Shown: piece after piece, positions 1 to 64,000 of the stretch
Position numbering within the stretch: position 1 is the stretch's first letter
How the letters are laid out: each line of letters begins with the position of its first letter
DNA from: Desulfomicrobium sp. ZS1
GTDB taxonomy: Bacteria > Desulfobacterota > Desulfovibrionia > Desulfovibrionales > Desulfomicrobiaceae
DNA: 64,000 bases
Direction of reading: 5' to 3'
Assembly: GCF_024204645.1 (NCBI RefSeq)
Contig: NZ_CP100351.1
Coordinates: forward strand, 1,488,001-1,552,000
The notes under the pieces: model-generated
Databases searched by the model: none
The model's input: only the letters and a program-made list of their open reading frames with translations
What the model was told of the DNA's origin: nothing
Position numbers and translations under genes: made by a program

Positions 1-1865
1 ATGTTCTTCATGACCAATTCCCGCGACTTTTCAGCGATAAGCAGCAGGCCGTCCATGCCGATCAATTCATCAACTGAGTAGCCGGTGATGCCGGACAACC
101 CCTGATTGCAATCGAGAATGATCCCCTTGTCGTGGATTGATATGCCGCCGAAAGAGGCATTGTGCAGGGCCTTGAAGCGCTCTTCGCTTTCCTGCAGCGA
201 TTTCTCGGCAAGCTTGCGATCCGTGATGTTGCGGTAAATGCCGTAGGCGCCGATGATGCGTCCGTCGATGAGAATGGGGTATCCGATGAGGGCCACGTCG
301 AGGGGGGTGCCGTCTTTCTTGTATCGCACCGTTTCCACTTCAATGATTTCGCCTTTTATGAAAACGCGATGCGAGTATCTTCCCGCTTCGTCATGGTACA
401 TTCCTTGGGAAACGAGATCGTTTATCTGCTTGCCGTGCACATCTTCCCATTCGTATCCGAAAAGATCAGTGAAAGACTTGTTGATCTGTAGAACGCAACC
501 CTGATTATCGATAATGGCAATGGCCTCCGGCGAACTGTCGAACAGGTGCTGCAACATGGCTTTTTGCTTGCGCAGAGCCACTTCGGATTGCTGCCGATCA
601 GAGATGTCGCGCATCACGGAGAGATGCAGTCCTGGCAGGAAATTCGCCACCGCGCTGTATTCAACGTTCAGGGTCGCGCCGTCCTTGCAGGTAATGCCGT
701 ACTGTCCGAACTGGCTTCCCCTGGTCATGAACTCCCGCCACATGCCTTGGCTTTCACCTCGAAATTCCGTGGAGCCCAGGTTAAAGATGGTCAGCTGAAG
801 AAGCTCCTCACGGCTGTACCCCGTGAGGCGACAGGCGGTGGGGTTGACGTCCGTTAGCTTACCGTCGTTGTCGGCAATCATGATGGCGTCGAGGGCGTTG
901 TCGAAAATGGCCTTGAAAAGCGCCCGGCTCCTGCGCAGATCATCCTCGGCCTGCGTCCGGTCCACAACGGCCTGGACGCTGCTCAGGAAGGCATTGATTT
1001 GCGCCACGTCGTCCTGCCCGTAATCTCCCTTGCGATTGGAGACCGCCGCTACGGCCGTGATTTTCCCATGGGAAAAAAAGGGAACTACAAGCAGGTTGCG
1101 CAATTTCACATGGCCCTGCGGCAGCCCCTTTTTGGAAGGGTGAAACAAAGAATAATCATTCATGAGCAGCGGTTCACGGCGACGCAACGCTTCTCCCCAT
1201 ACTCCGGCCTCGGAGAATGAATAATGCAGTGGCTGGGTTTGCACGAAGCAATCCCGCATGGCGTTGCCTGACCAGGAGTGCAAGGTCATGCTCTGCTCGC
1301 CTTCATCGACGAAGCCGTAAAAACCGTGTTCACTTCCGGTCATGCGCGTGAGGGATTCGAGAATGTGGTCGGAAACCTGTTTTAGATCTGCTCCGCTCAA
1401 GGAGGACACGCTCCACAAGGCTTCAAGTCTGGCGTTGGCCGAAGATATCGCCTCTTCGGCCTGTTTGCGCTCGGTGATGTCCGTGGTGAATCCTTGGTAA
1501 TGGGAGATTTTGCCCTGCGCGTCGCGTACGGCCCTGGCGTTCCTGGACACCCAGACAATGGACCCGTCCCGCCGCTTGAACTTGCTTTCGAAGTTGACGA
1601 CTTCACCGTTGGCTTCAAGCAAACGCTTGAATTTATCCCTTTCGGTCGGATCGGCATAAAGCTGTGAGCCGATGTCGGTAATCGAGACAAGGACGTCCTC
1701 TGGCGAATCATAGCCTAAAATTCTGGCCCAGGCAGGGTTTACGTACAGATACCGCCCTTCGGGAGTGGAGGAGAACACGCCGATGGGAGCGCTCAGCAGC
1801 AGATCGTTCACATCCTGAAATCCGGAAAGTTGCGAGGGGGGGCGTACAGAGTGATCAGGAGCCAT
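1..1865 (-). CDS. Multi-PAS/GAF sensor protein, 3' end cut off
   Basis: The minus-strand frame opens at an ATG (1865-1863) with GGAG about 7 nt upstream and an in-frame TGA just before it, then stays open to the window edge for 621 codons. It reads as a sensory input chain: a PAS domain (about residues 15-130, ending in TTDITERKQAEE), a GAF domain (about 145-300), then three further PAS domains with NITDRKLAEKSLQESEERF-like linkers. No transmembrane segment is visible, so it is probably cytoplasmic. The output module (histidine kinase, GGDEF or other) lies left of the window and cannot be named. It is divergent from the liv operon. Confidence 0.85.
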   Translation of the reverse strand, partial: MAPDHSVRPPSQLSGFQDVNDLLLSAPIGVFSSTPEGRYLYVNPAWARILGYDSPEDVLVSITDIGSQLYADPTERDKFKRLLEANGEVVNFESKFKRRDGSIVWVSRNARAVRDAQGKISHYQGFTTDITERKQAEEAISSANARLEALWSVSSLSGADLKQVSDHILESLTRMTGSEHGFYGFVDEGEQSMTLHSWSGNAMRDCFVQTQPLHYSFSEAGVWGEALRRREPLLMNDYSLFHPSKKGLPQGHVKLRNLLVVPFFSHGKITAVAAVSNRKGDYGQDDVAQINAFLSSVQAVVDRTQAEDDLRRSRALFKAIFDNALDAIMIADNDGKLTDVNPTACRLTGYSREELLQLTIFNLGSTEFRGESQGMWREFMTRGSQFGQYGITCKDGATLNVEYSAVANFLPGLHLSVMRDISDRQQSEVALRKQKAMLQHLFDSSPEAIAIIDNQGCVLQINKSFTDLFGYEWEDVHGKQINDLVSQGMYHDEAGRYSHRVFIKGEIIEVETVRYKKDGTPLDVALIGYPILIDGRIIGAYGIYRNITDRKLAEKSLQESEERFKALHNASFGGISIHDKGIILDCNQGLSGITGYSVDELIGMDGLLLIAEKSRELVMKN

Positions 1866-2516
1866 GTCCGGCTCCGCAATGTTGCGACATCATTACCACC
1901 ATGGTCTCCATGTGCAGGACGTTTATCAGGACAACGCAGGGGAATGACCTCAAACACGCCTCGTGCTAAAAATTCGGAAAGTTTGGCCACAATCTGCCAA
2001 GACGCCACTAACCATGGTTTGTTCGTTTCGATCTTGAATCCGGTCGCGTTTTTTTGTGTCAGTCAGGCTCGTAGCTCACTTTTGTTTTTGATGTATGCCT
2101 GCGACTACCATAAAGTAGCCGTCTTTTGGTGGGCAAGCATTTTTTGTAAGACATTTTTTTCTTAAGATGCTCCAGAAGTCAAAACATTTGTCCAAGAGAG
2201 GCCCTATAAAAGTGATTCTATCTAAAAGACTGAAATTTCCCCTTTAGCAACCAACACTATGCATCTTAGAGCAATGCAGATATGCATTCTGAAATCTGTC
2301 ATACATTAAATGTAAGACAAAAATATCAGATTTGCTGACCCTGTAATACATTTTTTTTCCGGACGTAAGGCTACGTTCCGGATTTGGCCGGTTCATGATT
2401 TTTCATTCGATTCACGGCGGCAGAGTCCAGCCGGAACTCACAGGTCTAAGCCAGCACCAATCCTTGAAATTCCCCGGTATCTCTATTACACGAAACCATC
2501 TTCACATTTCAAGCAG
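1866..2516. other. Long AT-rich intergenic region between sensor and livH
   Basis: This 651-bp divergent spacer holds no open frame I can support. It is much more AT-rich than its surroundings. A 9-nt direct repeat TGTAAGACA occurs at 2145-2153 and 2311-2319, and an imperfect hairpin (TCCGGACGTA and TACGTTCCGGA) lies at 2358-2381 without a following T-run. The promoters for both flanking genes must lie here, but I cannot pick convincing -35/-10 boxes. Confidence 0.5.
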
Positions 2517-3389
2517 TTGGAAACAAAATTGTATACAGATCTTTTGCAGTATATTTTCAGCGGACTGACCGGCGGGGCCATCTATGCGCTCATTGCCCTG
2601 GGCTTTTGCGTGGTCAGCAACACCATGGGCATCGTCAATTTCATCCAGGTCGATTTCGTCACCCTGGGCGGCATGTTCATGTTCTCGGCGCTGTTCGCCA
2701 TCGGCCTGCCCACGGTCCCGGCGCTTGGCCTGTCCGTCTGCCTTGTGGCGCTGGTGGCCATGGTGGTCGAGCGCGTCGGCCTCAGGCCCGCGAGATCGGA
2801 CAATCATCTGGTGCTCATCTTTTTGACCGTTGGGCTGTCCATCATTCTGCGCGGAATCATCAAGATCGTGTGGGGCCAGAACCGCATGGCGCTGCCCCCG
2901 CTGACTCCGGACGTGCCCGTGCAGATACTGGGAGCGAGCGTGCTGCCGCAGGCGCTGTGGATTCTGGGTCTGACCGTGGTCGCCATCGCAGTCCTGACCT
3001 GGTTCTTTCACCGGACCTCGCTTGGCCTGTGCATGCGCGCCGTGGCCTCCAATCCCACGGCTGCGGCCGTGGTCGGCATTGCCTCGGGCCGCATCCGCCT
3101 GACCAGCTACGCCATCGCCGGAGCCCTGGGCGGCCTGGCCGGAGTGCTGGTCACGCCCATCACCACGCTCAACTACGATGTCGGCGTGCTGCTGGGCCTC
3201 AAAGGCTTCGCCGCCGCCATCCTCGGCGGCTTCGGCTCCTTCCCCGGAGCCATCCTCGGCGGCCTGGGCCTTGGACTTCTCGAATCCCTGTCCGCCGGAT
3301 ACCTGTCCAGCGCCTACAAGGACGTGGTGGCCTTCGTGGTCCTGCTGCTGGTCCTCTTTGTTCGCCCCAAGGGATTGCTGGGCAAGTGA
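2517..3389 (+). CDS. livH: Branched-chain amino-acid-type ABC transporter permease LivH
   Basis: This is an inner-membrane permease of the hydrophobic amino-acid uptake family, 290 residues, the usual size for LivH. It shows the family N-terminus (LTGGAIYALIALGF), about eight hydrophobic segments, and the ILGGFGSFPGAILGG loop that contacts the ATPase near residues 235-255. It begins a livHMGF-K cluster, so it should pair with LivM. No ATG is available at the N-terminus: translation is drawn from TTG at 2517, with a second TTG at 2529 as an alternative, and neither has a strong ribosome site. The substrate is not readable; the ligase fused to LivF suggests aromatic acids are worth considering. 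Confidence 0.9.
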   Translation: METKLYTDLLQYIFSGLTGGAIYALIALGFCVVSNTMGIVNFIQVDFVTLGGMFMFSALFAIGLPTVPALGLSVCLVALVAMVVERVGLRPARSDNHLVLIFLTVGLSIILRGIIKIVWGQNRMALPPLTPDVPVQILGASVLPQALWILGLTVVAIAVLTWFFHRTSLGLCMRAVASNPTAAAVVGIASGRIRLTSYAIAGALGGLAGVLVTPITTLNYDVGVLLGLKGFAAAILGGFGSFPGAILGGLGLGLLESLSAGYLSSAYKDVVAFVVLLLVLFVRPKGLLGK

Positions 3390-3404
3390 CGCTTTTTTTT
3401 AAAA

Positions 3405-3457
3405 GGCATGGATTTCGGGCCGTTGCCCGATATGGCCTGCTTTCGCGGGAATGACGC
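3405..3457. repeat. REP-like unit (decayed)
   Basis: A sequence starting GGCATGGATTTC and ending TTCGCGGGAATGACGC closely matches the first unit at 60014-60066. It belongs to the family of TTCGCGGGAATGAC palindromic units also found at 8971-9050 and 35259-35371. Only one arm is well kept here. Confidence 0.6.
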
Positions 3458-3527
3458 ACAGGTTCACTTACGACTTATTGGTGTAGTTGGTTTTCAGCCT
3501 TTTCTTTTACATCAAGCACGCAACCGA

Positions 3528-3696
3528 GGCTTGGCGGGATGGGATTGGCGTTTGCCGACTGTCTGACTGAGCCAGGCATCGTTAATTTGACCGTCGTCGT
3601 CCGCACGTCTCGATCCGTCCGTCCTGCATGCGACGGTCAAGCCTTACGAGGCCCGCGAAGGAGTTTCGGCAAGCGCCAATCCCATCCCGCCAAGCC
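3528..3696. repeat. Structured repeat element, copy A, long variable-stem hairpin
   Basis: Outer arms 3528-3558 and 3666-3696 are 31-nt inverted repeats with one difference, which would be a G-U pair. A second nested stem is formed by 3587-3596 and 3631-3640 (TTGACCGTCG and CGACGGTCAA). Unpaired blocks next to the stems are shared with copy B at 35422-35596: 25 identical bases after the left arm (3559-3583, beginning CTGTCTGACTGAGCC) and 21 bases with one difference before the right arm (3645-3665, TACGAGGCC then GCGAAGGAGTT). The stems themselves differ completely between the two copies. I do not recognise the family; it could be a folded RNA or a mobile DNA hairpin. The rest of 3390-3892 holds no supported gene. 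Confidence 0.75.
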
Positions 3697-3892
3697 GTCG
3701 CCATCGGTATTGACTATTCGAAAACGTCAGACGCAGGTTCTACGCGCCGGATGCGGGGGGATGAAAAGGGCAGGCACTTGGGCCTGCCCCTACTCGACTT
3801 CTTTACGGCAAAACACTAATTTATATACTTTACCCCCGGCCAAATCGATTATACTTTCCCGGCCCAGACGACACCATTCTTCAAGGACGCTC

Positions 3893-4891
3893 ATGACCGG
3901 CAGACAAAACATTCTCTACTTTTTCTCCCTGCACCGGACAGGGCTCTTCGTATCCCTCATGGCCATGGCGCTGATCCTCTTTCCCTACATTGAGGACAAC
4001 CCCTACACCCTGGGCCTGACCAATCTCATCGCCATCAACGCCATCGTGGTTCTGGGCCTGAACCTCTTCATCGGCTATGCCGGACAGATTTCGCTTGGCC
4101 ATGCCGCTTTTTTCGGCCTTGGCGCCTACGGTTCGGCCATCGCCACCGTCACTTTCGGATTGCCCCCCTGGCCGGCCATGTTTCTGGTCGCGGCGCTGGT
4201 GGGCCTGGTCTCGCTGGCCGTGGGCATCCCGGTGTTGCGCCTTTCGGGGCACTATCTGGCCATGGCCACGCTTGGCCTGAACTACGTCGTGCACACCGTC
4301 CTTTTGCAATGGGACGAGGTCACGGGCGGGCCCAGCGGATTCGCGGGCATCCCCAGCCTGTCCGTTGCCGACGTGATCTTCGATGATCCGGTCAGCCTGC
4401 ATTATCTGCTCTGGGGATTCACTTTGGCGTGCCTGCTGCTGTGTCTCAATCTGGTGCGCAGCGGGGTCGGCCGGGGTCTGGCCGCCCTGGCCGGGGACGA
4501 GACAGCGGCCGCGAGCCTGGGCGTCGACACCCGCGCCGCCAAGGTCAAAATCTTCGTACTCTCGGCCGTGCTCGCGTCACTGGCCGGAAGCCTTTTCGCC
4601 CACTGCTATTCCTACGTGAGCCCCGACACCTTCGGCATCTTCACCTCGACGGACCTCGTCATCATGGTTGTGGTCGGCGGGATGGGCTCCATCTGGGGCT
4701 CGGTCTTCGGTGCGGCTTTTTTGACTCTGCTCCCGGAATGGATGGAGGTCTTCGATACCTACAAAGACTTCGTGCACGGCGGCATTCTCGTGCTGGTGCT
4801 GATGTTCCTGCCGCAGGGCCTGATCACGGGCCTGACCGACATGATCCGGGTGCGCCTGGCCCTATGGAGGCGCGACCATGCTGCTGCTTGA
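3893..4891 (+). CDS. livM: Branched-chain amino-acid-type ABC transporter permease LivM
   Basis: This is the second permease subunit of the uptake transporter, 332 residues, with about nine hydrophobic segments and the family signatures NLFIGYAGQISLGHAAFFG (about residues 56-74) and VVVGGMGSIWGSVFGA (about 255-270). The ATG at 3893 follows AAGGA by 5 nt. The frame is open further upstream, but that part runs through the structured repeat and is not protein-like, so the shorter start is chosen. A 500-bp repeat-containing gap separates it from livH, which is unusual inside such an operon. Its stop overlaps the start of livG. Confidence 0.92.
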   Translation: MTGRQNILYFFSLHRTGLFVSLMAMALILFPYIEDNPYTLGLTNLIAINAIVVLGLNLFIGYAGQISLGHAAFFGLGAYGSAIATVTFGLPPWPAMFLVAALVGLVSLAVGIPVLRLSGHYLAMATLGLNYVVHTVLLQWDEVTGGPSGFAGIPSLSVADVIFDDPVSLHYLLWGFTLACLLLCLNLVRSGVGRGLAALAGDETAAASLGVDTRAAKVKIFVLSAVLASLAGSLFAHCYSYVSPDTFGIFTSTDLVIMVVVGGMGSIWGSVFGAAFLTLLPEWMEVFDTYKDFVHGGILVLVLMFLPQGLITGLTDMIRVRLALWRRDHAAA

Positions 4892-5642
4892 CGGGCTCAG
4901 TAAATTTTTCGGGGGACTGCCTGCCCTGCAGGACGTATCCATCAGAGTGCCCGCCGGGCATCTGACCGCACTCATCGGCCCTAACGGCGCGGGCAAGAGC
5001 ACGCTCATCAACTGCATGACCGGCGTACTCCCCCCAAGCTCCGGATCCATCCGGTTTCTGGATCAGGAAATCGCGGGATTTGCGGCCCATCACATCACGC
5101 GTTTGGGCATCCACCGCACTTTTCAGAATCTGCGTCTTTTTCCCCGTCTCTCGGTGCTGGACAACGTGCTGACCGGCCTGACCTGTGAAGGGGGCGAATC
5201 CATGTTCATGGCCATGCTGCGTCTGCCCTATCTGCGCCACCGCGAACGGCAGCTCAAGCTGCGGGCCCTTGAGGCGATGGACCAGTTCGGACTGGCCGAC
5301 AAGGCCCAATGGCCGGCCGGAGTGCTGGCTTACGGCGACAAGAAGCGGGTCGAACTGGCGCGGGCCATTGTCGGCAAACCCAGGCTGCTCCTTCTCGACG
5401 AGCCCGTGGCCGGCCTCAACGCGGAAGAAACGGCGGCCGTGGGCGATCAGCTCAGAATCCTGCGCCGCGCGGGACACACTATTTTACTGGTCGAACACGA
5501 TATGGATCTGGTCATGAACATCGCGGATCTGGTGATTGTGCTGGACAGCGGCCGCTGCATCGCCACGGGCACGGCCGATGAAGTCCGCCGCAACCCGCTG
5601 GTGCTCGAAGCCTATCTTGGAAGAATGGAGGCCACGGCCTGA
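4878..5642 (+). CDS. livG: ABC transporter ATP-binding protein LivG
   Basis: This is one of the two cytoplasmic ATPases that power the Liv-type importer, 254 residues. It has Walker A GPNGAGKST at residues 34-42, the LivG-type signature region LAYGDKKRVELARAI, Walker B RLLLLDEPVAGLN and the H-loop in LLVEHDMDLVMNIAD. The start overlaps the livM end by 14 bp, and its stop overlaps the livF start (TGATG), which indicates translational coupling. Confidence 0.93.
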   Translation: MLLLDGLSKFFGGLPALQDVSIRVPAGHLTALIGPNGAGKSTLINCMTGVLPPSSGSIRFLDQEIAGFAAHHITRLGIHRTFQNLRLFPRLSVLDNVLTGLTCEGGESMFMAMLRLPYLRHRERQLKLRALEAMDQFGLADKAQWPAGVLAYGDKKRVELARAIVGKPRLLLLDEPVAGLNAEETAAVGDQLRILRRAGHTILLVEHDMDLVMNIADLVIVLDSGRCIATGTADEVRRNPLVLEAYLGRMEATA

Positions 5643-7726
5643 TGCTGACCATAAAGAATCTTACGGCGCACTACGGTGCGGCCCAGGCCCTGTTCGGTAT
5701 CGACATGGAGGTCGGGGTCGGACAGACCGTGGCCCTGGTCGGGGCCAACGGCGCGGGCAAGAGCACCCTGCTTAAATGCGTAATGGGCCTGGTCAAGCCC
5801 ACGGGCGGGGAAATCCTCCTCGATGGCAAAACCGTGACCGGCTCAAGTCCGGCGCGTATGGTTCGCCACGGGCTGGCCTTGTCTCCCGAAGGGCGCGAGG
5901 TTTTTGCCCAACTGTCGGTGCTGGAAAATCTGCAGCTCGGCGCCATTCCTTTGAGCCTGGTCAAGGCCGAGGAAACCCGGCGCATGGAAGAGATTTTCGC
6001 CCGTTTTCCAAAACTTAAGGAGCGTCGGCAGCAGTTGGCCGGAACCCTGTCCGGCGGAGAACAGCAGATGCTGGCCATGGGCCGGGCGCTGATGGCCGCA
6101 CCGCGCCTGTTACTCCTGGACGAGCCGAGCCTGGGTCTGGCCCCGCTCATCACGGACGAAATCTTTTCCATCATCCACCAGCTTGCCCGCGCCGGTACAA
6201 CCATTTTCATCGTCGAACAGAACGCTGCCCGCGCCCTGTCCGCATCGGACACGGCATATCTGTTGGCAGGGGGCAGCATTGTCGAGCAGGGCAAAAGCCG
6301 CGATCTGCTCCTGGACCCTTCCCTGCGCGCCGCATTTCTAGGCGCTGCCAGCCACGACAACCCATCCGCCAGCCGCCTGGGAGCGGCCGGGCTGACCAAT
6401 ATCCGTCTGGAGAAACCGCCCATGCATAAAAACTTCATGCCCTCCTTTAACTCTACAGAAGAACTCAAAGCCCACCAGTTGAAGGGGCTGCAGTGGACCG
6501 TGCGCCACGCCTTCGAAGGGTCCCCCGCCTACCGCGCCAAGCTTGAGGCGGCGGGCGTGACCCCGGATTCGATCCAGAGCCTGGACGATCTGAAGCGCCT
6601 GCCCTTTACCACCACCGACGATCTGCGCGACGGCTATCCCTTCCCGCTGAAAAGCGTGCCCTTCGAGCAGCTGGTGCGCGTGCACGCCAGTTCCGGGACC
6701 ACGGGCAAGCGCAAGGTGCTCTGCTACACGCAAAAGGATCTGGACGACTGGACCGACATGTTCGCGCGCTGCTACCAGAGCGCGGGCGTCAATTCCCTCG
6801 ATCGGGTCCAGATCGCCGTGGGTTACGGGGTCTGGACGGCGGGCATGGGCTTTCAGCTCGGCTGCGAAAAGGTCGGCGCCTTGGCCGTGCCGGTGGGTCC
6901 CGGCAACATCGACATGCACATCCAGTTCCTGCTCGACTTCCAGTCCACGGTCTTCTGCTCCACGGCCTCCATGGCGCTGCTCATGGCCGAGGAGATCCAC
7001 AAACGCGGCATCGCCGACAAAATCGCGATCAGAAAGATCATCTACGGCTCCGAGCGTTCCAGCCGGTCCATGCGCAAGAAGATCTCAGAGCTCTTCGGCG
7101 GGGCCGAGCTTTTCGACATCACCGGCCTGACCGAACTCTACGGACCGGGCGCGGGCATCGAATGCTCCGATCATGACTGCATCCACTACTGGAGCGACTA
7201 CTATCTGATGGAGATTCTCGACCCCGAAACCCTCCAGCCGCTGCCCGACGGCGAATGGGGCGAGATGGTCGTCACCACCCTGTGCAAGGAAGGCGCGCCG
7301 CTCATCCGCTACCGTACCCGCGACATCACGCGCATCATCCCCGAGCCCTGCACCTGCGGCAGCATTATGCCCCGACATTCGCGCATCAAGGGCCGTTCCG
7401 ACGACACCATCAAATTCAGGGGCGTGAATATCTACCCCAGCTCCATCGACACCATCCTCTCGTCCGTGCCTGGGCTTGGCTCGGAATATCAGATCCATCT
7501 GACCCGGGGCGACGGTGGCCGCGACAATCTGCGGCTCGTGATCGAACGCGCCGAGGGCGTGGTCGCGGGGCGTGGGCCGGAGCTGGCGCATGAGGCTGGA
7601 CATCAGATAAAAAAACAGCTCATGGTCACGGTGGACCTGGAACTTGTGGACTACGGCGCTTTGCCCCGTTCGGATCGCAAGAGCCAGCGGGTTTTCGACA
7701 GCCGGATTCAGGACGAGATCGTTTGA
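5642..7726 (+). CDS. LivF ATPase fused in frame to phenylacetate-CoA ligase (PaaK)
   Basis: One uninterrupted 694-codon frame encodes two normally separate proteins. Residues 1 to about 235 are a complete LivF ATPase (Walker A GANGAGKST at 34-42, signature LSGGEQQML, Walker B LLLLDEPSLGLAP). After a roughly 25-residue linker, residues 261-694 form a complete phenylacetate-CoA ligase of the adenylate-forming family, with the AMP-binding loop SSGTTGKRK and the C-terminal lobe including IKGRSDDTIKFRGVNIYP. An ATG at 6422 (codon 261) is preceded by GGAGA with 8-nt spacing, so the ligase may also be made separately by internal initiation. The ligase would activate arylacetates (phenylacetate, indoleacetate) to CoA thioesters, which suggests that the transporter brings in an aromatic acid or amino acid. 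No stop codon separates the parts. Confidence 0.88.
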   Translation: MLTIKNLTAHYGAAQALFGIDMEVGVGQTVALVGANGAGKSTLLKCVMGLVKPTGGEILLDGKTVTGSSPARMVRHGLALSPEGREVFAQLSVLENLQLGAIPLSLVKAEETRRMEEIFARFPKLKERRQQLAGTLSGGEQQMLAMGRALMAAPRLLLLDEPSLGLAPLITDEIFSIIHQLARAGTTIFIVEQNAARALSASDTAYLLAGGSIVEQGKSRDLLLDPSLRAAFLGAASHDNPSASRLGAAGLTNIRLEKPPMHKNFMPSFNSTEELKAHQLKGLQWTVRHAFEGSPAYRAKLEAAGVTPDSIQSLDDLKRLPFTTTDDLRDGYPFPLKSVPFEQLVRVHASSGTTGKRKVLCYTQKDLDDWTDMFARCYQSAGVNSLDRVQIAVGYGVWTAGMGFQLGCEKVGALAVPVGPGNIDMHIQFLLDFQSTVFCSTASMALLMAEEIHKRGIADKIAIRKIIYGSERSSRSMRKKISELFGGAELFDITGLTELYGPGAGIECSDHDCIHYWSDYYLMEILDPETLQPLPDGEWGEMVVTTLCKEGAPLIRYRTRDITRIIPEPCTCGSIMPRHSRIKGRSDDTIKFRGVNIYPSSIDTILSSVPGLGSEYQIHLTRGDGGRDNLRLVIERAEGVVAGRGPELAHEAGHQIKKQLMVTVDLELVDYGALPRSDRKSQRVFDSRIQDEIV

Positions 7727-7778
7727 TTTCACGACGGGGCCATATAGGCATCAATCAATCTGAAGAGGAGAAAATGAC

Positions 7779-8930
7779 ATGCGCACGATTTTCTGTTTTT
7801 TGAGCTGTCTCATGCTGCTGGCTTCCCCAGCTCTGTCCGAGGACACAATCAAGTTGGGCGCGTTTTTCGACCTGTCGGGCCGGGCGTCTTTCATCGGCAC
7901 GCCCAGCAAGCTGGTTGCCCAGATGCTCGTTGACAAGATCAACGCAGAGGGCGGGATAAACGGCAAGCAGATCGAGCTGATCATCGCCGATACCGAGGGC
8001 GATCCGGCCAAATCCGCCAACATCGCCACCAAGTTCATCTACAAAGATAAGGTCGTGGCCCTCGTCGGACCGACGCTGACCGACACGGGCATGAACGTGA
8101 AGAAAATTGTCAACTCCGCCAAGATCCCTATCGTCATGACCGTGGGCGGCGACCCGGTCATCATGGGCGGCAAGTTCGGCCCCTTCGAGTGGATTTTCAA
8201 ATCGCCGCAGCGCTCCAAAATCGCGGTTGAACGCCTTTTCACCTATCTGAAGGACAAGGGCCTGACCAAGATCGCCCTGCTCTCGGCCGATGACGGATTC
8301 GGCAAGGACGGCCTGCGCTGGATGGAAGAGCTGGCCCCTGCTTTCGGGATTGAAATGCTGGTCAAGGAATCCTTTGGGGCCCGCGACACGGACATGACCG
8401 CCCAGCTGACCAAAGCCAAGAACGCAGGTCCCCAGGCGCTCGTCGTCTGGACCACAGGCCCGGCCGGGGCCATCAGTGCCAAGAACGTGGCCCAGCTCGG
8501 CATCGATTTGCCCCTGTTCCAGTGCCATGGCCTGCCCGATCCCAAGTACATCGAACTGGCCGGCCCTGCGAGCGAAGGCAACCGCATGCCCGCTACCAAG
8601 CTCATGGTCGCGGACGAACTGCCGGACACGGACCCGCAGAAGGCCGTGATCCAGGAATTCGTCAAGCTCTACACTGAAAAGGGCTACGACAAACAGTTCC
8701 CCATCAACACCCATTCCGGCTATGCATGGGATGCGATCCGGCTCATCGTCGACGCCATCGCCAAAGTCGGAACCGAGCCCGAAGCCCTGCGTGCCGAAAT
8801 CGAGAAAACGCAGAACTATGTCGGCATCTCCGGCATCTACAACCTGACCCCCGAAGACCACAACGGACTCGATGTGGACTCCATGGTCATGGTCCAGGTC
8901 AAGGACGGCAAGTTCGTTCTGGCGGAATAA
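7779..8930 (+). CDS. livK: Periplasmic substrate-binding protein of the Liv-type transporter
   Basis: This 383-residue protein belongs to the branched-chain amino-acid binding family (type I periplasmic fold). A signal peptide occupies residues 1 to about 20, with likely cleavage after SPALS. The mature part starts EDTIKLGAFFDLSG and contains the family pattern KINAEGGINGKQIELI and the VALVGPTLT region. The ATG at 7779 follows GAAGAGGAGA. It is the last gene of the transporter set, about 50 bp after the ligase, and is followed by a REP pair and a strong terminator. Ligand specificity cannot be read from sequence. Confidence 0.92.
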   Translation: MRTIFCFLSCLMLLASPALSEDTIKLGAFFDLSGRASFIGTPSKLVAQMLVDKINAEGGINGKQIELIIADTEGDPAKSANIATKFIYKDKVVALVGPTLTDTGMNVKKIVNSAKIPIVMTVGGDPVIMGGKFGPFEWIFKSPQRSKIAVERLFTYLKDKGLTKIALLSADDGFGKDGLRWMEELAPAFGIEMLVKESFGARDTDMTAQLTKAKNAGPQALVVWTTGPAGAISAKNVAQLGIDLPLFQCHGLPDPKYIELAGPASEGNRMPATKLMVADELPDTDPQKAVIQEFVKLYTEKGYDKQFPINTHSGYAWDAIRLIVDAIAKVGTEPEALRAEIEKTQNYVGISGIYNLTPEDHNGLDVDSMVMVQVKDGKFVLAE

Positions 8931-8970
8931 CGCGGATGCCTTTCCGCATGATCGACAGAAGATTGAAGAT

Positions 8971-9050
8971 ATGGATTCCCGCCTTCGCGGGAATGACACC
9001 CCGATCGGCTGCCCTGCCGCACCGTCATCCCCGCGAAGGCGGGGATCCAT
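8971..9050. repeat. REP-like inverted pair
   Basis: Two opposed copies of the palindromic unit lie here: ATGGATTCCCGCCTTCGCGG at 8971-8990 and the reverse-oriented unit ending GCGGGGATCCAT at about 9023-9050. The same unit recurs at 35259-35371 and 60014-60117. Confidence 0.8.
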
Positions 9051-9095
9051 CCGTTCCGTCTTCCCTTTAGCGAGCAGAACAACTCGCCATCGCCC

Positions 9096-9128
9096 AAAAG
9101 CCTCCCCTTCGCAGGGGAGGCTTTTTTT
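9096..9128 (+). terminator. Rho-independent terminator after livK
   Basis: A hairpin AAGCCTCCCC-TTCGCA-GGGGAGGCTT followed by seven T residues (9122-9128) forms a canonical intrinsic terminator for the liv operon. The 337-bp gap 8931-9267 otherwise holds only the REP pair and the promoter region of the carbonic anhydrase. Confidence 0.9.
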
Positions 9129-9267
9129 CGGGCTGAAGTCCAAAAAACCCATTAATCCAAAAATGTTATCCATAGGGCCTGGCGACCAGGGGCCGGCCTT
9201 GCGCATTGCGCGACCGTGGTTATCAAGCTAAAGCGTAGCCAATACGAACGACTGTCAGGAGCGAAAC

Positions 9268-9885
9268 ATGAAAGAAATCAGCAAGCTGCTCGATAATAAC
9301 AAGACCTGGGCCCAGAGCATCGAAAAGAACATCCCCGGTTTTTTCCGCAAACTGGAGAACCAGCACAAGCCCAAATTCCTGTGGATCGGCTGCTCGGACA
9401 GCCGAGTCCCGGCGGACCAGCTTATCGGCGTCATGCCGGGCGAGGTCTTTGTGCACCGAAACATTTCAAATCAGGTCATCAACACCGACATCAACCTGAT
9501 GTGCGTGCTGCAGTACGCCATCGACGTGCTCAAGGTGAAGCATATCATCGTCTGCGGCCATTACGGCTGCGGCGGCATCGAGGCGGTCATGAAAGACCAG
9601 ACTCCGGGCCTGTTGGCTCATTGGCTGGAAAACGTGCACGACCTGATGGAACGCAAGGGCCGTCCCAACCTTGACGACATGTGCGAACTCAACGTCAAGC
9701 TGCAGATCCGCAATCTGGCCCTGAACAGCATCGTGCGCAAGGCATGGCAGCGTGGTCGCAACCTCTATCTGCATGGCTGGATCTATTCCATTTCCAACGG
9801 CCTGATCCACGACCTGTGCATCACGCGCGGCCCCGACAAGCAGGAAGAGGAACCCCTTGAAGCGCCACTGCGTCCGAAACATTAG
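9268..9885 (+). CDS. can: Beta-class carbonic anhydrase
   Basis: This 205-residue zinc enzyme interconverts carbon dioxide and bicarbonate in the cytoplasm. The beta-class zinc site is visible: Cys42 in WIGCSDSRVP with the Asp44-Arg46 dyad, then His98 and Cys101 in VCGHYGCGG. Length and motif spacing are typical of plant/bacterial-type beta enzymes. The ATG at 9268 follows AGGAGCG. A lipoprotein gene starts 9 bp downstream and is probably co-transcribed. The gene symbol follows E. coli usage by similarity of family. Confidence 0.92.
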   Translation: MKEISKLLDNNKTWAQSIEKNIPGFFRKLENQHKPKFLWIGCSDSRVPADQLIGVMPGEVFVHRNISNQVINTDINLMCVLQYAIDVLKVKHIIVCGHYGCGGIEAVMKDQTPGLLAHWLENVHDLMERKGRPNLDDMCELNVKLQIRNLALNSIVRKAWQRGRNLYLHGWIYSISNGLIHDLCITRGPDKQEEEPLEAPLRPKH

Positions 9886-9894
9886 GAGAATGCA

Positions 9895-10335
9895 GTGAAC
9901 AAACTCATCCTGATAACGATTTTCGCCTGTGCGGCGTTGTGGGGCTGCGTGCATGCCGACAACAAACACACCGACACGTCCCTGGATCTGATGGACGCGT
10001 GCATTCTGGATACACGCTGGAAATTGGTGGAGCTTTGGGGAAAACCCGTGGCGGAGGTCGAACGGTATCCGTTCATCCAACTCCATGCCAAGGAAGGACG
10101 CATCTCGGGCTTCGGCGGATGCAACAGCATCGGTGGCGGCTATGAGCTTAAGGCCGGCAACCGCGTCCGCTTCACGAACATGGCCAGCACCATGATGGCC
10201 TGTCCGGACATGAACTTGGAGCAGGAGTTTTTCAACGTGCTGTCCATGACGGACAATTTCGCCTGCGATGGAAAAACCCTTGCCCTGCACAAGGCGCGCA
10301 TGGCCCCCCTGGCCAGGTTCGAGGCCGTGCACTGA
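9895..10335 (+). CDS. META/HslJ-domain lipoprotein
   Basis: This 146-residue exported protein has an N-terminal signal ending in a lipobox (ALWGC, Cys at about residue 18), so it should be lipid-anchored. The rest is a META domain: ILDTRWKLVEL, then GFGGCNSIGGGYEL and MMACPDMNLEQEFFNVL, the hallmark pattern of HslJ and related heat-shock or copper-linked lipoproteins. Translation starts at GTG 9895, with GGAG in the preceding AGGAGAATGCA. Its biochemical function is unknown; family members are often stress-related outer-membrane proteins. Confidence 0.8.
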   Translation: MNKLILITIFACAALWGCVHADNKHTDTSLDLMDACILDTRWKLVELWGKPVAEVERYPFIQLHAKEGRISGFGGCNSIGGGYELKAGNRVRFTNMASTMMACPDMNLEQEFFNVLSMTDNFACDGKTLALHKARMAPLARFEAVH

Positions 10336-10350
10336 CACCCGGGACGCGAG

Positions 10351-10376
10351 GGCTCCGCATGGAGCCTTTCGTTTTT
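10351..10376 (+). terminator. Terminator after the META lipoprotein gene
   Basis: GGCTCC-GCAT-GGAGCC is followed by TTTCGTTTTT. The hairpin contains the ATG at 10359, which argues against using that codon as the start of the next gene. Confidence 0.7.
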
Positions 10377-10433
10377 CGTCCCGACGCGCCTTTTTGCTTG
10401 CCCTGTTCCCGCTATCTTCCTATTTGTTCGCCC

Positions 10434-11186
10434 ATGCCAGAAAACAGCCCCGTTCGTTTGAACAAATATCTTGCCGATGCCGGCATAGCCTCCCGTCGCG
10501 GAGCCGACGCCCTGATCCAGGGCGGACGAGTCTGCGTGAACGGCCTTATCCAGCGCGAGCCCGGAACCAGAGTCATTCCCGGCCAGGACACGGTGCTCTG
10601 TAACGGCGCGCCGGTCTCGGCCAACCAGAATGCCCCGTCCTCCTACATCATGCTGCACAAGCCGGTGCATACGGTGACCACGGTCAATGATCCCCAGGGC
10701 CGCAAGACCGTCGTCGACCTGCTGCCCGAAGAACTCCGCACGCTACGCCTCTTTCCCGTGGGACGGCTCGATTACATGTCCGAGGGCCTGCTCCTCTTGA
10801 CCAATGACGGCGAAGTCACCCTGCGCCTGACCCACCCCAGCTACGAGCACCCGAAAAAATACGAGGTGCTGGTGCGCGAGGCTGTGACGGAGAAATCCCT
10901 TGGCCTCATGCGCCAGGGCATGCGCCTGCAGGAAGGTGAACGGCTGGCTCCGGTGGAAGTCGAAAGCGTCTCCGATGCCGGCGGCGCGACGCTCTTGCGC
11001 ATGACCCTGCGTCAGGGCGTGAACCGTCAGATCCGGCGCATGTGCCGCGACCTGGGGCTGACCATCCTGCGGCTGCGTCGCGTCGAATTGGGACCGTTGT
11101 TTTTGGGGAGTCTTGAATCTGGAAAATGGCGCGCCTTGACAGACGCCGAAATAAAGACCTTGAAATCAAGCCTTGGTCTCGACTGA
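10434..11186 (+). CDS. rluB: RluB/RsuA-family rRNA pseudouridine synthase
   Basis: This 250-residue enzyme isomerises a uridine in ribosomal RNA. An S4 RNA-binding domain lies at residues 8-60 (RLNKYLADAGIASRRGADAL), followed by the catalytic domain with Asp113 in GRLDYMSEGLLLLTNDG and the C-terminal LRQGVNRQIRRMC motif. RluB (23S) versus RsuA (16S) is inferred from overall layout and is not certain. The frame is open from an ATG at 10359, but that codon sits in a terminator hairpin and the added residues are not protein-like. The ATG at 10434 fits the family N-terminus although it lacks a clear ribosome site. Confidence 0.88.
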   Translation: MPENSPVRLNKYLADAGIASRRGADALIQGGRVCVNGLIQREPGTRVIPGQDTVLCNGAPVSANQNAPSSYIMLHKPVHTVTTVNDPQGRKTVVDLLPEELRTLRLFPVGRLDYMSEGLLLLTNDGEVTLRLTHPSYEHPKKYEVLVREAVTEKSLGLMRQGMRLQEGERLAPVEVESVSDAGGATLLRMTLRQGVNRQIRRMCRDLGLTILRLRRVELGPLFLGSLESGKWRALTDAEIKTLKSSLGLD

Positions 11187-11198
11187 CTCTGGAGGCGC

Positions 11199-11765
11199 AT
11201 GAACAGTATCGCAACCAAACCAATTACCGGATTTTTCTGCGCGGTCCTGCTGTTGCTGCTGCTGGAGGCAGGCGCCGCCATGCTGCTCGTGAGCAGTGTG
11301 GGCTCGGCTGATGATGCCCCGGCCCTTCCGCGCATGACCCGGCTGCATGATCTGCAGGGAACCTTCTCGGATCTGGGTGGTCAAAGCTTCACGCTGGCCG
11401 ATTTGCAAGGCAAGGTCGTGGTCATCAATCTATGGGCCACCTGGTGCCCGCCGTGCCGGGCGGAGATGCCTTTTCTGGAAGGATTGTGGAAGAAATTTCA
11501 GGACAATGAGCAGGTCCGGGTGCTGTGCATCAGCAAAGAGACTCCGGCGGAAGTGCGCCAGGACCCTCTGGCGAAATCACTGACCATGCCCCTTTATGTC
11601 TTCACCTCGCCGGCGCCGCCGGAGCTTGATCCCGAAGGACTGCCGACGACATACATCTTCAATCGCCAAGGCAAGGTGGTCTTTGCGCATACGGGCATCG
11701 CCCAGTGGGATGCGCCGGAAATCGTCGCCTATCTGGAAGCCCTGGCCCAGGCGACGAGTAATTAG
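11199..11765 (+). CDS. TlpA-like membrane-anchored thioredoxin
   Basis: This 188-residue thiol-disulfide oxidoreductase has an N-terminal hydrophobic anchor (about residues 10-33) that places the thioredoxin fold in the periplasm. The redox site is WATWCPPC with Cys83 and Cys86, followed by the AhpC/TSA-type pattern ending GLPTTYIFNRQGKVV. It resembles TlpA/ResA proteins that reduce apocytochrome c or other periplasmic thiols. The start is 12 bp after the pseudouridine synthase. It converges on and overlaps the Nudix gene by 4 bp. Confidence 0.85.
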   Translation: MNSIATKPITGFFCAVLLLLLLEAGAAMLLVSSVGSADDAPALPRMTRLHDLQGTFSDLGGQSFTLADLQGKVVVINLWATWCPPCRAEMPFLEGLWKKFQDNEQVRVLCISKETPAEVRQDPLAKSLTMPLYVFTSPAPPELDPEGLPTTYIFNRQGKVVFAHTGIAQWDAPEIVAYLEALAQATSN

Positions 11766-12199
11766 GGGCGGGTGTGGGCCAAAACCTGACGAAACGATTC
11801 GCGGTTGGAATCCCAGTGCAGCTGGGCATCGACATCCCCGGCGTCAAACCAGTAGTAGCCGATATGCTCCGCGGAGAGGATTACTTTTTCGACTCTGACC
11901 CGGGCCAGATAGATGGGCTTGCGCAACTCGATGCGCGCGTCGGGGATGCAGAAAGAGAACTCGGGGATGACCACTTCCAGCTGCTCCGCGGTCAGCGTCA
12001 CGCCCGTCTCCTCTTCCACTTCGCGCAGACAGGCTTCGATGCAGGGCTCGTCGGGGCCTCGTCCGCCGGTCACGGGTTGCCAGTATTCATCATGGCGATG
12101 GGTCACGGGGCAGCGCAAGAGCAAAAATCGGTCTTCCAGATCGTTGTAGAGCCAGCATTCGATACTGAATTTTATCATGGGACAACTCTTTTGCACCAC
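11762..12199 (-). CDS. Nudix hydrolase (dihydroneopterin triphosphatase-like)
   Basis: This 145-residue protein has a Nudix box at about residues 44-66, with the core REVEEETGV preceded by GGRGPDEP. The family hydrolyses nucleoside diphosphates linked to another moiety, and the W-rich start (IECWLYND) and C-terminal YYWFDAGDVDAQLHW recall the NudB/dATP pyrophosphatase group, which I offer only as a possibility. The start is ambiguous: adjacent GTG codons at 12199 and 12196 follow GGAAGG, while ATG 12178 begins MIKFSIE. It is divergent from the ECF transporter genes with only about 50 bp between. Confidence 0.8.
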   Translation of the reverse strand: MVQKSCPMIKFSIECWLYNDLEDRFLLLRCPVTHRHDEYWQPVTGGRGPDEPCIEACLREVEEETGVTLTAEQLEVVIPEFSFCIPDARIELRKPIYLARVRVEKVILSAEHIGYYWFDAGDVDAQLHWDSNRESFRQVLAHTRP

Positions 12200-12249
12200 C
12201 GCCTTCCCCCGTCAAGCAAAACAAGGCCCATCCGCCCGCTGGAGCGCCC

Positions 12250-12651
12250 ATGAGCTTCGCGACTCTTGAGGAATATGGCCGCGACTATTGTGTCATCGAC
12301 ACGCACAATCTCTTTGTCGGCACTACTCTCGAGGATGAAATTCTGCTTCTGGGAGCGGACGACGAACTTTTTTCCGTCATTGCCCAGGAGTGCTCCCGCT
12401 TCGGCCTGCAGCTTGAACCCGGCCGCAAGCTGCCCTCCTATTCAGGCGGCGAGCAGAGCATCATCTGCTGCCTGCTGCTCATGCACCTGCTGCCCAAGGA
12501 AAGGCTTTCCATCCTCCTGGTCCATGTGCTGGAGACCCTCTCCCCGCGCAATCGCAGCCTGCTTTTGGACAGATTCGCCGCGCTTCTTCCGGCCGCGTCG
12601 CTCTTTGTTTTGACGGAAGATGGACCTAAACCCCTGGCCGATCATGTTTGA
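12250..12651 (+). CDS. ABC half-ATPase carrying only the signature half (ECF A-like)
   Basis: This 133-residue protein matches the second half of an ECF-transporter ATPase. Residues 18-33 (THNLFVGTTLEDEILL) resemble the Q-loop region of CbiO/EcfA, residues 63-69 (SYSGGEQ) are an ABC signature, and ILLVHVLETLSPRNR occupies the Walker B/D-loop position but lacks the Asp-Glu pair. No Walker A (P-loop) is present, so it cannot bind ATP by itself in the normal way. The next gene supplies Walker A and B but no signature. The pair could form one composite ATP site. It is the first of four overlapping genes. A truncated relic is the alternative reading, but the intact overlaps with its neighbours argue against it. 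Confidence 0.7.
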   Translation: MSFATLEEYGRDYCVIDTHNLFVGTTLEDEILLLGADDELFSVIAQECSRFGLQLEPGRKLPSYSGGEQSIICCLLLMHLLPKERLSILLVHVLETLSPRNRSLLLDRFAALLPAASLFVLTEDGPKPLADHV

Positions 12652-13162
12652 ACTCGCCGCCCGGACCTATCCCGTCGCGCATGCCGGATTGAACTTCGTC
12701 CTTGACCGCGCCCTTGAATTGCCAAAGCACAGCTGCCTGTATCTGAGCGGGGACAACGGCGCGGGCAAGAGCACCTTTCTGGAACATGTTCTCATTCCCA
12801 GCCTGCGCACGAAGCACCGCCTGCTCTATCTGGCCCAGGACATGGACCTGCAGCAGAACACCATTCGCACCACCCTGGCCCTGCTCGGACACGATGTCCC
12901 TGAATCTTTGGCGGATATGGCCGTGGCCTGGGTCAGGACCAGCGGGTGCCGGGACATCATCATTCTTGATGAGTTCGACAAATACGTGAGTACTGAGCAA
13001 CTGGAGGCCCTGAACCTGCCCGGATTCGACTGGGTCGTGCAGGTCTCGCATCTGCCGCGACGCGAGAGGTGCACTGAATTTTCCCATGGCTTTGAACTGT
13101 TCTTCGACAGACAGGAAGGAACGGACGTCAACTTAAGGCTCACACAGCTATGGCCACGTTGA
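12644..13162 (+). CDS. ABC half-ATPase carrying Walker A/B but no signature (ECF A-like)
   Basis: This 172-residue P-loop ATPase has Walker A GDNGAGKST at residues 36-44, a Q-loop-like AQDMDLQQNTIRTTLALLG, Walker B DIIILDE (about 104-110) and a histidine switch in VVQVSHLPRRE. The helical subdomain with the LSGGQ signature that should lie between the Q-loop and Walker B is missing: only about 25 residues are found there. It therefore complements the preceding signature-only protein. The ATG at 12644 overlaps the previous stop (ATGTTTGA) and fits the family N-terminus; an in-frame ATG at 12620 is possible. It should act at the membrane with the two downstream membrane proteins. Confidence 0.75.
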   Translation: MFELAARTYPVAHAGLNFVLDRALELPKHSCLYLSGDNGAGKSTFLEHVLIPSLRTKHRLLYLAQDMDLQQNTIRTTLALLGHDVPESLADMAVAWVRTSGCRDIIILDEFDKYVSTEQLEALNLPGFDWVVQVSHLPRRERCTEFSHGFELFFDRQEGTDVNLRLTQLWPR

Positions 13163-13746
13163 AACTGCTTGGCATCTTCGGGCTGCTCGGGGCCTATTTC
13201 CGGTTTTTCGTCTTCGGGGCAGGATATGAGCAAATGGACCTCCAAGCCGGGTTGCTGCTTGCGTTCCTGGCTGTCAGCGTCTGGAGGAATGGCCTCAGAG
13301 GCACCGTGCAGGCCATGTGGTTTATTTTGCCCTTTGTGCTGTCTCTGATTCTTTTCGGCGCTATCTTTCAGTGGGTCGGGCTCATGGGCCGCACCGACTG
13401 GATTCACGATTCGCTCATAAAAGCCCTGGTCTTTCCCAATTCCTTCCTGGCCGTGAAGCTGGGCCTTGAAGCCATCACCTTTCGCGACATCGTCCATCTC
13501 CCACTTGGCGCGGGAGGACGGCGTAACGCCATCGTCTTGAAGGCCGTGATGGAAAAATGTACTCCACTGCTGCACCGTTACCGTTTTTTCATGGACCTGA
13601 CCCCGCATTTCGACGGCCGACGCTGGCACAGATTCCAGCGTCTGTGCGCGGTCATCGTGGCCGCCTACATCAGCATCTACGGCCAGGCCGAAAAGACCCA
13701 GGCCCTGTTTGACCACCGCACCAGATACATGAGGAAAGAAAAATGA
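13150..13746 (+). CDS. Probable ECF transporter T-like transmembrane subunit
   Basis: This 198-residue membrane protein has about four hydrophobic segments in its first 120 residues (for example LLGIFGLLGAYFRFFVFG and MWFILPFVLSLILFGAIF) and a charged C-terminal part with HRYRFFMDLTPHF and FDGRRWHRFQRL. Classical EcfT proteins carry Ala-Arg-Gly coupling motifs that I cannot find intact. Its place between the ATPase fragments and an S component, with 13-bp and 4-bp overlaps, makes the energy-coupling T subunit the best inference. The sequence alone would not establish this. Confidence 0.55.
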   Translation: MATLKLLGIFGLLGAYFRFFVFGAGYEQMDLQAGLLLAFLAVSVWRNGLRGTVQAMWFILPFVLSLILFGAIFQWVGLMGRTDWIHDSLIKALVFPNSFLAVKLGLEAITFRDIVHLPLGAGGRRNAIVLKAVMEKCTPLLHRYRFFMDLTPHFDGRRWHRFQRLCAVIVAAYISIYGQAEKTQALFDHRTRYMRKEK

Positions 13747-14240
13747 AGAACATCAAGATAGCCGCCCTGTCCATCGTGGCCCTGACCTGCCTGACCACCC
13801 TCTTCGTGCGCATCCCGCTGCCGAGCCGTGGGTATTTCAACGTGGGCGATGTGGCTGTGGTCTTCGGTGGGCTGGTCCTTGGCTTCATGAATCCAAAGCA
13901 AGGCATTTTGTGGGCTGTCGGAGCCTGCGGCATCGGTTCGGCCCTGGCCGACATCCTGGGCGGATTCGCGGTTTTCGCTCCCCTGACCTTCGCCGCCAAG
14001 GGCGCGGAAGGCGCGCTTGCCGCCGTGGCCGCAAGCAGAGCCGGGGCGGTCCGTTACACCGTACTCGCCATTGGCGGAGCGGCCATGGTCGGAATCTACT
14101 TTTTCGGGGAAGTCATGATGCCCAACATCGGCCTGCAGGGAGCAGTGGCCGAAATCCCGGCCAACCTGATCCAGGCCGTGGGCGGCGCAGTGGGCGGCAT
14201 GTTCGCGGCCACGGCGCTCAAGAAGACGAAAATGATCTGA
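13743..14240 (+). CDS. ECF transporter substrate-binding (S) component
   Basis: This 165-residue membrane protein has five or six hydrophobic helices and the S-component pattern of the HmpT/ThiW/RibU-like families: YFNVGDVAVVFGGLVLGF, then GIGSALADILGGF and APLTFAAKGAEG. These vitamin-uptake subunits bind the substrate in the membrane. The vitamin is not readable, although a pyrimidine/thiamine-related ligand is common for this motif set. It overlaps the T-like gene by ATGA and ends the operon. No riboswitch is visible upstream of the operon; only about 50 bp separates it from the divergent Nudix gene. Confidence 0.78.
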   Translation: MKNIKIAALSIVALTCLTTLFVRIPLPSRGYFNVGDVAVVFGGLVLGFMNPKQGILWAVGACGIGSALADILGGFAVFAPLTFAAKGAEGALAAVAASRAGAVRYTVLAIGGAAMVGIYFFGEVMMPNIGLQGAVAEIPANLIQAVGGAVGGMFAATALKKTKMI

Positions 14241-14489
14241 TTCAACCCTACTCTTCAGCGACGTCCCGGCGCAAAGCACGGGTCGGGTCGTCGCTCGCGG
14301 GCTTAGAAAGCTCCCGTCCCTGATCCGCTTCCTGCTTCTGCAATTTGTATGACTTCAACTTTTTGTTGAACTCGTACAAATCACTCAACTGCGCCAGCAC
14401 CGTTTCAATGGAAAATTTGCTGAACTTGACGCAACACAACAGAGCTCACGCCGGGACGGGAGAAAGATATGAGAGCCCGAAGGGGGGGA
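14241..14489. other. Convergent spacer between ECF operon and yoeB
   Basis: This 249-bp region holds one open minus-strand frame (14248-14439, TTG start, 63 codons, lysine- and glutamate-rich) with no recognisable family and no ribosome site. I do not call it a gene. No clear terminator with a T-run was found for either converging operon. Confidence 0.4.
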
Positions 14490-14747
14490 TCAATCGTCGT
14501 AATGGCACCGGCACTGCGCAATCTGACAATCGTCGCCGACAATCCGATACACAAGTCGATTCTTCTCATCGATCCTGCGACTCCAGAAACCGGAAAGATT
14601 TCCTTTGAGCGGTTCCGGCTTCCCGGTGCCCACGTATGGATCTCGTAATATTTCCTTGAGAAGGCCGTTAATTCGTTTGAGCGTCTTTTTGTCCTGTTTC
14701 TGCCAGGACACATACTCTTCCCATGCCGAGTCGTGCCAAATAAGCAT
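14490..14747 (-). CDS. yoeB: YoeB/Txe-family mRNA interferase toxin
   Basis: This 85-residue toxin of the RelE superfamily cleaves mRNA on the ribosome. Family features are the start MLIWHDSAWEEYVSWQ, the block LLKEILRDPYVGTGKPEPLK, then SGFWSRRIDEKNRLVYRI and the C-terminal CHYDD. Conserved catalytic-region residues (Glu, Arg, His, Tyr) are in place, so it appears intact. The ATG is 1 bp after the stop of the antitoxin gene, the usual antitoxin-first order. Confidence 0.92.
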   Translation of the reverse strand: MLIWHDSAWEEYVSWQKQDKKTLKRINGLLKEILRDPYVGTGKPEPLKGNLSGFWSRRIDEKNRLVYRIVGDDCQIAQCRCHYDD

Positions 14748-14748
14748 C

Positions 14749-15000
14749 TTAATCCTCGCTCAAATCGCGCGCCGCACAGTTTGTTCCGCTGTTTAAATCG
14801 GCTACGACCTTTTCAAGATGGGCTTGGTTCTGGGCACTGTAAAACGGATCTCCGACTGGTCGAAAGGGCAATCCGTTTTCTCGGACCATGTGTGTTAAAA
14901 AAATACGGACAGCCGATGGCAAATCCATCCCCATGCTATTCGCAACAGCCTGAGCCTGGGTATGTAGGCTGTCGGCAACCCGGACCTGAATGTTGGCCAT
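14749..15000 (-). CDS. dinJ: RelB/DinJ-family antitoxin
   Basis: This 83-residue protein has an N-terminal ribbon-helix-helix-type dimerisation and DNA-binding segment (ANIQVRVADSLHTQAQAVAN) and the DinJ hallmark MGMDLPSAVRIFLTHMV. The C-terminal half should neutralise the toxin. It is followed immediately by yoeB. DinJ is usually paired with YafQ and YoeB with YefM, so this is a mixed pairing. Autoregulation from a promoter upstream of 15000 is expected for the family. Confidence 0.88.
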   Translation of the reverse strand: MANIQVRVADSLHTQAQAVANSMGMDLPSAVRIFLTHMVRENGLPFRPVGDPFYSAQNQAHLEKVVADLNSGTNCAARDLSED

Positions 15001-15125
15001 AATAGTGCCTCCTGAATTATTTTCATTCTCTTGAGAATTGTTTTCAATACATATGCACCCACATATCGGCAGTCAAGGCGGATCATACCCATAAGTGCCC
15101 GTTTCACACGTAATCATCACCATAA

Positions 15126-15161
15126 AAAGCCGCGACCTGTGATGGCACAGGTCGCGGCTTT
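15126..15161. terminator. Strong hairpin terminator
   Basis: AAAGCCGCGACCTGT (15126-15140) pairs perfectly with ACAGGTCGCGGCTTT (15147-15161) around a 6-nt loop. A-rich and T-containing flanks allow function in either direction. It lies between the antitoxin promoter and the cytochrome operon. Confidence 0.75.
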
Positions 15162-15190
15162 CACATTCGGGGCCGGACAGAATCTTTAAA

Positions 15191-15242
15191 AACAAAAAAG
15201 GTGCAAAACCGCGGCCCGTCACCCGACGGACCGCGGTTTTGC
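15191..15242 (-). terminator. Terminator of the octaheme cytochrome operon
   Basis: On the minus strand, a hairpin built from GCAAAACCGCGG and its complement (15203-15242) is followed by a T-run (complement of 15191-15200), 17 bp after the cytochrome b stop. Confidence 0.85.
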
Positions 15243-15258
15243 GTTGGGAGGGAGGACG

Positions 15259-15900
15259 TTATCGTTTTTTCTGCACTTCCCAGTCCGCCACCTCACCCTC
15301 CTCCACTTCTTCCCAGCCGCTGAACATGGCGGAGATGTGGCTGGTCAGGGTGTGGCCGGTGGTGGTCATGTAGATGTGAACGATGATGAAAGCCAGGATG
15401 GCGAAGGCGCAGGCCAGATGGATGAGCGCCAGCAGGCGCAGGTCCAGGAAAGTCCAGTTCCAGATGGCCCAGTCGTTGTACAGGTAATAGAGCAGCCCCG
15501 TGCCCATCTGCAGGGTCAGCAGAATCGCGGTCAGGCCCAGGTAGGTCAGGCGTTGCAGGGGGTTGTGCTTGGCCTCCTTGGATTTTCTGACCGGGTGCGG
15601 AAGCCCCTTGAAAATGCCGGAGGAATAGTAGCCGATGACCTCGAAAAGCTTCTTGGTGGTCGGGATGTACTGCCGCCATTCACCCGTGGTCACGACCCAG
15701 AAGACGATGAAGATGAAGAGGATGACCCAGGTCAGGCCCAGGAAATTATGGTACTCCACCGCCTTCTGGAAGCCGAACAGGGTGAAGGTGCCGTGGACCT
15801 CGAACCCGGTGAGCAGCAACAGGAAGATGAGCAGGGACTGAACCCAGTGCCAGAAACGCTCGAACCTCGTGTACAGGTAGATTTTCTTTTTTGTGCTCAT
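15259..15900 (-). CDS. Membrane cytochrome b subunit (b561/FdnI type) partner of octaheme cytochrome
   Basis: This 213-residue integral membrane protein has four long hydrophobic helices and paired histidines suited to two b-type hemes: RFWHWVQSLLIFLLLLTGFE, VEYHNFLGLTWVILF, LLALIHLACAFAILAFIIVH, and a terminal GHTLTSHISAMFSGWEEVEE. This is the layout of Ni/Fe-hydrogenase or formate-dehydrogenase gamma subunits. The ATG at 15900 follows AAGGAG with 8-nt spacing, and the gene begins 5 bp after the octaheme cytochrome. It would pass quinol electrons to, or take them from, the periplasmic cytochrome. Confidence 0.85.
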   Translation of the reverse strand: MSTKKKIYLYTRFERFWHWVQSLLIFLLLLTGFEVHGTFTLFGFQKAVEYHNFLGLTWVILFIFIVFWVVTTGEWRQYIPTTKKLFEVIGYYSSGIFKGLPHPVRKSKEAKHNPLQRLTYLGLTAILLTLQMGTGLLYYLYNDWAIWNWTFLDLRLLALIHLACAFAILAFIIVHIYMTTTGHTLTSHISAMFSGWEEVEEGEVADWEVQKKR

Positions 15901-15905
15901 ATCAA

Positions 15906-17531
15906 TCACTCCTTGCGACGTCCGATGCTGCTCACGAAACGCCCCAGCCCATGCAGGATGACCCCCAGAACCGAGGCCGCGACCATGGCCCAGCCGCCCA
16001 TGTTCAAGAGCTGTACCGAATCACGGCCGGGCATGTAAAAGCCTTCCAGGTGGTCGAGTCGACCGCCCTTGGCATGACATTCCACGCAGGCCACGGCCTG
16101 TTCCTTGGGCGCGACCATGTGGGTGATGGGAAAGACGTATTCCGTGTCCACGAAATCATACTCGCCGCTGTAGGGCAGCCCGTTGTACTCTTGGCCGATT
16201 GCGATAGCCTTGTTCCAGTCGAACTCGGCCCAGTATGCGCCCGATCCCTTGGGACCGAAGAGTTTGGGAATGACCAGGGTCTTGTTGATTTTGTCGTACG
16301 GAGTCTTGCCGGTGTGCACCTTGAAGGGGAAGATGCGCGAATTGGGGTCGCCAATGCCTCCGATGGGCCAGGAAACGCGCACCGTCCTGGACGGGTCGAT
16401 GACGTCCTTGGCCGTGGTGCCCCGGATGGAGCCGTTGAACCATTCGTAGCGCGGCACTTCGTTCTTGCCCCATATGAAATCGCCCTTTTTGGCGTCATAG
16501 TCGGGCTTGCCGAATTCGTCCTTCTTCACCTCGCGCTTCTTGTCCCCGGCCGTGGACCAGTCCCAATGCATCTTGGTAGGATTGACGCGGGCGTAGGTCG
16601 GGATGTGACAGGCTTGGCAAGCCACCTTGTCGGTGTGATCGTTGGCCTTCTGGTTGGTCTTGTGCGGCTGCGCTCCATGACAGGATTCGCACATGATCTT
16701 GGGCGTCAGGTCGTCCTCGAGCAGGCTCTTGCGCTCTGTGGAAGCCGGAGTGGCGTAGATGCGCCCGGCGATATTGTGCGCGTTTGTGGTGTGGCAGCGG
16801 CTGCAATCGAAATTCTGCCCATCGGTGCCCATGTGCACGTCGAGCTGCTTGTTGGGCATGGCCATGGATGAATCCAGATCGCCGTGTTTCACGCCGTCGC
16901 CGCCGCCGCCGTAAAAGTGGCAGGTTCCGCAGTTGTTGCGCCCCGGACGCCCCACCGACTGCGCCACCGCGTTATAGTCCGGGGGCAGGAATTCTATCTT
17001 GCCCTCGAACATGGTCGCGTTGGTCACGGGGTAACCGGACTTGGTCGGGAATTTTTCGTAGGTGCCCGTCTGTTCGTGGCAGACCAGACAGTCCACTTTT
17101 TCGGCCTTGCTGAAATCGAAATTCTTGTCCTTCCAACCGTAACCGATGTGGCATGAGGTGCAGCGGGGTTCATTGGAGCCCACGCTGATGCAGAAATTGT
17201 TGACGGACAATCCGCCCTTGCCTGTTTCCCCGCTGGGGTCGGCCGGATCCTTCCAGGTCCAGTGGATGGTCTTGTGCAGCTGCATGGCGGCCTGATTATG
17301 GCACGTCAGGCAAGCCTTGGTCACGTCTTCGGGCGAACTGAATTGTTGTTTGAGAATTGGATGTTGGGAATGGTCGGTGGTGATCCATCTCTGGGCATCA
17401 TTCTTGACGGTCTGTCTCGCCAGGGCTCGCCCCGGCGCTTCGCTGTCCTCCGTCGCGGCAAAGGCCACCATGGGGCCCAGGCACACGGCAAGGGCCCCGC
17501 AAAGGACTGCCTTCCATAACGTCTGATTCAT
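15906..17531 (-). CDS. Octaheme tetrathionate reductase-type cytochrome c
   Basis: This 541-residue exported multiheme protein has a signal peptide (residues 1 to about 25, ending VAFAATE) and eight CXXCH heme sites: CLTCH, CTSCH, CLVCH, CGTCH, CSRCH, CESCH, CQACH and CVECH. The order and spacing match the octaheme tetrathionate reductase (Otr) family, which in vitro reduces tetrathionate, nitrite and hydroxylamine; the physiological substrate here is not proven. A C-terminal hydrophobic helix (MGGWAMVAASVLGVILHGLG) anchors it to the membrane, beyond the classic soluble form. The ATG at 17531 follows GGAGGGACT. It is co-transcribed with the cytochrome b gene. The 223-bp upstream gap (17532-17754) is AT-rich and should hold its promoter. 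Confidence 0.88.
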   Translation of the reverse strand: MNQTLWKAVLCGALAVCLGPMVAFAATEDSEAPGRALARQTVKNDAQRWITTDHSQHPILKQQFSSPEDVTKACLTCHNQAAMQLHKTIHWTWKDPADPSGETGKGGLSVNNFCISVGSNEPRCTSCHIGYGWKDKNFDFSKAEKVDCLVCHEQTGTYEKFPTKSGYPVTNATMFEGKIEFLPPDYNAVAQSVGRPGRNNCGTCHFYGGGGDGVKHGDLDSSMAMPNKQLDVHMGTDGQNFDCSRCHTTNAHNIAGRIYATPASTERKSLLEDDLTPKIMCESCHGAQPHKTNQKANDHTDKVACQACHIPTYARVNPTKMHWDWSTAGDKKREVKKDEFGKPDYDAKKGDFIWGKNEVPRYEWFNGSIRGTTAKDVIDPSRTVRVSWPIGGIGDPNSRIFPFKVHTGKTPYDKINKTLVIPKLFGPKGSGAYWAEFDWNKAIAIGQEYNGLPYSGEYDFVDTEYVFPITHMVAPKEQAVACVECHAKGGRLDHLEGFYMPGRDSVQLLNMGGWAMVAASVLGVILHGLGRFVSSIGRRKE

Positions 17532-17754
17532 AGTCCCTCCATGAAATCTGAAGTGGAAAACAAGACAAAATCCATTTCTGACTATTTTGTACCACAAATG
17601 AAGATTCAGGCAAGCAGGCTCTGCAATACGGAAACTAAATCGGACTTAAAGAGTCCAAAATATCTTTGTGACATTCGATTGAAAAGATTCATTGTGAAAA
17701 TAATCAGGAGAAAAAAAGCGGGCAGACAAGAAATTTTACAAACTAAAGCGCCGG

Positions 17755-19572
17755 TCAGATTTTTCCGGACAGAGCCGTGAGTGCGGCGTGCAGGGCGGCG
17801 GCCTTTTTGGGGCCGAAGCCGGGCAAGGCGGCCAGGTCCTCGATGCGGGCCTGGGCCATGGCCTGGACGGAGTTGAAATGATCCCAGAGCAGACGGGCTG
17901 TCTTGGGACCGACTCCGGGCAGATTGCCAAGTTCGGAGGAAAGCTGGGCAGTGCGCTTGTGACGGCGCAGCCGGGAGATGACGAAACGATGGGCCGTGTC
18001 GCGGACATGTTGCAGAAAAAGCAGTTCCGGGCTTCCGGCCCTCAGATTCAGGGGATTCTTGCGCCCGGGCCGGAAAATGACGTCGCCCAGCTCTCCCGCC
18101 CTGCGGCTCGTCCCTTTGGCAATGGCGGCCAAAGGGACGGCAGACAACCCGTTTTCGGCCATGGCGCGCTCCACGGCGCCAAGCTGTCCCTTGCCGCCGT
18201 CGATCAGCAGAAGATCAGGCCAGGGCGGGCCGGATTTGGCGCGGCGTGCGGCAAAAGAAGCCAGGGCCAGATAGTCGTCCGCCGTGCCTTCAAGCTCTGG
18301 AAACGAATAGACGCGGTAGGCGCTTTTTTCCTCCCGCCCGTCGATAAAGACGACCATGCCGACCCGCATGCCCTCGCCCTGGATGTGCGAGGCGTCCACG
18401 CACTCGATGCGCTCCACTTCCCCCTCCACGCCGAGGGCCCCTGCCAACTCCGCCGCAGTGAGTTCGGTTCGGCGCTGGCGGAGGGCATGGGCTTTGGCGT
18501 TGGCCGTGGCGATGTCCACCAGACGTCGTTCCTGGTCGCCGCGCGCCTTGGCCACGCTCGCCCTGCCCCCGCGCATGTCGGCCAGGGCGTCTTCCAGCGC
18601 CGGATCCTGGTTTCCGAAGGCGGTGATGATGCGAGCCGGAATGAAGCGCTCCGCGTTGTAGTACTGCATGAGAAAGGAATCCGTGAGGCCGGCTTCCGCT
18701 TCCGGAGTATCCACTGCCGCGTCCACGAACCAGAACGTCTGCCCGTCGATGATCCGCCCCTGACGCACAAAAACGATGGCCAGCGCCGCGCCGTTTTCAT
18801 GGCCATGCACGCCGATGACGTCCAGATCGCGCCCGTCGGAAAACACGGCTGCCTGGCGTTCCACGGTCTCGCGCAGGGCGCGGATGCTGTCGCGCAGCCG
18901 TGCCGCGCCCTCGAAATCAAGAGCATCGGACAGACGCATCATTTGGTCATGCAACCCGGCCATGAGTTCGTCGGACTTGCCGGACAGAAAAAGCTCGACC
19001 CGGCGCACGACCTGCCGGTACTCATCCTCGGACACGGGCAGGCAGCACGGTCCCAGACAACGGCCGATGTGGTACTGCAGGCAGGGACGGGTGCGGTTGG
19101 AAAAAACCGTGTCCCGGCATTTGCGCAAAGGAAAGAGGCGGTCGATGACCCGCTTGGTCTCGCGTGCGGACAGGGCCGAGGTGAAGGGGCCGAAATAGAC
19201 CGAGCCGTCGCGCAGCACCTTGCGCGTCAGGCGCAGGGCCGGAAAGGGATGGTTCCTCGACAGGCAGAAAAGGACGTACTGCTTGTCGTCGCGCAGGACG
19301 ATGTTGTACTTGGGCCGATGCTTCTTGATGAGGCTCGCTTCAAGCAGCAAGGCCTCCTTTTCCGTGGAGGTGCACAGAAAATCTATGCTTTCGACCCTGG
19401 TCATCATGACCCGCACCTTGGGGGCGAGGCGATGCTCGGGCTGGAAATACGAAGCCAGGCGGCGGCGTAAATGCTTGGCCTTGCCCACATAAATGATTCT
19501 GCCCGTGGCGTTCTTCATCAGATACACGCCCGGGCAGGTGGGAAAGCTTGGCAGGATTTTACGCGAGATCAT
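17755..19572 (-). CDS. uvrC: UvrABC excinuclease subunit C
   Basis: This 605-residue nucleotide-excision repair endonuclease makes both incisions around a lesion. The GIY-YIG nuclease domain is at the N-terminus (FPTCPGVYLMK, GRIIYVGKAKHLRRRL), a UVR motif lies near residue 205-240, the RNase H-like second nuclease includes CVDASHIQGEGM and LLIDGGKGQL, and tandem helix-hairpin-helix motifs end the protein (LPGVGPKTARLL and LPGFGPKKAAAL). Length is standard. Its ATG overlaps the pcnB stop by 4 bp. Confidence 0.96.
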   Translation of the reverse strand: MISRKILPSFPTCPGVYLMKNATGRIIYVGKAKHLRRRLASYFQPEHRLAPKVRVMMTRVESIDFLCTSTEKEALLLEASLIKKHRPKYNIVLRDDKQYVLFCLSRNHPFPALRLTRKVLRDGSVYFGPFTSALSARETKRVIDRLFPLRKCRDTVFSNRTRPCLQYHIGRCLGPCCLPVSEDEYRQVVRRVELFLSGKSDELMAGLHDQMMRLSDALDFEGAARLRDSIRALRETVERQAAVFSDGRDLDVIGVHGHENGAALAIVFVRQGRIIDGQTFWFVDAAVDTPEAEAGLTDSFLMQYYNAERFIPARIITAFGNQDPALEDALADMRGGRASVAKARGDQERRLVDIATANAKAHALRQRRTELTAAELAGALGVEGEVERIECVDASHIQGEGMRVGMVVFIDGREEKSAYRVYSFPELEGTADDYLALASFAARRAKSGPPWPDLLLIDGGKGQLGAVERAMAENGLSAVPLAAIAKGTSRRAGELGDVIFRPGRKNPLNLRAGSPELLFLQHVRDTAHRFVISRLRRHKRTAQLSSELGNLPGVGPKTARLLWDHFNSVQAMAQARIEDLAALPGFGPKKAAALHAALTALSGKI

Positions 19573-20843
19573 CTGCGACGTCTGCGGGGCGGACGCTTAC
19601 GCGGCGGGCGGCCCTGCTGTCCCCGTGGATCCGTGCGCAAAACCTGGGGATTTTCCGCTTCCATTTCGCTGCGCAGACTGCTCCACATTTCCGCCGGTCC
19701 CAGATCTGCCCCGCTGACCAGCAGACCGAGTTGATACAGGGCCAGGGTTTCGGGAAAGCACTCGTGGGCCACAAAGCCGCGCTTGGAAAAACGTTTTTTC
19801 TTGTCCGGCTCGAAACGGGTCTGATTGGCCATGATCTGGATCATGCGCGAGCACATCCATTTGGGCATGCTCATGCGCACGCAGATGGGCTGCAAGAGAT
19901 CCTCAAGCATGGCGTTGTAGACCACCCGCTCGCCTTCGACCTCGTATCGGGCCACGATATGCCGCACCGGCGCGGAAAAAAGGGCGGCGAAAACCAGCAC
20001 CGGCTCGACCTTGCCCACGGTTCTGATGCGGCTGTCCAGATGCTCAAGCCACGTCCACAGGATTGAATCCTGTCCGTGATCGTGATCGAGAAAATCCGCG
20101 ATTTCGGGCAACAGGTTGTGCAGCAGTCCGGTCTTGTAGAGCAGACGGACGGCTTTTTCCCCGGAACCGTAGGCGAAAAGCTTCTGCAATTCCTCGAAAA
20201 CCCGGGGCGGCGAGGCTTTGAGGATTTCCTCGTGGTGGCGCATGATGGCGTTGTAGGTCGCGGGCTCGATATGAAAATCAAGTCGCGCGGCGAAACGCAC
20301 GGCCCGGATCATGCGCACCGGGTCTTCCCGGAAGCGGATGTTCGGATCGCCGATACAGCGGATGAGGCGGTTCTCTATGTCGGAAAGGCCCCCCACGTGG
20401 TCGATGATGGAAAAGCGCTCGACCTCGTAGAACAGGCCGTTGATGGTGAAATCACGGCGCAGGGCGTCTTCCTCGGGTGTGCCGTAACAGTTGTCGCGCA
20501 GCATGTATAAATCTTCATCGCTGTTCTCCTCTTCCTGGTCCGGACAGCGCCGAAAGGTCGAGGTTTCGATGACGTGATCGTCGAATCGGATGTGAGCCAG
20601 GCGGAACCGCCGTCCGATCAAAAAGCAGTTCTGAAAGATCTTCTTGATTTGGCTTGGCGTTGCGTTGGTGCTGACGTCAAAATCCTTGGGCGTGCGTCCA
20701 AGTAGCAGGTCGCGGACTCCGCCGCCCACCAGATAGGCGGTAAAACCCTTGCGCACCAGACGGTACATGACCTTGAGCGCATCGGGATGGATGTTTTGGC
20801 GGGAAACAGAATGTTCCGATCGGGGAATTATAACTGAAGTCAT
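19569..20843 (-). CDS. pcnB: Poly(A) polymerase / tRNA nucleotidyltransferase family protein
   Basis: This 424-residue class II nucleotidyltransferase has the signature LVGGGVRDLLLGRTPKDFDV with the catalytic Asp pair, then RRDFTINGLFY and the RNA-binding block RFREDPVRMIRAVRFAARL. The arginine-rich tail (RKRPPRRRRR) is typical of PcnB-type poly(A) polymerases that tag RNA for decay, rather than of CCA-adding enzymes. It is followed by uvrC with an ATGA overlap, and preceded by the small zinc-ribbon gene after a 77-bp gap. Confidence 0.88.
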   Translation of the reverse strand: MTSVIIPRSEHSVSRQNIHPDALKVMYRLVRKGFTAYLVGGGVRDLLLGRTPKDFDVSTNATPSQIKKIFQNCFLIGRRFRLAHIRFDDHVIETSTFRRCPDQEEENSDEDLYMLRDNCYGTPEEDALRRDFTINGLFYEVERFSIIDHVGGLSDIENRLIRCIGDPNIRFREDPVRMIRAVRFAARLDFHIEPATYNAIMRHHEEILKASPPRVFEELQKLFAYGSGEKAVRLLYKTGLLHNLLPEIADFLDHDHGQDSILWTWLEHLDSRIRTVGKVEPVLVFAALFSAPVRHIVARYEVEGERVVYNAMLEDLLQPICVRMSMPKWMCSRMIQIMANQTRFEPDKKKRFSKRGFVAHECFPETLALYQLGLLVSGADLGPAEMWSSLRSEMEAENPQVLRTDPRGQQGRPPRKRPPRRRRR

Positions 20844-20920
20844 AGGGTTGTAAGAAATCCTGTGCGCAAAATGTTATTTCCGGCCCCTGCGCGGGAGCCG
20901 GTTCGATATTCGTACAGGGC

Positions 20921-21121
20921 CTAGACCCTGTCGCAGGGAAAATTGGCCAGATACTCTTCCAGCAGGTCGTCAAGATTGGTTCCAAACTCCTGCAATCCAA
21001 AGGTAGCGCCGCAAGACTTGCAGCGAAGCTCCACGGCCCGTCAGGTGCGACGAACCTGCAGCATGCCGTGGCATTTCGTGCAACGCAGCCGTGTCCGGAA
21101 TTCATTTTGACCGGGCATCAT
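20921..21121 (-). CDS. Small dual-CXXC zinc-ribbon protein with in-frame TGA (candidate selenoprotein)
   Basis: Reading through one TGA gives a 66-residue protein. The N-terminal part has CTKCHG followed by LQVRRT; the TGA is at 21043-21041 (codon 27); then come RAVELRCKSCGATFGLQEF and a C-terminal EYLANFPCDRV ending at TAG. The reading frame is protein-like on both sides of the TGA, and the second CXXC needed for a zinc ribbon lies after it. The ATG at 21121 forms an ATGA overlap with the upstream HDOD gene stop. A hairpin with a GUC loop lies 23 nt after the TGA, as in bacterial SECIS elements. I infer selenocysteine; a recent nonsense mutation is the alternative. Confidence 0.6.
21007..21025 (-). 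promoter_or_regulatory. SECIS-like hairpin after the in-frame TGA
   Basis: On the minus strand, CGCTGCAA (21025-21018), loop GTC (21017-21015) and TTGCGGCG (21014-21007) form an 8-bp stem with one G-U pair. The loop starts with G and lies 23 nt after the TGA, within the spacing known for bacterial SECIS elements that recruit SelB. Confidence 0.5.
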
Positions 21122-21966
21122 GCGAATGCCCCCTCGATGCTTTGGACGCACTGGCGCACGTCGTCAATGATCTGCTCGTAATCAACTTCCGCCGATGGCA
21201 GCTCTGTCCCGTTCAACCAGAAATCAGCAGGTTTTTTGGGGTGAAAATTGGATTCCGTCATCATGATTACGTGTCTGGAGAGGCGCAGCAGATTGTGCAG
21301 CTCAGGATAGCGGCCTTTGAAAACGCGGTTTTCAAAGGCGTATTGGGCGACGACTTCGCAGAGGGGCGAAGGGAAACCCCAAGTTTTGAGCACCGCATGT
21401 CCTGCTGAAAAATGATCGAATCCGTCAAACCAAAGACGCTCTTCCTCGAAGAAGGAGGGCAAATCCTGTTCGTCGTCACGGGTGAAGAATGCCAGAAAAC
21501 GATCCTGAAAATTAACCAGCAGCACCACATAACCAATATTGTGGATAAGCCCGAGGCATTCGAGGCATTCGATGCCCTCGGCATCAAGGGTGTAGGCACC
21601 CGGAACGGAGGAGACGAATTTCTGCATGAACACATTGGCGGTCAGACTCTGCTGCCAGATCCGACGCAGGATACCGCTGATTTCCGAGGATTCATGGAAG
21701 AACGCTGATCTGAGCACGACCTGATATACGATGCGCTTGATTTCCCGCTGTCCCAGACGGACCAGGGAGGTCAGGATATCAGTGGAATTATTGGCCTCGT
21801 GATACATGGGCGAGTTTGCGCAGGCGATGATGTTGCCGAAGATGACCGGGTCAAGCTTGGCCTGGGCCGCAATCTGCTTGACCGTGACATTTGATGTGTT
21901 CAGCAACGTAATGAGGTCAAGACCGACCGGGCTGATACCGGGAAGATCAAAACTGAGTTTGTCCAT
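21118..21966 (-). CDS. HDOD-domain protein
   Basis: This protein of about 282 residues has an HDOD domain, an HD-superfamily fold that usually lacks catalytic residues and acts in signalling. Visible family features are FDLPGISPVGLDLITLLN, then DPVIFGNIIACANSPMYH, a VRLGQREIKRIVYQVVL segment and the loop ECLGLIHNIGYVVLL. The start is uncertain: ATG 21966 (MDKLSFDLP) has GGA upstream, ATG 21975 is an alternative, and the open frame continues to 22059 through a non-conserved stretch. It lies 13 bp after the RuvC-like gene, and its stop overlaps the start of the zinc-ribbon gene. Confidence 0.82.
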   Translation of the reverse strand: MDKLSFDLPGISPVGLDLITLLNTSNVTVKQIAAQAKLDPVIFGNIIACANSPMYHEANNSTDILTSLVRLGQREIKRIVYQVVLRSAFFHESSEISGILRRIWQQSLTANVFMQKFVSSVPGAYTLDAEGIECLECLGLIHNIGYVVLLVNFQDRFLAFFTRDDEQDLPSFFEEERLWFDGFDHFSAGHAVLKTWGFPSPLCEVVAQYAFENRVFKGRYPELHNLLRLSRHVIMMTESNFHPKKPADFWLNGTELPSAEVDYEQIIDDVRQCVQSIEGAFA

Positions 21967-21979
21967 GTTTTCCATCGAA

Positions 21980-22438
21980 TTATTTGAGCGCAGGCATTGC
22001 CCGCCACCCGAGTTGAACTGCGGCCCACAGTCCGATGAGCGCGGCTTCGGCCGCGTCATGGCCTGGAACGGTCGGAGAAGACCAGCCTTCGCGTCGTAAA
22101 ATTGTGGACACCAGAGCGCAGGCTGCCGCCTTTGCCTTCTGTCCGCTGGCCCGCTGCCGTGGGAGCAGAAACTGCTCGCGCCAGTGCTCGGCCTGGATGA
22201 TCGTGCAGGGCAGATTTCTTTTGGCTGCGGCGTGCTCCCATATACCTGCCGTCTGCCCGCCCCCTTCCACTACCAGAAACTGTAAATGGGGCAATTCAAA
22301 AAGTACCCGGGCCGCGGCTTTTTTGAGCCGTGTTGTGGTGCCCAGATTGTGCGATCTGCACCATAGCAGCCGTCCGTCACGATCCAGAAGAGCGAGGCCC
22401 GTACGCACCCCGGCGTCCACGGCCAGCAACGCGGACAT
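21980..22438 (-). CDS. RuvC/RNase H-fold protein of unknown function
   Basis: This 152-residue protein carries what looks like an RNase H-fold acidic set: Asp8 in LLAVDAGVRTGLALLD, Glu58 in LQFLVVEGGG, and a C-terminal VPGHDAAEAALIGLW (HD at about 127-128), arranged as in RuvC-like Holliday-junction nucleases. It is not RuvC itself, and I cannot name a characterised family. Its ATG overlaps the murI stop as TGATG, so it is translationally coupled to glutamate racemase. A basic central part (RLKKAAARV, RQRASGQKAKAAA) could contact nucleic acid. Confidence 0.6.
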   Translation of the reverse strand: MSALLAVDAGVRTGLALLDRDGRLLWCRSHNLGTTTRLKKAAARVLFELPHLQFLVVEGGGQTAGIWEHAAAKRNLPCTIIQAEHWREQFLLPRQRASGQKAKAAACALVSTILRREGWSSPTVPGHDAAEAALIGLWAAVQLGWRAMPALK

Positions 22439-23256
22439 CAGAGATCCACGATCTCCACATCGGCAGGATCCAGCGGATGATTCATGAACACCCCGCCGAC
22501 CCTGGCAAAGCGTCTGGCGCCGTCCGTGGCCAGAAAGGTCAGACTGCGTTCTTTCGTGGTCGAGCAGATGTCGTGGCGTTCCAGCATGTCCTGCACGAAT
22601 TCTGCAGTGGTGCGGGCGGAGTCGACCAGGGTCACGTCGGCCCCCACGACATCCTGAATGGCGCTGGCCAAAACCGGAAAATGGGTGCAGCCGAGCACCA
22701 GCGTGTCGATGCCGGTATCCCTGACCAGGCCGCCCAGATAGCGCTCGGCCACAAGGCTTGCGATCTGTCCGTCGCACCACCCTTCTTCGGCCAGGGGCAC
22801 GAAAAGCGGGCAGGGCTGGCCGAAAACCCGGGCATCGGGCCGGATGCGCAGGATTTCGCGCTCATAGACGCCTGCGTTTACGGTGCTCTCCGTGCCGATG
22901 ACCCCGATGCGGCCATTTCTGCTCGACCGACAGGCCGCTTCGGCTCCGGGCCGGATGACGCCGATGACCGGCAGTTCCGGATAGGCTTCCTGCAAGGCTT
23001 CCAGGGACACGCCCGTGGCCGTGTTGCAGGCGATGACCAGAAGCTTGACGCCCCTGGCTTTGAGCAGAGCCGTGGTTTGCAGCACGTAGCGCGTCACGGA
23101 CTTGGCGCTTTTGGTGCCGTAAGGTAGACGCGCCGTGTCCCCGAGATAGAGAAAACTCTCTTCGGGCAACGCTTCGGTCAGCGCCTTCAGCACGGTCAGT
23201 CCGCCGATGCCGGAATCAAAAACCCCGATGGGCAGGGTGCAGTCGGATTCGTACAT
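22438..23256 (-). CDS. murI: Glutamate racemase
   Basis: This 272-residue cofactor-independent racemase converts L-glutamate to D-glutamate for peptidoglycan. Both catalytic cysteines are in family motifs: VIACNTATGVSLEAL and LVLGCTHFPVL. The N-terminal IGVFDSGIGGLTVLKAL and LGDTARLPYGTKS blocks are also typical. The ATG at 23256 fits the family length; an open extension upstream to 23361 is not conserved. It starts 1 bp after the Nudix gene stop. Confidence 0.95.
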   Translation of the reverse strand: MYESDCTLPIGVFDSGIGGLTVLKALTEALPEESFLYLGDTARLPYGTKSAKSVTRYVLQTTALLKARGVKLLVIACNTATGVSLEALQEAYPELPVIGVIRPGAEAACRSSRNGRIGVIGTESTVNAGVYEREILRIRPDARVFGQPCPLFVPLAEEGWCDGQIASLVAERYLGGLVRDTGIDTLVLGCTHFPVLASAIQDVVGADVTLVDSARTTAEFVQDMLERHDICSTTKERSLTFLATDGARRFARVGGVFMNHPLDPADVEIVDL

Positions 23257-23257
23257 A

Positions 23258-23887
23258 TTAATCAAAAGCGGCCAATCGCAGGGGATCGCGCAGGTGGGCG
23301 CGGACTTCCTCCAGGTGGCGCTGGTTGGTTCGTTGCATGGACAGTGGCGGCAGGTCGCCAAAATCGAAAAAATCGACCTCCAGGGTTTCCATGCTGCCCC
23401 TGGCCTCTCCCCCGAGAAGTTCGCAGAGGAAAATCAATTTCACGGCATGAAAAAACATGCTGGCCTTTTCGCCCCGGTTGGCGTCGAAGGCGCCGACGAG
23501 TTTCGTGGTCCGCACCACGAAGCCGCTCTCCTCAAGAGTTTCGCGTTCGGCCGTCTCCGAGGGGCGGTCACCCACATCGGACCAGCCTCCGGGCATGGCC
23601 CATTTTCCGTCGGCGCTTTCCCGCACCAAGAGGATGCGCCCGTCACGAACCACCGCCGCGCGCACATCGACCTTGGGCGTTGCGTAACCTGGTTCCAGGG
23701 AAAAGGCGCGTTTCACGGTCTGGGCGTCAAGCTGCGAGTATTCCGCCAGAATTTCCGCCGCGATGTCCGACAGGCGGCTGAAACTCGCCCGGTCATAGGA
23801 GCTCTTGGTAAAGGCCAGGCCTGTCTGTGCCAGGGATTGAATCTCCCGCGCCCAATCCAGCCAGCACGGGTTGCAATCGTCGGTCAC
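23258..23887 (-). CDS. Nudix hydrolase with N-terminal helical domain
   Basis: This protein of about 209 residues combines an N-terminal helical Nudix_hydro_N-type domain ([19 protein letters not shown], then [17 protein letters not shown]) with a Nudix domain whose box includes [17 protein letters not shown] and TLEESGF. Related proteins act on ADP-ribose or nucleotide sugars, but the substrate cannot be read here. GTG 23887 is 5 bp after the aminotransferase stop and is preferred; a TTG at 23929 inside the previous gene is an alternative. Confidence 0.82.
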
Positions 23888-23891
23888 GGGT

Positions 23892-25193
23892 TCAGGCCGA
23901 AGCCAGGTAACGGGTGATGGCGTCGACAATGGTCCGCCAGGTGTTGAGCCGTTTGGCGTCGTCGGTCTCCAGGAGTGTGACGCGGAAGCCCTTGCGGTTG
24001 CAGCAGAAACCCGTCAGCGGCACCACGCAGATGCCGGTGGCGCCGAGCAGGTAGTAGACGAAGCGCTTGTCCACTTCCACCCCCTGCACAATCTCCTCGA
24101 TGTGGGCCTTCACCTTGGGGTTCTCGATTTCGAGGGTCTGCTTGCCGTTTAAAACTCCATCCTCGAACATGACCGACATGTAGAAGGCGCCCTGCGGCTT
24201 GATGACCTTGACCCCTTTCACACCCTGGAACGTTTCCCAGGCCTCCTGGGCGCGGTATTCGAACATTCTGCGCCGCGCGTCGAGGTGGGCCGGATAGCGC
24301 GGATCACTCATGATCGGCGGGATGGAGAGCTGAGGCAGACTGGTGGAACAGACCTCAAGCATCTTGGCGTTCAAGAGGCTCCTGATGTAGGCGCGAAAAT
24401 CCGGATTCTTGTCCTTGTTGTAGACTTCGATCCAGCCGCAGCGCCCGCCCGGCCAGGGATATTCCTTGGAGATGCCGCGCAGGGCCATGCCGGGAACCTC
24501 GCCGATGACCTCGGACAGGCCACAGGTCGGATGCCCGCTGTAGACGATGTTGGCATAGATTTCGTCGGCCAGGACAAAAACATTATAGCGCCGGGCGATG
24601 TCCACGATTTTTTCAATCAGCTCGCACGGATACACCGCGCCCGTCGGGTTGTCGGGGTTGATGAACAGAATGCCCGCGATGGAATCGTTGTAGCGGACCT
24701 TGTTCTCCAGATCGACCAGATCCGGCATCCAGCCGTTGTTCGGGTCGAGCTCGTAGGTCAGGTGCTCGTAACCGGAATGCGCGGCTTCAGCCGATGAATG
24801 GGTGGAATAGGCCGGAGAAGGCCCGATGACCCGGGCTTCGCGTTTCAGGAAGCCGAAAATCTTGGCCACGGCGTCGCCAAGTCCGTTGAAAAATATGATG
24901 TCGTCGGCCGTGACCTGATAGCTGCCCCGCTTGTTGACCAGCTGGGCCACGAATTCGCGGGTCTCTAGCACGCCCTGCGTGGCGCAATAACCATAGGTCT
25001 TGTCTTGCATGGCAAGACCGGCGATGATCTCCTTGATCCAGCCGGGAACCTGCTCGCCCTTCTCGATGGGGTCGCCGATGTTTTCCCAGGTAATCTCAAG
25101 GCCCAGGTTGCGAAGATCCTGAGCCACGGCCACTATCGCCCTGATTTCATAGGTCAGTTTTCCCCAACCCACATGTTCGATGTCTCTACGCAT
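23892..25193 (-). CDS. PLP-dependent class I/II aminotransferase
   Basis: This 433-residue aminotransferase of fold type I shows LFINPDNPTGAVYP, FVLADEIYANIVYSG, the pyridoxal-phosphate lysine in GISKEYPWPGGRCGW, and the C-terminal RVTLLET arginine that binds the substrate carboxylate. The N-terminal WGKLTYEIRAIVAVAQ differs from AspC and AlaT and is seen in a clostridial/deltaproteobacterial subgroup; the amino acid used is unknown. ATG 25193 (MRRDIEHVG) has GGGA upstream; ATG 25199 and 25223 are alternatives. It leads the run of leftward genes down to uvrC. Confidence 0.85.
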   Translation of the reverse strand: MRRDIEHVGWGKLTYEIRAIVAVAQDLRNLGLEITWENIGDPIEKGEQVPGWIKEIIAGLAMQDKTYGYCATQGVLETREFVAQLVNKRGSYQVTADDIIFFNGLGDAVAKIFGFLKREARVIGPSPAYSTHSSAEAAHSGYEHLTYELDPNNGWMPDLVDLENKVRYNDSIAGILFINPDNPTGAVYPCELIEKIVDIARRYNVFVLADEIYANIVYSGHPTCGLSEVIGEVPGMALRGISKEYPWPGGRCGWIEVYNKDKNPDFRAYIRSLLNAKMLEVCSTSLPQLSIPPIMSDPRYPAHLDARRRMFEYRAQEAWETFQGVKGVKVIKPQGAFYMSVMFEDGVLNGKQTLEIENPKVKAHIEEIVQGVEVDKRFVYYLLGATGICVVPLTGFCCNRKGFRVTLLETDDAKRLNTWRTIVDAITRYLASA

Positions 25194-25314
25194 ATGCATT
25201 CCCGAATGCTGCAAAATCCGCACGGCCGAATTTCACAGGATGATGACTGCTCCCAAAGAATGGGAAAGAAAGGTGTTTTGCTTATGCCAGGGGACGGGGA
25301 TTGTAAATAGGTAC

Positions 25315-26736
25315 CTAGTGTAAGGCGGACTGCAGAATGGTGCGCAATTCGTTGATATGAAAGGGTCTGGGCACCACGGCCACGGTCCGGTGGCGGAATT
25401 CCGTCTCCAGTGACGAATTCCCAAATCCCGTCAGGAGAATAAGGGGGACCTCTGGAATCTGGAGCAGGCAGGAGCGGATCAGGGCCTCGGGGCGATCGCA
25501 GGAGACCAGGATCAAATTGCAGGTGTCGCGGAATTTGAGGAAATCTCCGTGGCCGGGCGCGAAGGCTTCGCCCTCGTAGCCGACCTCCGCCACGATTTCA
25601 CCAAGCATGGTTCGCATCTGTTCGTGGTTGCTGAGCACCAGGATGCGCGGTTTCAGGATTCCGCGGGGCTTGCGCAGGCGGTCGAGGGGATTCAGGAAAT
25701 TGTCCATGGCCAGACGCACTAGGCCGAAACGGTCCCGCACAAAGGAATAGGCCGGGTTTTCAAGCAGTTTTTCGCAGAGGCGCGAAGCCTTGTCGAGCAC
25801 GGCCACCAGCTCCATGTACACGTCGGGCTGGGTGGTATCGTTTGTGGGGGCACTGGAATTGGCGGCGATCTGACTTAAGCCGAAATCCGGACGTTGCTTC
25901 ATGCGCACCACGACGTTTTCAAAAAAATCAGCGGGCTTGTTTTTGGCCCAATCCTTGTTCAGGCGCTCGGCCAGGATCTTGGCGATGGACATGATAGCCT
26001 GGCTTGCGGGCAGATCGTCGCGCAGGGTCACAAAGGGCTTGCCCAAAGCCGTCATTTTCCGGGCCGCGTCGTCCAGTGGTACAGCTCCCAGAAAAAGGGG
26101 TTTGAGGCCCAGAAACTGCTCCACTGTCTCCTGAAAACGGGTAAAGACCTGTCTGGCCTGCACTCCTGATTCAGAGCGGTTGACCAGAATCAGCGGCGGC
26201 CACCACAACCCGTTTTCCTTGAGTACCTTGATCAGCGCGTAGGCATCCACCAATGCGCTGGCCTCGGGATTGACCACCAGAATGATCTCGCGCGTGGCCA
26301 GACACAGCGAGACCACCTGGGCGGAGATGCCCGGCGAATTGTCGAGAATGAGGAAATCGTACCCGGAGAGCGCGGAAAACTCGGCCACCAGCCGCTTGCG
26401 GCTCGTCACGTCAAGTTCGGCCATGCGGGCCACGCCGTTGCTGCCGGAGATAAGATCAAGCCCGGGACGCACGGGGACAAGACATTCTTCCAGAGGCATG
26501 GAGTCAAAGAGGACATTTTCAAGCGTGTGGAGAGGAGACGGCAGCCCCAGATGCACTTCCGCGTTGGACAGGCCGAAATCGGCGTCGAGCAGGCAGACCG
26601 TATGCCCGGCACGATTGAGCGCCAGGGCCAGGTTGACGGCCACGGTGGTTTTCCCTGTCCCGCCCTTGCCGCTGGCCAGGGCTAGAATGCGGGTGTGACG
26701 GGGCCTGGGCTTTGCGGTTGACGGCGAGTGCTGCAT
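25315..26736 (-). CDS. MinD/ParA-like ATPase with C-terminal degenerate receiver domain
   Basis: This 473-residue protein starts with a MinD/FlhG-type ATPase: deviant Walker A SGKGGTGKTT (about residues 22-31), LLDADFGLSNAEVHLGL and YDFLILDNSPGIS. The C-terminal 115 residues (from PRILVLSNHEQMRTML) have the length and hydrophobic pattern of a response-regulator receiver, but the acidic pair is replaced by NHE, the phospho-Asp region reads LILVSCDRP, and the KPF lysine is arginine (PRPF). This makes it a pseudo-receiver that is probably not phosphorylated. It lies 12 bp after the hybrid kinase gene. A membrane- or pole-localised ATPase coupled to that kinase is my inference. Confidence 0.82.
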   Translation of the reverse strand: MQHSPSTAKPRPRHTRILALASGKGGTGKTTVAVNLALALNRAGHTVCLLDADFGLSNAEVHLGLPSPLHTLENVLFDSMPLEECLVPVRPGLDLISGSNGVARMAELDVTSRKRLVAEFSALSGYDFLILDNSPGISAQVVSLCLATREIILVVNPEASALVDAYALIKVLKENGLWWPPLILVNRSESGVQARQVFTRFQETVEQFLGLKPLFLGAVPLDDAARKMTALGKPFVTLRDDLPASQAIMSIAKILAERLNKDWAKNKPADFFENVVVRMKQRPDFGLSQIAANSSAPTNDTTQPDVYMELVAVLDKASRLCEKLLENPAYSFVRDRFGLVRLAMDNFLNPLDRLRKPRGILKPRILVLSNHEQMRTMLGEIVAEVGYEGEAFAPGHGDFLKFRDTCNLILVSCDRPEALIRSCLLQIPEVPLILLTGFGNSSLETEFRHRTVAVVPRPFHINELRTILQSALH

Positions 26737-26748
26737 TAAAGCCGGGGG

Positions 26749-29487
26749 TTAATTGTTCGCGGGACAGCCCGAATGTAAAATGCCGGAGATGTCGGACAGC
26801 AGGGTCTTCAAATGAAAGGGTTTGCGTATACACTTGGCCGCGCCAAGACGCAAGGCTTCATCCAACTCCTCGGAAGAAGCAAGGCCCGTTACGATCATTA
26901 CGGGCGGAGCGCCGCCGTTGCGACGCAACAGCTTCAATACGTCGAGCCCGGAATGGATGGGCATGCGGATATCGAGCAGAACCAAATCGAAGGATCCCGA
27001 ACGCAATTTACGCACTCCTTCATCTCCGTTGGGCGCGGTTTCGACAACATAACCGGCCTCGCGCAGGGTTTCGGACAGAATGTCACGAATGTGCTGCTCG
27101 TCATCGACGACCAGAATTCTGTGCCCCTTGGTCGCCGTCGGCATGGCGCATTCGGTCTCCAGGCGCACTTCCGGCTTTTCAGGCAGCGTCACCGGCGTGG
27201 ACACCGGCAGCACGACGATCATTTCCGTGCCCTGACCCGGCGCGCTGATCACCTTGATCTCGCCATAGTGGTTGGTGACGATGCCGTATGCCGTGGAAAG
27301 CCCAAGGCCTGTGCCCTTTCCTTCGGACTTGGTGGAAAAGAAGGGATCGAAGATGCGTGAGAGATTTTCCGGCGAAATGCCCGTGCCAGTATCCTTGACG
27401 GAGATGCTGATGCGCTTTCCGTCGGGCATGAAGCCGGAGCTTATGGTCAGAACCCCGCCTTCTTTTTCCATCGCGTGCTGAGCATTTATGACCAGATTCA
27501 GAAAAACCTGCTCCAATTGGTTGGCATCGGCCAGAATGAGCGGCAGGTCCGAGGTAAGGTTCTGTACGATGGGGATGCGGTGGGTTTGAAAAATAGATTC
27601 CACCAGGCCGATGATCTTGAGCAACAGGGAATTGATGTCCAGATTGATGACCTGGGGCGCATTGGGTCTGGCAAAGCCCATGAGGCTCTGCAGGATGGAC
27701 GAAATGCGTTCAATCTGTTCGGAGATCTGATGCAGGTCCCGGCGCTTCTTCTCGTCGTTTTCACGACTTTCCAGCAGCTGGGTGCGCGCCGAAATGATAG
27801 CCAGGGGGTTGTTGATCTCATGGGCCGCGCCTGCCGCCAGCTGCCCCACCGCCGCCAGCCGCTCGGTCTGCAGGAGTTGCAGGTTGATCTGCTGGTTCTT
27901 CCACAGAGCCAGGGACAGCTCATCGGCTCGCAGCTGCAGGCTGTCGAAGAGCCGCACCCGGTCAAGCGAGGCCGAAGCCACGCACGAGACCTGGGAATAC
28001 CCCATGTATTCCTGAGGGGTCATCTTGGACGGCCGTTCGCCCGAGCGCAGGATGCAAATCTCGCCGGTGAAATCACTGCCGACAAGGGGAAAGAGGCAAT
28101 ATCCGCGCACCACGAAAAATTGCTTGAGCCTGAGCTCCCGATCCATGAGGGAGGCGCCTTCGTGGCGTTCGTGATGCGTCAGCAGAATGGCCTTCAGGTT
28201 TTCAGGCAGAGTGGCACCGCCATTCAGGGCCGGCAGGCCGTCACGTTCCAGCGGATAGGAGATGACACGCCGGTGGCCGTTGCCGTTCCAGACCAGGCCC
28301 TGCATGATACCCTCGGCAGGAACGATCCAATACGCAAATCCGCCACGAACTCCGACACTATCATGCATGCACATGGCTGCTGATTCGAAAACTTCGTCCG
28401 GGGTCCTGGCCTTGCTCATCTTGAGTCCCACTGTGGAGCCCATGCTCGTGAAGCGGTGAGCGTCCTCCAGTCGGCCATTGGCCAGCTCCAGATCAAGACT
28501 CATGCGCATGAGCTGCTGATTGGCCTTTTGCAGGGATGAAAGAAAAAGGCCGACCTGATCGCCGTCCAGCTCGAAAGGTTCGGCCCGCTCGGCAAAGGCC
28601 GGGGCAAAGGCGGTCAGAATCGCCTGCATCTCTTTGTCGCCAAGGCCCAGCATTTCCTGCAGGCCAAGCTGACGCTGCTTTTCGCGAGTCATGACCCGAG
28701 GCGAGTCCATGAGGGTCGAATGCGCCAGAATGTTGGCCAGGGCCACGATGACCACAAGGCGGGTGTTGTCCTTGAAGGCTTCCAGGGCCGCAGCCGTGTG
28801 ATGATGCAGCCAGATGGCGTCGGTCATGGACTGGGGCAGTTTCCATTTCTCGGCAATCCAACGGCCGACGGCGGTATGATCGGTCTTGAAGACCTGTTGC
28901 TCAGCCTCAAGGACGGGCTCGTACAATTCTTCCATCCGCTCCGTGACCTGAACATAGCGTTCCTGAAGATGCAGCTGCAGAAAAATCCCACCGATATCAT
29001 GCATGATGCCCGCGCCAAAGGCTTCGCCGACCAGGGCGGGAGATGCCTTGGCCGCGACGAGGGAGGCGAAGACGGCCGTGGCCAGGCTGTGTTTCCAGTG
29101 CGCGGTTTGAATCGCTTCGGATTTCTTGTCGCCCTTGATCAGGGAATCCTTGATGAGCATGGAGAGCATGAGCGTCTGCGTGACTTTGCTGCCCAGACGA
29201 TTGAGCCCTTGCTCCACCTGGACCACCTGCCCACGGCTGGCATAGGTGGCGCTGTTTGCGTGCTCAAGAACCTTGACGGTCATGGCGGGGTCGGTCTCGA
29301 TGATGCGTGCCAGTTTGGAGTGGTCGAAATCCTTGGTCAGAACCAGCCCCAGAATGGTATTGGCGACGGCGGGAAGAGATGGAAGCGCTTCGATCTGTTG
29401 CAGGATGGAACGCAGGGAGCGGTCCTCGACAGAAGCATTTTTCAAATGCCCCGGGTCTGGCTCGTGATGAGAAAATGAGGTGTCCAC
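26749..29487 (-). CDS. HDOD-GAF-type hybrid sensor histidine kinase with receiver
   Basis: This 912-residue signalling protein contains, in order, an HDOD domain (about residues 30-240: ALPSLPAVANTILGLVL, DPAMTVKVLEHANSATYAS), a GAF-like region (about 340-510), HisKA with the phospho-accepting His in AGAAHEINNPLAII, an HATPase domain (FLNLVINAQHAMEKEGG, DTGTGISPENLSRIFDPFF, GKGTGLGLSTAYGIV) and a complete receiver (ILVVDDEQHIRDIL, LVLLDIRMP, CIRKPFH). No membrane segment is apparent. The start is GTG 29487, with GGAG 7 nt upstream. It is followed by the MinD-like gene. HDOD at the front of a kinase is an uncommon input; the signal is unknown. Confidence 0.9.
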   Translation of the reverse strand: MDTSFSHHEPDPGHLKNASVEDRSLRSILQQIEALPSLPAVANTILGLVLTKDFDHSKLARIIETDPAMTVKVLEHANSATYASRGQVVQVEQGLNRLGSKVTQTLMLSMLIKDSLIKGDKKSEAIQTAHWKHSLATAVFASLVAAKASPALVGEAFGAGIMHDIGGIFLQLHLQERYVQVTERMEELYEPVLEAEQQVFKTDHTAVGRWIAEKWKLPQSMTDAIWLHHHTAAALEAFKDNTRLVVIVALANILAHSTLMDSPRVMTREKQRQLGLQEMLGLGDKEMQAILTAFAPAFAERAEPFELDGDQVGLFLSSLQKANQQLMRMSLDLELANGRLEDAHRFTSMGSTVGLKMSKARTPDEVFESAAMCMHDSVGVRGGFAYWIVPAEGIMQGLVWNGNGHRRVISYPLERDGLPALNGGATLPENLKAILLTHHERHEGASLMDRELRLKQFFVVRGYCLFPLVGSDFTGEICILRSGERPSKMTPQEYMGYSQVSCVASASLDRVRLFDSLQLRADELSLALWKNQQINLQLLQTERLAAVGQLAAGAAHEINNPLAIISARTQLLESRENDEKKRRDLHQISEQIERISSILQSLMGFARPNAPQVINLDINSLLLKIIGLVESIFQTHRIPIVQNLTSDLPLILADANQLEQVFLNLVINAQHAMEKEGGVLTISSGFMPDGKRISISVKDTGTGISPENLSRIFDPFFSTKSEGKGTGLGLSTAYGIVTNHYGEIKVISAPGQGTEMIVVLPVSTPVTLPEKPEVRLETECAMPTATKGHRILVVDDEQHIRDILSETLREAGYVVETAPNGDEGVRKLRSGSFDLVLLDIRMPIHSGLDVLKLLRRNGGAPPVMIVTGLASSEELDEALRLGAAKCIRKPFHLKTLLSDISGILHSGCPANN

Positions 29488-29503
29488 TTAAAACTCCGGC
29501 CAA

Positions 29504-29701
29504 TCAGTAGTGGGGTGGTTTTTCATCGGGATCGTACGGCTCCATGGAAGAGAGGTCTTGAAGCTTTTTACCCAAAAGCATCAGCGTGGCTTTGAGTTCC
29601 CGAATTTCCTTTTGTTGTTCTATGACAACCACGTTAAGATCATCAACCGTTTTTTGCAAATATATATACTTTATTTCAATATCTTCCATTCGTTTTTGCA
29701 T
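29504..29701 (-). CDS. slyX: SlyX-like small coiled-coil protein
   Basis: This 65-residue protein has an N-terminal heptad coiled coil (MEDIEIKYIYLQKTVDDLNV and onward) and the SlyX tail DEKPPHY, the usual conserved end of this family. The biochemical role of SlyX is unknown. It begins the leftward run into the hybrid kinase (16 bp gap) and is divergent from the next rightward gene. Confidence 0.85.
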   Translation of the reverse strand: MQKRMEDIEIKYIYLQKTVDDLNVVVIEQQKEIRELKATLMLLGKKLQDLSSMEPYDPDEKPPHY

Positions 29702-29823
29702 GAAATTCCCCAGGGATGTTTAAAAGACCGGCCCACAGTGCTTTCGGGCCATCCTTGTCCTTGACCCACAAGCACGGGCATGAAAAATACACCGCGAACA
29801 ATTCGGACGCAAAGGAGAAAAAC

Positions 29824-30204
29824 ATGACCAACGCCGACCAGATTTTCACCCCGGCCAGCCTGGACGAAATATTTCCCCCATCGATCACCGACGCCTTTTT
29901 TGAAGCACTGTTCGGCGATGCCGAGGACGGCGCCTACGACATCAGGCTCAGATTCGAGGGGCACAGCCAGGAAGAGCTGCGCTTCGCCTTTCATCTCCTG
30001 CAACGCCCGGGCATGTGTCTGGTCTGCAATCTGACCTACGGGCTGCCGCAGGTTTTCACTCGGCATCCGCTGCTTGGCGTGGGTAAACTGGCGCAGAGCC
30101 TGGCTGAGCGTATCAATGCGAGCATGGCTTCCTGGGCGCTGGGCTCAACCCGCGAAATATCCAGAAGCCTGCATGTCATTCCCTTTACCATCAAGGTTGT
30201 GTAA
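29824..30204 (+). CDS. Conserved-looking hypothetical protein
   Basis: This 126-residue soluble protein is not one I recognise. The ATG at 29824 has an excellent ribosome site (AAAGGAGAAAAAC). The open frame extends upstream to 29716, but that part overlaps the slyX promoter region and looks non-coding. It begins with an acidic segment (SLDEIFPPSITDAFFEALFG) and ends with STREISRSLHVIPFTIKVV, with no cysteine cluster or membrane segment. It lies about 100 bp before the siroheme-type ferredoxin gene, and the FNR-like palindrome sits in between. Confidence 0.65.
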   Translation: MTNADQIFTPASLDEIFPPSITDAFFEALFGDAEDGAYDIRLRFEGHSQEELRFAFHLLQRPGMCLVCNLTYGLPQVFTRHPLLGVGKLAQSLAERINASMASWALGSTREISRSLHVIPFTIKVV

Positions 30205-30259
30205 CGAACAGCCTTCAATTTCCTCAAAATTCACAACAAAATTCGGACGTCGGGAATTT

Positions 30260-30273
30260 TTGACCTAGGTCAA
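30260..30273. promoter_or_regulatory. FNR/HcpR-like palindromic operator
   Basis: TTGACCTAGGTCAA is a perfect 14-bp palindrome of the TTGAC-N4-GTCAA class bound by CRP/FNR-family regulators. HcpR, the nitrosative-stress and sulfate-respiration regulator of anaerobes, is one candidate. It is centred about 42 bp before the ATG at 30309 and so would control the redox pair downstream. The regulator is inferred, not shown. Confidence 0.5.
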
Positions 30274-30308
30274 GGATTCCCGGTGCCGTTTCAGGCATAG
30301 GCGAAGCC

Positions 30309-30932
30309 ATGAAAGACCAGCTCCCTACTCATACGCTCAAAGTCTGCCGTGGCGCGGCCCATTGCCCGCATGCGGTTCTTGGCCGGGATCTGACCGCCGA
30401 ACTCGAAGAGGTGATCGTCGCTTCCGGTTGGCCGGAATTTCTAGCCGGGATGAACCGCCCCATCCGCCATCATCACCAGTTCAGGGTGGCCGTGGCGTCC
30501 TGCCCCAATGGCTGCTCCCAGCCGCATATCGCAGATTTTGGACTCATCGCCTTTGCCCGCATCGGGGCCTTGCCGGAGCGTTGCTCGGGCTGCGGCCATT
30601 GTGTCGCCGTTTGCGCGGAAAAGGCCCTGCATCTGGCAGACGCCATCGAGCTTGATGCCTCGCGCTGCCTTGGTTGCGCCGCGTGCGCGCGGGTCTGCGC
30701 AGACAAGGCCCTGCGCGTGGACGAAACCGGATACCGGGTGGTTCTGGGCGGCAAACTCGGCCGCCACCCGCGCCTGGCCCATGAACTGGGATTTTACAGC
30801 CTGCCCCAGGCGCTTGAAATCCTCGGCAATGTTTTAAACGTGCTTATGGAGCAACGGCGCCCAGGGTTGCGCCTGGGCGAGCTCATCGAAAAAACCGGGC
30901 GAGAGGAATTCGACCGGCGGGTGCGGCCATGA
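30309..30932 (+). CDS. Short siroheme/4Fe-4S sulfite-reductase-like domain fused to two ferredoxin clusters
   Basis: This 207-residue cytoplasmic protein carries the bipartite [4Fe-4S]-siroheme motif of nitrite/sulfite reductases, C-x5-C (CRGAAHC, about residues 13-19) and C-x3-C (SCPNGCSQ, about 62-68), followed by IADFGLIAF. Two ferredoxin clusters follow: CSGCGHCVAVCAEKAL and CLGCAACARVCADKAL. The N-terminal ferredoxin-like half of a full sulfite reductase is absent, so it is roughly half the size of AsrC. It might be an assimilatory or regulatory reductase or an electron carrier. Its stop overlaps the membrane polyferredoxin start (ATGA), implying they work together. Confidence 0.75.
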   Translation: MKDQLPTHTLKVCRGAAHCPHAVLGRDLTAELEEVIVASGWPEFLAGMNRPIRHHHQFRVAVASCPNGCSQPHIADFGLIAFARIGALPERCSGCGHCVAVCAEKALHLADAIELDASRCLGCAACARVCADKALRVDETGYRVVLGGKLGRHPRLAHELGFYSLPQALEILGNVLNVLMEQRRPGLRLGELIEKTGREEFDRRVRP

Positions 30933-32236
30933 CGTTTTTTCTGCGCGTTCTCATCGTGCTGTGCAGCCTGACCACGGCCGCGCATTTTTTGCGCTTCGGC
31001 ACGCTCTGGGACGCAGTCCCGGCTCTGTTCCCGGCGGCGGCCGCGTTTTTTCCGCGTCTGTTGCCACGACCAGTTCTCATTCTGGCCGCCTTGGGTGGAG
31101 CGCTGCTGTGGGGGGGCCAGGGAGTAGAGCTTGCGTCGTGGCGGATGAATTTCGGATTGCCCTGGATGCGCCTCGCCCTGATCCTCGGCGCCGTCTGTCT
31201 GACTCACCTGGGCCTCGCAGCGCTCCTGGCCGGTCGCGCCGGGCAGAAATTCTTCGGCCCCATGCGCGATGCCGATCTGGTCAAAACCGCCACGGCCCTG
31301 CTGGTGGGCGGGATCCTGCTGCTGACCCGCGACAAGACGCCCTTCCCCCTGCTCCTTGGAGATCGCTTTTTCCCGGGTTCCGGAATTTTCTGGATCTGCC
31401 TTTTCGCATTTTACGGGGCGCTGGTCAGCGGCTGGCTGCTGACCGACAAACAGGGCAAGGCTCGCGGTCGCATCTGGACCCTGTTTTCAGTCGTATTTTT
31501 CGGTCAGCTCCTGCTGGGCCTTGCCGGATGGAGTATTTTCCTGATGACCGGCAAACTGCACCTGCCCGTCCCGGCCCTGATCCTGGCCGGACCGCTGTTC
31601 CGGGGCGAGGGTTTTTTCATGCCCATCCTGCTCGGCGTGTCCCTTTTACTGGTCGGACCGGCCTGGTGCAGCCATCTGTGCTATATCGGCGCCTGGGATG
31701 ACCGCATGGCCCGCCTAGCCCCCGCACGGCCAACCCCCCTGCCTCTCTGGGCGCCGCGTCTGCGGGCCGGGTTGCTGCTAGCCACCATTGTCATTCCAGT
31801 GGTCCTGCGCCTGCTGGACGTGTCCTGGCCGTGGGCGCTGGGCCTGGCCGCGATCTTCGGAGCGGCCGGGGTCGGAATCATGGTTCTGATCTCGCGCAAA
31901 AGCGGGACCATGGTCCATTGCACCGCCTACTGCCCCATCGGGCTGGTCAACAACCTTATCGGGCGCATGTTGCCCTGGCGCGTGACCATCGGCAGCGGCT
32001 GCACGCAGTGCGGACTCTGCTCCAGGGCGTGCCGCTACAATGCCCTGACCCGCCTGGATCTGGACAAAGGGCGACCCGGTCTGACCTGCTCCCTGTGCGG
32101 GGACTGTCTGCCCCGCTGCCCTCACGGGCATCTGGGATACAGCTTTCCTGGTCTGACCAGGGAGCGCGCGCGCCAGGTTTTCGTGGTCCTGGTGGCCGGC
32201 CTGCACACGGTATTTCTGGCCGTGGCCAGGATTTAG
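30929..32236 (+). CDS. NapH/RnfD-like membrane polyferredoxin
   Basis: This 435-residue integral membrane protein has about ten hydrophobic segments. A PAWCSHLCYIGAWD motif (NapH/YccM-type Cys-x3-Cys) lies near residue 247, with a second HCTAYCPIGLVNN. The C-terminal cytoplasmic part has two ferredoxin clusters, CTQCGLCSRACRYNAL and CSLCGDCLPRCPHG. Proteins of this kind move electrons between quinones and soluble iron-sulfur carriers. Coupling to the preceding gene suggests it feeds the siroheme-type protein. It ends in a 4-bp convergent overlap with the shikimate kinase gene. Confidence 0.82.
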   Translation: MTFFLRVLIVLCSLTTAAHFLRFGTLWDAVPALFPAAAAFFPRLLPRPVLILAALGGALLWGGQGVELASWRMNFGLPWMRLALILGAVCLTHLGLAALLAGRAGQKFFGPMRDADLVKTATALLVGGILLLTRDKTPFPLLLGDRFFPGSGIFWICLFAFYGALVSGWLLTDKQGKARGRIWTLFSVVFFGQLLLGLAGWSIFLMTGKLHLPVPALILAGPLFRGEGFFMPILLGVSLLLVGPAWCSHLCYIGAWDDRMARLAPARPTPLPLWAPRLRAGLLLATIVIPVVLRLLDVSWPWALGLAAIFGAAGVGIMVLISRKSGTMVHCTAYCPIGLVNNLIGRMLPWRVTIGSGCTQCGLCSRACRYNALTRLDLDKGRPGLTCSLCGDCLPRCPHGHLGYSFPGLTRERARQVFVVLVAGLHTVFLAVARI

Positions 32237-32889
32237 TAACGGTCCAGCACCCGTTCTTTCTCGGAATAATCCCATTCTTTGAGCCCCAGGGCCACGAGCG
32301 CGTCGTCGACCAGCTCATCCACGCTCCTGTGGGCCTGGAGCATGTGGTCCATGCTGGCCATGTACAGGGCTTCGCGTTCGCTCATGATCGCCGCCACCTC
32401 GTCGTGCAGTGCCAGGGGGGTCAGGGCCGGACGCTGGGCAGCGTTGGGGTCGCGCAGCATGCGCGCGATCAGAAGTCCGGCGTCGGCTGCCAGATAGAAG
32501 CTGACCCCGGTGCGGTACATAAGGTCACGATTGGCCGGGGAGAGGACGATGCCGCCGCCCGTGGAGATGACCTTGCCCGGAAGCTCCGCCGCGCGGGATA
32601 AGGCAGCCTCTTCCAGGCTTCGAAATGCATCCCAGCCCTGCCCGGCCACGATGGCGTCGATATCCTGCCCGGCCTCGGTCACGACCAGGGCGTCGGTATC
32701 GACGAAAGCGCAGTTCAACGCCTCGGCCAGCGCCTTGCCCACTGTGGTCTTGCCGCTGGCCCGCATGCCGAGCAGATAGATGTTTTTCGAGTCCAGTGAA
32801 AAAGCTTCACGCTTGAACTGGCCGGGACGAAAGGTCATGGAGGCGGTTTCGTCCTCGATCTCCACTTTTGTCTTGATGAAATCCGTCAT
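32233..32889 (-). CDS. aroK: Shikimate kinase
   Basis: This 218-residue P-loop kinase phosphorylates shikimate in the chorismate pathway. Walker A is GMRASGKTT (about residues 41-49), shikimate binding is shown by FVDTDALV and GWDAFRSLEEAAL, and ISTGGGIVL precedes the lid region. An N-terminal extension of about 35 residues and a charged C-terminal extension make it longer than the usual 170 residues. The ATG at 32889 follows the strong site GGAGGAAACAA; further upstream sequence is not conserved. Confidence 0.9.
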   Translation of the reverse strand: MTDFIKTKVEIEDETASMTFRPGQFKREAFSLDSKNIYLLGMRASGKTTVGKALAEALNCAFVDTDALVVTEAGQDIDAIVAGQGWDAFRSLEEAALSRAAELPGKVISTGGGIVLSPANRDLMYRTGVSFYLAADAGLLIARMLRDPNAAQRPALTPLALHDEVAAIMSEREALYMASMDHMLQAHRSVDELVDDALVALGLKEWDYSEKERVLDRY

Positions 32890-33031
32890 TTGTTTCCTCC
32901 TGCTTTGAAGCGCCACAGAAATGGGGCAAAAGCATGGAAATTGCAATGGTCTGGACGCGACCGCGCCGCATTGACTGCCCCATGGCAAACAGCTAGCAAT
33001 ACCGAATACGACTACCACGCGAGGCCTATCC

Positions 33032-33496
33032 ATGAACGTTTTGAAGACTTTTGCCCTGCTGCTCCTGCTTCTTTTTCCTTCCACCGCCATGTCCCAGGAC
33101 ATTCAGAAGGTGGGAGTGCAGGATTTCAAGAACATGGTCGAATCGAACCGGGGCAAGGTCCTGATCATCAATTTCTGGGCGACCTGGTGCTCTCCCTGCG
33201 TCAAGGAATTTCCGGGGCTCATGAACGTGCGCAAGGAATTCACGGAAGACGAACTGGCCATCATCGGAATTTCTATGGATTACGGCATGCGCCCGGTGGA
33301 AAATTTCGTCAAACTGAACAAAGTCAATTTTCCCATTGTGCTCGATGACGAATCCATAGGCTCCATGCTCGACATTAAGTCCATACCCCGTACCCTGATC
33401 TACAACCGCGCCGGAGAGAAGATCCTCGATCATCTTGGTTTCATTTCCGAAGAAAGCTTCAGGCATGTCGTGGAGCGGCTTCTGCAAATGCCATGA
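33032..33496 (+). CDS. TlpA/ResA-like exported thioredoxin
   Basis: This 154-residue periplasmic thiol-disulfide oxidoreductase has a signal peptide (residues 1 to about 21, cleavage near TAMSQ) and a thioredoxin active site FWATWCSPC (about residues 48-56), followed by the cis-proline region SIPRTLIYNRAGEKI. It is smaller than the membrane-anchored paralogue at 11199-11765. It overlaps the downstream DUF1992 gene by 4 bp. Confidence 0.87.
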   Translation: MNVLKTFALLLLLLFPSTAMSQDIQKVGVQDFKNMVESNRGKVLIINFWATWCSPCVKEFPGLMNVRKEFTEDELAIIGISMDYGMRPVENFVKLNKVNFPIVLDDESIGSMLDIKSIPRTLIYNRAGEKILDHLGFISEESFRHVVERLLQMP

Positions 33497-33867
33497 ACGT
33501 CCTCGCCGAACTGGCCGAAAGAGCGATCCGTGAGGCTCAGGAACGTGGCGAATTCGAAGGCTTGAACGGCCAGGGCCACCCCCTGCCGGAGTCCTGCGAT
33601 CCGTTCATGCCCGAAACACTGCGCATGGCCTACAAGGTGCTCAAGAATGCCGGCTACATCCCCAAGGAAGTAGAGGACCAGCGCGAAATCCGCTCCCTGA
33701 TCGAATGCCTCGAACAGGAAACGGACGAGTCCCGAAAGATGCGCCAGATACAAAAAGTCCAGCTCTTCATCATCCGGGCCAAAATGGAGCACGGCGGTTT
33801 GCTGCAGGAAGAAAACGAAAAATATTTCCGGAAAGTCGTGGCCCGCGTCACGCTCAACAAAGCCTGA
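33493..33867 (+). CDS. DUF1992 (DnaJC28 conserved domain) protein
   Basis: This 124-residue protein has the DUF1992 pattern: LAERAIREAQERGEFEGL, then GHPLPES, MAYKVLKNAGYIPKEVE, and a long helical C-terminus. The domain is found in human DnaJC28 and in many bacterial stand-alone proteins; its function is unknown and no J-domain is present. It is coupled to the thioredoxin gene by an ATGA overlap and lies 6 bp before the transglycosylase gene. Confidence 0.85.
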   Translation: MNVLAELAERAIREAQERGEFEGLNGQGHPLPESCDPFMPETLRMAYKVLKNAGYIPKEVEDQREIRSLIECLEQETDESRKMRQIQKVQLFIIRAKMEHGGLLQEENEKYFRKVVARVTLNKA

Positions 33868-33873
33868 GATTCC

Positions 33874-34926
33874 ATGAATAGAGAAAGACGTTCCCTTTTG
33901 AAGGCCGCTCTGGCCCCGCTTTTGCTGCCCTTTATGACCCGTGAAGCCCAGGCTTCGGTGCCGCTTTCGGGCATTTCCGAGATCCGAATCATCCAGACCA
34001 AGGACCCCGCACGCATTCTGGAGCGGGTTTCGGCTCCGGGATTCGCCCATTCCATGGCCCAGTCGACCCTGGCCTTCATCATTGAAAGCTATCCCAAAGG
34101 CAACCTGCCGGTCTGGAAGATGCCCTTGTCCGAGATCGACCTACACTCGCGCATTCCCGAGATCTGCACGCACGTGGTGCAAGGCGTGTTGCGCCACGCA
34201 TCCATTTACCCGGTGGACCCTTGCTGGATCATGGGGCAGATGATGGCCGAGTCCTTTTTTTACGAGTTCGCCGTGTCCTCGGCCCTGGCTGTGGGCCCCT
34301 GCCAATTCATTGCCGCCACGGCCAGGGGGTATGGTCTGGTCTGCGCTGACGAACACGGGCAGCCCGCAGGGTTTGCGCGGCGCGAAGACCTGGAGCCGGA
34401 ATTCGAACAGGCCGGAGCGTACCGTACCCAGATGCGGGCCCTGCGCAAGGAACAGCCGGAACTCTTTGGTAGCCCTGCCAAATTGCTACGCACCCTTGTA
34501 AACGCCCAGGCCGCAGGCAAACCCCTCAGCGCCGCCGGAACCTACGCCCTGGCCCTGGACCGCATGGATCTGCTGCAAGCCCAGTACGCAACGACGCGGG
34601 ACAATTGCCGCCTGTATCTCAGCGAGAACTTTAAGGATCGCTCCATTTTCGCACCTCAGGACGTGGCTTTTTTCGAAAAGTTCGACCAGCGTGTCCTCTA
34701 CCCGCACGCCATAAACGCCATGGTCAAAATGATGGCCGAGAACCTGCGCGCCCGCGGCGGCAACATCCTCGCGGCCACGGCCGGGTACAACGCCGGTCTT
34801 GGCAACACAGACTCCAAATATGGGGTCTATTCCGCCTATGGACGCATTCCCAATTTTGCCGAGACCGTGGAATACGTCAGCAGAATTCTTGTCAACCACC
34901 ACGAAATAAGCCGTCGCATCGCGTAG
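33874..34926 (+). CDS. Exported lytic transglycosylase-like protein
   Basis: This 350-residue protein has an N-terminal twin-arginine-like signal (RERRSLLKAALAPLLLP) and an SLT-type domain: the catalytic glutamate is probably in QMMAESFFYEF, followed by SALAVGPCQFIAATARGYGL and, near the C-terminus, AATAGYNAGLGN. These match soluble lytic transglycosylases that cleave murein glycan strands in the periplasm. Between the two SLT blocks is a long insert of about 150 residues rich in charged helices, making the domain unusually spread out. Confidence 0.8.
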   Translation: MNRERRSLLKAALAPLLLPFMTREAQASVPLSGISEIRIIQTKDPARILERVSAPGFAHSMAQSTLAFIIESYPKGNLPVWKMPLSEIDLHSRIPEICTHVVQGVLRHASIYPVDPCWIMGQMMAESFFYEFAVSSALAVGPCQFIAATARGYGLVCADEHGQPAGFARREDLEPEFEQAGAYRTQMRALRKEQPELFGSPAKLLRTLVNAQAAGKPLSAAGTYALALDRMDLLQAQYATTRDNCRLYLSENFKDRSIFAPQDVAFFEKFDQRVLYPHAINAMVKMMAENLRARGGNILAATAGYNAGLGNTDSKYGVYSAYGRIPNFAETVEYVSRILVNHHEISRRIA

Positions 34927-34935
34927 GAAACCGTT

Positions 34936-35208
34936 GTGAACCCTGCCAAAGTCCGACGCGACCGGCTCCTCGCCCTGACCGACCTGCCCAACATCGGCCC
35001 GGCCATGGCCCGTGATCTGCGTCTGCTCGGGTTCGAGCACCCCGGCCAAATCGCGGGCCAGGACCCTCAAGCCCTCTACGACCGCCTCTGCGAACTGACC
35101 GGAGCCCGCCAGGACCCCTGCGTGCTGGACGTCCTCGTGTCCGTGACCAGGTTCATGGACGGGGATGAGCCCAGGCCGTGGTGGTTCTATACGCCTGAGA
35201 GAAAATAG
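34936..35208 (+). CDS. Helix-hairpin-helix protein of the Cdd1/pathogenicity-locus family
   Basis: This 90-residue protein starts at GTG 34936 after TAGGAAACCGTT. It has a helix-hairpin-helix motif LPNIGPAMARDLRLLGFEHP and ends with VTRFMDGDEPRPWWFYTPERK, the pattern of the small Cdd1-like (PF11731) family. A DNA-related role is assumed from the HhH motif only. It is the last gene of the rightward run beginning at 33032. Confidence 0.85.
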   Translation: MNPAKVRRDRLLALTDLPNIGPAMARDLRLLGFEHPGQIAGQDPQALYDRLCELTGARQDPCVLDVLVSVTRFMDGDEPRPWWFYTPERK

Positions 35209-35258
35209 CGGCACGCGACGTTCTGCCCCTGCTCGAAGCCGACTGAATGTCAGTAAGC

Positions 35259-35371
35259 TGGATCCCCGCCTTCGCGGGGATGACGGCGAGGAAATGCGCA
35301 CGGTCTTCGCATGAATGGTTCTCCGCTATTCACCATATCACCACGTCATCCCCGCGAAGGCGGGGATCCAT
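35259..35371. repeat. REP-like inverted pair
   Basis: Unit 1 (35259-35285, TGGATCCCCGCCTTCGCGGG) and the opposed unit 2 (35344-35371, CGTCATCCCCGCGAAGGCGG) are nearly perfect complements. They are the best-kept copies of the family seen at 8971-9050. Confidence 0.85.
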
Positions 35372-35421
35372 GATTTTCTCCGACCTCTTCTTCCCGCCCT
35401 TTCTCAAAAACTCCGATCCGA

Positions 35422-35596
35422 GCCTTGCTGTCCGATCCGGGCGAGGCTCGTCGACTGTCTGACTGAGCCAGGCATCGTTCGTTTTCTCGTCGCCCATCGC
35501 CCGAAGCGACAGCCCCTGTTCGGAGAAGCGACGGGAAAATGGTACGAGGCCGGCGAAGGAGTTTCGACGTGCCTCGCCCGGATCGGACAGCAAGGC
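35422..35596. repeat. Structured repeat element, copy B
   Basis: Outer arms 35422-35454 and 35564-35596 are 33-nt inverted repeats with one mismatch. A nested 12-bp stem is TTTTCTCGTCGC (35482-35493) with GCGACGGGAAAA (35528-35539), one pair being G-U. The blocks beside the stems (35455-35479 and 35543-35563) match copy A at 3528-3696, while the stem sequences are unrelated to those of copy A. The family is not recognised. Confidence 0.75.
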
Positions 35597-35626
35597 GGCC
35601 GCACGAGCGCAAACATCTCAAAAGTC

Positions 35627-35672
35627 AACCACCCCTGCCCTTCGGGCACCCCTCCTTGGCAGGAGGGGAGTT
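35627..35672. repeat. Short double-hairpin intergenic repeat
   Basis: Two small hairpins occur back to back: CTGCCCTTCGGGCA and CCCCTCC-TTGGC-AGGAGGGG. This looks like a dispersed intergenic repeat unit and may also stop leftward transcription of the small frame beginning near 35841. Confidence 0.5.
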
Positions 35673-35679
35673 GGAGCGG

Positions 35680-35898
35680 CTACTGGCGAACCGTGAAGCT
35701 TTGTGCGTCAAAACCTTTCGCTTCGAACAGCAAGTCAAACGCACGAGCGCAATTCTTGATCAGCCATACCCGTCTCCCCGCGACAGGATAATATCCCAAT
35801 TCAACCGGGCATATTTCCCGCTTGACCGCCCGTTTTCCCATCAGATAATCGATTTTTTTGGCCTCTTCCTTGCTAATCTCATCACCCCTGCCTGAAAT
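35680..35898 (-). pseudogene. Possible short gene or gene fragment
   Basis: A minus-strand frame is open from 35898 to a TAG at 35682-35680 and reads like protein: DEISKEEAKKIDYLMGKRAV, then CPVELGYYPVAGRRVWLIKN and FDLLFEAKGFDAQSFTVRQ. The only ATG is at 35841 (53 residues, no ribosome site), and a TGA lies just upstream of the protein-like part. I do not recognise it. It may be the 3' remnant of a lost gene in this repeat-laden spacer (35209-36035). Confidence 0.35.
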
Positions 35899-35959
35899 TC
35901 AGACTGGGAAGCATAATTCTCTACATTTTTGTCATTAAAAGCCTTGTCGCTTTGGGAAA

Positions 35960-35979
35960 ATATGACATTTCTGTCATAT
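35960..35979. promoter_or_regulatory. Dyad operator upstream of glutamate synthase
   Basis: ATATGACA-TTTC-TGTCATAT is a perfect 8+8 dyad ending 57 bp before the ATG at 36036. A further half-site, TTGTCAT, lies about 30 bp upstream. It probably binds a dimeric regulator of the glutamate synthase operon; the regulator is unknown. Confidence 0.45.
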
Positions 35980-36035
35980 AGGCACTCACCCTCCGGGGCG
36001 ACGGGGATTGAACACTCATCAGGGAGTAGCGCGCT

Positions 36036-37166
36036 ATGTGTCGATTGTTTGCGCTGACCAGCAGCGACCCAGTCTCCCCCATGGATGCCATCCGGGCCTT
36101 GGATGTCATGCGCGAGGGGCACGACGGATCGGGAGTCGGCCTGTATTTGTCGGATCTGGGCGGCCCGTTCGAGTCCATGAAGGGTTGCCCCATCCTGTCG
36201 GGAATTTTCACCAACGCCGGTGTCGAACGCCTGGACGCCTTCATGAGCGGGCTAGGGTTCGCCCTCAAGTACGATCTCGCCATCACCCCCAAGGGGGCCA
36301 TGCCCACATGGACGCCCAAGCGGGAGCGCTATATCGTGCGGGCCTATGACATCCCTGCGACGTGGAAGGATCTGAGCGAAGATGAGAAGGGCCTCGGCTA
36401 CCTGAAGACCCGCCTTGAACTCAAGCACATGGGCCTCGCTAGCGAAGACATCACCGTTTTTTCCTTCTGGCCGGACACGGTCATGATAAAAGAGATCGGC
36501 GACCCGCTACAGGTCGGCGAGTATCTGGGGCTGGACCGGCCCGAGATCAAGAGCCGCCTTGTCCTGGCCCAGGGACGTCAGAACACCAATTACGCCATCA
36601 ATCTGTACGCCTGCCACCCCTTCTTCATCGAAGGCCTGAGCACCATGACCAACGGCGAGAACACGGCCTTCATCCCTATCCGTGATTATCTCGCCTCCCA
36701 GGGGATTCCCGGCTACGAGGGCTACAACTCCGATTCGGAAGTTTTCACACACATCCTGCACTTCACGATAAAGAAGCTGGGCCTGCCCTTTGAAGCCTAC
36801 AAGCACATCATCACGCCGCTCAAAGACCACGAGATGAAGGACCATCCGGATAAGGAATTTCTGTCCAAGCTGAAGCAGATCTGTCGCCGCCTCATCATCG
36901 ACGGCCCCAACTGCGTCATTGGCTGCCTGCCGGACAAGTCCATGTTCATGGTTCAGGACAGCAAGAAGCTGCGCCCCGGCGTGGTCGGCGGCCGCCCCGG
37001 CCTGTACGCGTTCTCTTCCGAGATCTGCGGCCTGGACCTGGCCATCCCCGACCGTGACAAGGCCCAGGATTTTCAACCCATGCATCTTGATTCGGCCATT
37101 GTCGGCCCGGACCGCCAGGAGATCAAAGTATGTCGGCAAACACAGCCATTAGCCCTTCCCAACTGA
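36036..37166 (+). CDS. Glutamate synthase, glutamine amidotransferase domain protein
   Basis: This 376-residue class II (Ntn) glutamine amidotransferase releases ammonia from glutamine. Cys2, exposed after Met removal in MCRLFALT, is the nucleophile, and later blocks include GRQNTNYAINLYACHPF, NGENTAF and GYEGYNSDSEVF. It corresponds to the separate first domain of archaeal-type glutamate synthase rather than the N-terminus of a 1500-residue GltB. It overlaps the synthase-domain gene by 37 bp. Confidence 0.88.
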   Translation: MCRLFALTSSDPVSPMDAIRALDVMREGHDGSGVGLYLSDLGGPFESMKGCPILSGIFTNAGVERLDAFMSGLGFALKYDLAITPKGAMPTWTPKRERYIVRAYDIPATWKDLSEDEKGLGYLKTRLELKHMGLASEDITVFSFWPDTVMIKEIGDPLQVGEYLGLDRPEIKSRLVLAQGRQNTNYAINLYACHPFFIEGLSTMTNGENTAFIPIRDYLASQGIPGYEGYNSDSEVFTHILHFTIKKLGLPFEAYKHIITPLKDHEMKDHPDKEFLSKLKQICRRLIIDGPNCVIGCLPDKSMFMVQDSKKLRPGVVGGRPGLYAFSSEICGLDLAIPDRDKAQDFQPMHLDSAIVGPDRQEIKVCRQTQPLALPN

Positions 37167-38764
37167 GCATCAAGGATCTGCCCTGGCAGATTGAATGGAA
37201 CAAGGACCGCTGCACCCTGTGCGGCCAGTGCTGCGCCGTGTGCCCCATGCAGTCGCTGGAACTCGGCACCTTCCGCAAGCGCACAATCAAGGTCCCGGCC
37301 GGGTTTAAGAACAAACCCGAGAACGAGCACTCCATTTATTACGGCATCCGTCAGCGCACGGCCCCGCATCAGGCCTGCGTGGGCTGCGGCACCTGCAGCA
37401 TGGTCTGTCCCAACGACGCCATCCTGCCCATGCACTCCGATGAAAAGGACAAGCTGCGCTACCATGTCAATCTTGGCGGCCAGCCGCGCACCCGTGGCGG
37501 GCGGCGCAACGACAATAATTCCCTGCTCGACCAGATCAAGTTCATCCGCATCTCCATGCTGACGGACCCGGCTCTGGATTCGGGCCGCCACGAGTTCGAT
37601 CTGCGCACCCTCATCGGGCGCATCCAGAGCCCCGCCGAAGGGCTGGCCACGGTCAAGGAGCACGGCTGGGCCCCGCCCGTGCGTGAGATCTACCCGCTCA
37701 TGATCGGCAGCATGTCGTTCGGCGCGCTTTCCCCCAACATGTGGGAAGGCCTGCAGATGGGAGTGGCGTACCTGAACGAAGAACTGGGCATGCCGGTTCG
37801 CATGTGCACCGGCGAGGGCGGCTGTCCGCCGCGCCTACTCAGATCGCGTTTTATCAAATATGTCATATTGCAAATCGCCTCGGGCTATTTCGGCTGGGAC
37901 GAGATCATCCACGCCATCCCGCAGATGAAGGAAGACCCCTGCGCCATCGAGATCAAGTACGGCCAGGGCGCCAAGCCCGGCGACGGCGGCCTCCTCATGT
38001 GGCACAAGGTCAACAAGCTCATCGCGGCCATTCGCGGCGTTCCTCCGGGAGTGAGCCTGCCGAGCCCCCCCACGCATCAGACCCAGTACTCCATCGAGGA
38101 ATCCGTGGCCAAGATGATCCAGTCCATGTCCATGGCCTGGGGCTTCCGCGTGCCCGTGTATCCCAAGATCTCGGCCACGACCACGACCAACGCCGTGCTG
38201 AACAACCTCTGCCGCAACCCCTACGCGGCGGGCCTTGCCGTTGACGGCGAAGACGGCGGTACGGGCGCGGCCTACAACGTGTCCATGAACCACATGGGCA
38301 GCCCCATCGCCTCCAACATCCGCGATGCCTACCTGACCCTGTGCAAGATCGGCAAACAGAACGAGGTTCCGCTCATCGCGGGCGGCGGCATCGGCAAGAA
38401 CGGCAATCTGGCCGCCAACGCGGCCTCGCTGATCATGCTCGGGGCCTCGGCCGTGCAGATCGGCAAATACGCCATGCAGGCCGCGGCCGGATGCGTAGGC
38501 TCGGAATCGGACCGCTGCAACGTGTGCAACATCGGCGTCTGCCCCAAGGGCATCACCTCCCAGGACCCGCGCATCTACCGCAGGCTCGATCCGGAAAAGG
38601 TGGCCGAGAGGCTGGTCGAACTCTACGTCAGCTTCGACATGGAAATGAAGAAGATCTTCGCCCCCCTGGGCAGGTCCACGTCCCTGCCCATCGGCATGTC
38701 CGACGCGCTGGGGATCGCCGACAAGAACGCGGCGGACAGACTGGCCATCAAATACGTGGTCTGA
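37130..38764 (+). CDS. gltB: Glutamate synthase FMN/central domain with N-terminal ferredoxin clusters
   Basis: This 544-residue protein begins with two 4Fe-4S clusters (CTLCGQCCAVCPMQS and CVGCGTCSMVCPNDA, residues about 28-95) and continues with the glutamate synthase FMN barrel: GSMSFGALSPNMWEGLQMG, GEGGCPPRLLRSRF, GQGAKPGDGGLL, DGEDGGTGAAY and a cysteine cluster CVGSESDRCNVCNIGVCP. It makes glutamate from 2-oxoglutarate and ammonia using FMN. The front-end ferredoxin module suggests electrons may come from ferredoxin as well as from the FAD subunit. Confidence 0.9.
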   Translation: MSANTAISPSQLSIKDLPWQIEWNKDRCTLCGQCCAVCPMQSLELGTFRKRTIKVPAGFKNKPENEHSIYYGIRQRTAPHQACVGCGTCSMVCPNDAILPMHSDEKDKLRYHVNLGGQPRTRGGRRNDNNSLLDQIKFIRISMLTDPALDSGRHEFDLRTLIGRIQSPAEGLATVKEHGWAPPVREIYPLMIGSMSFGALSPNMWEGLQMGVAYLNEELGMPVRMCTGEGGCPPRLLRSRFIKYVILQIASGYFGWDEIIHAIPQMKEDPCAIEIKYGQGAKPGDGGLLMWHKVNKLIAAIRGVPPGVSLPSPPTHQTQYSIEESVAKMIQSMSMAWGFRVPVYPKISATTTTNAVLNNLCRNPYAAGLAVDGEDGGTGAAYNVSMNHMGSPIASNIRDAYLTLCKIGKQNEVPLIAGGGIGKNGNLAANAASLIMLGASAVQIGKYAMQAAAGCVGSESDRCNVCNIGVCPKGITSQDPRIYRRLDPEKVAERLVELYVSFDMEMKKIFAPLGRSTSLPIGMSDALGIADKNAADRLAIKYVV

Positions 38765-38776
38765 TGAGGGAAAGAC

Positions 38777-41161
38777 ATGCAAAGCACCATACATATTGAC
38801 GGAAAGGAAAACGGCGTGCGCCTGGAGTCGCGCATCCTGGAGGAACGCATCCAGGACGCGGTCAAGGCCGGAGCCAGGGAGCTGACAGTCGACGCCTGCG
38901 GTCAGCACGGCATCGGCGGGCGGCTCTGGGTCTCCAAGGCGGAAGCGGTCACGGTCAAGGTCATCGGCGCGCCCGGACAGCGTCTGGGTTCCCAGGGTTT
39001 CCCCGGCACGACCATCGAAGTCATGGGGCCGGGTTCCGACGACATCGGCTGGCTGAACGCCGGAGCCGAAATCATCGTCCACGGCAACGCGGGCAACGGC
39101 ATCTGCAACGCCATGGCCCAGGGCAAGGTCTATGTCGGCGGCAACGTCGGCTCGCGCTGCATGACCATGACCAAGCAGAACCCGCGCTTCACGGCCCCGG
39201 AACTGTGGGTCCTGGGCGAAACGGGCGACTATTTCGCCGAGTTCATGGCCGGCGGCACGGCCGTGGTCTGCGGCGTGGACGCCCATGACCAGGCCAACGT
39301 CATGGGCTACCGCCCCTGCGTGGGCATGGTCGGCGGGCGCATCTTCTACCGTGGCCAGGAACAGGCCATCAGCAACGCCGATGCCAAGCACATGCCCATC
39401 GGCGACGAGGATTGGGCCTGGCTCCATGAAAACGTAAAGCAATACCTTCAAAAAATCGGCAAGTCCGACCTTTTCGACATCCTGGCCACCCGCGACCAAT
39501 GGCATCTGGTCACGGCCAAATCGCCCTATGAGAAGGTCATCCGGAAACGCAAGAACATGTCCGACTTCCGTTCCCAGGTCTGGGACATGGAGCTTGGACG
39601 CGGCGGATTGGTCGGCGACCTGACCTCCGTGGACCGCTCGCCCATTGGGCTCATCACCAGCGGGGAACTGCGCCGCTTTGTCCCGGTCTGGGAAAACTGC
39701 AAATACATGCCGCCCTGTCAGGCCAGCTGCCCATCGGGAATTCCGGTGCAAAAGCGCTGGCAGCTGGTGCGCGAAGGCCGCCTGGCCGAGGCCGTGGACC
39801 TGTCCCTGGAGTACACGCCCTTCCCGGCCACGGTCTGCGGATATCTGTGCCCCAACCTGTGCATGGAAGGATGCACGCGCGGCCTGGGGAACCTCAAACC
39901 CGTGGACGCCAAGATGCTCGGCAAGGAAGGCATCAACGCCCACCCGCCCATGCTGCCCCTGTCCTCGGACAAGAAGGTCGCGGTCATCGGCGGCGGCCCG
40001 GCCGGCATCTCCGTGGCCTGGCAGCTGCGCCTCAAGGGGCACAAGGCCTCGGTCTTCGACATGGACGAGAAGCTTGGCGGCAAGCTCCAGGCCTCCATTC
40101 CGGCCAACCGCATCCCGCCCGAAGTGCTGGCGGCGGAGCTGGACCGGGCGCGGGAGGTCATCCCCCATGTGCGCCTCGAAAAGAAGCTGACCCGCGACGA
40201 CTTCGAGGCCATCAAGAGCGATTACGACTTCATCGTCCTGGCCACCGGCGCCCAGCGTCCGCGCACCCTGCCCGTGCCCGGCAACGAACGTCTGACCACG
40301 GCCACGGACTTCCTCAAGGCCGCAAAGCACGGCGACGCCAAGGTCGGCGAGCGCGTGGTCATCATCGGCGCGGGCAACGTGGGCTGCGACGTGGCCACGG
40401 AAGCCGCCCGCCTGGGCGCGAAAAGCATGACGCTCATCGACGTGCAGAAGCCCATGAGCTTCGGCAAGGAACGTGAAGAGGCGGAAAAGGCCGGAGCCAA
40501 ATTCCTATGGCCCTGCTTCACCAAGGAGATCACAGCCGAAGGCGTGCTCTTGACCGACGGCCGCGTCATTCCCGGCGACACGGTCATCATCTCCATCGGC
40601 GACACTCCGGACCTGGAAGCCTTCCCGGAGAACATCGCCCGGGAGCGCGGCTTCATCACCGTCAACGACGTTAATCAGACCACGGACCCGCGCGTTTTCG
40701 CCATCGGCGATCTGGTCAAGCTGGGCCTCTTGACCCAGGCCATCGGCGACGGACGCCGCGCGGCCCAGACCATCGACGAGATCATCAGCGGCCGCCGCCC
40801 CCTCTCGGTCACGGCGGACATGCACGAAGAACTCAAGACGCGCATCGAGTACATGGACCCGGGTAATCACATGTCCGAGACCATTGACTACTCGCGCATG
40901 AATCTGGCCTACTTCGATCCGCGCCTGGGGCATTTCGACAGCCTGGACCAGTGCGCCGAGGAATGCTCGTCCTGCGGCGTGTGCCGCGACTGCGGCATCT
41001 GCGAGGCCATCTGCCCGCGCGGAGCCATAAGCCGTGAGGCCCTGCCGGACAATGAATTCGCCATGGTCTGCGACTCCGAGAAATGCATCGGCTGCGGCTT
41101 CTGCGCCGGAGCCTGCCCCTGCGGCATCTGGACGCTCATTCCGAATACGCCGCTGGAATAG
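38777..41161 (+). CDS. gltD: Glutamate synthase GXGXG domain fused to GltD-type FAD oxidoreductase and ferredoxin
   Basis: This 794-residue fusion has an N-terminal beta-helix GXGXG domain (about residues 1-240, for example GNGICNAMAQGKVYVGGNVG), normally the C-terminus of large GltB. The GltD part follows, with an iron-sulfur entry (CKYMPPCQASCPSGIPVQKR), FAD site VAVIGGGPAGISVAW and NAD(P) site VVIIGAGNVGCDVA. At the end are two 4Fe-4S clusters (CSSCGVCRDCGICEAICP and CIGCGFCAGACPCG). Together with the two upstream genes it completes a glutamate synthase. A terminator follows 20 bp after the stop. Confidence 0.9.
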   Translation: MQSTIHIDGKENGVRLESRILEERIQDAVKAGARELTVDACGQHGIGGRLWVSKAEAVTVKVIGAPGQRLGSQGFPGTTIEVMGPGSDDIGWLNAGAEIIVHGNAGNGICNAMAQGKVYVGGNVGSRCMTMTKQNPRFTAPELWVLGETGDYFAEFMAGGTAVVCGVDAHDQANVMGYRPCVGMVGGRIFYRGQEQAISNADAKHMPIGDEDWAWLHENVKQYLQKIGKSDLFDILATRDQWHLVTAKSPYEKVIRKRKNMSDFRSQVWDMELGRGGLVGDLTSVDRSPIGLITSGELRRFVPVWENCKYMPPCQASCPSGIPVQKRWQLVREGRLAEAVDLSLEYTPFPATVCGYLCPNLCMEGCTRGLGNLKPVDAKMLGKEGINAHPPMLPLSSDKKVAVIGGGPAGISVAWQLRLKGHKASVFDMDEKLGGKLQASIPANRIPPEVLAAELDRAREVIPHVRLEKKLTRDDFEAIKSDYDFIVLATGAQRPRTLPVPGNERLTTATDFLKAAKHGDAKVGERVVIIGAGNVGCDVATEAARLGAKSMTLIDVQKPMSFGKEREEAEKAGAKFLWPCFTKEITAEGVLLTDGRVIPGDTVIISIGDTPDLEAFPENIARERGFITVNDVNQTTDPRVFAIGDLVKLGLLTQAIGDGRRAAQTIDEIISGRRPLSVTADMHEELKTRIEYMDPGNHMSETIDYSRMNLAYFDPRLGHFDSLDQCAEECSSCGVCRDCGICEAICPRGAISREALPDNEFAMVCDSEKCIGCGFCAGACPCGIWTLIPNTPLE

Positions 41162-41181
41162 TGTTTGAAAAAAAGACAACT

Positions 41182-41211
41182 AAAAGGGGGAAGGCGACTT
41201 CCCCCTTTTTT
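41182..41211 (+). terminator. Terminator of the glutamate synthase operon
   Basis: AAAAGGGGGAAG-GCGA-CTTCCCCCTTTT with six T residues at the end forms a canonical intrinsic terminator. Confidence 0.92.
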
Positions 41212-41296
41212 GTTGCGATCTTTTTTCGACACCATTTCCGATACCAACATCGAGTTTCGACTGAGTCTTCTTCCACGCAACAGCACCAACGTCATC

Positions 41297-41324
41297 TTGA
41301 CATGATATCAAAAAATAATATCGT
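41297..41324 (+). promoter_or_regulatory. Promoter and operator of hicAB
   Basis: TTGACA (41297-41302) and TATCGT (41319-41324) are 16 bp apart. A GATAT...ATATC dyad (41304-41322) lies between and across the boxes, as expected for autoregulation by the HicB antitoxin. The region is AT-rich compared with its surroundings. Confidence 0.45.
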
Positions 41325-41330
41325 AAAACA

Positions 41331-41585
41331 ATGAAACGCAAACACGAATCCACTCTTCGCAGGATTTTTGACCATCCGACATCTGGCGGGATCAAATGGG
41401 CAGATATCGAGGCCTTGTTTGCGGAGCTGGGAGCGGAAATAGCGGAGCGTGAAGGTTCGCGCATCAGCGTGTTTCTTTTTGGAGAGATCAGAATCTTCCA
41501 TCGCCCGCATCCTTCGCCGGACACGGACAAGGGCGCGGTGGCAAGCATCAGGAAGTGGCTCGAAACGAATGGGGTGAAGCCATGA
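41331..41585 (+). CDS. hicA: HicA-family mRNA interferase toxin
   Basis: This 84-residue toxin has the double-stranded RNA-binding-like HicA fold: IKWADIEALFAELGAEIAER, SRISVFLFGEIRIFHRPHP with the family histidine, and DKGAVASIRKWLETNGV. It cleaves mRNA when free. It precedes its antitoxin (toxin first, usual for HicAB) with an ATGA overlap. The base composition of its leader is more AT-rich than flanking genes. Confidence 0.9.
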   Translation: MKRKHESTLRRIFDHPTSGGIKWADIEALFAELGAEIAEREGSRISVFLFGEIRIFHRPHPSPDTDKGAVASIRKWLETNGVKP

Positions 41586-41920
41586 AGAACGTACTTGATT
41601 TTCCCGGCGGTTACTCTGCCGTCATTGGCTACGATTCCGAGCTGGAAATGTTCCGGGGAGAATTTGTCGGCTTGAATGGCGGAGCCGACTTCTACGCCAC
41701 GGACCTGGAAGGACTCAAGCGAGAAGGCGCGTTGTCGCTCAAGGTCTTTTTGGACGAATGCACCGCACGTGGCATCGAGCCCAAAAAGGCAAAAGGAAAA
41801 TTCGCCCTGCGCCTGGATCAGGACATCTACCGCCAGGCCACTATCGCCGCCGCCGCCAGCGGAAAAAGCCTGAACCAGTTCATCACCGAAGCCGTGCGCG
41901 AAGCCGTGGCCCGCGCATGA
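41582..41920 (+). CDS. hicB: HicB-family antitoxin
   Basis: This 112-residue antitoxin has an N-terminal HicB fold (GGYSAVIGYDSELEMFRGEF, then TDLEGLKREGALSLKVFLDE) and a C-terminal ribbon-helix-helix DNA-binding domain (GKFALRLDQDIYRQATIAAA, LNQFITEAVREAV). It neutralises HicA and should repress the promoter at 41297-41324. Both partners appear intact. Confidence 0.9.
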   Translation: MKNVLDFPGGYSAVIGYDSELEMFRGEFVGLNGGADFYATDLEGLKREGALSLKVFLDECTARGIEPKKAKGKFALRLDQDIYRQATIAAAASGKSLNQFITEAVREAVARA

Positions 41921-41970
41921 TCCACGAAGCCTGGCATTGAAGCGAGGAATAGGCGGATGAGGAGCATTTT

Positions 41971-42036
41971 CCGCCCCGCCTGGAAAGAACAAGCTGTCCA
42001 GACAACATCTTCCCTATCCGAAGCCCAGGCGGTCAT
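41971..42036 (-). pseudogene. Truncated MazF-family toxin remnant
   Basis: Just 3 bp after the mazE stop, an ATG (42036) opens a frame whose first 22 codons (SDREDVVWTACSFQAGR) resemble the conserved start of MazF/ChpB endoribonucleases. Beyond that point the frame continues without family resemblance and runs into the hicB end. The toxin gene appears to have been truncated after about 20 codons, leaving an antitoxin without a working partner. Confidence 0.55.
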
Positions 42037-42039
42037 GGG

Positions 42040-42291
42040 CTATTTCTCGGCTCCACGATTCTCGGCGGTCTGCATGTCCTCGCCGCCATGCCGGGCAGGA
42101 TCGAAACTGGCAAGACGTTGCTCTAGGGTCAGATGACCCTCACTGAGCGGCGTGATGATGATCCTTCCATTTTCCACGCTGATCCTGACCCGCTGATCGG
42201 CATGCAACTTCGCCTCGCGGGCTACGGCCGCAGGCAGACGGACTCCCAGACTGTTTCCCCATTTTCTTATGACCAGAAAGGTTTCGGTCAT
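42040..42291 (-). CDS. mazE: MazE/AbrB-type antitoxin (orphan)
   Basis: This 83-residue protein has an AbrB/SpoVT-like swapped-hairpin domain typical of MazE: FLVIRKWGNSLGVRLPAAVA, then ADQRVRISVENGRIIITPL. The C-terminal acidic part (RLASFDPARHGGED) would bind the toxin. ATG 42291 follows AAGGA; an upstream ATG at 42318 is less likely. Only a stump of mazF follows, so it is probably a solitary antitoxin. Confidence 0.85.
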   Translation of the reverse strand: MTETFLVIRKWGNSLGVRLPAAVAREAKLHADQRVRISVENGRIIITPLSEGHLTLEQRLASFDPARHGGEDMQTAENRGAEK

Positions 42292-42374
42292 GGCGGAATC
42301 CTTCGCATGTTTAGGCACAGTTCAATCACTGAACGCCGACAAATCAAGACGGGGAGTCGGCCTGCGGTTGATGA

Positions 42375-43490
42375 TCACGTCGTCAGCTCATAGCTCGTGC
42401 TGCGGCCGCTGGCTGCGGATTTGACCAGCACGCCCTTGGCGAGCAGGTCGGAAATATCGCGCAGGGCGGTGTCCTGGGAGCATTTGGCGATGGCGGCCCA
42501 TTTGCTGCTGGTCAGCTTTCCGTCGAAACCATCCAGCAGCTTGTTGAGCAGCTTGATCTGCCGCTCGTTCATGGGCACCCCGGCCCAGCGATTCCAGAAA
42601 CCGGCCTTGGCCAGCACTGCCGAGAGCGTGCTTTCGGCCCCTTGAACGGCACGCAGCAAACATCCCAAAAACCACTCAAGCCAGTCCGTGACATCAAGCG
42701 TTCCCTTCTGGGTTCGTTCCAGCCAGTCGTAGTAATCCTTGCGTTCACGCTGCAATTGCGTAGATACGCTGTAATAGCGCTGCATACAGTGTTCAGCCCG
42801 TGCCAGAGCCATGTCACCCACGGCACGGGCGATACGCCCATTGCCGTCATCAAAAGGATGAATAGTCACGAACCAGAGATGGGCTATTCCCGCCGTAATG
42901 ACGGAATCTTCATCGCGCGGGGCGTTGAACCAGCGCAGAAATTCAAACATCTCGGCATCCAGCATGGCCGCCGGAGGCGCTTCGTAGTGAACCCGGCGGC
43001 GCTGAACAGGGCCGGACACGACCTGCATCGGCCCCTGGCTGTCATCACGCCAAGCCCCGACCCGAATCCTGGCCAGACCGCTGTAGCCCGTCGGAAACAA
43101 GGCCGCATGCCAGCCGAACAGCCGCTCGGCGGTCAGGATGTCGGCGTGGCGCTGGGTCGCATCCAGCACCATGTCCACCACCCCATCGACGTGGCGGTCC
43201 GCCGGTGCCAACGCCCCGATATCGAGGCCCAAACGTCTGGCAATGGAGGACCGGACCGACTCAAGGTTGAGTTTCTCGCCTTCGATCTCACTGGTCTTGA
43301 GCACGTCCATCGACAAAACCCGAAGCGTAGCCTCATCGCGCAGCTCCATCCCGACATCATGCATCCGCCCCAGCAAGTGCCCCTGGGCCAAGTGCACCTG
43401 TGAAAGCAACGGCAACAGCCGCTTCAGGTCGTAAACCCAACGCGGCCAGTCGTCCTGCTGCCAGATGTATTTTTTTTCTCCGCTTATCAT
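42375..43490 (-). CDS. Fic-domain AMP-transferase with inhibitory helix and winged-helix tail
   Basis: This protein of about 371 residues has an N-terminal DUF4172-like region (YIWQQDDWPRWVYDLKRLL), an autoinhibitory helix motif TSEIEG (form [S/T]-x3-E-G), the Fic catalytic motif HPFDDGNGRIAR, and a C-terminal winged-helix segment (SSKWAAIAKCSQDTALRDI). Fic enzymes transfer AMP or other groups from nucleotides to target proteins; class II architecture with a built-in antitoxin helix is inferred. ATG 43490 is preferred because the longer GTG start at 43514 would fall within the likely promoter. Confidence 0.88.
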   Translation of the reverse strand: MISGEKKYIWQQDDWPRWVYDLKRLLPLLSQVHLAQGHLLGRMHDVGMELRDEATLRVLSMDVLKTSEIEGEKLNLESVRSSIARRLGLDIGALAPADRHVDGVVDMVLDATQRHADILTAERLFGWHAALFPTGYSGLARIRVGAWRDDSQGPMQVVSGPVQRRRVHYEAPPAAMLDAEMFEFLRWFNAPRDEDSVITAGIAHLWFVTIHPFDDGNGRIARAVGDMALARAEHCMQRYYSVSTQLQRERKDYYDWLERTQKGTLDVTDWLEWFLGCLLRAVQGAESTLSAVLAKAGFWNRWAGVPMNERQIKLLNKLLDGFDGKLTSSKWAAIAKCSQDTALRDISDLLAKGVLVKSAASGRSTSYELTT

Positions 43491-43496
43491 GCGGTG

Positions 43497-43525
43497 ATTG
43501 TGTGTGGTATTCACCGCAGTGTCAA
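43497..43525 (-). promoter_or_regulatory. Candidate sigma-70-type promoter of the fic gene
   Basis: On the minus strand TTGACA (43525-43520) and CACAAT (43502-43497) are separated by 17 bp, just upstream of ATG 43490. The leader would be very short. Confidence 0.4.
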
Positions 43526-43764
43526 GGGAAGGGATGCCGTGGTGGGAAAGTGCCTTGAATCAATTTCAGCCGCGAACACGAACGGTTACGATAACGGCAA
43601 GTTACACGAGCATTTGTTTTTTGAAATACGGATGTGCTTCAGCAACGCAAACCCCTTGAGTACTGCCAAAGCAGTACTTGCCGAACAGTCCGGCCATCGA
43701 CGGCCCCGGTCCAGCACCACCCCGCTCCGCAACGCGGCCCATTCCTCCTGTTCCACGCGCAGCC

Positions 43765-45129
<1,365 letters not shown>

Positions 45130-45155
45130 CCCCGCTGCTCCAGGCCCATCTGCTT

Positions 45156-45199
45156 TGTTTATAAACACAACACCTGTTCATCTGTTTAATTAGTGAACA
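45156..45199. promoter_or_regulatory. Candidate enhancer sites for the sigma-54 activator
   Basis: TGTTTATAAACA (45156-45167) is a perfect palindrome, and TGTTCA (45175-45180) with TGAACA (45194-45199) forms a second dyad with a 13-bp spacer. They lie 120-165 bp upstream of the -24/-12 promoter, a normal enhancer position, and near the activator gene start, allowing autoregulation. Confidence 0.5.
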
Positions 45200-45318
45200 C
45201 TCAAAACGCAACATCTCGATTCAACGTAAATATGCAAAGGTTAAATATATAAAAATTAAAATAATTATTTCGGAATATTACTTCTAATAAAAAGAACAGT
45301 CTTGAAAAAACGACGTTC

Positions 45319-45334
45319 TGGCACGACGCTGGCT
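45319..45334 (+). promoter_or_regulatory. Sigma-54 (-24/-12) promoter
   Basis: TGGCACG-ACGC-TGGCT has GG (45320-45321) and GC (45332-45333) exactly 10 nt apart, as sigma-54 requires, with one mismatch to the consensus -12 element. It lies 45 bp before the first gene of the operon and next to a sigma-54 activator gene. Confidence 0.75.
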
Positions 45335-45378
45335 AAAGAGAAAATGTCGGCACTGGCCGGCATGCGAGGATGATTGTT

Positions 45379-45606
45379 ATGAACAAGCTCGACATGCGGA
45401 ACACGATGGATTTTTTTGGCATGCTCACGGCATGCGCGCTCATCAAAAAACTGGGAGCCGGAGAATCCATGCTGATTCTGGCCAACGACAAATCATTTTT
45501 GCCTGATCTGCGCAGAGTGCATCCGGAGTGCAGCTTTCAGCTCATTCCGCCTGCCCATGATGTAAAGAACAGCGGCGACTATCTGTTCCAGGTCAGAAAG
45601 GCGTGA
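45379..45606 (+). CDS. TusA/SirA-like small protein without the CPxP cysteine
   Basis: This 75-residue protein matches the beta-alpha-beta-alpha layout of TusA-family sulfur carriers: KLDMRNTMDFFGMLTACALI, KKLGAGESMLILANDK, and a final GDYLFQVRKA. The usual Cys-Pro motif at the start of the first helix is replaced by FFGML; a single cysteine sits inside the helix. Its sulfur-carrying ability is therefore doubtful. ATG 45379 follows GAGG; an upstream ATG at 45370 is possible. It is the first gene of the sigma-54 operon. Confidence 0.65.
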   Translation: MNKLDMRNTMDFFGMLTACALIKKLGAGESMLILANDKSFLPDLRRVHPECSFQLIPPAHDVKNSGDYLFQVRKA

Positions 45607-45643
45607 ACCCTTGAACGTGCAACCCTGTCACAAGGAGGACATC

Positions 45644-45865
45644 ATGTCCGCAGTCACAGTCAACTGTCCGTATTGTCAGCAAAGCGTAACCGTCACCCAG
45701 GGCGAAGACTATGCCCCGCAGTTTCATGCCTGTCCCGGATGTGGAAAGCGGTTCATTGTCGAACGCGGAGCGAGCAGAATCAAGGTGATGAAGGAAATGG
45801 AAGCGCCGTGCATGAGCAACCCGGATTGCCGGGAAATTGAAACCTGCGCCACGTGCGAAGAATAA
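45644..45865 (+). CDS. Small zinc-ribbon protein
   Basis: This 73-residue protein starts at ATG 45644 after the strong site AAGGAGGAC. It has a zinc ribbon CPYCQQ and CPGCGKRF (residues about 8-38) and a second cysteine cluster at the C-terminus (CMSNPDCREIETCATCEE). No characterised function is known to me. Four more cysteines than a simple ribbon suggest two metal sites. It sits inside the operon 38 bp after the TusA-like gene. Confidence 0.75.
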   Translation: MSAVTVNCPYCQQSVTVTQGEDYAPQFHACPGCGKRFIVERGASRIKVMKEMEAPCMSNPDCREIETCATCEE

Positions 45866-45884
45866 TGAACAAGGATGAAAGGTG

Positions 45885-46889
45885 ATGTGGAAGATACTGC
45901 AGACGATATCGAAAAATCTGGTCCTGGCCATCCCCGCGGTAATGATCCTGGGATTCGTGAGCGGGCTCCTGGGTGAGGCGGCATGGCTCAAAAACCTGAT
46001 CGTGCCCTTCACCTTTTTGATGGTCTATCCGATGATGGTCACACTCAAAATCAACCAGGTCTTTTCCGGTGGCGATGTGAAGGCCCAGGTGGCCACCCAG
46101 TTCATCAATTTCGCCATCGTGCCCTTTCTGGCTTTTGGCGTGGCCTGGCTCTTTTTCCGCGACCAACCGTACATGATGCTCGGCATTGTCCTGGCCGGTT
46201 TAGTGCCGACCAGCGGCATGACCATTTCCTGGACCGGTTTTGCAGGCGGAAATGTGGCCGCCGCAGTGAAGATGACGGTCATCGGGCTGACGCTCGGCTC
46301 CCTGGCCACGCCATTCTACGTCAGCACCTTACTCGGGGCGAGCATTGAAATGGATATGAGCGTGGTCTTTTCCCAGATCGCCCTTATCGTCTTTCTGCCC
46401 ATGGCCTTGGGCTATGCTACCCAGCGCTTTCTGATCCGTGCCTACGGTCAGAAAGTATTCGCCGAGCGCCTTGGACCGCGCTTTCCCGCCCTATCTACCC
46501 TCGGCGTGCTTGGCATCGTGTTCATCGCCCTGGCGCTGAAGGCCCAGACCATCATGGCCGCTCCCGCCATGCTGCTGCAGATCCTTTCCCCCCTGGCCAT
46601 CATCTACGGCGTCAACTTTGCCTTGAGCACCGTCCTGGGCCGCCTCTTTCTGCCGCGCGGCGACGCCATCGCCCTGGTCTACGGCACCGTGATGCGCAAC
46701 CTGTCCATCGCCTTGGCCGTGGCCATCAACGCCTTTGGTTCTCAGGGTTCCGACGCCGCCCTGGTCGTGGCCATGGCCTATATCATTCAGGTCCAGAGCG
46801 CGGCCTGGTACGTGAAACTGACCGATCGCCTCTTCGGCCCGGCCCAGCCCAAGGGCGTTTTCACCCCCCAAACCGCAAACAGGAGCTGA
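45885..46889 (+). CDS. Bile acid:sodium symporter/arsenite-permease superfamily transporter
   Basis: This 334-residue integral membrane protein has about ten helices of the BASS/ACR3 superfamily, with VPFTFLMVYPMMVTLK, GIVLAGLVPTSGMTISWTG and an ALVYGTVMRNLSIALAVAI block typical of the group. The conserved ACR3 cysteine is not seen in the expected helix, so arsenite export is doubtful; import or export of an organic or sulfur anion is an alternative. ATG 45885 is preferred over the adjacent GTG 45882. Confidence 0.82.
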   Translation: MWKILQTISKNLVLAIPAVMILGFVSGLLGEAAWLKNLIVPFTFLMVYPMMVTLKINQVFSGGDVKAQVATQFINFAIVPFLAFGVAWLFFRDQPYMMLGIVLAGLVPTSGMTISWTGFAGGNVAAAVKMTVIGLTLGSLATPFYVSTLLGASIEMDMSVVFSQIALIVFLPMALGYATQRFLIRAYGQKVFAERLGPRFPALSTLGVLGIVFIALALKAQTIMAAPAMLLQILSPLAIIYGVNFALSTVLGRLFLPRGDAIALVYGTVMRNLSIALAVAINAFGSQGSDAALVVAMAYIIQVQSAAWYVKLTDRLFGPAQPKGVFTPQTANRS

Positions 46890-46891
46890 AC

Positions 46892-47407
46892 ATGCTGCCT
46901 TCCTACAAGAATATCCTCTACGCCACGGACCTTTCGGAAAGCGCGCGCCTGGCCTTGCGGCACGCCGTGTCCCTGGCCGGGCGCTACGATGCGGCCATGA
47001 CCATCCTGCACGTTGTTCCGGATCTGGTCGAACTGATGAGCGAGGACGCGGGCTTTGACATCGAAAGCCATTTCAAGAGCGCCGATTGGGAGGCGATCAA
47101 CACTACGGCCACGACCAGAGCCAAGGAAAAGGCGCGGGAGCGGGTGCGCGAGATGACCGCCGAATGCGCCACGGACAGTCCCCGCTGTCCCGTGTCCAGC
47201 GCTGAACTCAAAATCCAGGCCGGAGACCCGGCCGCACACATCCTGGCCGAAATACATACCGGGAACTACGATCTGGTGGTCATGGGCGCTCACGGACGTG
47301 GGGCATTCATGGACATGCTGCTCGGATCTGTGGCAAACAAGGTCGTACGACTCAGCACGGTGCCGGTGCTGACGGTACGACTACCGAAAGAAAATACGGC
47401 AGAATGA
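46892..47407 (+). CDS. Universal stress protein (UspA family)
   Basis: This 171-residue protein has the UspA fold with YKNILYATDLSESARLALRH at the start and the nucleotide-binding pattern VVMGAHGRGAFMDMLLGSVA near the end, which indicates an ATP-binding subtype. It starts 2 bp after the transporter gene with AGGAG upstream. Its exact role is unknown, but placement implies the operon is induced under stress or a respiratory shift. Confidence 0.9.
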   Translation: MLPSYKNILYATDLSESARLALRHAVSLAGRYDAAMTILHVVPDLVELMSEDAGFDIESHFKSADWEAINTTATTRAKEKARERVREMTAECATDSPRCPVSSAELKIQAGDPAAHILAEIHTGNYDLVVMGAHGRGAFMDMLLGSVANKVVRLSTVPVLTVRLPKENTAE

Positions 47408-47452
47408 ATCCATGCCTTTGAATCTCGCATAATGGATACGTCGGAGAGATAC

Positions 47453-48418
47453 ATGAAAGTCAATCGCAGACACTTCCTCGCGGCCGGTCTGGCAGCCGCC
47501 ACAGCGGCCGTGGTGCGCCCGGCGGCGGCAAGCACGGGGGACGCAGCATCCGCTGAGCATGTGGTGCTGGCCACGCTGCTGGACATCTCCAAATGCATCG
47601 CCTGCGGCGCATGCGTGGAGGCCTGCCGTGAAACCAACGGTCACAAGTACCCGCAGCCGCAAAAGCCCTTCCCCAAGATGTATCCGTCCAAGGTCAAGGC
47701 TGCCGACTGGTCTGACAAGCAGGATGTGGATGATCGGCTGACTCCCTACAACTGGCTCTACATCCAGACCGCCACGGGCGAATACAACGGCGAGCCCTTC
47801 GAGCTGCACATCCCCAGGCGTTGTCTGCACTGCCAGAACCCGCCCTGCGCCAACCTCTGCCCGTGGGGGGCCGCTTCCAAAGACAACAAGGGCATCGTCA
47901 GCATCAACGACGAAATCTGTCTGGGCGGGGCCAAATGCAAGGATGTCTGCCCCTGGCATATCCCCGAGCGCCAGACGGGCGTTGGTCTGTACCTGAAACT
48001 CGCCCCGGGTTTTGCCGGGAACGGCGTCATGTACAAATGCGACCGCTGCCGGGATCGGGTGGCCCTGGGCGAAACTCCGGCCTGCATCGAAGTCTGTCCC
48101 GAAGGCGTGCAGACCATCGGTCCGCGCGATAAAATCCTGGCCCAAGCCCGGGAACTGGCCAAGCGCACCGGCGGGTTCATCTATGGCGACACGGAAAACG
48201 GCGGCACCAACACTTTCTACGTCTCCCCCGTACCCTTTGACGTGTTGAATCAGGCCATCGAAAAGGGACCCGGCAAGCCGCATCTGGCTTCGGTCGGCAA
48301 TCCGTTTGCCAAGGAAGAGTTGCTGGCCCGCGCCGTATATGCGGCCCCCCTGGTCGGAGTCATGGCCGGAGTGCTGCATCTGGTGCGCGGCGCGACCTCG
48401 GAGGACGACCATGAATAG
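47453..48418 (+). CDS. Tat-exported four-cluster ferredoxin subunit (FdnH/HybA/PsrB-like)
   Basis: This 321-residue electron-transfer subunit has a twin-arginine signal (NRRHFLAAGLAAATAA) and four 4Fe-4S cysteine sets: CIACGACVEACRE, CLHCQNPPCANLCPWG, CLGGAKCKDVCPWH, and CDRCR with ACIEVCP. A C-terminal hydrophobic helix (VYAAPLVGVMAGVLHLV) anchors it. Proteins like this wire a molybdopterin or hydrogenase catalytic subunit to a membrane cytochrome, but no such catalytic subunit is encoded in this operon. ATG 47453 follows GGAGAGATAC. It overlaps the cytochrome b gene by 8 bp. Confidence 0.88.
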   Translation: MKVNRRHFLAAGLAAATAAVVRPAAASTGDAASAEHVVLATLLDISKCIACGACVEACRETNGHKYPQPQKPFPKMYPSKVKAADWSDKQDVDDRLTPYNWLYIQTATGEYNGEPFELHIPRRCLHCQNPPCANLCPWGAASKDNKGIVSINDEICLGGAKCKDVCPWHIPERQTGVGLYLKLAPGFAGNGVMYKCDRCRDRVALGETPACIEVCPEGVQTIGPRDKILAQARELAKRTGGFIYGDTENGGTNTFYVSPVPFDVLNQAIEKGPGKPHLASVGNPFAKEELLARAVYAAPLVGVMAGVLHLVRGATSEDDHE

Positions 48419-48836
48419 CCTGACCCTTGTTTTTCGCCTGACGGTTTTTGCCCTGGCCTTCACGGGCTTCGCCCAGATGCCCATCTTTGCCCGCTACTAT
48501 CTGGCCGACGTGCCGGGTTTCGGCTGGACTGCGGATTATTATTTTAACCACGTGGCGCATTACATCCTGGCCATCGTGCTGCTGGCCATTCTCGGCTGGC
48601 GGCTGCCCCGCGTCCTGCGCCGCCCTGCCTGGACGGCCATGGACGTGATCGTTGGCCTGTGCTGGGCCGGTATCGTCCTGACCGGCATCATCCGGGTCAT
48701 GAAGAACCAGCCGGAGAGCTACTTCTCCCCGACCCTGGTCATGTGGATCGACTGGCTCCACCTCGGGTTTGTCATGCTGCTCGGAGTGGCGAGTCTGCTC
48801 CGCTCCAGAGTTCGTACCGGCGCTGTGAAAAGCTGA
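48411..48836 (+). CDS. Small membrane cytochrome b-like subunit
   Basis: This 141-residue protein has four hydrophobic helices, with histidines placed to bind heme b (NHVAHYILAIVLLAILGW and IDWLHLGFVMLLGVASLL), as in FdnI-type gamma subunits, although it is shorter than the usual 200 residues. The ATG follows GGAGGACGACC and overlaps the ferredoxin gene stop, so the two proteins are made together and probably form a quinone-linked membrane module. Confidence 0.78.
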   Translation: MNSLTLVFRLTVFALAFTGFAQMPIFARYYLADVPGFGWTADYYFNHVAHYILAIVLLAILGWRLPRVLRRPAWTAMDVIVGLCWAGIVLTGIIRVMKNQPESYFSPTLVMWIDWLHLGFVMLLGVASLLRSRVRTGAVKS

Positions 48837-48968
48837 TGAATAATTAAAAAAACACCTGCTGTTTCGGGCCATTCCCCCCATAGTGGCCGCGCACCCGTAA
48901 CTGAGTGCGCGCGACGGGAAACCCTTATTTCAAATTTCAACCAACCAGACCACAAAAAGGAGAGGAAT

Positions 48969-50660
48969 ATGATTCCCAAACGCATTGTCGTAATCGGAGG
49001 AACCGCAGCCGGCCCCAAGGCAGCGGCCAGAGCCAGTCGCTTGGATCAAAACGCCGAGGTCATCCTCCTGCAGAAAGCCCCGGAGCTGTCCATGGCCTCA
49101 TGCGGTTATCCCTATTACGTTTCAGGCATGTTCAAAGAGCGCGAGAAACTTCTTTGCACCCCGTCCGGCGTAGTGCGTGATCCAGCCTTTTTTGCCGGAG
49201 TAAAGGGCATCACGGCCATGGTCGGGACCGAGGCCGTGAGCATCGACCGTGAAAGCAAGGTCGTAAGCTGGATCAATGCCGCCGGGGACAACGGCATGCT
49301 GGCCTACGACAAGCTCATTCTCTGCACCGGCTCTGTACCCAAGATGCCGCCCATTCCGGGGCGGGACCTCTCGGGCGTGACCACCTTGCACTCCATGGCC
49401 GACGCCGACGCCATGCGCACCTGGGCCGAGCATTCTCGCGGCAAGAAGGCGGTGGTCATCGGCGGCGGACTGATCGGCATAGAAGCCTGCGAGGCCCTGC
49501 ATCATGCGGGAGTGGACGTGACCGTGGTCGAGGCTCTGCCCCAGATCCTGGGCTTTCTGGATACCGAACTGGCGCTCTTGGTGGAAAACCACGCCCGTTC
49601 CAAGGGCGCGAAGATCATAACCGGCGTCGGCCTTTCAGCCCTTGAAGGCACAAACGGGCATGTCAGCGCGGCGCGACTGGCTGATGGCCGGGTGCTGCCC
49701 TGCGATCTGGTGGTCATGGCCATCGGCGTGGCCCCGAACGCGTCCCTGGCCAAAGCCGCCGGTCTTGAGCTCGGCGCTTTCGGCGGCATTGCCGTCAACG
49801 ATTTCATGCGCACCTCGGACCCGGACATCTATGCGGCCGGAGACTGCGTTGAAATCACCAACCGCCTCACCGGCAAAAAGATGCTGGCTCCCTACGGCGA
49901 TCTGGCCAACCTCGAAGGCCGTGTCGCAGGCGAGAACGCCGTGCTTGGCGATACCGTGCGTTTCCCCGGCACCATCGGCAGCGGCATCTGCAAGGTCTTC
50001 GACTTCACCGCCGCGTCAACGGGCCTATCCGAACGCCGCGCCAAGGAGGCGGGATTCGACGTGGTCACGGCCATAAATGCCAGCCCGGACAAACCCGGCT
50101 TCATGGGCGCGAGGCCTCTGGTCTCCAAAATGATCGCAGACCGCGCCACGGGCCGCATTCTCGGATTTGCCTGCGTGGGCCTGGGAGATGTCAATCGTCA
50201 GGCGTCCGAAATGGCCGTGGCCGTGGCTGCGGGCTGGTCCGTGGACGAAATGGCCATGGCCGACCTGCCGTATGCTCCGCCCTACTCCCAGGCCATCGAC
50301 CACGCCATCGCCACCGCCCATATTCTGCAAAACAAGATGCGCGGACTCATGACCGGCATATCGGCCGTCGAGGCTAAGGCCCTGTTCGACGCCGGCGGTC
50401 CCCTTTACGTCCTGGACGTGCGCGGCCACGAAGAATTTGCAGAAAATCAGCTCGGCCGCGGCGAGACGCTCATCCCTCTGGGACAACTGCGTGCACGGGT
50501 GGATGAACTGCCGCAGGACAAGAACGCGACCATTCTGTCCTTCTGCAAGGTCTCCATGCGCGGCTACGAAGCCCAGCGCATCCTTGAAAACGCCGGATAC
50601 ACCGACGTGCGGGTCATGGAAGGCGGACTCATGGCCTGGCCATACATAGGCGAGCAATAA
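48969..50660 (+). CDS. CoA-disulfide reductase / NAD(P)H sulfur reductase with rhodanese domain
   Basis: This 563-residue flavoprotein of the CoA-disulfide reductase-rhodanese family has FAD site VVIGGTAAGPKAAARA, active Cys45 in MASCGYPYY, NAD(P) site AVVIGGGLIGIEACEAL, FAD site DPDIYAAGDCVE, and a C-terminal rhodanese domain (about residues 465-563) with a cysteine in SFCKVSMRGYEA. Relatives reduce CoA-disulfide, polysulfide or elemental sulfur with NAD(P)H. The strong site AAAAAGGAGAGGAAT precedes the ATG. As the last gene it gives the operon its sulfur character, and a terminator follows. Confidence 0.92.
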   Translation: MIPKRIVVIGGTAAGPKAAARASRLDQNAEVILLQKAPELSMASCGYPYYVSGMFKEREKLLCTPSGVVRDPAFFAGVKGITAMVGTEAVSIDRESKVVSWINAAGDNGMLAYDKLILCTGSVPKMPPIPGRDLSGVTTLHSMADADAMRTWAEHSRGKKAVVIGGGLIGIEACEALHHAGVDVTVVEALPQILGFLDTELALLVENHARSKGAKIITGVGLSALEGTNGHVSAARLADGRVLPCDLVVMAIGVAPNASLAKAAGLELGAFGGIAVNDFMRTSDPDIYAAGDCVEITNRLTGKKMLAPYGDLANLEGRVAGENAVLGDTVRFPGTIGSGICKVFDFTAASTGLSERRAKEAGFDVVTAINASPDKPGFMGARPLVSKMIADRATGRILGFACVGLGDVNRQASEMAVAVAAGWSVDEMAMADLPYAPPYSQAIDHAIATAHILQNKMRGLMTGISAVEAKALFDAGGPLYVLDVRGHEEFAENQLGRGETLIPLGQLRARVDELPQDKNATILSFCKVSMRGYEAQRILENAGYTDVRVMEGGLMAWPYIGEQ

Positions 50661-50679
50661 TTTCCTCTCCTCCTTAAAG

Positions 50680-50727
50680 AAGGCGAAAGCCTCCGGACAG
50701 ATTGGCTGTCCGGGGGCTTTCGCCTTT
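50680..50727 (+). terminator. Terminator of the sigma-54 operon
   Basis: AAGGCGAAAGCCTCCGGACAG pairs with CTGTCCGG-GGGCTTTCGCCTT around ATTGG, and is followed by a short T-run. It also stands near the end of the leftward HD-GYP gene and may serve both. Confidence 0.88.
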
Positions 50728-50759
50728 GCTGATCGGGGGCGAATACCGGAACCGGGATG

Positions 50760-52094
50760 TCACGAGACCAGAGTGTCGGTCCCGACTTGAAAATATTTCC
50801 ATGCGACGTCGATCAGTTCTGCGCTCAGGTCACGGCCGGACCTGTGGGCGTATCGTTCATGCAGGGGCGCGGCCATAGCGGCGAAGGTGTCGACGATCTT
50901 GGGATCGAAATGCTTCCCGCGCCCGCGCATGAGAATGTCGAGGGCCTCGGCGCAGCTCAGCGCGTTCTTGTAGGGCCGGCGCGAAGTCAGGGCGTCGAAG
51001 ACATCGGCCACGGTGAAGATCCGCGCCGTAAGGGGGATGTCCTTTCCACTTATTCCGTTCGGATAGCCTTTTCCGTTGAATTTTTCGTGGTGGCATCCGA
51101 CGACGTCCTTCGCATCGCGCAACCAGGTCGAGCGGGCGACCACGTCCAGGCCATGTCTGACGTGCGTCTTCATGATCTCGTATTCGTCTTCCGTGAGCTT
51201 GCCGGGCTTGAGCAGGATGCTGTCCCTGATGGCGATCTTGCCGACATCGTGCAGGAAGGCGCCCTTGGCCAGGGCGCGCATTCCGGCCGCGTCCAGGCCG
51301 ATGGCCTCGGCCATGCGCAAGGCGTAGAGAGTCACCCTGTAGTTATGCTCATCGGTGTCGCTGTCCCGCTTGGCGACGGCGCAGCCGAGCAGGGCCAATG
51401 TTTCAAAGTTTGCCGCCTGCAGGTTGCGGGAAAAGGCGACGAGGCGGTTGGTCAGGCGCAGGATGACCGGATAAAGGAGGGCCGCCGTGGCCAGAGCGAC
51501 GAACGCGACGGCTCCGACGGTGTAGAATGATTTCCGTTCCATGGCGGCCAGCACAGTCGGGGCTGGGACAAAGATGATTTCAACCTGGCCGGTTTCATTC
51601 CGCCCAGCTTCCTCTATGGGTAGTATGGCGTGGACGCAGAGGATATCAGCGATAAAGACTGTTTCCGACCAGGCCCCGGTCTCGGGCTCAGGACTCCTGT
51701 CCGCACGAACGTAGGCGTGCACTGCCTCGTGCAGCACGAAGCTTCGGTCCAGATACTCCTCCCCACCGGAGATGCCGGGCTTGGAAAATTTCGCATAGAC
51801 GACTTTGCCGCTCCTGCTTTTCCTGGCGTTGGATTCAATCTTTTCCCCAACCGCCAGACGAAAGGCGTCCAAAGGTTTCAGTCCGCCATGGGAGAAAATC
51901 GCGCGGGTGCGCTCCACCAGTTCCGCGAGATTCTCCTGCGCCTCGGCCACCACCGCCTCCTCCAGCATGCGCTCTTCCGCCAGATAGGCCAGAGTGGCCA
52001 GGGTCAGGGCGATGACGGTGGCCATGAGCGCGAGCCGGGCCACGAGGACGTGACGCACGTATGTCAAAAGCGGAACGTTTCGCGGCGAATGCAT
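50760..52094 (-). CDS. Membrane HD-GYP cyclic-di-GMP phosphodiesterase
   Basis: This 444-residue protein has two membrane helices (about residues 20-40 and 192-212) bracketing a periplasmic sensor region of about 150 residues. The HD-GYP domain that follows contains AKGAFLHDVGKIAI, the defining HHEKFNGKGYP, and TARIFTVADVFDALTSRRPYK. All metal-binding residues expected for cyclic-di-GMP hydrolysis appear present. The ATG at 52094 follows AGGAGAGACGC. Confidence 0.92.
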   Translation of the reverse strand: MHSPRNVPLLTYVRHVLVARLALMATVIALTLATLAYLAEERMLEEAVVAEAQENLAELVERTRAIFSHGGLKPLDAFRLAVGEKIESNARKSRSGKVVYAKFSKPGISGGEEYLDRSFVLHEAVHAYVRADRSPEPETGAWSETVFIADILCVHAILPIEEAGRNETGQVEIIFVPAPTVLAAMERKSFYTVGAVAFVALATAALLYPVILRLTNRLVAFSRNLQAANFETLALLGCAVAKRDSDTDEHNYRVTLYALRMAEAIGLDAAGMRALAKGAFLHDVGKIAIRDSILLKPGKLTEDEYEIMKTHVRHGLDVVARSTWLRDAKDVVGCHHEKFNGKGYPNGISGKDIPLTARIFTVADVFDALTSRRPYKNALSCAEALDILMRGRGKHFDPKIVDTFAAMAAPLHERYAHRSGRDLSAELIDVAWKYFQVGTDTLVS

Positions 52095-52269
52095 GCGTCT
52101 CTCCTGATGAGCGGTTCATGTTCATGAAAGCGATTGGCCGCTTGGCGGTCAGAAATGTATCCGCTCTCTACCGCGTTGTCATGGTGCATCTACCCAATCG
52201 GAAAATGTACTATAAGGCCAAGCCCCATTTCTTAACTCACCATCATTATATGGTGAAAATCTCAGCTTT

Positions 52270-52305
52270 CCGAGGTGGTCGCAATTTGCGATCACCTCGG
52301 CTTTT
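52270..52305 (+). terminator. Plus-strand terminator without an upstream gene
   Basis: CCGAGGTGGTCGCA (52270-52283) and TGCGATCACCTCGG (52287-52300) pair fully only as plus-strand RNA, through one G-U pair, and are followed by CTTTTTCC. Both flanking genes are on the minus strand, so a short rightward transcript from 52095-52269 is implied. That spacer (52095-52390) holds no protein-like frame. Confidence 0.65.
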
Positions 52306-52390
52306 TCCTTTACGGTCAACGTAAATATGAAGTCCTCAGGGAACCGCTGCAAATTGCGCTTGATCTGCTCAATGAAGCGATTACGCCCGC

Positions 52391-53758
52391 CTACTCGCCA
52401 ATATCCGCATACACCGCCGCCCGGGCACGGGCAGCCGCGTCGAGCACGCCGACTTTTTCGTCCACGAAATCATAAACCTTTGGTTGAGCTTTTCCAGCAG
52501 AGGGACGCAGCACCCGGCCCAGATATTGGATCAGGCGGCCGCTGAATTTGACAGGTGTGGCCAGGAACAGGGACGTCAGGTTGCTGGCGTCGAAACCTTC
52601 GCCGATAAGCTGGCCCGTTGCAAAGACCACATCTACCCGGCCCGACTGGATCTGGTCCACCAGGCGTTTGCGTTCGGGCAAGGGCGTGTCGCCGGTCAGG
52701 ATCGCCCCGCTGATCCCATGCCGTTCTTCCAAGAGTTCCTGCAGCATCCGACAATGTATCTTGCGGTCGGACAGCACAAGCCCGACTCCTCGGCCGGAAG
52801 CCACTTCCCGCGCCACTTCATCGACGATCAGGCTGTTGCGCTCCATATTTTCGGTCAGGTCGGAGATAATGAGGCCGTATTCCTCTGAAGGGTCGCGATC
52901 GCACGTGAAAGCCGTGGGCCGGATGCAGATTTCCGGGCGCATGATGGCCCCGCTGTCCATCAGATCATCACTGTCGATGCGGGCGTGCATTTCACCCAGG
53001 TGCCAAAAAATGAGCTGAGTCAGGCCGTCGCGCCGGTACGGGGTGGCCGAGAGGCCAAGCGAATAGGCGCAGTCGAAGGCGGTCACGGCGGCGGTGAAGG
53101 TGCGGCTCGGGGCGCGGTGGCATTCATCGACGATGATGTGGCCGACGCGTTTCTTGAGATCCTTGGCCCGGCTGTACACGGACTGGACCGTGGCCACCGT
53201 CACGGCCTCGCCGACCGTGCTTTTGCCGCTACCGATCATGCCTACTTTGCGGGCCGGAATGTCCAGGAATTGCTCGATGCGCTCCACCCACTGCATGGCC
53301 AGATCACGGGTGTGGACAACGATCAGCGCGGGCTGGCGACGGCTGGCGATGAGCGACAGGCCGCATACGGTCTTGCCCGCGCCGGTGGGGGCGCAGAGCG
53401 TGCCGAAGCGGCGGCGGAGCATGGCCTCGCAGGCGGATTGCTGGTAGGGACGCAGCTCCCCCTGAAAGGTGAAATCAATTTCCGGCAGGCTGCGCCGCTC
53501 GTCCTCGTACTCCACGGCCTCTCCGTGCTCGGCGCAGATCCGGGCCAGCCGTCCGCCATAACCGCGCGGCAGGATGAGCCCGCCGCTTTTGCGCACGGAA
53601 TAGAACTTCAGATGCCGGGAGACCTTGTAATTGGTGCGACCCATCTTCAAATTTTCGAGCCACTTGGGATTCTCAAGGGTCAGCTCGGCCATGACCTGGG
53701 TCTGGATGGGCTCCGGGATTTCGGAAAGAAAAAGTTTGTGGGCGATGCGGCAATGCAT
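52391..53758 (-). CDS. Superfamily 2 DEAD/H helicase (XPB/UvsW-like)
   Basis: This 455-residue helicase has motif I LCAPTGAGKTVCG, motif II IIVDECHRAPS, motif III LGLSATPYRRDG, and the second RecA domain with VFATGQLIGEGFDASNL and LIQYLGRVLRPS. The roughly 110-residue N-terminal region precedes RPYQQSACEAML, as in XPB-like DNA helicases. It probably acts in DNA repair or defence; nothing nearby decides. ATG 53758 overlaps the thioesterase stop as TGATG. Confidence 0.88.
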   Translation of the reverse strand: MHCRIAHKLFLSEIPEPIQTQVMAELTLENPKWLENLKMGRTNYKVSRHLKFYSVRKSGGLILPRGYGGRLARICAEHGEAVEYEDERRSLPEIDFTFQGELRPYQQSACEAMLRRRFGTLCAPTGAGKTVCGLSLIASRRQPALIVVHTRDLAMQWVERIEQFLDIPARKVGMIGSGKSTVGEAVTVATVQSVYSRAKDLKKRVGHIIVDECHRAPSRTFTAAVTAFDCAYSLGLSATPYRRDGLTQLIFWHLGEMHARIDSDDLMDSGAIMRPEICIRPTAFTCDRDPSEEYGLIISDLTENMERNSLIVDEVAREVASGRGVGLVLSDRKIHCRMLQELLEERHGISGAILTGDTPLPERKRLVDQIQSGRVDVVFATGQLIGEGFDASNLTSLFLATPVKFSGRLIQYLGRVLRPSAGKAQPKVYDFVDEKVGVLDAAARARAAVYADIGE

Positions 53759-54189
53759 CAGGACTCGCTTTCCAGGCACCGGGCCAGCACGAGGGGCAAA
53801 CGGGCGACCTTGCGCGCCGCGTAATCGAAACAGACCATGCCCGTCTTGACCAGAGCGATTTCAATGCCATCGGCAGGACGAGTCAGCCGGTAGACAAGAT
53901 CGAAACTCGACCGGCGCGTCTCGACCGCGCCCAGCTCCACGTCCAGCTTGTCGCCCAGAAAGGCCTCACCCCGGAAAACCAGAGCCGCATCGGCCATGAT
54001 CAGCCCCACCCCGCCGACATCCTGTTCGGACAGGCCGCAGGACGCCAGCCAGCGCACCCGCGCCTCGTGGGCAAGGGCCAGCACCCGGTCATTGCCCAGA
54101 TGTCCGCCATAATTCACGTCGGTCACGCGCACATCAAGCCGCGTCTGGTAAAGCCATGTCCTCGGTAATTCGATCTGCACGCGCGCCAT
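53758..54189 (-). CDS. Hot-dog fold acyl-CoA thioesterase (YbgC/FadM-like)
   Basis: This 143-residue thioesterase has the 4-hydroxybenzoyl-CoA thioesterase-like pattern RVTDVNYGGHLGNDRVLALA, where the Asp-x2-Asn-Tyr-Gly-Gly-His segment forms the active site, and a central LDVELGAVETRRSSFDLVY. Short- or aromatic-acyl-CoA hydrolysis is likely. It is coupled to the downstream helicase, an odd pairing seen only as a shared transcript. Confidence 0.85.
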   Translation of the reverse strand: MARVQIELPRTWLYQTRLDVRVTDVNYGGHLGNDRVLALAHEARVRWLASCGLSEQDVGGVGLIMADAALVFRGEAFLGDKLDVELGAVETRRSSFDLVYRLTRPADGIEIALVKTGMVCFDYAARKVARLPLVLARCLESES

Positions 54190-54243
54190 CAGATATCCCT
54201 CCGGAAACTGTTAAACTTCATCCTGATTTCTCGCTCTCCCACT

Positions 54244-54897
54244 TCAGGACTCCAGCTCCAGAAGTTTCTCCCCTCGGCCGATGACAGCCATGATATCCCC
54301 TTTTTGCAAGGGCTTGTCGGCCGAGGGCACGAACACGAACTGCTTCTCCTCCAGGCCTTTCACGGCCACCACCTGGATGCCGAAGGAGTTGGTCAGGTCC
54401 AGATCGCGCAAGGTCTTGCCTGCCCATTTTTCCACGGTGAACTCTTTAAGGATGATGTTCGTGCCCAGAGGCAGATAATCGATGAGGCCGGGCACGGCCA
54501 GTTTGGCCGCCAACTGTTCGGCGGCGTAGCGCTCAGGAAAGATGACCGCATTCGCTCCGACCTTTATCAGCACCTTCTCGTGATCCCGACTCATGGCCTT
54601 GACCGTCACGCTCTTGCAGCCCAGTTCCTTCAAAAAGAGCGTGATCAGGATACTCGCTTCCATGTTGTGCCCCGTGCTGACGATCACCTCCTGCAGTTCG
54701 CCGAACCCGAGCTGCTCCAGGGCGGTCTTGTCCACCGCTTCGGCTTGATACGCCTGGGTCAGAACTTCCGCGGCGGTCTTGACCTTGTCAGGGTCGTTGT
54801 CGACTCCGACCACCTTTTGGCCGTGAGCCATCAAGGACTTGGCCAGACTGAGCCCGAACTTGCCCAAACCCACGACACCGAATTCCTTGTGAACCAT
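54244..54897 (-). CDS. trkA: Potassium channel regulatory subunit TrkA/KtrA
   Basis: This 217-residue cytoplasmic RCK protein has an N-terminal Rossmann domain (EFGVVGLGKFGLSLAKSL, VVGVDNDPDKV) and a C-terminal TrkA-C domain (about residues 135-217). It binds NAD(H) or ATP/ADP and gates the TrkH pore encoded directly upstream in the transcript (9-bp gap). A single RCK unit of this size matches KtrA rather than the double-length E. coli TrkA. Confidence 0.92.
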   Translation of the reverse strand: MVHKEFGVVGLGKFGLSLAKSLMAHGQKVVGVDNDPDKVKTAAEVLTQAYQAEAVDKTALEQLGFGELQEVIVSTGHNMEASILITLFLKELGCKSVTVKAMSRDHEKVLIKVGANAVIFPERYAAEQLAAKLAVPGLIDYLPLGTNIILKEFTVEKWAGKTLRDLDLTNSFGIQVVAVKGLEEKQFVFVPSADKPLQKGDIMAVIGRGEKLLELES

Positions 54898-54906
54898 AAA
54901 AACCTC

Positions 54907-56253
54907 CTACCCGATGAGCATGCTCTTTTCGGCACGCTTGAAACGTTCACGCGTCTGCCAGGCTTGCAGCATGGTCAAAAAGACGATGGGACCAAGACGA
55001 CCGACGAACATGAGAAACATGATGATGAATTTCCCCGGGGTCGAAAGATGGGGCGTGAGACCGGTGCTCAGACCCACTGTACCGAACGCGGACGAGGCCT
55101 CGAAAAAAAGTTCCATGAACTTGCCCCGTACCAGCTGATGCGGCTGGTTGGCACCTTCGGTCACGGTCAGGATGAAGACCGAGCCCATGATGAGAACAAA
55201 GGCGAAAATGACAAGAGTCATGGCTTTGTTCACGGTGGAGGCGTCCACGCCATAGCCCTCGACAACGACCTGATCGCGTCCCTTGATCTGTGATACGGCG
55301 AACCCGAGAAGCACGCGCAGGGCCGTGGTTTTGATGCCGCCCGCGCAGGATCCGGGAGAACCGCCGATAATCATGAGCAGAATCATGATAAAGAGCGAGG
55401 TGTCGGTCATGATGCCGATATCCATGGTGTTGAACCCGGCCGTGCGGGCCGTGACGGACTGAAAGAGGCTCTGGAGCAGCGCCGTCGCCATCCCATCCTG
55501 ACGTTGCTCAAGGAAGAAAAAAACCACCCACCCGATGAGAATCAGCCACAGGCTGGTGCGAATGACCAGCGACCCCTGCCAGCTCAATGCGCCCCGCAGG
55601 GGACGTCCACGGAGCGCGGCGCCAAAAAAGCCGGGAAGCTCCACCAATACGTAAAAACCGATCCCACCCAAAAAAATGAGAGTCATGAAAAGGAGGTTTA
55701 AGGGCAGGTTGCCTGAAAACCGCATCAGGCTGTCCGGATAAAGGCTGAAACCCGCGTTGCAGAAGGCGGAAACCGAATGAAAAAAAGCGCTGAACCAGTC
55801 CAGCTCTCCCAGGCTGAAGACATACATGGCCACGGCTCCCATGGCCTCGATGCCAAAACAGACCAGAAAAAGCTGCACCAGAAAACGCCCCAGCTTGAAG
55901 GACGGGTCTCCCTGCAGGGATTGGCCCACGGCGATGCGGTCGGTCAGTGAAACACGACGGCGCCACATATAGAAAACCAGGCTGGTATAGGTCATGACTC
56001 CCAGACCGCCGATCTGGATGAGTACGGCGATGACGGTCTGCCCGAAAACCGAGAACACGGTGCCCGTGTCCACCACGACAAGTCCGGTCACGCAGGTGGC
56101 GGACACGGAGGTGAACATGGCGTCGAGCCAGGTCAAGTGTGTCTCGTTCAATGAGATCGGCAGGTGCAGCAGCACCCCCCCCAGGAGTATGGTCGCCGCG
56201 AAGAAATAAACGGGAAGAACCGCCGGAGAGAGAAATTTATGGGCGTGTTTCAT
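54907..56253 (-). CDS. trkH: Potassium uptake protein TrkH/KtrB
   Basis: This 448-residue membrane protein has four M1-P-M2 repeats with selectivity-filter loops such as SVSATCVTGLVVVDTG, SVSAFCNAGFSLYPD, SVTARTAGFNTMDIG and SSAFGTVGLSTGLTP, each with the key glycine. Size and the TrkA-type partner suit a Ktr/Trk potassium or sodium-coupled uptake system. ATG 56253 is chosen because upstream codons to 56322 overlap the yejF end and are not conserved. Confidence 0.92.
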   Translation of the reverse strand: MKHAHKFLSPAVLPVYFFAATILLGGVLLHLPISLNETHLTWLDAMFTSVSATCVTGLVVVDTGTVFSVFGQTVIAVLIQIGGLGVMTYTSLVFYMWRRRVSLTDRIAVGQSLQGDPSFKLGRFLVQLFLVCFGIEAMGAVAMYVFSLGELDWFSAFFHSVSAFCNAGFSLYPDSLMRFSGNLPLNLLFMTLIFLGGIGFYVLVELPGFFGAALRGRPLRGALSWQGSLVIRTSLWLILIGWVVFFFLEQRQDGMATALLQSLFQSVTARTAGFNTMDIGIMTDTSLFIMILLMIIGGSPGSCAGGIKTTALRVLLGFAVSQIKGRDQVVVEGYGVDASTVNKAMTLVIFAFVLIMGSVFILTVTEGANQPHQLVRGKFMELFFEASSAFGTVGLSTGLTPHLSTPGKFIIMFLMFVGRLGPIVFLTMLQAWQTRERFKRAEKSMLIG

Positions 56254-56257
56254 GGCT

Positions 56258-57877
56258 TTATTCCAGGGCGGCGGCCAGCAGGGCGCGGGTGTATTCCTGA
56301 ACCGGACTCGCAAAAATCGCATCCGTCGCCCCCTGCTCCACGATGCGTCCCTCCTTCATAATGACGATGCGGTGACACAGAGCCCGCACCAGGGCCAAGT
56401 CGTGGGTGATGAACATGTAGGTCAGGCCGAAACGGGTTTGCAGACTGCGCAGGAGTTCCACGATCTGGAACTGCACAGTGCGGTCCAGGGCCGAGGTGGG
56501 CTCGTCCAGAACCACGAATTTGGGCCGCAGGATGAGCGCCCGGGCAATGGAGATGCGCTGGCGCTGGCCGCCGGAAAATTCGTGGGGGTAACGGTGCATG
56601 GCGGTGGGATCGAGATCCACGGCTTCCAATATTTCGGCGATGCGTTCCTCCCGCTCCGCGCCCGTGGCCAGGCGATGCGCGTCCAGCCCTTCGGCCACGA
56701 TCTGACCGACGGTCATGCGCGGGCTGAGACTGCCGTATGGGTCCTGAAACACAATCTGGAAATTGCGGCGCAAATGACGAATCCGACCCTCGCGCATGGA
56801 GGAAAGGCGCTGCCCGTCGAAATCGATTCGTCCCCGGCAGGATTGCAGGCGCAAGAGGGCCAGCCCCAGGGTGGTTTTGCCGGACCCGCTTTCCCCCACC
56901 ACGCCCAGGGATTCTCCCCGGCGAATGAAAAGCTCCGCGTCGGTCACGGCCTTGATGAAACTTTTGGGACGGCCGAAGAGCGTCTTGCCCTGCGGGAACC
57001 AGACCTGCACGCCGCTGGCCTCGATCAAGAGCGGCGCATCTTCGGACAGGGGATCCGGCCTGCCCGACGGGGTGCTGGTCAGCAGAGTTTTCGTGTACGG
57101 GTGGCCCGGGTTCTTGAAAATGTCGTCACGCGGTCCGCTCTCCACGATTTTGCCCTCGCGCATGACGTGCACGTCGTCGGCCATGTGCCGAACCACGCCC
57201 AGATCGTGGGAAATGAGCAGGATGGCCATGCCCAGTCGCCGCTGCAAATCCTTCAGCAGATTCAGCACCTGGGCCTGGATGGTCACGTCCAGGGCTGTGG
57301 TCGGCTCGTCGGCGATGAGCAGCACCGGATCGTTGGCCAGGGCCATGGCGATGATGACCCGCTGACGCTGTCCGCCGGAGAGCTGATGCGGAAAGCTGTC
57401 CAGACGCGAGGCCGGATCGGGGATGCCAACCAGCTCCAGAAGCTCCAGGGTGCGCGCTCTGGCATCGACGTCGGGCTGGTGCAGGAGCACGCTTTCGGCG
57501 ATCTGGCGGCCGATGGGGTGCAGGGGATTGAGTGAACTCATGGGCTCCTGGAAAATCATGCCGATGCGTCCGCCGCGCACCTCGCGCAGGGATTTTTCGT
57601 CCAGACGCGTGAGGTCGCGCCCCTCGAACACAATCTCTCCCTTGGTGTGCGCGACCTCAGGCGGAAGCAGACGCAAAACGGACAGGGCGGTCACGGACTT
57701 GCCCGAACCGCTCTCCCCCACCAGGGCGCAGGTCCGCCCCGGATACACGGACAGGGAAACGCCCTGCACGGCGGTGACGGTGCGGTCCTCCACGGAGAAG
57801 TCAACGCTCAGATCGCGAATGGCCAGCAGGGCCTCGCTTTGGGCGGAGCTAGCTTCTGTGGCGGGGATCAAAGGCAT
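56258..57877 (-). CDS. yejF: Peptide ABC transporter ATP-binding protein with two ATPase domains (YejF)
   Basis: This 539-residue protein contains two complete ABC ATPases: domain 1 with [18 protein letters not shown] and [12 protein letters not shown], and domain 2 (from about residue 275) with [18 protein letters not shown] and [12 protein letters not shown]. This fused arrangement is YejF, which powers import of oligopeptides (and microcin C in E. coli). It overlaps yejE by 29 bp and is followed by trkH after 4 bp. Confidence 0.93.
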
Positions 57878-58865
57878 CGCGCACTCCTTCTCCGATAAAG
57901 ACCAGAAGACTTAAGATCGTGCCAAGCACCGCAAAAGCCGAGAGGCCGAGCCACGGGGCCTGCAGGTTGTTCTTGCCCTGTGCCAGCAGTTCGCCCAGCG
58001 ACGGCGAACCAGGCGGCAGGCCGAAACCCAGAAAATCGAGCGAAGTCAGGGTGGTGATGGACCCGCTGACGATAAACGGCATGAAGGTCACGGTGGCGAT
58101 CATGGCGTTGGGCAGAATGTGGCGGAACATGATAACCCGGTCCGGCAGGCCCAGGGCCTTGGCCGCGCGAACGTATTCGAGGTTGCGGCCGCGCAGGAAC
58201 TCGGCTCGGACTACGTCCACGAGACTCATCCATGAAAAAAGCATGGTCACGGCCAATAGCCACCAGAAGCCCGGCGCGACCATGGAGGCCAGGATGATAA
58301 GGATGAAAAGCGCGGGCATGCCGGACCAGATTTCCAGAAAGCGTTGCCCGGCCAGATCGACGATCCCGCCGTAATAGCCCTGCACCGCGCCCACACAGAC
58401 TCCGACCACCGAACTGCCGAGGGTGAGCATCAGCCCGAAGAGCACGGACAGGCGCACCCCGTAGATGATCCGCGCCAGCACGTCGCGGCCTTGGTCGTCG
58501 GTGCCGAACAGGTTCTCCCGCGAGGGCGGGGCCGGGGCGGGTACCGGCAGGTTGTAATTGATGGTTTTGTAGCTGTAGCGCACGGGGGGCCAGAGCATCC
58601 AGCCCTTGGTGCTGATGAGATCCTGCACGAAGGGGTCGCGGTACACAGTCTCGGTCTCAAAATCGCCGCCGAAGGTCGTTTCGGGATAGGCCTTGAAGAC
58701 CGGGGCGTAGAAGCCCCCGTCGTAATAGACCACCAGCGGCCGGTCGTTGGCGATGAACTCCGCGCCAAGACTTGCGATGAACAGGAACAGAAAAATCCAC
58801 AGGGACCAGAACGCCCGGCCATTGGAGCGAAAAGCACGCAGTCTGCGGCGGATAATGGGGTTCAT
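57849..58865 (-). CDS. yejE: Peptide ABC transporter permease YejE
   Basis: This 338-residue inner-membrane permease has a first helix ([19 protein letters not shown]), a long periplasmic loop with [17 protein letters not shown], and the permease coupling motif [24 protein letters not shown]. The DppC-like family with the YejE-specific loop ([20 protein letters not shown]) is clear. It overlaps yejB by 4 bp. Confidence 0.93.
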
Positions 58866-59968
58866 CGCCCCTCCCGCGAGCCGAAATCAATGCGCGGGTC
58901 CACCAGCATGTAGGTCAGGTCGGACAGCAGCTTGGTGACAAGGCCAATGAGGGTGAAGATGTAGAGGGACCCGAACATGACCGGATAATCCCGGCTGATG
59001 GTCGCCTCGAAGCCCAGCAGCCCAAGGCCATCGAGGGAGAAGATGACCTCAATGAGGAGCGAGCCCGTGAAGAACATGGAGATGAACGCCGCCGGAAACC
59101 CGGCGATAATGAGCAGCATGGCGTTGCGAAAGATGTGGCGATACAGGATTCGCGCCTCGGTCTGCCCCTTGGCGCGGGCCGTGGTCACGTACTGCTTGCC
59201 GACCTCGTCCAGAAAAGAATTCTTGGTCAGCATGGTCAGAGTCGCGAACCCGCCGATGACCATGGCCGTGACGGGCAGAGCCAGATGCCAGAAATAATCC
59301 AGAATTTTATGAAAAAGGGAAAAATCCTCCCAACCGGGCGAGGTCAGGCCGCGCAGAGGGAACCAGTTGAAATAGCTTCCGCCCGCGAAGAGGACCACGA
59401 GCAGGATGGCGAAAAGAAAGACCGGGATGGCGTTGCCCACAATCATGACCGTGCTGGTCCAGACATCGAAGCGCGAACCGTGGCGTACGGCCTTCATGAC
59501 GCCGAGCGGAATGGACAGGGTGTAAATGATGAGCGTGCTCCACAGCCCCAGAGACAGGGAAACGGGAATTTTCTCGCCGATGAGCTCAAGCACGCCCTTG
59601 CTGCGAAAAAAGCTCTCGCCCAGATTGAACGTGGCGTAATCTTTGAGCATGCGCACATAGCGCTCCCACAGAGGCTTGTCGAAGCCGTACATGCGCTCGA
59701 TGCGCCGCACTACATCCGGGTCAAGACCCTGGGCTCCGCGATAGGCGGACGTGGAGGATGCCTGGGCCGAGACGTTGGCACCGGCGGTCTCCCCGCCCCC
59801 CCCGCCGCCGACCCGTGCCGTGGCAGCCACGTCCAGGCCCTGCAACTGGGCGATCATCTGCTCCACCGGCCCGCCGGGGGCGGCCTGGATGATGAAGAAA
59901 TTGAGCGTCAGAATGCCCAGCAAAGTCGGAATGATGAGGGCGAGACGCCGGAGAATGTAGGTGAGCAT
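58862..59968 (-). CDS. yejB: Peptide ABC transporter permease YejB
   Basis: This 368-residue DppB-like permease starts [20 protein letters not shown] and has the coupling motif [20 protein letters not shown] and the C-terminal LVDPRIDF. A glycine-rich insert ([19 protein letters not shown]) sits in the first periplasmic loop, as in other YejB proteins. A 190-bp gap with a REP pair separates it from yejA. Confidence 0.93.
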
Positions 59969-60013
59969 TGGTTCCGTATCGTAGCGTTGCCGGGTTTAAG
60001 GGCGCGACGCAAA

Positions 60014-60117
60014 GGCATGGATTTCACGCGTTGCCTGACTTTGCCCGCCTTCGCGGGAATGACGCCCAACCTGCGCGCCGCCTCGATGTCATCCCCGTGC
60101 AGACGGGGATCCATGCC
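60014..60117. repeat. REP-like inverted pair in the yejA-yejB gap
   Basis: Unit 1 (60014-60066, GGCATGGATTTC to TTCGCGGGAATGACGC) matches 3405-3457, and the opposed unit 2 (60088-60117) has CATCCCCGTGCAGACGGGGA. It may stabilise the yejA mRNA 3' end and lower expression of the permeases relative to the binding protein. Confidence 0.75.
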
Positions 60118-60157
60118 TTTTTTCACTTCAAAATCAAAATGTTGAATTAACACTTAG

Positions 60158-61969
60158 CTACTTGAGTCCCACGCCCTTCCGCTTCCCGGCCAGTTCCCGT
60201 TCCTTGTCCGGATCGATCCACCAGGACTGAAAATCAAGCCCGTAATCCGCAAGCTTGTCCGGCCGGCCGAATTTATCCCAATAAGCCACGCGCCAGGACG
60301 TGGCATGCCAGTGCGGGATGACGTACCAGCCCCACAAGAGGGCCCGGTCCAGGGCCTTGCAGCGCAGGATGAGCGCGTCGCGGTCCGGAGCGGCGATGAC
60401 CAGGTCGACCAGCTTGTCGATGGCCGGGCTCTTGATGCCGCAGTAGTTGCGCGAACCGGGCATGTCCGCCGAGGCCGAATACCAGAAGGAGCGCTGCTCG
60501 TTGCCCGGAGACAGGGACTGGGGAAAGCTTGAGACGATCATGTCGAAATCGAACCCGCGCAGCCGCTCCAGATACTGGGATGTGTCCACCATGCGCACGC
60601 TCATGGTGATGCCGAGCCGCGCCAGATTGCGCTGGAAAGGCAGCACCACTCGTTCGAAATCGGGCTGCACCAGAAGCATCTCGAAAACAAAGGGCTGGCC
60701 GTCCTTGACCAGCTTGCCGCCCTCCACGCTCCACCCGGCCTGACGCAGAAGCCTCGCCGCTTCGCGTAGATTTTCGCGGATGTTGCCGCTGCCGTCGCTG
60801 ACCGGCAGGGAAATTTCCTTCGTGTACACGTCTTCAGGCAGCCCCAGCGGTTCAAGCAGCTCCCGCTCTCCTTTCGAAGGCAACCCTGTCGCGGCCATGT
60901 CCGAATTGGAGAAAAAACTCGTGGAGCGGGCGTACTGGCCGTAAAAAAGGTTCTTGTTGCTCCACTCGAAGTCGAATGCGAAATTGAGCGCCTGTCGCAC
61001 CAACGGGTCGGCGAAGATGGCGCGCCGGGAGTTGAAGACAAAAGCCTGCATGCCCTGAGCGAGCTTGTGCGGAATGTTCTCGGTGCGAATCAGCCCGGCC
61101 TCCACCGCCGGGCCGGTGTAGCCCGTGGCCCACTGCTTGGAATTGTACTCCTGGCGGAAATCGTATTCCCCGGCCTTGAAGGCTTCCAGGGTCACGGTCA
61201 GATCACGGTAATAGTCATAGATGATGCTGTCGAAGTTGTGCCGCCCCGTGTTCACGGGCAGGTCGCGGCCCCAATACCCGGGATCGCGCACAAAGGTCAG
61301 GCGTTGTCCGGCCTTGAACTCGGCGATGCGGTACGGGCCGCTGCCCAAGGGAATGTCCAGGCTGGAGGCGGAAAAATCACGTCCCTGCCAGGAGGCTTCG
61401 GACAGGACCGGCAGCTGTCCCAGAATGAGCGGCAGCTCCTGGCTGCTCTGCGGCTTAAAGACAAAAGTCACGGTCTGCGCATCGACCACGTCGACCCGCT
61501 CCACGTCGGCGTAATACTGAGCGTAATGGGGGTTTCCCTGCGCCAGAAGGGTCTTGAAGGTGAAGGCCACATCCTGAGCGGTGACCGGGCTGCCGTCATG
61601 GAAGCGGGCCTCTTTGCGCAGGTGGAAGGTCATGAAGGAGCGGTCGGGGGCCAGCTCGATGCGTTCGGCAAGCAGTCCGTATTCGGTGAAGGGCTCGTCC
61701 AGGGACTGCTCGGTCAAGGTATCGAACAAAAGCCCCAGGCCGTCGGCGGAGTTACCCTTGACGATGTAGGGATTGAAGCTGTCGAAGGTGCCGGTGGCGG
61801 CCAGGCGCACGGTCCCGCCTTTGGGGGCGTCCGGGCTTACGTAATCAAAATGGGTGAAGTCCGCAGAGTAGCGGGGCTGTCCGTTCATGGCCAGGGCATG
61901 AGAAAAATCTCCTGCCGATGCAGGCAGAGCAAAACCAAGGAGAAGGACAAAAAGGAAAAGATGCTTCAT
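60158..61969 (-). CDS. yejA: Peptide ABC transporter periplasmic binding protein YejA
   Basis: This 603-residue class C binding protein has a signal peptide (residues 1 to about 19, cleavage at PASAG). Features are FDYVSPDAPKGGTVRLAA, TEYGLLAERIELAPDRS, FHLRKEARFHDGSPVTAQDV and the C-terminal WYVIPHWHATSWRVAYWDKF, all typical of YejA. It is the first gene of the leftward yejA-B-E-F-trkH-trkA run. Confidence 0.93.
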   Translation of the reverse strand: MKHLFLFVLLLGFALPASAGDFSHALAMNGQPRYSADFTHFDYVSPDAPKGGTVRLAATGTFDSFNPYIVKGNSADGLGLLFDTLTEQSLDEPFTEYGLLAERIELAPDRSFMTFHLRKEARFHDGSPVTAQDVAFTFKTLLAQGNPHYAQYYADVERVDVVDAQTVTFVFKPQSSQELPLILGQLPVLSEASWQGRDFSASSLDIPLGSGPYRIAEFKAGQRLTFVRDPGYWGRDLPVNTGRHNFDSIIYDYYRDLTVTLEAFKAGEYDFRQEYNSKQWATGYTGPAVEAGLIRTENIPHKLAQGMQAFVFNSRRAIFADPLVRQALNFAFDFEWSNKNLFYGQYARSTSFFSNSDMAATGLPSKGERELLEPLGLPEDVYTKEISLPVSDGSGNIRENLREAARLLRQAGWSVEGGKLVKDGQPFVFEMLLVQPDFERVVLPFQRNLARLGITMSVRMVDTSQYLERLRGFDFDMIVSSFPQSLSPGNEQRSFWYSASADMPGSRNYCGIKSPAIDKLVDLVIAAPDRDALILRCKALDRALLWGWYVIPHWHATSWRVAYWDKFGRPDKLADYGLDFQSWWIDPDKERELAGKRKGVGLK

Positions 61970-62086
61970 GATGAACCTGTTTTGAGTTGGCGAAGTTGCG
62001 CCCTTTTAGCCGTACCGGCCCAGAGCGTCAAACAGGTCCGGTGCGTTGGCGAAGTCTTGGGCCGACATCGGAACAGTGAGGTTTTC

Positions 62087-62100
62087 GAAAATCGATTTTC
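62087..62100. promoter_or_regulatory. Palindrome upstream of the aspartokinase gene
   Basis: GAAAATCGATTTTC is a perfect 14-bp palindrome in the 245-bp divergent spacer between yejA and the aspartokinase gene (61970-62214). It may be an operator; no regulator can be named. Confidence 0.35.
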
Positions 62101-62214
62101 TTATCACTTCGTATTGACGCCTCACCACTTTAAGCAATATCGCTCAAGGGTTATCAAGCGCAACCGGCCCTGGCCGCCAGCGCCCTTCAACATCACTCCA
62201 GTCCGGGAAAGTCC

Positions 62215-63627
62215 ATGAAAGCTAAAGTTCGTGTTGAAAAGATCGGCGGAACGTCCATGTCACGGTTCCCGCAAATCATCGACAATATCATTCTTCGCAA
62301 TCCGGCCGACATCTTTGGCCGGATCTACATCGTCTCCGCCTACGGAGGGGTGACCAACGAACTGCTGGAACACAAAAAAACCGGTCAGCCCGGCATATAC
62401 CAGCTCTTCCGCCAGCAGGAAAACTACCCCATAAAATTGCTCGCCCTGCGCGACAGCCTCTTTGAATTGAACAAGACCTTCGTACCCATCGGGCTGGATC
62501 TGGCCGTCGCCAATGAATTCGTCGACGACCACATCGACCTGGCCATCAACATCCTGCGCAGCATGGATAACGTGCTGGCCTCGGGCTATGTTTCGCGCAC
62601 GGCCCTGCTTTTGGCGGCTCGCGAACTGCTCGCGTCCCTTGGCGAAATGCACAGCGCCTTCAACTCCGCCAACATCCTGCAGAACCGCGGCTACGACGCC
62701 ACCTTCGTGGACCTGAGCGGCTGGGAAGACAGCCGCCAGTTGACCATCGACGAGCGCATTAAAGACAGCTTCGAAGGCATCGACCCCTTCTCGACCATCT
62801 GCTTCGCCACTGGCTACACCAAAGGCACTGAAGGCATCATGCGCGAGTTTGACCGGGGCTATTCGGAGGTCACATTCTCCAAGGTCGCGGTAATTCTGGG
62901 TGCCAGCGAAGCCATCATTCACAAGGAATATCACCTCTGCTCCGGCGATCCCATGATCATCGGCGAGGAAAACATCCACCCGGTCTGCAACACCAACTTC
63001 GACGTGGCCGACCAGTTGGCCGACGTGGGCATGGAGGCCATCCATCCCAAGGCTTCAAAACCACTGGAAGTCAACGATATCCCCATCCGGATCAAGAACG
63101 CCTTTGATCCGGACCACAGCGGCACGCTCATCACCAAGGATTTCATCGCACCCGAATCCATGGTCGAGATCGTGACCGGATCGGAGAAAGTCACCTGCCT
63201 GGAAGTGCATGACACCCGCATGGTCGGAGAGGTTGGATTCGACCTGCGTATTCTGCAGGTGCTGGCCAAGTATGACATTTCCTATATCAGCAAGGCCACC
63301 AATGCCAACACCATCGGCATGATCATAGCCGACCGTGATTGTCGTCCCGAGATGATCGCCGAATTGCAAAACAGATTCGAGCAGATCACCCTGCAAAAGG
63401 TGGCCATCGTCTGCGCCATCGGCTCCAACATCGGACAGCCCGGCATCATGGCCAAGGCGGCAAGCGCATTGGCTACCGATGGGATCAACATCCTGGCCGT
63501 CTCGCAGACCGCCCGCCAGACCAACATGCAATTCGTGGTCGAACGCAGCCAGTTCGCCAAGGCCCAGATCGCTCTGCATACGGCCCTGTGCATGAGCGGC
63601 CCCCGGGCGTGTACAGGCGCAGCGTAG
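62215..63627 (+). CDS. Aspartokinase (ectoine-type subfamily)
   Basis: This 470-residue kinase phosphorylates aspartate. Its N-terminus reads VEKIGGTSMSRFPQIIDNI instead of the common KFGGTS of LysC/ThrA enzymes, and YIVSAYGGVTNELLEHKKTG follows; I associate this variant with the Ask_Ect enzymes linked to ectoine clusters. Other kinase motifs are FATGYTKGTEGIM and a cysteine-rich loop before MEAIHPKASKPLEVNDIPI. Two ACT domains end the protein (about residues 325-470, with SNIGQPGIMAKAASALATDG). No ectoine genes are within the window, so the link is inference. Confidence 0.85.
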   Translation: MKAKVRVEKIGGTSMSRFPQIIDNIILRNPADIFGRIYIVSAYGGVTNELLEHKKTGQPGIYQLFRQQENYPIKLLALRDSLFELNKTFVPIGLDLAVANEFVDDHIDLAINILRSMDNVLASGYVSRTALLLAARELLASLGEMHSAFNSANILQNRGYDATFVDLSGWEDSRQLTIDERIKDSFEGIDPFSTICFATGYTKGTEGIMREFDRGYSEVTFSKVAVILGASEAIIHKEYHLCSGDPMIIGEENIHPVCNTNFDVADQLADVGMEAIHPKASKPLEVNDIPIRIKNAFDPDHSGTLITKDFIAPESMVEIVTGSEKVTCLEVHDTRMVGEVGFDLRILQVLAKYDISYISKATNANTIGMIIADRDCRPEMIAELQNRFEQITLQKVAIVCAIGSNIGQPGIMAKAASALATDGINILAVSQTARQTNMQFVVERSQFAKAQIALHTALCMSGPRACTGAA

Positions 63628-63642
63628 TTTTCCTTTTCAACC

Positions 63643-63702
63643 AGGCAAGCATAAAAAATCCCCGGGAAAGAACTCTGTCCCGGGGATTTTTTATGCTTGC
63701 CT
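63643..63702. terminator. Bidirectional terminator with 25-bp arms
   Basis: Arms 63643-63667 and 63678-63702 are perfect inverted repeats around a 10-nt loop, with CCCCGGGA at the stem top and A/T runs flanking it on both strands. It lies between the converging aspartokinase gene and the leftward gene at the right edge. Confidence 0.9.
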
Positions 63703-63784
63703 GAGCCTTCGAAAACATCATTTCAAGAGGACTTTGCGCAAAATCGTCATCCCTTGAAAAAGGCGAGACGTGCTTTTAACACCC

Positions 63785-64000
63785 TCATTTTAACAAAAAT
63801 CTCAACTCACTGCTCGTCAACAGGCTCTTGTAACGCGATTCTTTTTCATCAGTGCTCTTCAGCACTCTATTCAATGTCGTGTCGTGTCGTTCCAAAACCC
63901 GCTTCACAGCCGCATGAAAAAGATCATGACGCGCCTGCTCCGCATCTGGGACATTCATGGCGTCACTGTCACGAGATTCGTGGTGTTGCGAATCAACAGC
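63785..64000 (-). CDS. Unidentified protein, C-terminal part only
   Basis: A minus-strand frame enters from the right edge and ends at TGA 63787-63785 after 71 codons. It is charged and helical (EQARHDLFHAAVKRVLERHD, then KSLLTSSELRFLLK) with no membrane segment or cysteine. An internal ATG at 63958 would give a 57-residue protein, but the frame stays open upstream, so a longer gene is more likely. I do not recognise it. Confidence 0.5.
   Translation of the reverse strand, partial: AVDSQHHESRDSDAMNVPDAEQARHDLFHAAVKRVLERHDTTLNRVLKSTDEKESRYKSLLTSSELRFLLK

Follow-up and report, generated by a model that had tools for sequence, protein, structure and literature searches.

Two half-ATPases in place of two full ones: a putative one-site ECF transporter in Desulfomicrobiaceae and Cloacimonadota

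It is an old question whether an ABC machine requires both of its ATP sites and what role the second one plays, usually studied by mutation or in asymmetric transporters that keep both domains. The latter include the ABC heterodimers BmrCD, TM287/288 and CFTR, in which one of the two sites is degenerate. ECF transporters of known structure (4huq, 4hzu, 4zir) are built from EcfA, EcfA', T and S, that is, from a gene set of two ATPases, a T component and an S component. Both EcfA and EcfA' carry full motifs, and the signature motif of each subunit is reported to engage ATP in a trapped state (PMC10368641). Here we describe an operon of Desulfomicrobium sp. ZS1 that has the same gene set, unlike known ECF transporters in that each of its two ATPase genes encodes only half a domain, the pair leaving one composite site only, and in that its T protein has no match to PF02361. 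The operon was found in a stretch of 64,000 nucleotides (the window, to which all coordinates refer unless another locus is named) from a genome assembled as one contig of 3.87 Mb.

All four genes lie on the forward (+) strand. The first (A1; 12250..12651) encodes a signature-donor half-ATPase of 133 aa and the second (A2; 12644..13162) an ATP-binding half-ATPase of 172 aa; the third (T; 13150..13746) encodes a 198-aa membrane protein that occupies the T position, and the fourth (S; 13743..14240) an ECF substrate-binding component of 165 aa that belongs to PF07155 and is related to HmpT. An in-frame ATG is also present in A2 at 12620, but relatives start at the position of the ATG at 12644, which was therefore taken as the start. 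The initial annotation had described the four genes as coupled by overlapping ends, and the junction letters agree, with overlaps of 8, 13 and 4 nt for A1/A2, A2/T and T/S, respectively. The ORFs and motifs were likewise confirmed at the positions first given (SYSGGEQ in A1; GDNGAGKST, DIIILDE and VSH in A2). The ABC signature of A1 occupies residues 63-69 (12436..12456, +); in A2, Walker A spans residues 36-44 (12749..12775, +), the Walker B Asp-Glu pair is D109 and E110 (12968..12973, +) and the switch His is H136 (13049..13051, +).

Motifs were counted over 53 aligned A1 rows and 53 aligned A2 rows, 18 from the family Desulfomicrobiaceae and 35 from a Cloacimonadota group; a family locus in which the operon is broken by contigs (G011) and a locus with a fused ATPase (L221) were left out. 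Motif columns, including those we name A-loop and coupling helix, were placed by the canonical spacing of ABC motifs. A joined-chain alignment (A7, 66 of the rows available) was made by varying the row sets in scripts until both motifs lined up; it still misplaces about 10 residues at the starts of A2 rows and at some A1 row ends. In A1, the SGG of the signature was present in 53/53 rows, the next residue being Gln in 32 and Glu in 21. Walker A was absent from all 53 (there is no G..G.GK[ST] in the window A1; the L095 row is cut at its N-terminus by a contig end), as was the Walker B Asp (0/53), and the catalytic-Glu column held Glu in 0/53 rows and Asp in 13. No conserved switch His was seen in these rows. 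At the D-loop, Leu was present in 53/53 rows, followed by Asp in 31, Ser in 21 and Tyr in one; in the window A1 the Asp is replaced by Ser. The initial picture of A1, with a signature, no Walker A and a degenerate Walker B, was borne out by these counts, except that the Q-loop-like region also ascribed to it did not hold up: the Q-loop Gln occurred in 0/53 rows.

The counts for A2 were the complement. The G, N, G, G and K of Walker A were each present in 53/53 rows (then Ser in 37, Thr in 16), and so were the Q-loop Gln, the Walker B DE and the switch His; the signature SGG[QE] was found in 0/53 and the D-loop Asp in only two. The first reading of A2 as an ATP binder without a signature was upheld. 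By this partition over 53 + 53 rows, A1 keeps the parts that one ABC subunit contributes to the ATP site of the other, and A2 the parts of its own site. Each half-ATPase keeps only what the other lacks, and the two can therefore form just one ATP site, for which all residues are present across A1 and A2, the complex itself being inferred. ECF transporters are defined by two nucleotide-binding domains with full motifs (Walker A, Q-loop, signature, Walker B, D-loop and His in each), which this pair does not have.

Profile searches against ABC models, proposed as a check, recognized only one of the two proteins, and that one weakly. A1 had no match in Pfam or NCBIfam. A2 matched PF00005 (ABC_tran) at 22.1 bits, below the gathering cut-off of 25, and its other matches were weak P-loop models; the NCBIfam ECF ATPase models TIGR04520 and TIGR04521 gave no match to A1 and were not among the matches listed for A2. 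In a PDB search, positions 18-120 of an A1 profile aligned with residues 90-194 of EcfA1 (4huq_B; E 0.043), and A1 covers an ABC domain from roughly the Q-loop strand to its end, the N-terminal portion with Walker A being absent. The A1 profile also matched the C-terminal, signature-bearing head piece of Smc (5h66_B, 188-residue chain; E 0.0044), of the SMC/Rad50 head domains. In SMC proteins two such pieces form one head in cis, whereas A1 and A2 belong to an ECF operon and share part of their content. The strongest PDB matches of the A1 profile were TAL-effector repeat proteins (29/58 rows), which we took to be compositional artefacts.

The S component was the only one of the four proteins with a confident family match (PF07155, E 5.4e-16, over the cut-off), in keeping with its first assignment as an S component. 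A wider S profile matched the HmpT chain 4hzu_S (E 1.3e-14), the sole PDB sequence match at E <= 10. The same chain was nearest in fold to the S half of a natural T-S fusion from a Cloacimonadota-group locus (L224; AlphaFold, pLDDT 94.2, pTM 0.89), with Z 16.5 and rmsd 2.1, the next fold match having Z 12.9. S thus met the tests for an ECF S component and for an HmpT-type relationship, in sequence and in predicted fold. It did not meet the test of the HmpT pocket residues, which are reported as Glu41 and His84, with Gln at position 43 (PMC4860826): in a hand-counted alignment Glu41 and His84 face D36 and K86 of the window S, both invariant (24/24 rows), so that the same place holds other residues and the substrate may therefore differ. 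By hand count, position 43 of the HmpT chain is Gly, versus the Gln of that source, and the numbering is not fully reconciled. By analogy with HmpT, the ligand would be a small vitamin or precursor; vitamin B6 or a pyrimidine-like compound is no more than a guess.

The T protein remains unresolved. Neither PF02361 nor any other Pfam or NCBIfam model matched the window T above cut-off, and hhalign found no match between T and 26 ORFs picked as CbiQ (by a crude rule, so that wrong ORFs may be included) or between T and the T proteins of the fused loci described below. No EcfT chain was among the fold matches listed for the T half of L224. EcfT is described as carrying Ala-Arg-Gly motifs (PMC11109136).

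No neighbouring gene or RNA element of the operon hints at a substrate. Window positions 9000-18000 gave no riboswitch or regulatory RNA match, and a scan of 20 operon loci for regulatory RNA returned tRNA only; regulatory RNA therefore gives no clue to the substrate. Directly upstream of A1, and in the same orientation, a tRNA-Ser(CGA) gene was seen at 16 of the 20 loci scanned (L203, L213, L214, L217, L218, L220 and L224-L233), 10 of the 20 having been picked because Rfam already showed a tRNA; at L224, A1 starts 8 nt past this gene. Directly downstream of the window operon lies a pair encoding a YoeB-like toxin (PF06769) and a RelB antitoxin (PF04221; 14490-15000, minus strand), and at 15259-17597 (minus strand) there is a probable redox module, in which a cytochrome b561-type protein (PF01292) comes after a multihaem cytochrome c (PF11783).

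Within the family, A2 was found in 19 of 22 genomes. T and S were found in exactly those 19 among 348 genomes of the order, and strong A1 matches (E <= 1.2e-36) in the same 19; four weak A1 matches in other genomes (E 9e-6 to 5e-4) fell in long open frames resembling ordinary ABC proteins. The order A1-A2-T-S was kept on one contig in 18 of the 19 (at L012, S is cut by the contig end), and in the one other genome, G011, it is divided between two contigs. Three family genomes (G016, G017 and G019) had no match to A1, A2, T or S; two of them are less than 90% complete. Over 15 pairs from six genomes, dN/dS was 0.12-0.27 for A1, 0.10-0.25 for A2, 0.01-0.25 for T and 0.07-0.21 for S. All four are working genes under purifying selection, and their joint presence in the same 19 genomes shows the arrangement to be more than chance.

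Outside the family, S was scanned for in named genome contigs, and the best 80 of 226 matches were taken as loci. One of these (L095), from a Cloacimonadota bacterium, carries A1-A2-T-S; at L095:1999-3956 (minus strand), the operon faces genes that look uridine kinase-like and thymidine phosphorylase-like by eye, without profile evidence. A motif scan of 71 loci (L095-L165), several of them cut by contig ends, found an ATPase ORF beside S in L095, L096 and L097 only. In the phylum of L095, S was present in 38 of 124 genomes; 36 of these loci were fetched, the other two being L095 itself and a contig with only part of S. Separate A1 and A2 genes precede T and S in 34 of the 36, as they do in L095. 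The exceptions are L206, with one fused ORF of 465 aa, and L221, with the end of such a protein cut by the contig. The survey that had been suggested for the split pair beside S and T in other genomes thus found it to recur. In 10 of the 34 split loci (L224-L233), T and S are themselves fused in frame as one ORF of 366-416 aa, which makes these a three-gene ECF system. The notion that the locus is a lone oddity of the Desulfomicrobium sp. ZS1 genome was ruled out by the 19 family genomes of 22 and the Cloacimonadota loci; on the evidence of gene content, the split-pair system is a family common to two bacterial phyla rather than peculiar to one genome.

At the cut-offs used, S was also present in 6 of 247 spirochaete-group genomes, in one of 151 genomes of the group of L097, and in eight others of 247 genomes of the phylum to which Desulfomicrobium belongs; its neighbours in these sets were inspected for G349 (L096), G501 (L277) and G350 (L097) only. 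A quick tree of 86 S sequences set the split and fused loci (58 rows) apart from the 28 others (SH-aLRT 100) and placed the family beside G436-G438 (98), with a program warning of long branches. Given that warning, transfer of the operon into Desulfomicrobiaceae is likely from these sequences but not shown.

A full-length single ATPase at this locus in related genomes would, it was argued at the outset, refute the reading of the pair as a one-site motor. Close relatives were all split. Five distant loci, L221 (partial) and four with complete proteins, carry a fused ATPase of one site, and therefore explain the split pair rather than refute the reading. The complete ones lie before T and S in L096 (titled Spirochaetes; L096:2720-4144), L097 (titled Abditibacteriaceae; L097:2729-4225), L206 (Cloacimonadota group; L206:1988-3382) and L277 (from G501, of the phylum of L096's genome; L277:1599-3041). 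By eye, all four N-halves have LSGGE, no Lys-Ser/Thr at the P-loop place, His-Gly at the place of the Walker B Asp-Glu and no switch His; all four C-halves have the P-loop Lys-Ser/Thr, the Asp-Glu and the His, and no SGG. The fused loci thus share with the split ones the S clade, the order of T then S, and the polarity of signature donor and ATP binder. They differ in that their two halves, joined in one chain, are nearly full length and each retain the D-loop Asp, whereas A1 and A2 are separate proteins from which the parts of the dead site have been removed. For L206 and L277 the best models were the ECF ATPases TIGR04521/TIGR04520, but below cut-off.

The distance from Q-loop to Walker B was 77 in 17 of 20 control ABC ORFs (one had 88 and two were mis-parsed). 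In the fused C-halves, a set with L221 but without L277, it was 69 (4/4), and in A2 it was 50-53 for the 35 Cloacimonadota-group rows and 43-44 for the 18 family rows. Such a stepwise fall is the picture expected if the site was lost first and its remains were trimmed later. Profile scores give only partial support to the idea that A1 and A2 descend directly from the fused proteins. An A1 HMM gave 37.0 bits for the N-half of L206, whereas the top-scoring of 20 control ABC ORFs reached 29.4, and it ranked the N-halves of L096 and L097 6th and 19th; an A2 HMM favoured a control ABC ORF (24.6 bits) over every fused C-half (20.8-22.8). L277 was not part of these tests.

The chief rival explanation is that A1 and A2 are pieces of one split ABC domain, A1 giving its helical subdomain in cis, and that the unit homodimerizes to form two ordinary sites. 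The two motif sets do sum to one full set, and the stretch between Q-loop and Walker B is 24-34 residues shorter in A2 than in the control ABC ORFs. Against this stands an AlphaFold model of A1 and A2 from locus L201, whose two genes share a reading frame interrupted by just one stop, which was read as Gly so that the two could be modelled as one chain. By DSSP, each half carries the later strands of an ABC domain, and they are therefore two domains, not two pieces of one: A1 has its own strand at the Walker B position, a D-loop turn, the following helix and the last strand, and A2 has them too. In the fused homologues the halves are nearly full length yet partitioned alike, and within one chain only an asymmetric pair is possible. 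Since the halves share the later strands and the fused relatives share the asymmetry, we regard a split domain as unlikely.

The L201 model (pLDDT 89.3, pTM 0.64, linker below 50) is less informative about the complex. The halves fold well, and the A2 half aligns over its whole length with EcfA of an EcfAA' heterodimer (4zir_B; Z 10.4, rmsd 3.6, 161 residues, 22% identity), but their relative placement is not confident, and the two together superpose on the twin nucleotide-binding domains of ABCE1 only at rmsd 15-18. Given that rmsd and the pTM, the model does not show the motifs meeting. The poor placement may come from the short link and the unpaired alignment; the prediction does not in any case count as support for a complex.

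The operon is instead, very probably, a dedicated group I-like ECF importer, in which A1 and A2 form a heterodimer of the EcfA-EcfA' type with its dead site deleted and the single remaining site drives T and S. The initial proposal that the two are complementary and able to build one composite site is supported by the invariance of the partition (53/53 and 53/53) and by the same asymmetry in the fused homologues. In such a transporter, A2 would bind Mg-ATP through Walker A, Q-loop, Walker B and His, and A1, through its signature and the D-loop region, would close the single site from the opposite side. As that site closes and opens it would drive T, which would topple S with its bound HmpT-like micronutrient. 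As in BmrCD, TM287/288 and CFTR, there would be one consensus and one non-consensus site; unlike these heterodimers, which keep both full domains, A1-A2 has one domain without its Walker A part and another without its signature part, the second site being deleted rather than kept. The A1:A2 complex, the use of one ATP per cycle, hydrolysis, coupling and transport are all inferred; directly observed are the genes, the motif partition, its conservation, purifying selection and the homologous fused one-site ATPases. Several points weigh against this reading: there is no evidence of A1-A2 binding, T was not detected as CbiQ/EcfT, the window A1 has Ser at the D-loop Asp, the A1 catalytic-Glu column holds Asp in 13/53 rows, A2 profiles do not favour the fused C-halves, and for A1 only the L206 N-half stands out. 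The system fails one defining ECF test, that of two full ATPase domains, and has an unresolved T; it most likely works like an ECF transporter.

Less credible still than a split domain is the idea that A2 (or A1) partners another full-length ATPase of the cell, such as a cobalt-type CbiO, with the other half acting as a regulator. Candidates exist, as the genome has one PF02361 CbiQ locus with an adjoining CbiO and many other ABC ATPases (92 PF00005 matches), but A1, A2, T and S occur together in every examined locus that is neither contig-cut nor fused. Both subunits are strongly reduced, as might be expected if A2 bound ATP merely as a switch without turnover and transport were facilitated rather than pumped; the Walker B Glu and switch His, which ABC proteins require for hydrolysis, are nevertheless kept in 53/53 A2 rows, and we give this idea little credence. 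That A1 and A2 are a decayed ATPase beside an S component, both halves being shorter than any ordinary ABC domain, was rejected as scarcely tenable in view of dN/dS of 0.10-0.27, open frames in 19 family genomes and 34 loci of another phylum, and invariant catalytic residues.

The initial annotation knew of no described ECF transporter built this way, and none was found in the open-access literature, most subscription papers lying outside the search; titles and abstracts searched there likewise held no description of half-ATPases in an ECF system. Fused one-site EcfA-EcfA' proteins were not found described in the open-access literature either, and fused ECF ATPases in which one site is canonical and the other dead are apparently undescribed.

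A trimmed-down ECF motor with a single site is the best reading of the split pair. It is also probable, with appreciable room for doubt, that the pair represents a natural ABC motor cut to one ATP site by deletion, one subunit having lost its Walker A part and its partner the signature part, with an ATPase portion of about 305 residues in the window (133 + 172) and one ATP used per cycle, and that it arose by way of fused one-site EcfA-EcfA' proteins and was later acquired by Desulfomicrobiaceae from a Cloacimonadota-like donor. Standard models miss A1 and T, and the analysis supplies an annotation for both. With four genes, and sometimes three, A1-A2-T-S offers a small, genetically clean system for the study of a one-ATP cycle and of the minimal parts of an ABC machine and, if functional, would be an unusually small ABC motor. 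In a family under selection in two phyla, nature has seemingly removed the second site, and the fused relatives would be the step before.
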